Assembly: GCA_947632245.1 (NCBI GenBank)
Contig: CANRON010000006.1
Location: 1 to 36,809, forward strand
DNA: 36,809 nt
Origin: an uncultured Ignatzschineria sp.
GTDB taxonomy: Bacteria > Pseudomonadota > Gammaproteobacteria > Cardiobacteriales > Wohlfahrtiimonadaceae
Direction: 5' to 3'
The number at the start of each line of letters is the position of its first letter. The first letter of the stretch is position 1. Shown piece by piece: positions 1-36,809 of this stretch. The translations under genes and the position numbers were made by a program. Below the pieces are notes generated by a model that worked only from the letters and a program-made list of their open reading frames with translations, searched no databases and had not been told where the DNA came from.

Positions 1-273
1 TACCCTGCCGCACTTAAGAATGCGATTGACCATCTCTACATTGAATGGAAAAATAAGCCTGCTTCAATGATTAGCTACGCCAATAGAGGGGGTGGCAAAG
101 CGGCAGCACAACTTCGCCAAGTACTCAATGGTCTAGATATGCAAGCGACTGATGAACAGGTAGAGATTAAACTCTCCGATCTAAACTTTGATGACCTTGA
201 AAGTCAATTATCTTCATACAATGAAGATTTAATTGCCATGATTCGTGCCAATGAATTGCTATTAAAAGGCTAA
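1..273 (+). CDS. NADPH-dependent FMN reductase family protein, 3' end (partial)
   Basis: The reading frame is open from base 1 to a TAA at 271-273, so the gene begins outside the window. The visible 90 residues start YPAALKNAIDHLY, continue with EWKNKPASMISYANRGGGKA and then QLRQVLNGLDM. This is the C-terminal half of the flavodoxin-like fold of NADPH-dependent FMN reductases (FMN_red/ArsH/chromate-reductase-like family). In that family the proline-alanine-leucine segment lies at the flavin and dimer face, and the glycine-rich stretch follows the next strand. Such enzymes are soluble homodimers that reduce FMN or quinones with NAD(P)H. The substrate cannot be told from this fragment. An ATG at 67 is internal to the domain and is not the real start. 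About 90 bases separate the gene from the membrane protein that follows, and I see no clear terminator between them. Confidence 0.8.
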   Translation, partial: YPAALKNAIDHLYIEWKNKPASMISYANRGGGKAAAQLRQVLNGLDMQATDEQVEIKLSDLNFDDLESQLSSYNEDLIAMIRANELLLKG

Positions 274-365
274 CGCCTCTTTCAAGGCAACCTCAATAAT
301 CTCGACGGCATCAATTGCACCACCCCACTCTACACCTATTTATCTCTTTCATAAAGTATGGATTT

Positions 366-1031
366 ATGCCTAGCTCAAAGACTATTTTTCGCCAGATTTT
401 GCATTCAAGACCGCATTTTATTATCTCTCTGATTATTGCTGCCGCTACTTTTGTTGTGCTTTCTCCACATCAAAGCCCCTTCATGAATTTTATTATTAGC
501 TGGAATGCGTTTTCGTGGGCTTATCTGCTTTTTTTAACGAATAAAATTATCCGCTGCCGAAATAAAGATATTCGCCTAGCGACGATCAAAGAAGATGAAA
601 GTGCCAAAATGGTATTGTTTTTCTTACTTGCCGGATGTTGTGCTAGCTTGCTTGTGCTGTTCTTAGCTCTCGGCGGCCATGATGACCTTTCTCATAAAGA
701 TGCCTTAATTCAATATGGTTTAACCGCTTCGACCTTGATCTCTTCTTGGCTCTTATTACCCATGGGTTATACCATGCACTACGCACATCTCTATTACAGC
801 AATCCTGTACATAAAGAACCTTGGCTGCTCTTTCCTGATAAAAACCTGAAACCCGGTTATTCTGATTTTATGTACTTCTCTTTTACAATCGCCGTGGCAT
901 CACAAACCGCAGATGTTGCGGTTGCCTCAAGCCCAATGCGCCGAGCGGTACTGCTGCAATCCATCGTCTCTTTTGTGTTTAATATGGCGATATTAGGTCT
1001 ATGCATCAATATTTCTGCGAGCTTCTTTTAA
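366..1031 (+). CDS. DUF1345 family integral membrane protein
   Basis: This is an inner-membrane protein of about 221 residues with roughly five hydrophobic segments. The C-terminal part reads GYSDFMYFSFTIAVASQTADV, then an SSPMRRAVLLQS stretch and a final hydrophobic helix with FNMAILGLCIN. This pattern (Y-x-D-F-x-Y-F-S-F-T, QT-x-D-V, MRR, FN-x-x-I) is the hallmark of DUF1345 proteins, whose function is unknown. A TTG at 315 would give 17 more residues but has no ribosome site, and the extension is hydrophobic without family support. I prefer the ATG at 366 (MPSSKTIFRQ), which gives a basic N-terminus before the first membrane helix, though its ribosome site is weak too. It may be co-transcribed with the upstream reductase gene or stand alone. 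Confidence 0.75.
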   Translation: MPSSKTIFRQILHSRPHFIISLIIAAATFVVLSPHQSPFMNFIISWNAFSWAYLLFLTNKIIRCRNKDIRLATIKEDESAKMVLFFLLAGCCASLLVLFLALGGHDDLSHKDALIQYGLTASTLISSWLLLPMGYTMHYAHLYYSNPVHKEPWLLFPDKNLKPGYSDFMYFSFTIAVASQTADVAVASSPMRRAVLLQSIVSFVFNMAILGLCINISASFF

Positions 1032-1147
1032 TATCCCTTAAGCCTTACTCTAAGCAACATTATCGACCTACTTCAATATAGATTATTCCGCGTGAGCGCT
1101 TAACAAGATATTTGCATGCACAAAATTAGGTCTGTTATCATTTTAGT

Positions 1148-1159
1148 ATTGATATCAAT
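1148..1159. promoter_or_regulatory. 12-bp perfect palindrome in the hflD promoter region
   Basis: ATTGATATCAAT reads the same on both strands. It ends 31 bases before the hflD ATG, just before an AT-rich TATATA element that could be a -10 box, with TTTTAG about 16 bases upstream of that as a poor -35. A palindrome in the promoter spacer is a typical repressor position. No specific regulator is recognised and the short length makes chance possible. Confidence 0.25.
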
Positions 1160-1190
1160 CGTTATATAAAATAAGAGATAAAATAGAGAA

Positions 1191-1793
1191 ATGAATAGAA
1201 ATCAAGTCATTGCCCTTTCTGCCGTATTACAAACCGCTATGCTTGTACATAGACTTGCGACTACTGGCTCAGTACCAAGCCAAGAACGAAATCCGCTATT
1301 AGAGAGCATATTTGCACTCACCCCAGAAAGCATTGATGATGTTTATGATGGTATTGGCAATATACGCCCTGGCATTGAAGGATTTGCACGCGGATTACAA
1401 GATATCCCCTCGCAAGCGAAAATTTATCTCTATTCCATTATTTCACTGGAAGCAAATCTCAGTAAAGACCCTGAAACATTAACAATCCTCGCATCGGGCC
1501 TTGAAAACCTCAAAGGACGCTTACAACACTTTGAGATCACCCATGAAAATATGATTGCCGGCATTGCGGATCTCTATTCACAAACATTAAGCAAGCTTTC
1601 TCCAAAAATCATGGTGAAGGGAGAACAATCTATTTTAAGCCAACCCTATATCGCCAATGAAATACGCGCCCTTCTCCTTGCCGGCGTTCGATCAGCCATG
1701 CTTTGGCGTCAATATGGCGGCAGTAAGTTCTCACTTTTATGGCCTTGGAATAAACTCCCTCAAACAGCGCAGCAAATTTTAATGACGCTCTAA
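1191..1793 (+). CDS. hflD: High frequency lysogenization protein HflD homolog
   Basis: This 200-residue, mostly helical protein matches HflD along its length. It has an N-terminal ALSAVLQTAMLVHRLA helix, a central LENLKGRLQHFEI segment, SKLSPKIMVKGEQSILSQP, and a C-terminal RALLLAGVRSAMLWRQYGGS block before QTAQQILMTL. E. coli HflD has similar length and the same block order. In E. coli it binds the phage lambda CII activator at the membrane periphery; its normal cellular role is unsettled. It usually sits directly behind mnmA (tRNA 2-thiouridylase), but here the upstream neighbour is a DUF1345 gene and mnmA is not in the window. Start: ATG with an AGAG-type ribosome site in AATAGAGAA. An inverted repeat at 1860-1887 follows the stop. 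Confidence 0.88.
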   Translation: MNRNQVIALSAVLQTAMLVHRLATTGSVPSQERNPLLESIFALTPESIDDVYDGIGNIRPGIEGFARGLQDIPSQAKIYLYSIISLEANLSKDPETLTILASGLENLKGRLQHFEITHENMIAGIADLYSQTLSKLSPKIMVKGEQSILSQPYIANEIRALLLAGVRSAMLWRQYGGSKFSLLWPWNKLPQTAQQILMTL

Positions 1794-1859
1794 CAATACA
1801 AAGATTCAATAATAGAACCTACATATATTCTTAAATCTTATTAAAAACACAGATTGCAA

Positions 1860-1887
1860 AAGGCGATACTTTTAACAGTATCGCCTT
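1860..1887. terminator. Bidirectional stem-loop between convergent hflD and kamA-like genes
   Basis: An 11-bp perfect stem, AAGGCGATACT pairing with AGTATCGCCTT, surrounds a 6-base loop. It lies between two genes that end towards each other (stops near 1793 and 1935). On the minus strand the stem is followed by a short T run (CCTTTT) and on the plus strand by TTGTCT. It therefore looks like a shared, modest intrinsic terminator, better for the minus strand. Confidence 0.6.
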
Positions 1888-1934
1888 GTCTCATATATAA
1901 GATGGGTATCGACCTACAAAGAACCTATTCCCCT

Positions 1935-2903
1935 TTAAGCTAAAACTCGTTTACCTTCCCCTTCCGGAATTTCGATAATTAGTCTCGGCACACAAATACC
2001 TGAAAGCGTCTCTCTAAGCGCTTTTACAAGTGCAATTCCGCGCTCATTCTCAACCACAAAATGACTAGTTCCTCGCGCCAAATCCATCTGGTGCAAATAA
2101 TAAGGCTTTACGCCATTTTCAATAAATCCGCGCATCAATGCTTGTAAATCCTCAAGCGTATCATTGACCCCTTTTAAGAGCACTGATTGAGACAATAGTA
2201 GAACACCGCGCTTACGAAGCGCTAATAGCGCTACGCGTGATGCTACCGAGAATTCGGACACATGATTCACGTGGAGCACTAGTGTCACAGCCTTGCCATT
2301 ATCCACAATATCTTCCAACAGCTGTAACAATTCTGGCGTGATTTTCTCCGGAGAGATCACCGGAATGCGAGAATGAATACGGATACTCTTAATGTGATCA
2401 ATGCTCGCTAGCGCGTGCAATACCTCAGATAATCTTCTTGCGGACAATACTAAAGGATCGCCCCCCGTTAAAATCACTTCCCATAACTCTGTATGTTCCC
2501 GAAAATAATCATAGGCATTGGCGAGATCCTCTTTCGAGAGCATATCCCCCTTGTGCCCGATCATCTCTTTTCGGAAACAAAATCGACAATAGACCTCGCA
2601 TAACTGCGTGACTTTCAACAATGCCCGATCTTCATAACGGTGAACAACCCCAGCAACGGGTGTAAAACGGCTATCACCAATAGGATCATCTAGCTCTTCC
2701 GGCAGGATATTCGCCTCTGATTTTGAAGGAATAAATTGCCTTAAAAGCCCCTCTTGAGCACATCCCTTCGTCTTCTCGATCTGCGTTTGCATTGTCGGGC
2801 TGATTTTTATCTGAAATTCCTTCGCCACTTGCGTGATTTCATCGCTCGGCACTAATAACCCTTCTGAATAAAGGTCATCTAAGGTCGTCCAATATCGACT
2901 CAT
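1935..2903 (-). CDS. Lysine 2,3-aminomutase-like radical SAM protein (KamA/EpmB family)
   Basis: This 322-residue radical SAM enzyme has the iron-sulfur motif C102-x3-C106-x2-C109 (CEVYCRFC) after an LLKVTQL strand. GGDPL follows in the SAM-binding region, and a C-terminal IPEGEGK (K318) matches the PLP-lysine position of lysine 2,3-aminomutases. The family isomerises L-lysine to beta-lysine. In EpmB the product is used by EpmA to modify elongation factor P. The N-terminal half (TTLDDLYSEGLLVPSDE, DDPIGDSRFTPVAGVVHRYEDR) resembles the short KamA-like proteins that sit beside epmA in many alphaproteobacteria rather than E. coli EpmB; this is a recollection of families, not a search. Neither efp nor epmA is in the window. 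The gene is divergent from miaA with only 52 bases between, so the two promoters overlap coding sequence. GAGGA upstream of the ATG is a plausible ribosome site. Confidence 0.8.
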   Translation of the reverse strand: MSRYWTTLDDLYSEGLLVPSDEITQVAKEFQIKISPTMQTQIEKTKGCAQEGLLRQFIPSKSEANILPEELDDPIGDSRFTPVAGVVHRYEDRALLKVTQLCEVYCRFCFRKEMIGHKGDMLSKEDLANAYDYFREHTELWEVILTGGDPLVLSARRLSEVLHALASIDHIKSIRIHSRIPVISPEKITPELLQLLEDIVDNGKAVTLVLHVNHVSEFSVASRVALLALRKRGVLLLSQSVLLKGVNDTLEDLQALMRGFIENGVKPYYLHQMDLARGTSHFVVENERGIALVKALRETLSGICVPRLIIEIPEGEGKRVLA

Positions 2904-2955
2904 TGCGTTATACTATCCTCAATAAATATGTGTTCGTTATCATAAGGGATTTTAC

Positions 2956-3888
2956 ATGAATAAGAGAGTTATTTGTTTAATGGGGCCAACCGCTACTGGT
3001 AAAACAGAGATGGCAATGCGGATTGCCGACACTATCCCGGCGCAAATAATTTCTGTTGATTCCGCCATGATCTATCGCCACATGGATCTTGGCACTGCTA
3101 AACCAGACAGAGCAACACTGAGCCAATATCCCCACAAATTAATTGATATTTGTGATCCTACGGACCGCTATTCAACCGCTGAATTTCGGCGAGATGCCTT
3201 AGTCGCCATTGAAGAGAGCTTTTCTGCCGGGAAAACCCCCGTATTAGTGGGCGGAACTTTCCTATACTTCCAATCGCTATTAGAGGGCATCTCTCCCATC
3301 CCTTCTGTGAGCGATGAGATTTTAACATCTCTCAACGAACAACTCGAAACACTAGGTTCTCCTGCGCTGCATGCGGAGCTTCTCAAAGTTGATCCTGAAA
3401 GTGGTGAGCGCCTTAATCCCAATGACTCTCAAAGGGTATTAAGAGCCTTAAGTGTATATAAAGAGACAGGTAAACCTCTGACTTATTTTTGGAGCCTACC
3501 CAAAAAATCAGGACTTGAATACCCGTTCATTAAACTCGCATTGGCAAACAACAATGAACGAAAACGTAACGCCCACATCACAAAACGCTATCAGATGATG
3601 ATTGAACAAGGACTTGTAGAAGAAGTATTGAATCTTCGTAATCAATATCCTGAACTTAATCTCGATTACCCCTCTATGCGCGCCGTTGGTTATCGTCAAA
3701 TCTGGAACTATCTTGAAAAAGAGACTACGCTTGAAGCGGCCATTGAACTTGCGATTATCGCGACAAGGCAATATGCAAAACGCCAAAGAACCTGGCTTAG
3801 AAGAGAGAGTAACCTTATTACTTTTGATGTTGAAGCTGAAAACTACCCGCAATCGGTATTAAATACAGTATCTGAATTTTTAGCCTAA
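2956..3888 (+). CDS. miaA: tRNA dimethylallyltransferase MiaA
   Basis: MiaA transfers the dimethylallyl group of dimethylallyl diphosphate to N6 of A37 in tRNAs that read UNN codons, which stabilises codon pairing. The 310-residue protein has the P-loop GPTATGKT at residues 10-17, ISVDSAMIYRHMDLGTAKP (substrate and tRNA contacts), the YPHKLIDI and RYSTAEFRRDA segments, and VLVGGTFLY. PNDSQRVLRALSVY and YPSMRAVGYRQIW follow, with a C-terminal ATRQYAKRQRTWLRR. Length equals the family norm. The start has a good ribosome site, AAGGGA seven bases before ATG. Unlike E. coli, no mutL precedes it and no hfq follows. The next gene converges on it after 33 bases, with no obvious terminator in that short gap. 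Confidence 0.97.
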   Translation: MNKRVICLMGPTATGKTEMAMRIADTIPAQIISVDSAMIYRHMDLGTAKPDRATLSQYPHKLIDICDPTDRYSTAEFRRDALVAIEESFSAGKTPVLVGGTFLYFQSLLEGISPIPSVSDEILTSLNEQLETLGSPALHAELLKVDPESGERLNPNDSQRVLRALSVYKETGKPLTYFWSLPKKSGLEYPFIKLALANNNERKRNAHITKRYQMMIEQGLVEEVLNLRNQYPELNLDYPSMRAVGYRQIWNYLEKETTLEAAIELAIIATRQYAKRQRTWLRRESNLITFDVEAENYPQSVLNTVSEFLA

Positions 3889-3921
3889 TAACGAGTGATC
3901 TTTGGCGCAAATTATAGCGTA

Positions 3922-4884
3922 CTATTGTGACTGCGTTTGCACCTCTATCACCTCTGCATTTAGCTCATCTTGCTCTTCTTGGAGCTCTTCCATCAACTCA
4001 TCACCAATTTCATGTAATGGTGTCTGCAAATTACTGTAATTGAGAAGAATGCTCGCATCCGTAATCGGCACCGCACGATTATATTCAAGCTCTTTTACAA
4101 AACTATCCATCAGCGCTTCAAGCTCTACCTCATCAAAATCATCGTTCACTGCAAGTAAATAACGGATACTTAAGGTTTCGATATCATCCGGCAAACGCCA
4201 ATACAGCTCCTTAGGAACATGTGTTTTATAAAAATAACGGTGTTTTTTGAAGAAATTTTTAGGCAATGCATCCACAATAGATAACGGCTGCCCACCACAC
4301 AATGTATTGAGCTGCCGAACAATCCGATTAGGATGCGCGCCCGTAACAAATGCGACATTAATATCAAAACCACAGAACTGATCTATTAATGTTTGCGTTC
4401 CATATTTTTTCAGAGAGAGTTTACCACTATTAACATTCATCGCCGCTAAAACGTCAGACAGCACCTTTCGCTGCGTAGGCTGATTCAATACGCCATAGGC
4501 ATGCCCACCACTAAAAAGAGTATCTTGATCAACCCCTCGCGCAACGATCGTAAATGCCTCATGATAAAGTGGGAGTACAAGCGAAAAACTTTGAGATAAC
4601 TTCTCATTGTAAAACTGCTCTGTTGTAATGATGAAATCAAATGAATCCAACTCTTTTTGAGATAGCGCCCCCTCTTCATGGTAACGCTCATAACAGCGGT
4701 GATAAGGATGAATCGCTTCATAACTCATACACAAGTGATCACTAATCGCACGATCTAATTCAGAAGGCGTTTGGCGTAAAATTTTAATCATCCGCTGCTC
4801 TTCCGAAAATACGGGTAAAGCTACCAACATTCCACAAAGAAACAGGCATAAAAAAAGATTGATTCGTTTCATACAATTTGGCAT
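3922..4884 (-). CDS. TAXI family periplasmic solute-binding protein, orphan
   Basis: This is a secreted protein of about 320 residues. The ATG at 4884 is preferred because AAGGG lies eight bases upstream; a GTG at 4911 and an ATG at 4872 are in frame but lack a ribosome site. A signal peptide (MKRINLFLCLFLCGMLVA, cleavage near FSEE) is evident. The mature part has LPLYHEAFTIVARGV, a GVLNQPTQRKVLSDVLAAMNV block, DINVAFVTGAHPNRIVRQL, FYKTHVPKELYWRLPDDIET and LSIRYLLAV. These match the order and spacing of TAXI-type TRAP-transporter binding proteins. The first third, where TAXI proteins normally carry the glycine-rich substrate loop, is short and divergent. The last 40 residues are an acidic, probably helical tail (EIGDELMEELQEEQDELNAE). 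No TRAP membrane subunit genes are adjacent, so the substrate and even a transport role are open. Confidence 0.6.
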   Translation of the reverse strand: MPNCMKRINLFLCLFLCGMLVALPVFSEEQRMIKILRQTPSELDRAISDHLCMSYEAIHPYHRCYERYHEEGALSQKELDSFDFIITTEQFYNEKLSQSFSLVLPLYHEAFTIVARGVDQDTLFSGGHAYGVLNQPTQRKVLSDVLAAMNVNSGKLSLKKYGTQTLIDQFCGFDINVAFVTGAHPNRIVRQLNTLCGGQPLSIVDALPKNFFKKHRYFYKTHVPKELYWRLPDDIETLSIRYLLAVNDDFDEVELEALMDSFVKELEYNRAVPITDASILLNYSNLQTPLHEIGDELMEELQEEQDELNAEVIEVQTQSQ

Positions 4885-4919
4885 TGAATACGCCCTTACA
4901 TTTAATTTCACTCAAATAC

Positions 4920-4947
4920 AAAAAAGCCCGAATCAGAGATTCAGGCT
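4920..4947 (-). terminator. Intrinsic terminator of the tRNA-Asn gene
   Basis: Read on the minus strand, AGCCTGAATC pairs with GATTCGGGCT (10 bp with one G-U) around a TCT loop and is followed by TTTTTTG. It starts 9 bases after the tRNA CCA end. It also separates the tRNA from the downstream TAXI gene, which therefore probably needs its own promoter. Confidence 0.85.
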
Positions 4948-4955
4948 TCTTAATT

Positions 4956-5032
4956 TGGCTCCTCGACCTGGGCTCGAACCAGGGACCCCTTGATTAACAG
5001 TCAAGTGCTACTACCAACTGAGCTATCGAGGA
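4956..5032 (-). tRNA. tRNA-Asn (anticodon GTT)
   Basis: Read on the minus strand, the 77 bases begin TCCTCGATAGCTCAG and end TCGAGGAGCCA. The acceptor arms TCCTCGA and TCGAGGA pair perfectly, with discriminator G and an encoded CCA. The anticodon arm CTTGA-CTGTTAA-TCAAG shows anticodon GTT, which reads AAC and AAU. The T arm is CCTGG-TTCGAGC-CCAGG. The D stem is slightly irregular, since the fourth pair is not Watson-Crick. It is a single-copy tRNA unit here, with promoter upstream and terminator downstream. I see no phage or island integrated at its 3' end. Confidence 0.96.
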
Positions 5033-5045
5033 ATTAAGGATTGCT

Positions 5046-5074
5046 ATAATAGTAGATCATTCTAAATCTGTCAA
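5046..5074 (-). promoter_or_regulatory. Sigma70 promoter of tRNA-Asn
   Basis: On the minus strand, TTGACA (complement of 5069-5074) is followed after exactly 17 bases by TATTAT (complement of 5046-5051). The -10 box ends 13 bases before the mature tRNA 5' end. The consensus -35 and ideal spacing suit a strongly expressed stable RNA. Confidence 0.8.
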
Positions 5075-5150
5075 ACAATTTACACGCCTTGTTGAAAAAT
5101 TAACCAACCTCCACTAATAATCAGTATGTTACGCCTTTAAGCACTAAAAT

Positions 5151-5981
5151 CTAATCTCGATTAAAAGAGAGTTCAACCTGGCCGATATAATTCCCCGTAA
5201 ATGGCATAATCGTGAAATTCATATCATCAAGCTGCACAACATCACCTTCTGAAGGGAGGCTGCCTGCGGTTTTCATAATCAAACCACTGAGCGTCTCTAC
5301 ATCCTCCTCATCAAATTCACGATGGAAATAGGCATTAAATTCTTCAATCGGGATGAGCGCATTGACAATAAATAGATTCTCACCGACAAGCTTTACATGC
5401 TCTTCTGGCTCTACTTTTCGATCATGCTCATCATCAATATCCCCGACGATCTGCTCGAGCAAGTCCTCAATCGTAATTAATCCTGATACCGACCCGAACT
5501 CATCTACCACCAATGCCATGTGAGTACGTTTCGTTCTAAAATCATTGATCAATGCAGTGACGAACTTGCCTTCCGGCACATACTCAACAGGGCGAATAAG
5601 CGGCTTGATATCTAACTCTTTTTCACCGATGTAGGGAAGCAGATCTTTAGAGAGAAGCACACCCATAATCTCTTCATGATTGTCTGATAGTACGGGAAAA
5701 CGAGAGTGCCCTGAAGCAATGATACGATCTAAGATCACTTGTGGCTCATCATCAATTGCAATGGTAATCATCTTTGCCCGCGGCAACATGATATCCCTGA
5801 CAATCTGCTGTGATCCCGCAATAATTGCACGAATCATCTCTATTGAATCATCACTGAGAATCCCTTGCGCTTTTGCTTCATCACAATCACGTAACAGGGT
5901 TTCAATACTGATATTTTTATGCTTATCGAATCCTAGTCGTTGCAACCAAGACTCGCCTTTCCTACTTCCTTCTTCAGCCAT
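5151..5981 (-). CDS. corC: CorC/YbeX family CBS-domain protein
   Basis: A 276-residue cytoplasmic protein of the HlyC/CorC family. It has a short N-terminal region (ETLLRDCDEAKAQGILSDDS), then IVRDIMLPRAKMITI, which opens the paired CBS domains (to about residue 190, including HMALVVDEFGSVSGLITIEDLLEQIVGDIDDE). The C-terminal CorC_HlyC domain (LFIVNALIPIEEFNAYF, ETLSGLIMKTAGSLPSEGD) ends the protein. There is no DUF21 membrane domain, which matches the short E. coli CorC/YbeX form linked to magnesium and cobalt efflux and to ribosome-associated functions. In E. coli it lies in the ybeZ-ybeY-ybeX-lnt operon, but those partners are absent here and the gene stands alone, divergent from mrcB. The ATG has AGAGGT eleven bases upstream. 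The 276-base gap before mrcB contains both promoters. Confidence 0.9.
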   Translation of the reverse strand: MAEEGSRKGESWLQRLGFDKHKNISIETLLRDCDEAKAQGILSDDSIEMIRAIIAGSQQIVRDIMLPRAKMITIAIDDEPQVILDRIIASGHSRFPVLSDNHEEIMGVLLSKDLLPYIGEKELDIKPLIRPVEYVPEGKFVTALINDFRTKRTHMALVVDEFGSVSGLITIEDLLEQIVGDIDDEHDRKVEPEEHVKLVGENLFIVNALIPIEEFNAYFHREFDEEDVETLSGLIMKTAGSLPSEGDVVQLDDMNFTIMPFTGNYIGQVELSFNRD

Positions 5982-6088
5982 CGCTTTCGTTTACCTCTAT
6001 GGATCAATTCTATTAGGCTAATTTTAATATCCTTAGATTATACCGATCTTATTCAAAATGCTACAAAGGAAATCATTTAAAAGTATAT

Positions 6089-6117
6089 TTTTCATTGACG
6101 TAAGTATCTTATATAAT
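6089..6117 (+). promoter_or_regulatory. Candidate promoter for mrcB
   Basis: A perfect TATAAT at 6112-6117 has TTTTCA 17 bases upstream (6089-6094) as a moderate -35. A nearer TTGACG (6095-6100) is too close to serve with this -10. The predicted leader is about 135 bases. The rest of the corC-mrcB gap shows only a loose AAATAGC/GCTATTT inverted pair after the promoter and no coding potential. Confidence 0.45.
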
Positions 6118-6257
6118 GCGAAATAGCCGGCGCATAGATCTCCGCACCGAAATAAATTTGATAAGCTATTTGGTTAGCACAAGCGCTTAGCGTGTTTGAA
6201 AGATCTTTTCATCCTCGCTTATACAATATTACTTCTTAGTTGGTTCCTGTTATCCCT

Positions 6258-8612
6258 ATGAATGAAAAAAAGAAACTCCTAACCACCGGCGAACGCATTA
6301 ACCGCTCAGTTGCATACCTAATGCGACTTCTCATCTCTGTAATCGTGATTGTTGCACTCATTACAATTCCAATTTTTGGTTACTTCTTGGTGAAAGCGGA
6401 TCATGAAATTACGCCGGAGTTTAAAAATCGACAGTGGGCGTTGCCTGCGCGCGTTTATGCAAGACCATTAGAGCTATATAGTGGAAAAAACCTCAAGCCA
6501 AGCGATATGCAGCAAGAGCTAGAGTGGATTTTATACCGCCCCTCAAAATCGCTCAGCCAACCAGGCACGTATCACTTTAATGAAGAAAAAAACGCTGTCA
6601 GCGTACATACTCGGCCATTTACTTATAGCGATGGTACTGAAAAGTCCCAAATTATTGACGTACAATTTAGCCGAAATGAGATTAAATCTATTAAAGATCG
6701 TAATACGGGAGATGAAATCTCTTTAACCCGTATCGAGCCGCTGATGATTGCGTCAATCTATCCGAATCATAATGAAGACAGAATCCTCCTAAAACGCGAA
6801 GAGATTCCGCCGATGCTTATAGATACGCTATTAGCAATGGAAGACCGCTCTTACTACGATCACTTCGGCATCAACCCAAAGGGTATTTTACGCGCGCTTA
6901 TTACCAACTTTAAAGCGGGTAAAAATGTGCAAGGGGGCTCAACGCTGACTCAGCAGCTCATCAAAAACTACTTTTTAACCAGCGAAAAAACATTAGAGCG
7001 TAAAATTCAAGAGATGTTCTTTGCGATTGTTCTCGATTGGCGCTTTGATAAAGATGAGATATTAGAAGCTTATGTGAATGAGATCTATCTCTCGCAAGAT
7101 GGCGATCGGGCGATTCATGGCTTTGGTCTTGCAAGTGAGTTTTTCTTTGGAAAACCCGTCAATGAATTAACGATTGGTGAAATCGCAACGCTCGTTGCGG
7201 TAATCCCTAGCCCTAGCAGCTACAACCCTCGCAGAAACCCAGAGATCGCGATCAAACGCCGCAATTTAATCATTGATGTTCTTGTCGAGCAAAACCTGCT
7301 CAGCCCTGAAGATGCGATCATCGTCAAAGCTGAACCCCTCGAAATTCTCGACAACCCGCCGCCCGCAAAAACAAAATTCCCAGCCTTTATTGAATTAGTT
7401 TACAAACAGCTCAAAGCTCAATACTCTCCTGAACAATTGAATTCTGGTGGTCTGCGTATCTTCACAACGCTCGATCCTATCGCTCAGGATTATGCCGAAA
7501 AATCAGTGATCAGTACACTTGCAAGAATTGAAAAAGATCGCGGTCTTTCTCCCAACATCCTTCAAGGCTCAATTGTGATTGCTGAAAACAATACCGGTGA
7601 AATCGCGGCAATTGTTGGCGATCGGAATGTTCGCCAAGCAGGATTTAATCGCGCATTAAATACAAATCGTCCTATCGGCTCGCTCGTTAAGCCATTTGTC
7701 TATCTTCGCGCACTCGAAGAGCCAAGCAGATATTCGCTCGCAACGCCCCTTGATGATGAGTCCCCGATTGAGCTCCCTGTGGGCGGGAAAATCTGGAGCC
7801 CGAATAACTATGATAGAAGATTACATGGTTGGGTTCCCTTGATTACAGCGCTTGCAAAATCATATAACTTACCCGTTATACGTGTAGGTTTAGATATCGG
7901 ACTCGAAAATGTGGTGGATACTTTATATCGACTAGGCGTGAATCCTATCCAATATAATATCCCCGCAGTCCCGGCATCACTACTGGGATCAGTGGATCTC
8001 CCTCCGATCGAAGTGGCACAAATCTACTCCACAATTGCTAACCAGGGATATTACACACCATTGCGCTCTATCCGGGAAGTCACTGATAGTGAAAGTAAGC
8101 TTCTAGATCAGGCGGGAGTAGATCCTATCCAAGCCATAGAGCCTGCACCTAACTATCTCATTACAGATGCAATGATGGATGTTGTTAACCAAGGCACTGC
8201 CGGATCACTACGCAGTCATATAGGCAATGTAAAAGCTGCAGCTAAAACCGGAACTACTAATGATTATCGCGATAGTTGGTTTGCAGGATTCACAGGCAAC
8301 TATACGGCTGTATCGTGGGTGGGCCGTGATGATAACAAGCCTATTCATCGTCTTACAGGAACATCAGGCGCACTACCTATTTGGGCAAATGCCATGAAAA
8401 ACTTACACCTTGAAAGTATCCACCACGATCGTCCCGCGAATGTCATTGATGTTACGGTAGATTTATCAACAGGATTACTCCCGCCGGTGAATCCTTGTCC
8501 TGATACCAAGATCCGCACCCTTCCCTTCATTAGGGGCTATGAGCCAACTTATGCGAGTGAATGTTATTACGGTCCTGCCGGCACGGGATCTGGTGGCTTT
8601 ATTTTTGATTAA
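6258..8612 (+). CDS. mrcB: Penicillin-binding protein 1B (bifunctional glycosyltransferase/transpeptidase)
   Basis: This 784-residue class A PBP polymerises lipid II and cross-links peptidoglycan at the outer face of the inner membrane. Order: cytoplasmic N-terminus, one membrane helix (about residues 15-45), a UB2H domain (ALPARVYARPLELYSGKNL), the GT51 glycosyltransferase (catalytic E195 in MEDRSYYDHFG, then GGSTLTQQLIKN and RKIQEMFFAIVLDWRF), and the transpeptidase. The transpeptidase motifs are S475-x-x-K478 (GSLVKPF), S535-Y-N537 and K663-T-G. The UB2H domain identifies PBP1B rather than PBP1A; in E. coli this domain binds the activator LpoB. The ATG at 6258 is preferred to a TTG at 6240, although neither has a strong ribosome site. 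A TPR lipoprotein gene follows after 124 bases and may encode its activator. Confidence 0.96.
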   Translation: MNEKKKLLTTGERINRSVAYLMRLLISVIVIVALITIPIFGYFLVKADHEITPEFKNRQWALPARVYARPLELYSGKNLKPSDMQQELEWILYRPSKSLSQPGTYHFNEEKNAVSVHTRPFTYSDGTEKSQIIDVQFSRNEIKSIKDRNTGDEISLTRIEPLMIASIYPNHNEDRILLKREEIPPMLIDTLLAMEDRSYYDHFGINPKGILRALITNFKAGKNVQGGSTLTQQLIKNYFLTSEKTLERKIQEMFFAIVLDWRFDKDEILEAYVNEIYLSQDGDRAIHGFGLASEFFFGKPVNELTIGEIATLVAVIPSPSSYNPRRNPEIAIKRRNLIIDVLVEQNLLSPEDAIIVKAEPLEILDNPPPAKTKFPAFIELVYKQLKAQYSPEQLNSGGLRIFTTLDPIAQDYAEKSVISTLARIEKDRGLSPNILQGSIVIAENNTGEIAAIVGDRNVRQAGFNRALNTNRPIGSLVKPFVYLRALEEPSRYSLATPLDDESPIELPVGGKIWSPNNYDRRLHGWVPLITALAKSYNLPVIRVGLDIGLENVVDTLYRLGVNPIQYNIPAVPASLLGSVDLPPIEVAQIYSTIANQGYYTPLRSIREVTDSESKLLDQAGVDPIQAIEPAPNYLITDAMMDVVNQGTAGSLRSHIGNVKAAAKTGTTNDYRDSWFAGFTGNYTAVSWVGRDDNKPIHRLTGTSGALPIWANAMKNLHLESIHHDRPANVIDVTVDLSTGLLPPVNPCPDTKIRTLPFIRGYEPTYASECYYGPAGTGSGGFIFD

Positions 8613-8736
8613 TAATGCAATAAAGCTTGCATAGAAACTCCTACTGTATTACCGCAATAATCTGTGGTAAATTATAGCGACCACATATGCGTGTCAAATT
8701 TACTACACGCAACAGAATTTGTTTAAGGATATTTTC

Positions 8737-9429
8737 GTGAAAAGAAATGCCATTTTTTTATTCAGTCTTTTAGTATTAACAGCCTGTGCTACCACCGCAC
8801 CTGAAGGTGCTCGCGTTCGTCCTGTACAAGGACAACCAACCGGACCTTCATTCCAAGGTGATGGTGCGACAAAAGCATATGCGTTACAAGACATCCCTGT
8901 TCAAGCTCCTCAATCAAATGAGGTCGGATTCCTAGGTACACAAAATACTCAGAATCCGGATGGTTCACCCGTCTTCCCTGCACCAACGTCTAATTGGCCT
9001 GTTGTGAATAACCAAAACCCAACAGCCGCAATAACGCAACCTGCACAGACACTTCCGCCAATACAAACGCCTTCAAGCTCAAATATTCCGGAAGTTGTGA
9101 CACCAGCTCAAACAAAACCTGCAGTACAAACTCCCCCTGCTCCAACGGGTGGAAATGCAGTCAAAGTGCTTCTTGATGATGCACGCAAAGCTGTCCAAGA
9201 AAATCGCCTAGATAAAGCAGCAAGCTCTCTTGAGCGCGCTGTAAGATTAGAACCTAGAAATGCGAGTATCTGGTATGACTTAGCGCAAATTCGTCTACAT
9301 CAGAAGAACTATGCAGCTGCAGAGCAAATGGCAAACAAATCTATTAGCTTCACGAAGAACGAAGATCTCATTAAACGAAATCAACAAATTATCACTGCGG
9401 CACAAAGTGCACGATCAGCTGGCAACTAG
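8737..9429 (+). CDS. TPR lipoprotein downstream of PBP1B (LpoP-like candidate)
   Basis: A 230-residue lipoprotein. It starts at a GTG with AAGGA seven bases upstream, which beats an in-frame TTG at 8719. The signal peptide MKRNAIFLFSLLVLTAC ends in lipobox LTAC with C17; the next residue is Ala, so outer-membrane sorting is expected. A long disordered linker rich in Pro, Gln, Thr and Asn (about residues 55-138) reaches to a C-terminal TPR pair (about 141-205: DDARKAVQENRLDKAASSLE, then RAVRLEPRNASIWYDLAQIR). In Pseudomonas aeruginosa the PBP1B activator LpoP is a TPR-containing lipoprotein encoded beside the PBP1B gene. The same architecture and position make this a strong LpoP candidate. No similarity to enterobacterial LpoB is apparent. 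The role is an inference; an unrelated TPR lipoprotein is possible. Confidence 0.72.
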   Translation: MKRNAIFLFSLLVLTACATTAPEGARVRPVQGQPTGPSFQGDGATKAYALQDIPVQAPQSNEVGFLGTQNTQNPDGSPVFPAPTSNWPVVNNQNPTAAITQPAQTLPPIQTPSSSNIPEVVTPAQTKPAVQTPPAPTGGNAVKVLLDDARKAVQENRLDKAASSLERAVRLEPRNASIWYDLAQIRLHQKNYAAAEQMANKSISFTKNEDLIKRNQQIITAAQSARSAGN

Positions 9430-9574
9430 ATCATTATTGATAATTTAATAGTTCATTTAAAACGTAAGCTTGATCTAGCCCACTTGACAAATCGTCTCTT
9501 GGGCTTCATCTGCATTTAAAATAATAAATATTAATTATGAGCAATAGAGCCATTCCTTATTTGCCCTTGCTGCA

Positions 9575-9608
9575 TGCTTATCAAGCACAGTAAACAGCCA
9601 TAAGCTGT
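9575..9608 (+). promoter_or_regulatory. Two small hairpins in the rne leader
   Basis: In the 203-base gap before rne, TGCTT-ATC-AAGCA (9575-9587) and ACAGC-CATAA-GCTGT (9594-9608) can form consecutive hairpins just upstream of the ribosome site CTGGAG. In E. coli, RNase E autoregulates through structured elements in its own 5' leader, so these are candidates for the same purpose. There is a TTGACA at 9484-9489 but no convincing -10 partner. An AGCCCA/TGGGCT pair flanks it without a T run, so it is not a good lpoP-like terminator. No coding potential is seen in the gap. Confidence 0.3.
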
Positions 9609-9632
9609 CTCTATTTCTCTACTGGAGAAAAA

Positions 9633-12600
9633 ATGAAGCGGATGCTAATTAACGCAACTCAACAAGAAGAGATGCGAGTTGCACTTGTCGATGGACAACA
9701 CCTCTTTGATTTAGATATTGAAAACGCGGCAACAAAACAGAAAAAAGCGAATATCTACAAAGGAAAAATCACACGTATTGAGCCCTCTTTAGAAGCTTGC
9801 TTTGTCGATTATGGATCGGAGCGTCATGGCTTCCTCCCTTTTAAAGAAATTTCACGAGACTACTTTAAAAATCCAAGCGACCACCAACTTGCCATTAAAG
9901 ATCAGCTTGAAGAAGGTCTTGAGCTTATTATCCAAGTTGAACGTGAAGAGCGCGGCAATAAAGGCGCGGCACTGACAACGTTCATTTCTCTCGCGGGTCG
10001 TTATTTGGTATTAATGCCAAACAATCCGCGCGCAGGCGGTGTATCTCGTCGTATTTCAGGCAAAAATCGCGCAGAAATCCGTGATGCGATGTCTGATTTA
10101 GTGATTCCTGAAGATATGGGTCTTATTGTCCGTACTGCGGGAATGGGTCGCGTTACGGAAGAACTTCAGTGGGATCTTGATTATCTCGTCATGCTTTGGG
10201 AAGCGATTTTAGATGCTGGAAAAAATCCTGCGCCCCTTCTAATCTTCCAAGAGAGCAATATTATCATTCGTGCGCTTCGCGATTACTATCGCAGTGACAT
10301 CGGTGAAATCCTCATTGATGACGAGGAAGTATTCAAGGAAGCTGAAGTATTTATCAATACAATCATGCCGCAAATTGGCGACAAGATTAAGTTATATGAT
10401 GATCAGATTCCGCTCTTTACCCGCTTCCAAGTTGAATCTCAAATTCAGACAGCATACGAGCGTAATGTTCGCCTTCCTTCAGGCGGTGCGCTAGTATTTG
10501 ACCACACAGAAGCCTTAGTTTCGATTGATATTAACTCTGGCCGCTCCACAAAAGGTGCGGATATTGAAGATACAGCCCTTAACACCAACCTTGAAGCCGC
10601 TGAAGAGATTGCCAGACAATTGAAGCTTCGCGATTTAGGGGGGCTTGTTGTCATCGACTTTATTGACATGCTCGATAGCAAAAATCAGCGTAAAGTTGAA
10701 ACTGCGCTGCATGATGCGCTTGCTTCGGATCGTGCACGTATTCAAGTTGGTCAGATTTCTCGCTTTGGTCTTCTTGAAATGTCCCGTCAACGTCTACGCC
10801 CATCACTTGATGAAACTTCGCATATTGTCTGCCCCCGCTGTGAAGGCCAAGGGACAATTCGTGATACTAAATCACTTGCTTTAGGCATCTTGCGCCTTAT
10901 TGAAGAAGAATCGCTCAAAGAGCGTACATCTGAGCTTGTTATCCAAGTTCCAGTGAATGTTGCTGTGTATCTATTAAATGAGAAACGCACAGATGTGGAA
11001 GATGTAGAAAAACGCCTCAAAGTTCGCGTTATTATCATCCCAGATAGCAATTTTGAAACACCGCATTTCAAAATGACACGCTACCGTGTAAATGATGAAG
11101 AAGTTGGCAATGACAGCAGCAGCCACATCATCAAAGAAGAACTCACGATTGATGATATTCGTAACCAGGCGGTTATTCAGAATAAAAAAATGATGGAGAA
11201 ACCCGCAGTATCAGGGATTTCACCCATCGCACCACCCCCAAAAGTGGCTGAAAAAACAGAACAAGTAAAAGAAGCCATGCCAGTGAAGGCGGATGGATTT
11301 TTGACAACGATTATCTCTTTCTTTAAAGATCTTTTTGCCGGCGCAGATGAAAAGAAAGACGCTCAAAAACAATCAGAGAAAGAATCTCGCGATAATAATA
11401 GAAACAACCGTAACAACAATAATCGCAATAACAATCGCACGAATAATCGTAACAACAATAATCAACGTCAACGTAATCAACGCCATAATCATCCTAGCCG
11501 CAATACGGTCGAAACGGTAGAGCGCGAAGTCGATACGAATACGGCATTTGCACAAACAAATGCAGCGCAACCTGAGCCTGCGAACCCTCGTAACAATCGC
11601 CGCAATAATCAAGAGCGAAATAACAACCAAGAGCGCGGTAATCAGCAGAATCAACGTCGTAACAATCGTCAAAATAACGAGCAAGGACAAGATAAGGCGC
11701 AGGATAATAATCCACGTAATACGCAAACGGATGCGAATGACAATAACAATCGAAACCGTCAACCGCAGAATCAAGATGCCCAAAGCCGTGATACCAATAA
11801 GCCTGATAATGCACCTCAAGGGCGCAATCGTAACCGTGACAACAGAGAGTCCCGAGGTGAAAACAGGGATACTAGAGAACTGCCGACTAAAGAGCAAGCC
11901 CAAGTAGTGACTACCCCAGAGACTCCTACTCAAGAAGTCTCTAACGAGAAAACACAAGAGGAGCGAGCACCGCGTCAACGCAATCGTCGCAATCGCAATG
12001 ATCGCAATAACCCTAAACCTCAAAATGCTGCAAAGGTAAATGAGAGTGGTGAAGAGATCATTGAGGTTACTGTTGAAAATGAAACGCGCGAACGCACTAT
12101 CAGAAAAGGACGTCCACGTATTCCTAAAGCGGCTGTAGCTGCTGTATCAACGGATACGGCAAATCAAGCAGAGACTGTCATTGCGCCCACTGTGAAGGGA
12201 AATGATGCCGAGAAAGGAAAAGAAGTGGTTACAACTGCTCCTTCTGAAACACCAAAACAGCCAACACAACAAGCGCAATCAACGGATACACAAACCGTAT
12301 CTCCTGATACTCAGGCATCTGTGGCAAAATCGGTAGAAAACATTACACCAGAAAAAGCATCTGAAAAAACAGAGGGTGTTGCGGATCAATCGTCAAGCGC
12401 ACCTAAAGAGCCAATAGCTAAGGTGGTTGCAGTTGAGACAGTGAAAACAGAGATGGCTGAAAAAGCTGAAACACCTGTTGCGGCTATTCCCGATACTGTA
12501 ATGCCGGTGACTAAAACAGAAACAAAAACTGAGCGTCCAACACAAGCAGAGCCTTCATCCGTTACTCCTGAGCCAGTTCAAACAACTGTCACAGAAGAAG

Positions 12601-12764
12601 TGAAAGAGATTATCCCTGCCTCTATCAAGCCAGCACCGGAAGTCGTTGCGGAATCTACGGATATTGAGCCCGTAGCTGAAGAGGTGAAAGAGAGTACAGA
12701 TACTGCCTCTAAAGTTGAATCAGAACAGCCTAAAACAAACAATGCTGAGGTTTCTAGCCACTAA
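9633..12764 (+). CDS. rne: Ribonuclease E
   Basis: RNase E is the main single-strand endoribonuclease for mRNA decay and for processing of rRNA and tRNA. The 1043-residue protein begins [20 protein letters not shown]. Its catalytic half (about 1-510) contains the S1 domain, magnesium ligands D299 (SIDINSG) and D342 (VIDFID), and the zinc-link cysteines C400 and C403 (CPRC). Each lies four residues before the E. coli equivalent. An amphipathic stretch at about 554-570 ([17 protein letters not shown]) fits the membrane-targeting helix. The remaining half is disordered: first an Arg/Asn-rich tract (about 585-800), then an acidic Pro/Thr/Glu-rich tail ending NNAEVSSH. The arginine tracts probably bind RNA; the degradosome partner sites are not recognisable. 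A GGAG ribosome site lies seven bases before ATG. The length is close to E. coli RNase E (1061) and longer than RNase G. Confidence 0.97.
11380..11850 (+). repeat. Low-complexity Arg/Asn-coding tract inside rne
   Basis: The DNA is a string of AAT/AAC and CGT/CGC codons. A 16-base unit, CGTAACAACAATAATC, occurs exactly at 11409-11424 and 11448-11463, with looser copies around 11590-11680. It encodes the RNN/RNNN-type repeats of the RNase E scaffold. The tract is likely to vary in length by slippage. It also opens long meaningless frames on both strands, which I do not call as genes. Confidence 0.75.
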
Positions 12765-12796
12765 GCAAGCGATTAAGAATATCTATAAGAGCCTTT

Positions 12797-12848
12797 CGAT
12801 AATTCAATAACCCTTTTCATTGAATTATCGAATGAAAGCCCCTATTAT
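12797..12848 (+). promoter_or_regulatory. Peroxiredoxin promoter embedded in a 12-bp inverted repeat
   Basis: CGATAATTCAAT (12797-12808) and ATTGAATTATCG (12819-12830) form a perfect inverted repeat with a 10-base spacer. The right arm contains TTGAAT (12820-12825), which has TATTAT (12843-12848) exactly 17 bases downstream: a good sigma70 promoter for the peroxiredoxin gene. No T run follows the repeat, so it is a poor terminator for rne. An operator overlapping the -35 box is the simplest reading. The regulator is not recognised. Confidence 0.5.
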
Positions 12849-12924
12849 AGAACATGTAAGGAGATCAAGAAGTCCTTGGTCTTATAACAATTTCCGAATC
12901 ACTTTGTAAATTAAGGAGTTTTCA

Positions 12925-13506
12925 ATGTCTTTTGAAACAGACTTTACTTATCGTATCCCTAAAACTGTTGGCGATACTTTAGAAGCATTTGAAGTTGTTG
13001 CAGCAAAACCAGGCTTTAACAATCCTGAAGAAAATGGTGTTTCAGCGTTCGAAACGATCACTGAAGAATCATTCCCAGGAAAATGGAAAGTTATCTACTT
13101 CTATCCAAAAGATTTTACTTTTGTGTGCCCAACTGAAATCGTTGAGTTTGACAAAATTGCTAAAGAATTTGAAGACCGTGATGCGGTTCTCATGGGTGGA
13201 TCTACAGACAACGAATTCTGTAAATTAGCATGGAGACGCGCACATCCTGATTTAGACAAATTAGGTCATTACTCTTTTGCTGACCCAGCAGGCGAATTAG
13301 TGGATATGCTTGGTGTACGTGATGAAGCTTCTGGCGTTTGTTTACGTGCAACTTTCATCGTAGACCCACACAATGTTATCCAACACGTTTCTGTTAACCC
13401 AGATAGCGTTGGTCGTAATGTTCCTGAAGTATTACGTATCCTTGATGCGCTTCAAACTGATGAGCTTTGCCCATGTAACCGTCCTGTAGGCGGCGACACT
13501 CTCTAA
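12925..13506 (+). CDS. Typical 2-Cys peroxiredoxin (AhpC/TSA family)
   Basis: A cytosolic peroxidase that reduces hydrogen peroxide, organic peroxides and possibly peroxynitrite. The 193-residue protein has the peroxidatic cysteine C68 in FTFVCPTE, and GGSTDNEFCKLAWR in the middle. Near the C-terminus DELCPCNRP holds C182 and C184, one of which is the resolving cysteine. The N-terminus and the length are closest to the AhpC form found in Legionella-, Coxiella- and Mycobacterium-like bacteria, which is reduced by AhpD or thioredoxin rather than by AhpF. Neither ahpD nor ahpF is adjacent. AAGGAG seven bases before ATG and frequent use of preferred codons suggest high expression. A dedicated promoter and a strong terminator make it a single-gene unit. 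Confidence 0.93.
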   Translation: MSFETDFTYRIPKTVGDTLEAFEVVAAKPGFNNPEENGVSAFETITEESFPGKWKVIYFYPKDFTFVCPTEIVEFDKIAKEFEDRDAVLMGGSTDNEFCKLAWRRAHPDLDKLGHYSFADPAGELVDMLGVRDEASGVCLRATFIVDPHNVIQHVSVNPDSVGRNVPEVLRILDALQTDELCPCNRPVGGDTL

Positions 13507-13543
13507 TTCACATTGATGAATTAAGAGCTGTAAATAGGCACAC

Positions 13544-13577
13544 AAAGCCGCTTAAGTAATACTTAGGCGGCTTTTTT
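13544..13577 (+). terminator. Strong intrinsic terminator of the peroxiredoxin gene
   Basis: A 13-bp stem runs from 13545 (AAGCCGCTTAAGT) to 13573 (ACTTAGGCGGCTT) around a 3-base loop, with one T-G pair, and is followed by a run of T to 13577. It lies 40 bases after the stop codon. Between it and the convergent xerC stop I see no other feature. Confidence 0.9.
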
Positions 13578-13703
13578 ACACAGGATTTTCAGATACTAAA
13601 ACAAATATATATTAAAAGTCTGACACTATAACAAGACATATGTTACAGCCCAAAGCCCCAAAGAGACCTTTTGGTGATCTATTGAGCCATTACACTAGCA
13701 CAA

Positions 13704-14753
13704 CTATTCTTTATCTGTTTCGCCATTTTTAACGGGCTTTTTAGCGCCCACCTTAGCGCTCGCCTTAGTGTTCTTTGCGCGCGGATGAGCGGCATCAAAA
13801 ACCTTCGCCAGATGATTGTAGTTTAAATGTGTATACACTTGGGTTGTGGAAATATCAGCATGCCCTAGCAACTCCTGTACAAGGCGAATATCTTGGCTCG
13901 ATTCCAACATATGTGTTGCCATTGAATGTCGCAGTAAATGGGGGTGTAAATTAATATTGACTCCACTCTTCTCCGCATAAGCCTTTATTCTACGGCTAAT
14001 CTGCCGATCTGTCAGTCGCTCACCGCGTTTAGATATAAAGAGTGCACCTGGCTGCCGATTTGCTTCTTGAGAAAAATCTTTATCGAATAAATCAGCGCCA
14101 CTACTTTCAACAGACCAATCTTGCCGTATAGATAACCATTGATTAATCGCTGCAATCGCTTTTTCCCCAATAGGTATGAGACGATCCTTTCCACCTTTAC
14201 CATCTACAATCAAAACGAGCCCTTCTTCAAAATTAATATGACTCACATTAAGATCTGTTACTTCCGCTAATCGTAAACCACTCGAATAAACAAGCTCCAA
14301 GATCGCAAGATCTCGCACCTCAAATTCATTCTCTGGTATTCGGTCTAAAATTGTCCCTAATAATTCCGCCTCAATCACCTTCGGTAATCTTTTTTGCTTC
14401 TTAGGGGGAGTGACTAATCGTGCATAGTTAAGGGGTATCTGCTCTTTTTCTAACAGAAACTGAAAAAAGATCCGTATTGATGCCAACTGCGTTTCAATAC
14501 TTGCACTACTCAGTTTTTGCTGATCTTTCTGTAATCCGCCCTTTGCACGGCTAATGACGAAATCTCGCAGCACTCTATCATCACACTTGTGCCAAGACTG
14601 AATTGCATGTTGCTCTAAAAATAGAATGAGCTGTTTTAAAGCAACATGCTTTACGCGTACACTATGCGCACTATAACGCACAGCATAATCATTCAAAAAT
14701 AAATTCGCCTCTGAATTCAGAGGCGATTGTGTATTAAAATAATTTTGTGTCAT
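13704..14753 (-). CDS. xerC: Tyrosine recombinase XerC
   Basis: XerC works with XerD at the dif site to resolve chromosome dimers at division. The 349-residue protein has an N-terminal SAM-like core-binding domain (to about 115) and the catalytic domain with R161 (SSGLRLAE), K186 (GKGGKDR), H272-x-x-R275 (HPHLLRH), H298 (LLGHAD) and nucleophile Y307 (TTQVYTHL). It is about 50 residues longer than E. coli XerC (298). Part of the excess is an insertion near 212-235; the rest is a Lys/Ala-rich C-terminal tail after AAHPRAK. SSGLRLAE and LLGHADISTTQVYTH point to XerC rather than XerD or an integrase. The aspA stop lies just 4 bases upstream of its start, so the two are probably co-transcribed; E. 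coli xerC is instead linked to dapF and yigA. Confidence 0.92.
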   Translation of the reverse strand: MTQNYFNTQSPLNSEANLFLNDYAVRYSAHSVRVKHVALKQLILFLEQHAIQSWHKCDDRVLRDFVISRAKGGLQKDQQKLSSASIETQLASIRIFFQFLLEKEQIPLNYARLVTPPKKQKRLPKVIEAELLGTILDRIPENEFEVRDLAILELVYSSGLRLAEVTDLNVSHINFEEGLVLIVDGKGGKDRLIPIGEKAIAAINQWLSIRQDWSVESSGADLFDKDFSQEANRQPGALFISKRGERLTDRQISRRIKAYAEKSGVNINLHPHLLRHSMATHMLESSQDIRLVQELLGHADISTTQVYTHLNYNHLAKVFDAAHPRAKNTKASAKVGAKKPVKNGETDKE

Positions 14754-14757
14754 TCCA

Positions 14758-16161
14758 CTATTTAAGACCTAAAGTCTTTCTAAGATTTTCCAGTGAGAAC
14801 ATCTCATCAAATTTTGAAGCTTCCATTAAACCACGCTCTAAAATAACGTCGCGAACACTTTTTCCTGTTTTAGCACAAATTCTTCCGACGATATCGCCCT
14901 CACCATGGCCGATAATCGGATTTAAGTAAGTGATAATCCCGATCGAATTGAGTATGTAATTTAAACAGTAGGATTCATTTGCCGTAATTCCCTCAATACA
15001 CTTATCCTGAAGAGAGCGACAGGCATTTGTTAATAATGTCATTGATTCAAATGTAGATTGGGCAACAACAGGCTCCATCGCATTTAATTGTAATTGCCCC
15101 GCTTCTGCCGCAGTCAATACTGTCGTGTCATTTCCAAAAACTTTGAAACAAGCATTATTCACAGCTTCAGGAAGTACCGGGTTAATCTTCGCCGGCATAA
15201 TTGAACTACCCGCCTGTAATTCCGGTAAATTAATCTCCTTGAGCCCCGTACGAGGACCGGAAGATAATAAGCGAAGGTCATTTGCCATTTTTGAGAGCTT
15301 AACCGCAAGCCCTTTCAATGCTGAATGGAAATACACAAAATCTGAAAGATCAGATGTCGCCGCAATTAAATTCTCAGAAGGCTTAAACGCAAAACCTGTA
15401 ATTTCTGACAAGTACTGCGCCGCAAGCTCTGGGTATCCTGCCGGTGTATTAATACCGGTTCCAATAGCTGTGCCGCCGAGATTAATCGGTAATAACGTTT
15501 CGCGCGCAATCTTTAAATAATCAATACCTGTCTTAATCTGATAAGCAAAAGCACCAAATTCCATTCCCAATGTCATTGGTACAGCATCTTGTAACTGAGT
15601 ACGCCCCATCTTTAAAACATCCGCAAATTCTGCTTCTTTTACTTTCAAACCCTGATATAGATAATCTGCCGCTTCAATTAATGCTTCAGAAACTTGATAA
15701 AAAGCGACCCGCATCCCTGTAGGATACGCATCATTCGTCGATTGAGATTCATTGACATGATCATTTGGGTTAATAACATCATAACGACCCTTCTCCAATC
15801 CTAAAATCTCAAGCGCTAAGTTCGCAACCACTTCATTCATATTCATATTGAGTGAAGTTCCTGCACCACCTTGAAATGCATCTATCGGAAAATGAACATA
15901 ATAAGCATCATCTTTCAGTAAAATGTCACAAGCTGCAACAATCGCATCTCCGACCTCTGGCTTGATAACACCTAAATCCATATTCGCTTGAACTGCCGCT
16001 TTTTTAACTGCCGCTAAACCATAAATAAATTGTGGATTATCTCGATTTTTCTGGGTTGAAATGGTGAAGTTATTGATTGCACGTTGAGTGTGAATGCCAT
16101 AATAAGCATCGCTTGGCACTAATAATTCCCCTAACAAATCAACTTCTGACCGATAACCCAT
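14758..16161 (-). CDS. aspA: Aspartate ammonia-lyase (aspartase)
   Basis: AspA reversibly deaminates L-aspartate to fumarate and ammonia in the cytoplasm, feeding the TCA cycle and fumarate respiration. The 467-residue protein shows the aspartase/fumarase family layout: [18 protein letters not shown] at the N-terminus, [16 protein letters not shown] at about 97-111, [19 protein letters not shown] at about 133-151, and the signature [11 protein letters not shown] at 318-328, whose loop carries the catalytic serine. YGIHTQRA and LNMNMNEV favour aspartase over class II fumarase, and the length is close to E. coli AspA (478). The 22-base gap from hslR upstream and the 4-base gap to xerC downstream suggest an hslR-aspA-xerC transcript. 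Confidence 0.93.
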
Positions 16162-16183
16162 TTTCTCATCTCCACTTTTATAA

Positions 16184-16558
16184 TTACGAACTAAAATACT
16201 TTCCCTGTTTTACGTCTCTTAAACGCTTTTTATCCCGACTCGTGACACTCTCTGGCCTGGGCACTGGCGATAACTTCCGAAGCTCACTTTCATGGGCTCT
16301 TTGCGCAATACTCTCTTCAGTCTCTTTATACATTGTCACTGCAACAGATGCGGGACCTCTCTGCTCAATGAGCAAGCACACTTGTACTTCATAGATAACT
16401 TGCAACTTTCTAATCGTTACAATATCACCTACGATTATTTTTTTAGCAGGCTTCGCTTCAGTACCATTTACTTTGACACGCCCTTTCTCTATTTCATCTG
16501 TCGCTAAGCGACGTGTTTTATAAAATCGAGCTGCCCATAACCACTTATCTAGACGCAT
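16184..16558 (-). CDS. hslR: S4-domain RNA-binding heat shock protein 15
   Basis: Hsp15 binds free 50S subunits carrying nascent chains and helps recycle stalled ribosomes. The 124-residue protein starts [16 protein letters not shown] and has an S4 domain over about residues 1-70 ([21 protein letters not shown]). A charged C-terminal tail follows, with [20 protein letters not shown] then KRLRDV, as in HslR proteins. It is the first gene of a probable hslR-aspA-xerC unit and lies 140 bases beyond the minE stop. The minE terminator lies in that interval. Confidence 0.9.
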
Positions 16559-16619
16559 AAGTTTTCTTCACGTTATTTCGTTATATTAGATCGAAAAAAA
16601 AATTGCAAGTTTTTTACAT

Positions 16620-16644
16620 AAAAAAACCGTATTTTTCAATACGG
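16620..16644 (-). terminator. Intrinsic terminator downstream of minE
   Basis: On the minus strand, CCGTATT-GAAA-AATACGG is a 7-bp perfect stem followed by TTTTTTT. It lies about 55 bases after the minE stop and ends the minDE transcript before hslR. Confidence 0.82.
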
Positions 16645-16698
16645 CTTATTCTAATCAATCGATTGCATTCTCTTATTAACTTTCAATAGCTAAAAAAG

Positions 16699-16965
16699 CT
16701 ATTTCGGCTCATCATCCGAAAGGACGATGTTTAATTCAAGAACATCACAATCGCCGTCACGGTCCATTGCAATATTGATTTGTTCAGACTCCACCGGTAA
16801 ATATCTTCTTACGACCTCTAAAATATCGCGCTGAAGATCCTGCATAAAGTTAGGATTTCCTTCCATATTCTTTACACGCTCATGCGCAACAATAATTTGT
16901 AATCGCTCTTTCGCAATTGAAGCCGTATTGGATTTTCGGCGTTTACCAAATAATAACTGGAACAT
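16699..16965 (-). CDS. minE: Cell division topological specificity factor MinE
   Basis: MinE stimulates the ATPase of membrane-bound MinD, which drives pole-to-pole oscillation and keeps MinC away from midcell. The 88-residue protein has the short amphipathic N-terminus MFQLLFGKRRKSN and the MinD-binding helix region with ERLQIIVAHERVKN. The C-terminal topological domain includes LQRDILEVVRRY and ends with a beta strand, LELNIVLSD. Its start is 2 bases from the minD stop, so translation is probably coupled. The E. coli protein has the same length. Confidence 0.95.
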   Translation of the reverse strand: MFQLLFGKRRKSNTASIAKERLQIIVAHERVKNMEGNPNFMQDLQRDILEVVRRYLPVESEQINIAMDRDGDCDVLELNIVLSDDEPK

Positions 16966-16967
16966 CT

Positions 16968-17777
16968 CTAACCTCCGAAAATACGCCCAAAAAATCCCTT
17001 CTTAGGAACTTCTATAAAACGATGAGGGAGATCTTTTCCAAGGAAACGATCAACGATATCATTAAATGCCTGACCCGCATCTGACTCTTCATTCATAATC
17101 ACAGGTTCACCTGAGTTTGAACACTGAAGAACAGCCTGAGACTCAGGTACTACCCCTAAGAGAGGGATACCCAAAATATCGAGAATATCTGTTACGGATA
17201 GCATATCGCCACTCTCTGCACGTGCAGGGTTATAACGATTGATAACAAGGTGCTGATTGACCTCTTTACCCTCTTCCGCTCTTTTTGTCTTACTTGCTAA
17301 GATCCCCAAAATGCGATCTGAGTCTCTGACTGATGATACTTCTGGATTCGTAGTCACAATCGCATCATCAGCGAAATACATCGCAAGCTGTGCTCCTTTT
17401 TCAATACCTGCAGGAGAGTCACAAAGGATAAACTCAAAACCCATCTCATCGAGCTCTTTCATGACTTTCTCAACACCCTCTTTTGTGAGCGCATCTTTAT
17501 CACGGGTTTGAGATGCTGGCAATATGTAGAGATTATCAAGGCGACGATCTTTAATTAAAGTTTGCGATAAAGTCGCTTCATCATTTACGACATTGACAAA
17601 ATCATATACGACTCTGCGTTCACAGCCCATAATCAGGTCTAAATTACGAAGCCCCACATCAAAGTCGATGACAGCTGTCTTATGACCATTTTTTGCAAGC
17701 CCTGCTGCGATGCTCGCACTAGTCGTGGTTTTTCCTACCCCACCCTTCCCGGATGTTATCACTACGATTCTTGCCAC
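16968..17777 (-). CDS. minD: Septum site-determining ATPase MinD
   Basis: MinD is a ParA-type ATPase that binds the inner membrane in its ATP dimer form and recruits MinC and MinE. I start it at the GTG at 17775-17777: this gives MARIVVITSGKGGVGKTT with the deviant Walker A lysines K11 and K16 at the same numbers as in E. coli, and a G-rich TGGGGG lies just upstream. A start at the ATG at 17795 would add six residues (MNMGAR) without family support or a ribosome site. DFDVGLRNLDLIMGCERR, the switch II region (LCDSPAGIE), and NPEVSSVRDSDRILG are all present. The C-terminal amphipathic membrane helix is KKGFFGRIFGG. Unusually, about 320 bases separate it from minC. Confidence 0.95.
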   Translation of the reverse strand: MARIVVITSGKGGVGKTTTSASIAAGLAKNGHKTAVIDFDVGLRNLDLIMGCERRVVYDFVNVVNDEATLSQTLIKDRRLDNLYILPASQTRDKDALTKEGVEKVMKELDEMGFEFILCDSPAGIEKGAQLAMYFADDAIVTTNPEVSSVRDSDRILGILASKTKRAEEGKEVNQHLVINRYNPARAESGDMLSVTDILDILGIPLLGVVPESQAVLQCSNSGEPVIMNEESDAGQAFNDIVDRFLGKDLPHRFIEVPKKGFFGRIFGG

Positions 17778-18097
17778 TCGTGCCCCCATGTTCATCTAAA
17801 TTTTCAACTTATTGAAAAAGCTAAATTATTTTTACTAGTTTACTGACTCGAATATCTACTTACCAATCTCTCCATCAATTGATAAACATTAATACGAAAT
17901 TGATTCCCATATACTCGTCAGTTCAAATATTTGTATGATGCTTTATACCCAATATCGCCAGCTATTTTTATTTCAATAATAACGCGATTAAGAATAGAGC
18001 ACATTCAATTGCTGTTAATTATATTAATATATAATTATTTACCTTAAGCTATAATACACTACAATATCGCATGATTTCTCATGACATGCTACTGTAA
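17778..18097. other. AT-rich spacer inside the min cluster
   Basis: This 320-base stretch between the minC stop and the minD start has no open frame of note on either strand. The longest frame seen is 14 codons and lacks a ribosome site. It is very AT-rich, especially 18020-18050 (TTAATTATATTAATATATAA). No terminator with a T run follows minC. It probably contains a promoter for minDE on the minus strand, although I could not fix a -35/-10 pair with confidence. Confidence 0.5.
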
Positions 18098-18850
18098 TTA
18101 TTTAATGAAGGGTTCAATCTTTAATTCATCTGCTTCAAGATAGATTTGTACCATCTTGCCATGCAGCTCTTTAGGAATATCTTCCTGCATTCGATAAAAG
18201 CCGGCAATTGATACTAATTCCGCTTCTAGCGATTGACAAAAAATTCTCACAGAGCGATTACCATGAATTCCAGCAAGTGCCCGACCACGAAGCGCGCCAT
18301 AGATATGGATATTCCCCTCAACGAGGAGCTCTGCGCCTTCATTGACCGAGTTCACAACAACGAGATCCCCACTAGAAACTGTCAATTGCTGGCCTGATCT
18401 AACTTGCTGTACATGCATAGTAGAAGGAATTGCTTCTTTAACAATGATCTCTTCTCGAATGATTGTTTCAGAGCCTTTCGGCGCAACTTCAATCACCGCT
18501 GCATCATTACTCTTTTCTTCTTTCGCGATACGCGGTTTTGCATTGTGCTCTAAGATCGCCCAACCTGCCGCTTCCGCTTTTGCTTTAAGATCATCATTGA
18601 CATTACGTATCCCAACGGGTGCTAGCTCTTTTGCTACAAGTAAGTTTTTCAACCAACTTAGATCAAGATTATTACCGAGAGGAATCGCAGATAAATCAAC
18701 GATCATTGGAATACCTTTAAATAGCTGAGAAGAGCTCTCCATCTGAGTAGAGAGCTCTTCTTCTAATGCCTTGAGGTCTATTCCTTTAAGATAGAGAACC
18801 ATCATTGCAGATAGTTCTCCCTTAATTTGAAAGGTTTTATTTTGAGACAT
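18098..18850 (-). CDS. minC: Septum site-determining protein MinC
   Basis: MinC inhibits FtsZ ring assembly away from midcell. The 250-residue protein has the N-terminal FtsZ-binding domain (about 1-100: FQIKGELSAMMVLYLKGIDL then LKALEEEL) and a linker with acidic and lysine residues. The C-terminal beta-helix domain (about 145-235: VRSGQQLTVSSGDLVVVNSV, then GNIHIYGALRGRALAGIHGN) dimerises and binds MinD. The length is slightly above E. coli MinC (231). slyD ends 27 bases upstream on the same strand, so slyD-minC may be one transcript. The gap to minD (320 bases) breaks the usual compact minCDE layout. Confidence 0.93.
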   Translation of the reverse strand: MSQNKTFQIKGELSAMMVLYLKGIDLKALEEELSTQMESSSQLFKGIPMIVDLSAIPLGNNLDLSWLKNLLVAKELAPVGIRNVNDDLKAKAEAAGWAILEHNAKPRIAKEEKSNDAAVIEVAPKGSETIIREEIIVKEAIPSTMHVQQVRSGQQLTVSSGDLVVVNSVNEGAELLVEGNIHIYGALRGRALAGIHGNRSVRIFCQSLEAELVSIAGFYRMQEDIPKELHGKMVQIYLEADELKIEPFIK

Positions 18851-18877
18851 AGATACTTCTAAATCGCCTAATGATAA

Positions 18878-19360
18878 TTAGTGATCATGACCATGTTCGT
18901 GAACATGTCCATGAGAAAGTTCTTGCTCAGTTGCATCACGGAGCGACTCAACTTCTACTTCAAAGTTTAAGTTTTGACCTGCCAATGGATGGTTTGCGTC
19001 CAATTTAATTGTATCGCCCACAACTTCAAGCACTCGGAATGCTTGCATTTGTCCATCAGGCGTAGTGCCTGTTACTTGCCAGCCCACTTGTACTTCTTCA
19101 TCTTCAGGAAATGCAGAACGTGGAACTTCAATTACAAAATCTTCATTAGATTCGCCGTAACCTTCAGCAGGTGATACGCTGAAAGACAACTTTTGACCAG
19201 CGGTTGCACCTTCAAGTGCAGCTTCAAAACCCGGGATCATCATGCCGTGACCTTGAATAAAATCTAATGCTTCTTGACCTACGTTTGAGTCAAGCACATT
19301 ACCTTGATCATCCGTTAAGGTGTAAAATACGCTCACTACTTTATCTTTTGCAACTGTCAT
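18878..19360 (-). CDS. slyD: FKBP-type peptidyl-prolyl isomerase SlyD
   Basis: SlyD is a cytoplasmic prolyl isomerase, chaperone and metal-binding protein that supplies nickel for hydrogenase maturation in E. coli. The 160-residue protein has the FKBP domain split by the insert-in-flap chaperone domain: FYTLTDDQGNVLDSN and GHGMMIPGFEAALEG, then SPAEGYGESNEDFVIEVPRS and the IF domain. Its C-terminus is a short histidine-rich metal tail (SHGHVHEHGHDH) with no cysteines, shorter than that of E. coli. AAGGGAAC precedes the ATG. The intergenic region shared with rpiA contains a 10-bp palindrome, AGTACGTACT, at 19417-19426, of unknown significance. Confidence 0.92.
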   Translation of the reverse strand: MTVAKDKVVSVFYTLTDDQGNVLDSNVGQEALDFIQGHGMMIPGFEAALEGATAGQKLSFSVSPAEGYGESNEDFVIEVPRSAFPEDEEVQVGWQVTGTTPDGQMQAFRVLEVVGDTIKLDANHPLAGQNLNFEVEVESLRDATEQELSHGHVHEHGHDH

Positions 19361-19501
19361 TGAATGTTCCCTTTATCAATTTTACGAGTATAATTATCGT
19401 TAATACTATACAGTAAAGTACGTACTAGATAAATGATTAAATCCTGATATTTTAAGCGTACAATTAAACTCCAACACTCTTTTATAAATCGAATACTTAT
19501 T

Positions 19502-20167
19502 ATGAATGCTCAACAACAAAAACAAGCTGTGGCAAAAGCTGCACTCCAATATATCCCGGAAGATAAAATATTAGGTCTAGGGACCGGCTCTACTGTCGAT
19601 TGCTTAATTGCGCTCCTGCCCACACTGCCCTTTAAAATCAAAGGAGTAGCGTCTAGTTCTGAACGCACATCTAAACAAGTGGAAGCGCTTGGAATACCGA
19701 TTGTTGATTTAGCGGACATCACAACGATTGATACATATATAGATGGAGCTGACGAAATAAACCACAACCTTGCTATGATAAAAGGCGGCGGTGGTGCGCT
19801 AACGCGCGAAAAAATTGTTGCCGCTCATGCAGATCGCTTTGTTTGCATTGCTGATGAATCAAAACTTGTTGAAGTATTAGGTGAGTTCCCGCTCCCGATA
19901 GAAGTGATTCCTATGTCTGCGCACTTTGTGATTCGTAAAATGGAACAAATGGGGGCAAAAGCCCATATCCGTGAAGGTTTTATTACCGACAATCAGAATC
20001 TCATTGTCGATGTTGAAGGGTTGAAAATTACCAGTCCGATTCAACTTGAAGCCTCCATCAATCAAATTACCGGCGTTGTTACCAATGGGCTTTTTGCTGT
20101 TCGCGGCGCTGACATTCTTTTGATGGCAGATAAAGAACTCAATATCCGCACGCTGACAAAAAAATAA
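19502..20167 (+). CDS. rpiA: Ribose-5-phosphate isomerase A
   Basis: RpiA interconverts ribose 5-phosphate and ribulose 5-phosphate in the non-oxidative pentose phosphate pathway. The 221-residue protein has GLGTGSTVDCL (phosphate loop), SSERTSKQ, the catalytic region YIDGADEIN, KGGGGALTREKI and ADESKLV; the length matches the E. coli enzyme. It is divergent from slyD across 141 bases. An inverted repeat at 20187-20212 follows the stop. It stands before the lptCAB genes where many gammaproteobacteria have kdsD and kdsC. Confidence 0.96.
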   Translation: MNAQQQKQAVAKAALQYIPEDKILGLGTGSTVDCLIALLPTLPFKIKGVASSSERTSKQVEALGIPIVDLADITTIDTYIDGADEINHNLAMIKGGGGALTREKIVAAHADRFVCIADESKLVEVLGEFPLPIEVIPMSAHFVIRKMEQMGAKAHIREGFITDNQNLIVDVEGLKITSPIQLEASINQITGVVTNGLFAVRGADILLMADKELNIRTLTKK

Positions 20168-20186
20168 GATTTTTTATCATTCTATC

Positions 20187-20212
20187 AAGGTGGTAAGATT
20201 ATCTACCACCTT
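20187..20212 (+). terminator. Stem-loop between rpiA and lptC
   Basis: A 9-bp perfect stem, AAGGTGGTA (20187-20195) with TACCACCTT (20204-20212), has an 8-base loop. No T run follows on either strand, so it is not a classical terminator. It may protect the rpiA 3' end or weakly separate rpiA from the lpt genes. Confidence 0.35.
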
Positions 20213-20269
20213 AGCATTTAGCTTCCGATACCAGATATTACCCCATTATCCCCTATCAAAGGACTTCTA

Positions 20270-20881
20270 ATGATTGCCGAAATATTCAAGCGCACATTAC
20301 AGCTCTTCGTTTTAGGTCTTCTCGTATATTTTGCTTGGGTTATTTATCGCGATAGCAGAGAATCCCCTATTGTTGAATCAGAAGAACCGCAACTCGAGAT
20401 GAATCACTATGAGATATTTCGTTACAATAGAGACGGTTTATTAGAGTATATCCTAACGGGCGATACCTTACTGCAATATGATAATGGCCAAGATGGGCAC
20501 CTCACAAATCCATTTCTCACACATTTCCATCCTGATTTAATTACAAAAGAGGGCATCACAGACCAATCGATTGATTGGACAAGCATTAGTGATTCCGCAA
20601 CCTTCACGCAAGATAAAACGCTTTTAACCCTCATTGACAATGTTGTCATCAACAAACCACATCTCCAAAACCCACAAAATGATATCATTGTCACGACCGA
20701 GCTCCTCTATATTCACAATGAGGGCGAGCGAGTTTCTACCGATCGCTTCGTTGAGATAAAAACACCGAGCAGAAAACTCAATGGATATGGCCTTGAAGGC
20801 TTTCCTCATAAAGAGCAATTCAGTATTTTAAAAGACGTAAAGTCGACCTTTTTGACCAACCAGGACACTGTAGATGAATAA
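20270..20881 (+). CDS. lptC: LPS export protein LptC
   Basis: LptC is a bitopic inner-membrane protein that takes LPS from the LptB2FG extractor and passes it to LptA. The 203-residue protein has a single N-terminal membrane helix (LQLFVLGLLVYFAWVIY) and then a periplasmic beta-jellyroll (YEIFRYNRDGLLEYILTGDT through TELLYIHNEGERVSTDRFVE). The length is close to E. coli LptC (191). AAGGA lies seven bases before ATG. Its stop overlaps the lptA start by 8 bases, which implies coupled translation and a balanced supply of the two bridge proteins. Confidence 0.93.
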   Translation: MIAEIFKRTLQLFVLGLLVYFAWVIYRDSRESPIVESEEPQLEMNHYEIFRYNRDGLLEYILTGDTLLQYDNGQDGHLTNPFLTHFHPDLITKEGITDQSIDWTSISDSATFTQDKTLLTLIDNVVINKPHLQNPQNDIIVTTELLYIHNEGERVSTDRFVEIKTPSRKLNGYGLEGFPHKEQFSILKDVKSTFLTNQDTVDE

Positions 20882-21398
20882 ATTATGCCCCCTTCTGCCT
20901 AAGGCAATTTTTCTCAGCATGCTCTCATTATTAATCGCTGTTAATAATGCATTTGCACTACAAGAGGACCGCCAACTCCCGCTTGATATCGTCTCAGATT
21001 GGTCTGAGTTCTATAATAATGAACAAGGCGCACCGTCAGGAATCTACCGAGGTAATGTTGTGCTCACTCAAGGAAACTTGACAATCCATGCCGATGAAGC
21101 GACGTTCAAGCTGATTGATGGGGAACTTGATAATATCATTGCAACGGGCAATCCTGTAAAAATTAAAGATCTTCCCCAACTTAATGAACCATGGATTTTT
21201 GGGGAGGGTTTAATCCTGAGTTATTTCCCCAAAAAAGAGCTGCTTGTCTTGGAAAAAAACGCTAAAGTTGAGCAAAAACAAGATGTTGTTAATGCCAATA
21301 AAATCACCTACGATCTTAATACCCGCACGATCAATGCTGAACGCAGCCCGGATGAACGCGTGCACTTTACAATTCAAATGGACAGTAACAACAAATAG
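20874..21398 (+). CDS. lptA: LPS transport periplasmic protein LptA
   Basis: LptA subunits form the periplasmic bridge that carries LPS to LptD at the outer membrane. The 174-residue precursor has a signal peptide ([17 protein letters not shown] through about NNAFA). An OstA-type beta-jellyroll follows, with [20 protein letters not shown] and [23 protein letters not shown]-like residues ([11 protein letters not shown]) and [15 protein letters not shown] complete it. The start overlaps lptC by 8 bases; lptB begins 65 bases downstream with its own ribosome site. Confidence 0.93.
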
Positions 21399-21463
21399 AT
21401 AATTACCATCTAACCTTTGTTTATTTATATTACTTTGATATTACTTTACGCAAGGAATCTATC

Positions 21464-22186
21464 ATGCTCCTCACCGCTCAAAACCTTATTAAACGTTTCA
21501 AAAATAGAACGGTCGTAAATGGTGCATCATTTCATATCGAACAAGGGGAAGTTGTGGGACTATTAGGTCCTAATGGTGCCGGAAAAACAACGAGTTTTTA
21601 CATGACCGTTGGGCTCGTTACCCCCGATGAGGGAGAAGTATTTCTTAATAACCAAGATATTACTAAAAGCCCTATGCATATTCGGGCCCAATTAGGAATC
21701 GGCTATCTTCCGCAAGAGGCTTCTATCTTCCGAAAAATGACAAGCCGCGATAATATTTTAGCAATTTGCCAAACAAGAGCCGACCTCACAAAAGCGGAAC
21801 AGTCAGATTTAACGGATAGCCTGTTAGAAGACTTTAAAATCACCCATATTGCCGACTCATTAGGCATATCACTCTCGGGTGGAGAGAGAAGACGGGTAGA
21901 AATTGCCAGAAGTCTTGCGCTCAATCCGAAATTCCTTTTACTGGATGAGCCTTTTGCCGGTGTTGACCCCCTTTCAGTTTCAGATATTCAATCCATTATT
22001 ATCCAACTCTCTGAGCGCAATATTGGGATATTAATCACTGACCATAATATACGTGAGACCCTATCGATCTGTGAACGTTCTTATATTTTAAGTGCCGGTA
22101 CCGTAATTGCTGAGGGCGATACAGAAACGCTACTGAATAATGAAGATGTTCGTCGCGTCTATTTAGGCCAAAACTTTTCACTATAA
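21464..22186 (+). CDS. lptB: LPS export ABC transporter ATPase LptB
   Basis: LptB is the cytoplasmic ATPase dimer that powers LPS extraction by LptFG. The 240-residue protein has Walker [10 protein letters not shown], a Q-loop ([14 protein letters not shown]) typical of LptB, the signature [16 protein letters not shown], Walker [14 protein letters not shown] and the switch histidine in [22 protein letters not shown] lies in the helical domain. In most gammaproteobacteria rpoN follows; here sbcB follows after 137 bases. AAGGA before ATG is a good ribosome site. Confidence 0.96.
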
Positions 22187-22323
22187 CTTCATGACAAACT
22201 TAGAATTGTTATCTTAACTCCGGCATTATAAAGACACCTACTGGCATCCAAACCATAATATTTACTAAGATACGATTCTAGGCTCCCTAAGCTATGTAGC
22301 GATATCCATATAAAGGTAACTCT

Positions 22324-23736
22324 ATGACACCGACCTTCTTTTTTTATGACCTCGAAACTTTCGGACTCAACCCGAAAGAAGATCGGATTGCACAATTTGC
22401 CGGTATTCGCACCGATACAAACTTTAATATTATCGGCGAGCCCATCAATCTCTACTGCAAACCGCCAGCTGACTATATTCCGGACCCCAATGCGATCTTA
22501 ATTACGGGAATAACTCCGGCCGAAGCACTAGAGAAAGGCGTTCCTGAACCTGCTTTTGCAGCACGTATTCATCAGGAGTTCTCTCAGCCGGATACCTGTA
22601 TCGTCGGTTATAATAATATTCGCTTTGATGATGAGATGATTCGCTATCTATTTTATCGCAACTTCATCGATCCTTATGCTTACAGCTGGCAAAACAACAA
22701 CTCTCGCTGGGATCTTCTAGATGTCGTCAGAGCAACACATGCTTTTAGGCCACAAGGGATCAATTGGCCGACAGATAGCGACGGCATAATAAGCTTAAAG
22801 CTCGAAAATCTGTCAAAAGCGAATCACCTACTGCATGAAAAAGCGCATGATGCACTCAGTGACGTATATGCCACAATTGGTATGGCAAAGCTCATGAAAG
22901 AGAAACAGCCGCGCCTTTTTGACTATTACTATAACCATCGCCGTGCGCGCGATTTGAATAACCTCATCGATCTTCAAAAGCTCACGCCACTTTTGCATGT
23001 TTCCGGCATGTTTGGCATGGCACGTCATAATCTGTCAATGGTGATGCCCCTGATCTTCAATCCTCATAATAAAAATGAATTAATTACAATTGATCTCATG
23101 GGGGATATTTCCGCTATTTTAACACTGCCTGCATCGACGCTTCGCGAAAAAATGTTTACCGCAACCGCTGACCTTCCAGAGGGAGAAGCGCGCATTCCCA
23201 TTAAAGGCATCCATCTTAATAAATGTCCTATTTTAGCGACAATAGCACTCTTAAAAACTATCCCCCATCATTTTGTGGATACTGAGCACTGTATTCAAAA
23301 TTACAATCGGCTATTACAAGCAAAAGATCTTGTTCAATCAAAGTTGTTTGAGATCTATCAGACACCGCCAACTTATGAATCAGACCCCCATAGCGCGCCC
23401 GTTGAATCACTACTATATCAAGGCTTTTTTGACAGAAAAGATCGCCAGCAGATGGATCAAATTCCCCATATGGATGGTGAAGCACTCAAGTCTTATGATT
23501 TTTACTTTGAAGACCCTCGCGCGCTTCCCTTACTATTTATCTACCGTGCACGCCATTTCTTCGAAACCTTATTTGATGATGAGAAAGAAGATTGGCATCG
23601 TTACTCGCTCATGAAGCGCGAATATTTTAAAAATAAATATCAATCGATCTTCTTTCAACTCCTTCAAGAATCAAAAGATGCCAATGATGCTGTCAAAACA
23701 GCCCTCCTAGAATCTATCAAAAGTTACTATCAGTGA
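22324..23736 (+). CDS. sbcB: Exodeoxyribonuclease I
   Basis: ExoI degrades single-stranded DNA from the 3' end and takes part in mismatch repair and recombination. The 470-residue protein has the DEDD exonuclease motif I with D9 and E11 (FYDLETFGLNP), VGYNNIRFDDEMIRYLFYRN (motif II region) and HEKAHDALSDVYATIGMAKL (motif III region). The SH3-like and C-terminal ExoI domains (to FFQLLQESKD) follow. The length matches E. coli ExoI (475). AAGGTAAC lies upstream of the ATG. The stop overlaps the start of the next gene by 4 bases (GTGA), so the nuclease genes are translationally coupled. Confidence 0.95.
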   Translation: MTPTFFFYDLETFGLNPKEDRIAQFAGIRTDTNFNIIGEPINLYCKPPADYIPDPNAILITGITPAEALEKGVPEPAFAARIHQEFSQPDTCIVGYNNIRFDDEMIRYLFYRNFIDPYAYSWQNNNSRWDLLDVVRATHAFRPQGINWPTDSDGIISLKLENLSKANHLLHEKAHDALSDVYATIGMAKLMKEKQPRLFDYYYNHRRARDLNNLIDLQKLTPLLHVSGMFGMARHNLSMVMPLIFNPHNKNELITIDLMGDISAILTLPASTLREKMFTATADLPEGEARIPIKGIHLNKCPILATIALLKTIPHHFVDTEHCIQNYNRLLQAKDLVQSKLFEIYQTPPTYESDPHSAPVESLLYQGFFDRKDRQQMDQIPHMDGEALKSYDFYFEDPRALPLLFIYRARHFFETLFDDEKEDWHRYSLMKREYFKNKYQSIFFQLLQESKDANDAVKTALLESIKSYYQ

Positions 23737-24572
23737 ATAAAACATCTATTACAATCGCCTCCTGTAATTTGCAAAATTTTTATGAAAACTCCTCACCGCA
23801 TAAAATAATGCACTTCATATTAGCGATCACTGACCCACTGAACTTACCGGACATCATTGCACTTCAAGAGATCGGCAGTCAATATACAGATGAAGATGGC
23901 TATGCTTACTCACAAATATCTCACACACTTATCACAGAAATTTTCCGAGTGACCGGCACTCAATATCATTATATCGATATCCCGCCGAAAAGTGATTCCA
24001 CTGGCGGTGCTGCCAATTTAAATATTCGCCCTGCCTTTTTGCTCAAACACGATATCAAGCTGATTTCAAAAAGTGAAATTGGTGAGTCATCTGATGCATT
24101 TATCGGGAATGTGGATCTTTTTTATCAGGCCTCTCGCAAACCTTTGGTGATCACCATTGAGAAAGATAATCAGGAATTGATGCTCATTAACTGCCATTTA
24201 AAATCAGCCAATGCACGCACCAACAAAGAGAAAAAACTCGCAAAAAAACAACGAAACCAACAAGCCGCATTTATTCAAGCCTTCTGCCAGCAACAAACGC
24301 ATAAAATGATTATTTTAGGGGACTTTAATGATATGCCCAATAGCGATACCGTTAAAATATTAGCGCACGATCATTTTATTTCCATGTGGGAAAAGCATGA
24401 TGGTCGCCTCTATACAACGAGGCATAAGACATGTCCTATTGTGCTCGATTATATCTTAGTGGATCACCGCTTAAAATTTCAAAATCCCCAGGCCCACCAC
24501 ATTAATACTATGCTTAACTATCCTTTTAGATACTCAGATCATGATCCTATTTCAGTAGAGATTATCCTATAA
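23733..24572 (+). CDS. Endonuclease/exonuclease/phosphatase (EEP) family protein
   Basis: A 279-residue protein of the EEP superfamily (DNase I/ExoIII fold). It has the motif order of that fold: SCNLQNF (N12), IIALQEIG (metal-binding Glu), LINCHLKSANAR, LGDFNDMPNSD (Asp/Asn pair), YILVD and YSDHDPIS (the catalytic Asp-His). No signal peptide is seen, so it acts in the cytoplasm. The exact substrate (DNA, RNA or another phosphodiester) is not predictable. It starts with GTG inside the sbcB stop codon, is followed by a ComF-like gene after 31 bases, and probably shares its transcript. It is not ExoIII itself. Confidence 0.82.
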   Translation: MNKTSITIASCNLQNFYENSSPHKIMHFILAITDPLNLPDIIALQEIGSQYTDEDGYAYSQISHTLITEIFRVTGTQYHYIDIPPKSDSTGGAANLNIRPAFLLKHDIKLISKSEIGESSDAFIGNVDLFYQASRKPLVITIEKDNQELMLINCHLKSANARTNKEKKLAKKQRNQQAAFIQAFCQQQTHKMIILGDFNDMPNSDTVKILAHDHFISMWEKHDGRLYTTRHKTCPIVLDYILVDHRLKFQNPQAHHINTMLNYPFRYSDHDPISVEIIL

Positions 24573-24603
24573 TTTTTTTGAAAAATGCAAAGGGGCTGAT
24601 TAA

Positions 24604-25293
24604 TTGTTATTTCGTACACTTTTTCCACGTGAATGCGCTATTTGTCATGCCCGAATACAAGTAGAAGAAGATGATAATCTCTGTTCTCAGTGCAATGCGG
24701 AACTCTCGCTGCCTATTCAAAAATGTATCTTTTGCGATACACCTGGTAGTTTTTTGTGTCATTTATGCAAAAAAGAAGACCCAAAACTTCAAAATATCCA
24801 TATCTGCTTCCATTATGAATCGACGATTCAATCGCTCATACAACAATATAAGTTTTCCTTACGTCCTTATTTAGCACAGACTATCTCACAATTGATGTGG
24901 CAATATAGTACTGATTTTTTCTCAAAAATCCCCCGATATACAACGATCATTCCCATGCCAAGTGATCGCTTAAGAGTTGCAAAACGTGGATACAATCCCG
25001 TGAGTATTATCGCAAAACAACTCGCGCATAAAAGCAGATTCCACTTCAGTGATCACTACTTACATAAAAAAGCCTTCTCTATCCCACAAACTGATCTTTC
25101 TAGAGATGAGCGCCTCTCTAATCACCAAAATAGTTTTTTCTTACAGCCAAAGCAACTTTTAGACCCCCAAAAAAAATCACTTCTTTTCATTGATGATGTC
25201 ATAACGACGGGTCGCTCTTTTCAAAAAGCCTTGCAAAAACTGGATAGTGATCAAACAAATCAAATGTTTGGTCTATTTATAGCGCAATCTTAA
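24604..25293 (+). CDS. ComF/GntX family phosphoribosyltransferase-like protein
   Basis: This 229-residue protein starts at a TTG with a strong AAGGGG eight bases upstream. The N-terminal double-zinc region has CAIC, CSQC, CIFC and CHLC pairs within the first 56 residues. A PRTase-fold domain follows, with VIPMPSDRLRVAKRGYNPVS in the middle and the PRPP-type motif LLFIDDVITTG near the C-terminus. ComFC of this family is needed for DNA uptake in naturally competent bacteria; E. coli GntX/YhgH is the related protein. It is the third gene of sbcB-EEP-comF, a string of nucleic-acid proteins. Competence of this organism is not shown by the window. Confidence 0.85.
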   Translation: MLFRTLFPRECAICHARIQVEEDDNLCSQCNAELSLPIQKCIFCDTPGSFLCHLCKKEDPKLQNIHICFHYESTIQSLIQQYKFSLRPYLAQTISQLMWQYSTDFFSKIPRYTTIIPMPSDRLRVAKRGYNPVSIIAKQLAHKSRFHFSDHYLHKKAFSIPQTDLSRDERLSNHQNSFFLQPKQLLDPQKKSLLFIDDVITTGRSFQKALQKLDSDQTNQMFGLFIAQS

Positions 25294-25324
25294 TTTGAAA
25301 TTTTTACCACATTATGTAACACTG

Positions 25325-25528
25325 TGGTTGATGCGTTTCTGTTATGTACGAGCGTTTTTATCACCATACACCTCTTGATCCTAATTTTTATACTTTGGAT
25401 GCTGGTATTAGACATTGGTGTGCAAGCTGATTAAGTTCAGAAGCCTAAAGAGGTCTACAAGGTGTCCACTTGAACGTACGCGTTCAAGAGTCTTGGTGAT
25501 TTGCAACCGACTACTACGGGGCGCATCC
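25325..25528 (+). ncRNA. ssrS: 6S RNA
   Basis: 6S RNA is the global regulator that mimics an open promoter and binds sigma70 RNA polymerase. The region aligns by eye with E. coli 6S: TTGGTGTGCAAGCTGATT versus its TTGGTGAGCATGCTCGGT, then CAGAAGCCTAAAG versus GAGAAGCCTTAAA. The 3' arm hairpin CTTGAAC-GTACGC-GTTCAAG (25469-25488) matches its CTTGAACC...GGTTCAAG, and a GCGCATC end follows. The 5' GATGCG (25330-25335) pairs with CGCATC (25522-25527) to close the rod. A run of seven T follows, with a small GCCTTT hairpin after it. Ends are approximate; TATGTA at 25313-25318 may be the -10 box. In E. coli it lies between zapA and fau, neither of which is present. It fills the 360-base gap between the comF-like and ompA-like genes. 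Confidence 0.82.
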
Positions 25529-25600
25529 TTTTTTTGCCTTTAAAAAGGCACCTTATTGAATATTTACCCATTCATTATTTATTACGAAAGGGATAAATAC

Positions 25601-25629
25601 AAAAAGCACTCTAAAAAGAGTGCTTTTTT
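25601..25629. terminator. Bidirectional terminator between 6S RNA and the OmpA-like gene
   Basis: AAAAAGCACTC (25601-25611) pairs with GAGTGCTTTTT around TAAAAA. A run of T follows on the plus strand (to 25630) and a run of A precedes it, so it can stop transcription in both directions. It lies 25 bases after the OmpA-like stop codon and is most likely that gene's terminator. Confidence 0.85.
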
Positions 25630-25653
25630 TAATGATCTAGAAAAAGTCAGTAA

Positions 25654-26184
25654 TTAGTCTACTTTAACTTCTCTTACAGCTTCGATTTTTACGTCAACGC
25701 GGCGGTTCTTAGCACGGCCTTCTGCAGTTGCGTTATCAAATGTGTAGCTAATACCTTCGCCCGTTGCAGTGATTACTGCAGGGTTAACGCCTTTCTCTAC
25801 TAAGTAGTTACGTACTGCGTCTGCACGACGTACTGAAAGACCTTGGTTGTATTGCGCGCTACCTACTGAGTCAGTATGACCAACAAGTGAGATTGATCTA
25901 ACATCATTCGCATGTTTAACAAGCTCTGCTGCTACTTTATCAAGTAACTCACGACCTTGTGGACGAAGCTCTGCTTTATCAAATGCAAAGAACGTATCTG
26001 CTGAGAAAGTTAAATCTTGAACAACGATACCACATCCTGGAACGCCATCTTTAACTAACACACACTCATTTTGACGATCTCTTACGAAATCACCTTGTCT
26101 ATCAACTAACGATTCTGTTGCTGCTACAGCTGTAGAAGTCGCGAATAGACCTGCTAATGCAGCAATAATTAATTGCTTTTTCAT
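25654..26184 (-). CDS. Small OmpA-family outer membrane/peptidoglycan-binding protein
   Basis: A 176-residue secreted protein. The ATG at 26184 has GGAG six bases upstream; a GTG at 26196 overlaps that site and is not the start. The signal peptide is MKKQLIIAALAGLFATSTAVAA with no lipobox, so it is a free periplasmic or outer-membrane protein. A short N-terminal segment with two cysteines (NECVLVKDGVPGCG) could form a disulfide. The OmpA C-terminal domain follows: FFAFDKAELRPQGRELLD, VGHTDSVGSAQYN, LSVRRADAVRNYL and RAKNRRVDVKI, including the Asp and Arg that bind diaminopimelate. There is no eight-strand barrel. Codon choice is strongly biased towards preferred codons, suggesting high expression. 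Confidence 0.85.
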   Translation of the reverse strand: MKKQLIIAALAGLFATSTAVAATESLVDRQGDFVRDRQNECVLVKDGVPGCGIVVQDLTFSADTFFAFDKAELRPQGRELLDKVAAELVKHANDVRSISLVGHTDSVGSAQYNQGLSVRRADAVRNYLVEKGVNPAVITATGEGISYTFDNATAEGRAKNRRVDVKIEAVREVKVD

Positions 26185-26378
26185 ATAAGTCTCCACTTAA
26201 TTACTAATTAAAATAAATGTATTACAGACAGTTGTAACAAGTTACCTTCAAATAATACAAACTAACGGATCAATCATATCTCATTTTTATTAGAATTGAT
26301 ACATATTTGCATCAAATTTCCAACTTTGTGGGATTTTTAATACAATTCTTGCTAACCCAAGAAATTATCACACCCCAA

Positions 26379-28118
26379 TTATACTTCTTCTTTATCGACT
26401 TTATAAAGTTTTGCATAATACCCATCTTGCGCTAATAACACCTGATGCGTCCCAATTTCCACTATTTCACCTTGATTAAATACAACGATTTTATCTGCAT
26501 GCTCGATGGTAGAGAGCCTGTGCGCGATAATAATAGTGGTTTTATTTTGACTTACTGTTTTTAATGCTTTTTGAATGGCATATTCACTCTCATTATCCAA
26601 ACTACTTGTCGCTTCGTCGAAGATTAATATAGGTGCATCTTTTAAAATAGCGCGGGCAATCGCTATTCTCTGTCTTTGCCCACCGGATAGTTTCGCACCA
26701 TTTTCGCCGACCAAAGTATCATACTGCTCAGGAAGCTTATCGATAAATCCATCTGCGTTCGCAAATTTTGCAGCGCGTATAATCTCTTCTCGCGAATATT
26801 CCTTGTCACCAAAACCAATATTATTGGCAATCGTATCTGCAAATAAGATTACATGCTGCCCAACATAACCGATCGATGCACGATAATCATCGAGGATAAT
26901 ATTATTAATATTATGGTCGTCTAAGTTTATCTCCCCTGACGTGGGAATATAAAATCGTGATAATAAGTTTGCAAAAGTACTCTTGCCACTGCCAGAAGCA
27001 CCCACAAGCGCCACCGTTTCATTGGGTGATATTTTTAGTGAAATGCCTTTTAAAGCATCTTCATTACTTCCCTCATAGCGAAAGTGAACATCTTTAAACT
27101 CAATACCACCCGCTACAGATGGAAGGGGCATTTTCCCCTGATCTTTTTCACTCTGGGCATCTAAGATACTAAATACACCTTCAGCACCAGCAGCGCCTCT
27201 TTGTAATGCCTCATTCATACCCACTAATCGTTTAATCGGCGTTAACATGCCAACCATTGCCGCAAGGAGAGATAAGAAGCTCCCAATCGTCACCTTATCT
27301 GCTGAGGCCTGGCTCGACGCGTACCAAATGACCACCGCGATGAATATGACTAAAAATATCTGGGAGATCGGGCTTGCCAATTGACTCGCAACCAAACTTT
27401 TCATGCTTAAGTGTCTTAAATGCTTATTAACAGTACTAAAACGACCATTCATTTGATTATATGCATCAAACAGCTTAATCTCCTTTTGCCCCCGAATACC
27501 CTCTTCTAAAACATGATTAAACTCGCCCATCTGACTCTGCATCAGTCGTGCAATCCCCCGAAGACGACGTGATACATAACGCAGTACAATAAACAGAAGC
27601 GGCGCCATTAAAAAGACTAAAAGCGTGACCTGCCAACTGTTCACAAACATGACGACAACAAGCCCCAAAATCATGGCACTATCTTTAATAATAGAGACCA
27701 ATGTAGAGGAGCTCACAGCCATCAGTTGCGCAACGTCAAACGTGAGCTTTGAAATAAAGTACCCCGTTGAATGCTTATCAAATTCTGTCTGCGGGAAATG
27801 CAAGAACTTATCATACATCTGCAGTCTTAAAGTAATAATGACTTTTTGAGAGATCCACTGCATCCCAAAGCTGCCAGCAAAACTTAAAATGCTCGTGATA
27901 ACAAAAGCGCCCACAACTAACCAAGGCATTATTTGTATAAACACCGTATTGCGATCTACAAAGCCTTCATCTAAAATCGGCTTTAATAACCAAAAAAGAC
28001 CCGCTTCCGCAAACCCACCAAGAATAACACAAGAGAGTGATGCCACCACAATCAGCGGATACTTAAAAGAGTATGATAAAATTCGTTTATATAAATGTAA
28101 GCTTTTTTGTTTGGCCAC
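26379..28118 (-). CDS. msbA: Lipid A flippase MsbA (ABC transporter)
   Basis: MsbA flips core-lipid A across the inner membrane before the Lpt machinery takes over. The 579-residue half-transporter has six membrane helices (to about 320) and one ATPase domain with Walker A GASGSGKST, the Q-loop GYVGQHVILF, signature LSGGQRQRIAIARAIL, Walker B ILIFDEATSSLD and an H-loop IIIAHRLSTI. The length equals E. coli MsbA (582). The GTG start has AAAGGGGG four bases upstream. An intrinsic-terminator-like hairpin ends only about 20 bases before the start, so expression may depend on readthrough. No lpxK follows, unlike the usual msbA-lpxK pair. A 194-base gap separates it from the OmpA-like gene. Confidence 0.92.
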   Translation of the reverse strand: MAKQKSLHLYKRILSYSFKYPLIVVASLSCVILGGFAEAGLFWLLKPILDEGFVDRNTVFIQIMPWLVVGAFVITSILSFAGSFGMQWISQKVIITLRLQMYDKFLHFPQTEFDKHSTGYFISKLTFDVAQLMAVSSSTLVSIIKDSAMILGLVVVMFVNSWQVTLLVFLMAPLLFIVLRYVSRRLRGIARLMQSQMGEFNHVLEEGIRGQKEIKLFDAYNQMNGRFSTVNKHLRHLSMKSLVASQLASPISQIFLVIFIAVVIWYASSQASADKVTIGSFLSLLAAMVGMLTPIKRLVGMNEALQRGAAGAEGVFSILDAQSEKDQGKMPLPSVAGGIEFKDVHFRYEGSNEDALKGISLKISPNETVALVGASGSGKSTFANLLSRFYIPTSGEINLDDHNINNIILDDYRASIGYVGQHVILFADTIANNIGFGDKEYSREEIIRAAKFANADGFIDKLPEQYDTLVGENGAKLSGGQRQRIAIARAILKDAPILIFDEATSSLDNESEYAIQKALKTVSQNKTTIIIAHRLSTIEHADKIVVFNQGEIVEIGTHQVLLAQDGYYAKLYKVDKEEV

Positions 28119-28138
28119 AAAGCCCCCTTTTAGAAGTC

Positions 28139-28169
28139 AAAAAGCACTTATGCAACTTGCATAAGTGCT
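28139..28169 (-). terminator. Terminator or attenuator between pal and msbA
   Basis: On the minus strand, AGCACTTATGCA and TGCATAAGTGCT form a 12-bp perfect stem with a 3-base loop, followed by TTTTT. It lies about 30 bases after the pal stop and about 20 bases before the msbA start, with the msbA ribosome site directly behind it. Confidence 0.82.
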
Positions 28170-28199
28170 ATGTCTTATATTTTATTCTACCATTTGAAA

Positions 28200-28703
28200 T
28201 TAATAAACAATCTCTACACGGCGATTTTGTGCCCAGGCTGAATCATCATATCCAGACACAGCAGGCATTTCTTTACCATAACTTCGGACTTTAATCTGAT
28301 TTGCATTTGCACCCGATTGGAGCAATAAATCACGGACGCTATTACCACGTCGCTCGCCTAAACCCATATTGTATTCATGTGAACCACGATCATCCGTATG
28401 ACCTTCCAACCAAACGCCACGACTTGGATTACGCTGCAATTCAGCGCCATGCGCTTTGACGACATCATATGACTCGCTACGAAGACGGTCTGAATCAAAG
28501 TCAAAGTATATAATGCGGTCAGCAGTCCCGCGTTTACCATATTCAGCATCGTAATAAGTCGAAGCTTGCCCTTCGCCGTAGCCCGAACTAAACCCAGGCC
28601 CACCCGTTCCGCCTACGCCACCTGCACCACCCGTAGAGCTACAAGCAGCCACTACGAAACCAAACATTGCGATCGTTGCGCTTCTCATCATTAATTTACG
28701 CAT
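28200..28703 (-). CDS. pal: Peptidoglycan-associated lipoprotein Pal
   Basis: Pal anchors the outer membrane to peptidoglycan and works with TolB during division. The 167-residue precursor has lipobox VAAC with C21, a short Gly/Ser-rich linker, and the OmpA-like domain: IIYFDFDSDRLRSES, WLEGHTDDRGSHEYNMGLGE, RRGNSVRDLLL and QNRRVEIVY at the C-terminus. It lies 46 bases behind tolB, as in other gammaproteobacteria. The usual next gene, cpoB/ybgF, is missing; a strong hairpin and msbA follow instead. Confidence 0.95.
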   Translation of the reverse strand: MRKLMMRSATIAMFGFVVAACSSTGGAGGVGGTGGPGFSSGYGEGQASTYYDAEYGKRGTADRIIYFDFDSDRLRSESYDVVKAHGAELQRNPSRGVWLEGHTDDRGSHEYNMGLGERRGNSVRDLLLQSGANANQIKVRSYGKEMPAVSGYDDSAWAQNRRVEIVY

Positions 28704-28749
28704 TTTGAATCCCTTTAAAAAATCATGAATAATTTATTATCTAAATTGT

Positions 28750-30018
28750 TTATCGAACATTTGGAGACCAGCTTGGCTTACGGACATCGGATCCGATTCC
28801 ATAGAATCGCTGTTCGACATTACCATCAGTTGAGATGATCTTAAGTCCACCACGCCCATCTGAATAGAGGATCATATGGCTATTACCTGAGAAGCTAGGT
28901 GCTTCATCCTTACCACCATTCGTTAAGCGCTTAACATTCCCTGTCGAGAGATCCATCAACGCTATACCGAATCCTTGCCCAGCATCTCTTTGCATCATCG
29001 CAAGTTGTTTTCCATCAGTAGAAATCGTCGCATTCGCACTATAATTTCCACCCGTTGAAACGCGTACTGCCGTTCCACCATTTTCAGGCATTCTATAAAT
29101 CTGTGGCGAGCCTCCACGATCTGATGTGAAGTAGATCATACCATCACGCCCCCATGCCGGTTCAGTATCAATACTTGGGCTATTGGTCAAACGTGTGAGA
29201 TTGCTTCCATCAATATTTGCGGTATAGATCTCTGGGTTTCCATCTCTTGAAAGCGTGAAAGCTAACCGTGTTCCATCTGGCGACCATGTTGGCGCAGAGT
29301 TAATACCTGGCTCACTGATCACCATATGTCGATTCCCACTATAGAGATCTTGAACAATAATCTGATTACGTTTTTTCTCAAAGGATGCATAAGCAATCTT
29401 ACGACCATCAGGAGACCATGTCGGTGATAAGATCGGCTCACCCGACTCTAGAATCACCTGAGGATAGGCACCATCTGCATCGGCCACAACAAGCGAAAAG
29501 TTACGATTATTACGAGAAACATACGCAACTTTTGAGCTAAATGATCCCGGCACACCAATAATCGATTCGTAAATAAAATCTGCTACCTTGTGCGCAACGG
29601 CTCGCTGACCTTTCTCATCTGCTAAATATTGAAAATCTCGAATCGCACGCACACTTTTCGTGAAAGTATCGCCTACTTCCACCTGCAATAAATTACCCTT
29701 CGGCGTCATGATTACAATAAAGTTAGTCCCCGCAGCGCGCCAAATCCCGCTATCTGCTTGCGATACTGTCGTTAATTGCTCCGGTATTGCTAATCCCGTT
29801 TTCGGCAAAAAACGACCGGATCGCTGTAGATCGTTGACAATTACTTCTAAAAACTTTTGATTATTCGTTGCATGATCCACAATCGCAATCGGATAGGCAT
29901 CACTCGACGCTTTGACAATCTCAAGTTTGACCTGAGCCTGTACAGGTACAATTGCCACTAACGAGAAAACCATTAGCAATAGCAGTTGCTTCATTTGTTT
30001 AATAATGTTTTTACTCAT
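28750..30018 (-). CDS. tolB: Tol-Pal system protein TolB
   Basis: TolB is the periplasmic beta-propeller that shuttles between Pal and the TolA system. I start it at the ATG at 30018, which has GAGGT a few bases upstream and gives a signal peptide (MKQLLLLMVFSLVAIVPVQAQ); the frame is open back to 30075 but that extension has no ribosome site. The 422-residue protein has an N-terminal alpha/beta domain and then six propeller blades with repeated WSPDGRKIAYAS-like units (WSPDGTRLAFTL, WGRDGMIYFTSDRGG). It is close to E. coli TolB in length (430). tolQ, tolR and tolA are not upstream; hpt is, 38 bases away. Confidence 0.95.
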   Translation of the reverse strand: MSKNIIKQMKQLLLLMVFSLVAIVPVQAQVKLEIVKASSDAYPIAIVDHATNNQKFLEVIVNDLQRSGRFLPKTGLAIPEQLTTVSQADSGIWRAAGTNFIVIMTPKGNLLQVEVGDTFTKSVRAIRDFQYLADEKGQRAVAHKVADFIYESIIGVPGSFSSKVAYVSRNNRNFSLVVADADGAYPQVILESGEPILSPTWSPDGRKIAYASFEKKRNQIIVQDLYSGNRHMVISEPGINSAPTWSPDGTRLAFTLSRDGNPEIYTANIDGSNLTRLTNSPSIDTEPAWGRDGMIYFTSDRGGSPQIYRMPENGGTAVRVSTGGNYSANATISTDGKQLAMMQRDAGQGFGIALMDLSTGNVKRLTNGGKDEAPSFSGNSHMILYSDGRGGLKIISTDGNVEQRFYGIGSDVRKPSWSPNVR

Positions 30019-30056
30019 TGTAAACCTCAAGTTAGTTGTAATTAATATGAATAATA

Positions 30057-30608
30057 TTACTCTTTCAATGCCCATATTCCCGGCAAGTTACGCCAGTACT
30101 CATGGTAATCCATTCCACAACCAAAGATGTAACGATCAGGGCAATTTACACCAATATAGTTTACTTTGAAATCTTTTGGCTTACGATCATGGTCTTTATT
30201 TAACAAGGCAGCCGTATAAACCACCTGTGCGCCCATTTCATTCAGAACACGTACAATCTCTTTTAATGTTGTTCCTTCATCAAAAATATCTTCCACGAGA
30301 AGGACTACACGATCTTTAACATCCACAGATGGTTTTGCAATCCAATTCAGCGTCGTTCCTTCTAACTTACCGTTATATCTAGAAGCATGTAAATAGCCAA
30401 TTTGAAAAGGGAAGTTTAAACGCGTTAAAAGCTGCCCAGCGGGGATCAAAGCACCATTCATTACGACGAGTACAAGCGGATCTGAAAGCTCTAGATCATA
30501 AGTAATTGCTCTCCCCATTGCATCATAAGCATTCTGAATTTCTGAAGCTGAGATAATTTCTTCTGACTGAGCAATGATATCCTGTGCTTCTTCAAACGTA
30601 ATTGACAT
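30057..30608 (-). CDS. hpt: Hypoxanthine-guanine phosphoribosyltransferase
   Basis: This salvage enzyme converts hypoxanthine and guanine to IMP and GMP with PRPP. The 183-residue protein carries the PRPP motif LLVEDIFDEGTTL (E106, D107), a VVMNGALIPAGQLLTRL loop and LHASRYNGK. CPDRYIFGCGMDYHEYWRNL lies at the C-terminus. The form is that of the Pseudomonas-type hypoxanthine-guanine enzyme. It lies between hemA (58 bases upstream) and tolB (38 bases downstream) on one strand, so hemA-hpt-tolB-pal may share transcripts although the functions differ. Confidence 0.9.
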   Translation of the reverse strand: MSITFEEAQDIIAQSEEIISASEIQNAYDAMGRAITYDLELSDPLVLVVMNGALIPAGQLLTRLNFPFQIGYLHASRYNGKLEGTTLNWIAKPSVDVKDRVVLLVEDIFDEGTTLKEIVRVLNEMGAQVVYTAALLNKDHDRKPKDFKVNYIGVNCPDRYIFGCGMDYHEYWRNLPGIWALKE

Positions 30609-30666
30609 ACTATTCCTTGAGTAATTTTAAAAATCAATTTCGTAATTATACCAAACTTCCCGCGAC

Positions 30667-31917
30667 TTAAACCTTAAATTGCGCCAAAAGCTCTGTTACT
30701 TTCACTTTTTCATCTGCCTCTTCAAGTTCCTTGAGATGTGAGATCATAGGATGAAGGAGTCTATTTGTAAGCTGGGTAGCCATTTTCTCAATCAATTCAG
30801 GGTTTAACTCTCCCTCTAACTGATTAAAAAGTCGATGCAGTGATTGTGCTTGCTCAACGCGTGCATAATCAATCATTGCTTGAACGGAGCAGCCTATACT
30901 CGATAACTTATACCATTCATCCCAACGATTGAGTCCTTGATCAATATATCTCTCCGCTAAAATCGCCGCTTCTTCTCGTGCTTTTTGATTATCTTCTACA
31001 ATTGCGTTCAAATTATCAACGGTATATAAATACACATTGGAAAGCTTCTCTATTTCGGAAGAGATGTCTCTCGGAACAGCGAGATCAATCATTAACATTG
31101 GCCTGTTTTTACGAAGTTTGAGTGCTTTTTTCGCCATCTCTTTCGTAATCAGTGCTTCTTGTGCAGCGGTTGAAGCAACAACGATATCCGCAATAGGTAA
31201 AAGGTCATCAAGTGCCTCGAGACCATGCGCATTAGCAGTAATACCCAGTTCCTGAATCATCATTTCAGCGCGCTCCACTCGTCGATTTGCGATTGTGATA
31301 TTGCGCACCCCAGCTTCAATAAGATGCCGCGCTACGAGCTCTATCGTTTCACCAGCACCCACCAATAAAACATGGTGATTTTCAAGCCCATCAAAAATAT
31401 TACGCGCCAACTGAACCGCCGAAAACGCCACTGATACAGCAAAAGCACCAATATTAGTCTCTGTACGGATCTCTTTTGCGACATTAAAACTCATCTGCAA
31501 TACTCGCTGCAGGTATTTTTTCGCCGTACCATGACCCGCAGCTGTTGCTAATGCATCCTTCAATTGCCCCATAATTTGCGGCTCACCGAGAATCAGTGAT
31601 TCCAATCCTGCGGCCACTCTAAAGATATATTCCGCAGCTGAACTACCCTGCATTTGGTAGAGATGTTTTTTAGCCGTATCCGCATCTAATTCAGAGTATT
31701 TTGCCCAAATGGTACAAAACTCGTCAACAGGAATAGAGAGTTCATAAAAATAGAACTCTGTACGATTGCAGGTAGAAAGGACCACGACCTCTGAAGCAAG
31801 ACGGCTACTTTTTGCCATTGCTAAAAAAGCCTTAATATTATCAGGCACAAGCGTAGCACGTTCACGTATCTCTACTGAGGCTGTCTTATGTCCTATCCCT
31901 AAAACTAATAAACTCAT
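30667..31917 (-). CDS. hemA: Glutamyl-tRNA reductase
   Basis: HemA reduces glutamyl-tRNA to glutamate-1-semialdehyde, the committed step of the C5 heme pathway. The 416-residue protein starts MSLLVLGIGHKTASVEIRER and has the catalytic cysteine C50 in STCNRTEFY, AAGLESLILGEPQIMGQLK (substrate domain), and an NADPH-binding segment HHVLLVGAGETIELVARHL. It ends with the dimerisation helices. Length and residue numbers match E. coli HemA (418). The usual partners, prfA downstream and lolB divergent, are absent; hpt follows instead. Confidence 0.96.
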   Translation of the reverse strand: MSLLVLGIGHKTASVEIRERATLVPDNIKAFLAMAKSSRLASEVVVLSTCNRTEFYFYELSIPVDEFCTIWAKYSELDADTAKKHLYQMQGSSAAEYIFRVAAGLESLILGEPQIMGQLKDALATAAGHGTAKKYLQRVLQMSFNVAKEIRTETNIGAFAVSVAFSAVQLARNIFDGLENHHVLLVGAGETIELVARHLIEAGVRNITIANRRVERAEMMIQELGITANAHGLEALDDLLPIADIVVASTAAQEALITKEMAKKALKLRKNRPMLMIDLAVPRDISSEIEKLSNVYLYTVDNLNAIVEDNQKAREEAAILAERYIDQGLNRWDEWYKLSSIGCSVQAMIDYARVEQAQSLHRLFNQLEGELNPELIEKMATQLTNRLLHPMISHLKELEEADEKVKVTELLAQFKV

Positions 31918-32034
31918 GCGTTATTTATAATCCAAATGTGAATACATCTAATACAAACCGGATAAATCATATCAAAATTCAGGAAATTAAGCATTGAGTT
32001 AATCCCCAAATCACTTCCCTTACTAACCCTTATC

Positions 32035-32067
32035 AAAAAAGAAGCCTTTGCCTTCGCAAATAGCTTC
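32035..32067 (-). terminator. Intrinsic terminator downstream of the slp-like gene
   Basis: On the minus strand, GAAGC...GCTTC and TTTGC-type arms form a stem with a small internal loop (GAAGC-TA-TTTGC-GAAG-GCAAA-G-GCTTC), followed by six T. It lies 24 bases after the lipoprotein stop and separates it from hemA, which must have its own promoter in 31918-32034. Confidence 0.72.
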
Positions 32068-32090
32068 CCCTTCAAATGCTAGAATAATTT

Positions 32091-32663
32091 TTAATAGTAG
32101 TAATAGGGAAAATAGGGATTATATCCCATACCAAATCCCGAACGATAATAACCAAAACCGATCGCTGGGCTGTTGAAAAAGGGTTCGTCATAATAGACTT
32201 CTCGTCGCGGATCACGCCAAAACTGATAATCTGTTGCATCCATCGTGAGTACACGGATTTTTTCACCACCGACATTAATGTTCTCCGCGGTTTTAATCAC
32301 GCCAACCGCCGTCATGTAATCTCCCGGCGCATAACCATTAATCCGAGCGACGCCATAAATATCGACCACTAGACGATTTCTATCCATTGCCCCATTACGA
32401 ATCAATGGATATCCATCATTATCGAGTTCATAACGAACGAGCTCTACCCGCACAGAATCCCCCTGACTATTGATTGTCGCGATCATCCCTCCGAGCATTG
32501 CTTCTTTACCAATGACTTCTTGATTATTAAAAGCATCAATCTGATAATCACCATAAGCATCTGGATTATTGGAAGAAATATTTCCTCCGCCCAAAGAAGC
32601 GCAACCAGTGACTAAAGCAACCAACAGCAATAAGCCGCTAGCTTTCAACATTCGTTTAATCAT
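32091..32663 (-). CDS. Slp-family outer membrane lipoprotein with Tyr/Gly-rich tail
   Basis: A 190-residue lipoprotein. The signal peptide ends in lipobox VTGC with C21, and the following Ala suggests outer-membrane sorting. The body resembles Slp (starvation-inducible lipoprotein) and YeaY: GGMIATINSQGDSVRVELVR, YELDNDGYPLIRNGAMD, VVDIYGVARINGYAPGDYMT and AVGVIKTAENINVGGEKIRV. The 25 C-terminal residues are unusual, with alternating Gly, Phe and Tyr (GFGYYRSGFGMGYNPYFPYY plus two Tyr). The role of Slp proteins is poorly known; some are induced in stationary phase or acid. It has its own terminator and about 140 bases upstream to the ubiD stop, so it is probably a single-gene unit. Confidence 0.75.
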   Translation of the reverse strand: MIKRMLKASGLLLLVALVTGCASLGGGNISSNNPDAYGDYQIDAFNNQEVIGKEAMLGGMIATINSQGDSVRVELVRYELDNDGYPLIRNGAMDRNRLVVDIYGVARINGYAPGDYMTAVGVIKTAENINVGGEKIRVLTMDATDYQFWRDPRREVYYDEPFFNSPAIGFGYYRSGFGMGYNPYFPYYYY

Positions 32664-32804
32664 CTTTTACTCCTTATTCATTACGTCTATCAGTGATCAA
32701 TTATAAGGCATTACCATGAATGCTGAAATAGACCCTAGAAAAAACATTTACAGCTGATGCAGCAACCTCTTTGAATCAGCTTTTTCAATGATTCGGTATG
32801 ATCT

Positions 32805-34274
32805 TTAAAAAATATTTAATCGATCCCATTTGGCATCTACTTCAGCAACCACGCCAGGATCTTTCACGATAGGAATACCCCACTCTCGATCGGTTTCGCC
32901 TTCCCATTTGTTCGTCGCATCCATGCCCATTTTAGAACCCAGACCTGACACAGGGGAAGCAAAGTCTAAATAATCAATCGGCGTATTTTCTACCATCACC
33001 GTGTCTCTTGCGGGATCCATTCGCGTTGTAATTGCCCAAATCACGTCATTCCAATCACGGCAATTGATATCCTCATCGACAATAACGATAAACTTTGTAT
33101 ACATAAACTGACGAAGATAAGACCAGATTCCCAGCATTACCCGTTTAGCATGCCCCGCATATTGTTTTTTAATCGATACAACCGCCATGCGATATGAGCA
33201 ACCTTCGGGCGGAAGATAAAAATCAACGATTTCAGGGAACTGCTTACGGAGAATGGGAACAAATACTTCATTCAGCGCTACGCCAAGAACCGCCGGCTCA
33301 TCCGGTGGCCTTCCGGTATAAGTCGAATGATAAATGGGGTTTTCGCGCGTCGTAATCCGTTCCACAGTAAAAACAGGGAAACTATCGATTTCATTATAAT
33401 AGCCTGTATGATCGCCATAAGGTCCTTCCGGCGCCATATCATCTGGATAGATATACCCTTCTAAAATAATCTCTGCGGTTGCTGGTACTGACAGTTCAGG
33501 GTGCATTGATGATTTTGCAACTTGCGTACGTTTGCCGCGGAGCAATCCTGCAAAAGCATATTCTGATAATGCATCCGGAACAGGCGTAACTGCGCCAAGA
33601 ATTGTCGCGGGATCTGCGCCAAGCGCAACAACCACCGGAAAAGGCTTACCGGGATTCGCTAATCTAAAATCACGATAATCAAGTGCTCCGCCTCGATGCG
33701 CCAGCCAACGCATGATCAATCTATTTTTACCGATCACTTGTTGACGATAAATTCCTAAATTCTGACGTTTTTTTGTAGGGCCTTTTGTAATCGTTAACCC
33801 CCAAGTCACAAGCGGCGCGGCATCTCCTGGCCAGCAGTGTTGAATCGGTATCTGCATTAAATCTACATCTTCTTTTTCAATAATAACTTCTTGGCATAAC
33901 GGCTTCTTCACACGTTTAGGGCGCATAGATAACACCTGTTTAAACTTCGGCAGTTTTTCTAAGGCATCTTTAAAATTCTCCGGCGGCTCAGGCTCACGGA
34001 GAAAAGCAAGAAATTCACCGATATCTCTCAGCTTATCGACTGACTCCTGCCCCATCCCGAAAGCAACACGTGATGTCGTTCCAAAAAGATTCGTCAATAC
34101 TGGAATATTTGATCCTTTGGGATTTTCAAACAATAGCGCGGGCCCTTCTTTACGAAGCGTACGATCACTAATTTCCGTCATCTCTAAATAGGGATCAATC
34201 TCTTCCTTAATCCGTTTAAGTTCACCACGCTCTTCTAAGAAAGCAATAAATTCCCGTAGATCCTGAAACTGCAT
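32805..34274 (-). CDS. ubiD: 4-hydroxy-3-polyprenylbenzoate decarboxylase UbiD
   Basis: UbiD decarboxylates the prenylated 4-hydroxybenzoate ring in ubiquinone synthesis with the prenylated FMN made by UbiX. The 489-residue protein (E. coli 497) has [19 protein letters not shown] at the N-terminus, [40 protein letters not shown] and [10 protein letters not shown], which line the cofactor site. The active-site [13 protein letters not shown] segment lies near residue 285. ubiX is not in the window. The upstream MATE gene ends 102 bases away on the same strand, and nothing specific is seen in that gap. Confidence 0.95.
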
Positions 34275-34376
34275 GCTATGTACCCTTCAAATTAACCATA
34301 TTAAATGGCTTTTATTTTAACACAGAAGGATTTTTTGAGCGGATCTTCCCCGCATAGAACAATCGCTTTATCCATT

Positions 34377-35708
34377 TTACTCAGAAAACTCAGCATCCGT
34401 AATTCGGTGGTAACGATGATAAAACATATAAGCAACGGGAATCGCAAGCAGAACTGTTGCGATCGGCATCGTGAGCCAAACCCCATCGAGCCCCCAATAT
34501 TTCGGCAAGATGTAGAGAAAGGGGACTTGTAACAGTAAATTACCAATTGAAATCACAAGCGCCTTCTGACCCTCACCAATAGCCTGAAAGAACATCGTCG
34601 CTGTCACAAATAACCCATCTAAGAAAAGTACGGCAAGATGGAGGCGAAGCGCATATGCCGTCACACTTTTAAGTTCTGGATCATCCGTAAACCAACTCGT
34701 GAAAAACTCCGGGAAAATCAGTATTAATGCCGTAATAATAATCCCCAAACCTAATCCCACATAGACCATTAACCGCGTCACATAACGGGTGGAATAAGCA
34801 CGCTCTTCCCCATAAAAACGGCTAATTAAAGGTTGGGCGCCATTGGCGACCCCCTCGACGGCAAAATAGTAAATTGTTAGCAAATAACCGGCAATTGTAT
34901 AAGCCGATACAGCAACCGTACCGCCATAATGCGCAAGTGCCTTATGATGCAGCGTCATAATAAAACCAATATAAATAAAGGTAAAAAATGCCGAGCTGCC
35001 GGTTAACAATATCGCCCCTAATAATTTAAAGTCAGGCCTGAAATCGCCTAACGTAAAATTAACCTCACTTTTTCGAAGAACGTAATAGCCACCCAGCACC
35101 ATCGCAACAATTTCACCACCAATACTAGCAAGTGCCGCGCCTAAAATGCCTATCTTAAAATATGAGATCAGCAAAAATGATAGGAGAATATTCACAACAA
35201 CACCCCCGGCGATATAACAAGTTGCACGAATGGGCGTTCCGACATTTCGAACAATAAATGGCATCGCCAAACTTCCGATTACAAAAGGTGAGGCCATCGA
35301 AAAAGCCCGTATAAAAGTTTCAGCCATGTGTGCAGCATCACCTTCAACGCCTAAGATCGCAACTAGCCATGGCGCCAATACATAGAGCGTAATGCCTATA
35401 ATAATTCCCGGAATAAACTGTAAAAATAGGGCTTGTCCGAGAATCTTACGCGCACGACCCTCATCCTCCTCCCCTTTCGCAATTGAATAAAGACTGCCAA
35501 CACCAACCCCCACTAAAAAGCCAAATCCGAGTAAGAGCGTAATATAAGACCATCCAATGTTCACCGCGGCAAGCCCGGCAACACCTATAAAATGCCCCAC
35601 GAAGAAACCATCCACTATTTGATAGGTTCCGCTAATAAACATAGCTAGAACAGTTGGAATAACATAGCTGGCAAACAGCTTAATAACCACGGCGTTATAA
35701 CGGCGCAC
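34377..35708 (-). CDS. MATE family efflux transporter
   Basis: A 443-residue inner-membrane protein with about twelve helices in two homologous halves, as in the MATE superfamily of Na+ or H+ antiporters. It has VDGFFVGHFIGVAGLAAVNI near the first helices, a GVGVGSLYSIAKGEEDEGRA loop, and VSAYTIAGYLLTIYYFAVEG plus GVANGAQPLISRFYGEERA in the second half. This resembles the MepA/DinF-like branch more than NorM. Substrates are unknown; drugs or metabolites are both possible. The GTG start has AGAGG five bases upstream. The 286 bases before the next plus-strand gene hold only promoter-like AT-rich DNA. Confidence 0.88.
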   Translation of the reverse strand: MRRYNAVVIKLFASYVIPTVLAMFISGTYQIVDGFFVGHFIGVAGLAAVNIGWSYITLLLGFGFLVGVGVGSLYSIAKGEEDEGRARKILGQALFLQFIPGIIIGITLYVLAPWLVAILGVEGDAAHMAETFIRAFSMASPFVIGSLAMPFIVRNVGTPIRATCYIAGGVVVNILLSFLLISYFKIGILGAALASIGGEIVAMVLGGYYVLRKSEVNFTLGDFRPDFKLLGAILLTGSSAFFTFIYIGFIMTLHHKALAHYGGTVAVSAYTIAGYLLTIYYFAVEGVANGAQPLISRFYGEERAYSTRYVTRLMVYVGLGLGIIITALILIFPEFFTSWFTDDPELKSVTAYALRLHLAVLFLDGLFVTATMFFQAIGEGQKALVISIGNLLLQVPFLYILPKYWGLDGVWLTMPIATVLLAIPVAYMFYHRYHRITDAEFSE

Positions 35709-35878
35709 AAAAACCTCTAGGTAACTGATAATCTCTGTAGTTTACTCTGATTCTTATCTCAAAAGGAATAGATACTTAAAATTTATGTGTGAAAGCCCTT
35801 TCCCCGCAAAGAGATCTTCAACCATTCGCCTTCGATGGAAATATATGTCATCTAGGATCGACTATTCACCCCTCACCT

Positions 35879-35907
35879 TTTACTGTCAAACTCACTGGCA
35901 TTATAAA
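35879..35907 (+). promoter_or_regulatory. Candidate promoter for the HAD-like gene
   Basis: TTTACT (35879-35884) and TATAAA (35902-35907) are 17 bases apart, and the ATG follows about 87 bases downstream. The match is moderate. A 63-codon frame across this stretch (35789-35980) has no ribosome site or recognisable product and is not called. Confidence 0.35.
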
Positions 35908-35994
35908 ATATTTCAACAGTCATGCACACCGCTTTTATGCTATGGTAAGGGCTGAATATCGCCCCATTATTTACAGCTAATAGGTTAATAAAAG

Positions 35995-36809
35995 ATGCTT
36001 AATTTTGATAAAGTTTGGACTCTCTACGATACACATTACAATCATGACCGTCTCTTTCCCGAAAGCATGGCGCCTATTAAGGCTTGTCAAAAAGTAGACT
36101 CTCTACTTTCGATCAGCAATGAGTACGACATCTTGCTCCTCGATGGCTTCGGTGTACTGAATGTTGGGGGAACCGCTGTTCCTCACATGCCGGAAATCAT
36201 TGAAAATCTGCAAAATTTAGGGAAAGAGACATTTGTCCTCACCAATGGGGCCTCCTACCCCACAGACGTGCGTGCAAAAATGTATCCTCCCCTTGGCTAC
36301 AATATTCCAGCTTCTCATATTATCTCCTCTCGGGATGCTGTTGAGCTCGAACTGCCCCACTTCAATCTCACTCAATCCGGAAAAACATGGGGTGTGATCG
36401 TTGGCGATGGTGCTTTTATTGATCGCCTTCCGGCAAAAACAGTGCTTTTAACACGAGAAAATATCGATACTGTAGATGGCTTTATATTTCTCGCAACAAG
36501 CTATTGGACTCAAGAATGGCAAGATCGCTTAGCGATCTCTCTCATGATGAATCCCCGTCCGATTATTATCGGCAATCCTGATATCAGCGCACCCCTCGAA
36601 AACTCTTTCTCAGTAGAGCCCGGTTTCTATGCCGTTGATCTTTTAAATAAAATTCCTAATCTCGACATTACCTATTGTGGTAAACCTTTCCAAAACACGT
36701 ATAAAGCAGCTTTCGCCCGTATTCAGGAAGTCGTGGGGAATTTCGAGCCTAGTCGCGTCTTAATGGTAGGCGATACCCTTCATACTGACATCCTCGGCGG
36801 TAATGAAGC
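35995..36809 (+). CDS. HAD-superfamily class IIA hydrolase, 3' end outside window (partial)
   Basis: The frame is open from ATG 35995 to the right edge (271 codons plus two bases). Motif I is YDILLLDGFGVLNVGG with the nucleophile Asp at residue 50. Motif II is VLTNGAS, the lysine of motif III lies in TYCGKPFQNTY, and motif IV is LMVGDTLHTDILGG, almost at the edge. The C2-type cap sits between motifs II and III, as in the NagD-like HAD-IIA group. The position two residues after the nucleophile is Phe rather than the Asp that acts as acid/base in ordinary HAD phosphatases. The same replacement by an aromatic residue (Asp-x-Trp) is known in the TIGR01459-type HAD-IIA proteins. The substrate is unknown. 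Only a few dozen codons are likely to be missing. Confidence 0.8.
   Translation, partial: MLNFDKVWTLYDTHYNHDRLFPESMAPIKACQKVDSLLSISNEYDILLLDGFGVLNVGGTAVPHMPEIIENLQNLGKETFVLTNGASYPTDVRAKMYPPLGYNIPASHIISSRDAVELELPHFNLTQSGKTWGVIVGDGAFIDRLPAKTVLLTRENIDTVDGFIFLATSYWTQEWQDRLAISLMMNPRPIIIGNPDISAPLENSFSVEPGFYAVDLLNKIPNLDITYCGKPFQNTYKAAFARIQEVVGNFEPSRVLMVGDTLHTDILGGNE

Follow-up and report, generated by a model that had tools for sequence, protein, structure and literature searches.

Identification of the lipoprotein gene as lpoP

The gene at positions 8737–9429 on the forward strand of the window, by which we mean the whole stretch of 36 809 nucleotides analysed here (part of contig 6 of a 2.02-Mb draft genome, 93% complete), is lpoP, an orthologue of the LpoP of Pseudomonas and Acinetobacter, and encodes a lipoprotein of 230 amino acids. 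The identification draws on the sequence and on profile, reciprocal and fold searches, and the protein displays the features of LpoP membership: a lipobox, a long disordered tether, a tandem-TPR domain resembling that of Pseudomonas aeruginosa LpoP (PaLpoP; PDB code 6W5Q) and linkage to the gene for a UB2H-bearing penicillin-binding protein 1B (PBP1B). We consider it very probable that the product activates the neighbouring PBP1B by docking on that enzyme's UB2H domain.

In a phmmer search of the PDB with the single sequence, the best natural protein was PaLpoP 6W5Q (7e-9); the entries ranked above it were designed consensus-TPR arrays, the scores of which are raised by repetition. A family profile built from 16 relatives matched the entire 6W5Q domain with an E-value of 1.6e-24; CDC27, at 1e-5, came second among natural proteins, and the reciprocal search of the genome with the 6W5Q domain placed lpoP at the top (4.4e-10), with the next match at 0.16. 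Chains of 6W5Q occupied all of ranks 1–7 in Foldseek, at 32–34% identity over about 90 residues, and rank 1 in VIA-align (Z 16.8, rmsd 1.8 over 92 residues, LpoP residues 154–246). Generic TPR proteins followed in VIA-align at Z 15–16, the best unrelated TPR lying approximately one Z unit below 6W5Q, and the fold by itself would therefore not decide the identity, although it agrees with the sequence evidence. The initial annotation had named the protein as a candidate LpoP-type activator and had proposed a profile comparison with Pseudomonas LpoP; the profile match, the reciprocal best match and the top position in both fold searches bear this out.

The candidate and PaLpoP also depart from the TPR consensus in common, in the motif LERA-x-R, in Arg170 (Glu in designed TPRs) and in Arg186 (Tyr in designed TPRs). 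These signature residues are kept in most of 123 relatives, with Arg167 found in 108, Arg170 in 110 and Arg186 in 99.

TPRs are generic, and weak PilW and Tgl matches do appear, so the protein might be thought to belong to another known family of TPR lipoproteins (PilW/PilF, CpoB, BamD, NlpI or Tgl) and to adjoin mrcB by chance. However, every NCBIfam score that appeared was far under its cut-off, the nearest model, PilW/PilF (TIGR02521), being rejected at 23.2 bits against a curated cut-off of 154; the best match in both sequence and fold is LpoP; and the family adjoins PBP1B in 111 genomes of the class sample described below. Membership of such a family is strongly disfavoured, and we give it next to no weight. 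A better match to an unrelated TPR lipoprotein family, a concern of the initial annotation, was thus looked for and none was found.

Export signal, tether and TPR domain

A signal peptide with the lipobox LTAC is encoded at 8737–8787 (forward strand), giving Cys17 as the lipidated residue and Ala18 at the +2 position. The lipobox had been read in the same way before, and Cys17 is invariant in the family alignment. By the +2 rule of Escherichia coli, Ala18 suggests that the lipoprotein is sorted to the outer membrane.

Residues 18–139 (8788–9153, forward strand) form a disordered linker, modelled by AlphaFold as low-confidence coil and rich in Pro (18%), Thr, Ala and Gln; both the composition and the low pLDDT agree with the long Pro/Gln/Thr-rich linker that had been described. 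The attendant worry that this linker is short for an Lpo protein did not hold. Approximately 127 residues separate Cys17 from Leu145, the anchor in the first helix, compared with 127 disordered residues in PaLpoP (PMC7267771), 54 residues in the tether of E. coli LpoB (PMC9593243) and a median of 48 among the class-level loci (n = 69), only three of which reach 127. Because the linker is close in length to that of PaLpoP and above the class median, reach across the periplasm poses no special problem for this lipoprotein. Across the 100 relatives in which a lipobox is clearly recognisable, linkers range from 19 to 251 residues. Linker length showed no association with the presence of LpoB (p = 0.17). 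Six LpoP relatives adjoining PBP1B (L051, L104, L130, L131, L133 and L143) have putative linkers of 19–22 residues, counted from the Cys to the first TPR helix; linkers of this size would make spanning from the outer membrane tight, and reach is a fair question for those relatives.

The C-terminal TPR domain, delimited by AlphaFold, profile and fold searches, occupies residues 140–227 (9154–9417, forward strand) and corresponds to residues 154–246 of LpoP 6W5Q. It was modelled confidently as five helices, at residues 140–154, 158–171, 176–188, 192–205 and 209–227, and the Pfam models TPR_16 (5e-10) and TPR_19 (6e-9) matched above their cut-offs. The C-terminal TPR pair of the initial annotation is therefore present, but the domain is larger than that pair, having a fifth helix as well.

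Genomic setting and the partner enzyme

The reading frame starts with GTG at 8737, and its stop codon ends at 9429. A ribosome-binding site, AAGGA, lies 7 nt 5' of the GTG at 8725–8729 (forward strand), and the combination of ribosome site and start, AAGGATATTTTC-GTG, is common to nine Ignatzschineria species. The nearest named relatives of the lipoprotein are those of Ignatzschineria, followed by Wohlfahrtiimonas and Cardiobacterium. Upstream on the same strand, at 6258–8612, is mrcB, which encodes PBP1B (784 amino acids), the presumed target enzyme; the gap between the two genes is 124 bp, so that the lipoprotein gene had been placed correctly, directly behind mrcB and with the right coordinates. 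Directly downstream of lpoP, at 9633–12764, is the gene for RNase E, the product of which has a low-complexity tail of several hundred residues with Asn/Arg/Gln-rich and Glu/Thr/Pro-rich parts. Elsewhere in the window, a 6S RNA was found at 25333–25525 on the forward strand (RF00013, 53.5 bits, above the gathering score).

The mrcB product scored 796 bits against the PBP1B model TIGR02071 (cut-off 718), contains the Pfam domains Transgly, Transpeptidase and UB2H, and is 82–87% identical to its counterparts in the genus. The UB2H domain (residues 73–158, at 6474–6731 on the forward strand; PF14814, E-value 2e-19) is the presumed docking site, a role known from PaLpoP (PMC7267771). We compared the divergence of LpoP with that of the separate PBP1B domains in 71 LpoP/PBP1B pairs by distance correlation (mirror-tree); the signal was weak and did not favour UB2H over the other domains, the partial correlation being 0.12 for UB2H vs 0.28 for the glycosyltransferase domain.

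Conservation of the LpoP–PBP1B pair

At the level of the order, both genes were found in 30 of 32 genomes, and the two genomes without LpoP were also without a full PBP1B; comparison of match positions showed the genes to be adjacent in 27 of the 30 pair-bearing genomes. We also surveyed 229 gammaproteobacterial genomes, drawn evenly from the class. The LpoP profile matched in 133 of these and PBP1B in 135, with both present in 122 (Fisher 1e-35, with no control for relatedness). LpoP lies just downstream of PBP1B on the same strand in 111 of the pair-bearing genomes, with a median gap between matches of 210 bp. Conservation of the pair, put forward in the initial annotation as a check on its proposal, is thus found well outside the genus. 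LpoP has been called not widely conserved (PMC7267771); our counts suggest that the LpoP–PBP1B pair is wider within the Gammaproteobacteria than is stated there.

The LpoB and LpoA families gave no match in the genome, an absence that is not certain at 93% completeness. LpoB was also rejected as an identity for the candidate itself, with no PF13036 among its Pfam matches. Mutual exclusion of LpoP and LpoB was looked for in the 122 pair-bearing genomes and none was seen; the two families occur together in 34 of them, and therefore the presence of LpoP alone is no proof that LpoP is the working activator. In six genomes of the sample (G057, G077, G093, G110, G154 and G202) PBP1B is present with no LpoP or LpoB match detected; these might have another activator, or none.

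Truncation of the TPR domain in Ignatzschineria and elsewhere

PaLpoP has six helices, ending at residue 258 (PMC7267771). Residues 247–258 of LpoP, which form the sixth helix and so complete the third hairpin, are without a counterpart in the AlphaFold model of the candidate. In the alignment, each of the nine Ignatzschineria genomes has a domain cut short in this way, whereas helix 6 is kept in Wohlfahrtiimonas and Cardiobacterium. In the same nine genomes the conserved Trp of helix 5 (position 216) is replaced, by Gln in the candidate and by Arg in sister species. Both helix 6 and this Trp have been lost throughout the genus. Some more distant relatives adjoining PBP1B are also without helix 6, which is thus no requirement for membership of the LpoP family. 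Helix 6 has apparently been lost in other lineages too (L063, L107, L112, L124, L129, L131, L132 and L143). At the class level its loss was seen at eight of 19 loci with LpoB vs five of 50 without, an exploratory comparison (p = 0.005, uncorrected, relatedness uncontrolled). The sequences of the broad alignment (A2) proved too divergent to be scanned for patterns.

The loss of helix 6 and the Trp throughout Ignatzschineria lends something to the view that this LpoP orthologue binds PBP1B as a scaffold, a recruiter or a negative regulator rather than as an activator, as does the ability of CpoB, a TPR protein, to dampen PBP1B in E. coli (PMC7267771). We regard this as improbable. The sequence around helices 2–3, a region perturbed by UB2H in PaLpoP, has hardly changed within the genus; searches of the genome yielded no further known activator family; and the LpoP of Acinetobacter baumannii (LpoP-Ab), described as having two TPRs, does activate (PMC7943195).

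Proposed mode of action

The most likely role of the lipoprotein is to activate, from the outer membrane, the PBP1B encoded beside it, by homology to PaLpoP, which binds UB2H and stimulates both activities of PBP1B (PMC7267771), and to LpoP-Ab, which activates its PBP1B about 3-fold (PMC7943195). From these precedents we infer docking and activation. The lipoprotein would be exported, receive its lipid at Cys17 and, by the +2 rule, be delivered to the outer membrane; its disordered tether, of approximately 120 residues, would thread the peptidoglycan mesh, and the TPR domain would dock on UB2H of the neighbouring enzyme, close to the glycosyltransferase domain. Such docking may then raise both the glycosyltransferase and the transpeptidase activity of PBP1B at thin or stretched parts of the wall.

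The candidate shares with PaLpoP (6W5Q; PMC7267771) the lipobox, a disordered tether of approximately 127 residues, a UB2H-bearing PBP1B partner and a C-terminal tandem-TPR domain, at about 33% identity and with the LERA-x-R and Arg186 signature, but it has five helices rather than six and a Gln in place of the Trp of helix 5. A. baumannii LpoP, compared by its published description alone, is likewise a two-TPR lipoprotein encoded beside PBP1B (PMC7943195). E. coli LpoB (PF13036) is also a lipoprotein and works in the mode proposed for the candidate, reaching UB2H from the outer membrane by a disordered tether; it differs in its unrelated globular fold and its 54-residue tether, and the candidate has no PF13036 match.

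These results extend a bench-tested family of PBP1B activators to Ignatzschineria and the Cardiobacteriales, and show that LpoP adjoins PBP1B in most of the sampled Gammaproteobacteria that have PBP1B. We suggest, tentatively and with rather less than even confidence, that LpoP is the common and perhaps the ancestral partner of PBP1B in the Gammaproteobacteria rather than a lineage-specific one, and that variation in its tether (19 to about 250 residues) and third hairpin is wide enough for some members, the five-helix one among them, to dock on or reach PBP1B differently from PaLpoP. As a natural variant, the five-helix protein lends itself to testing which portion of LpoP activation requires.
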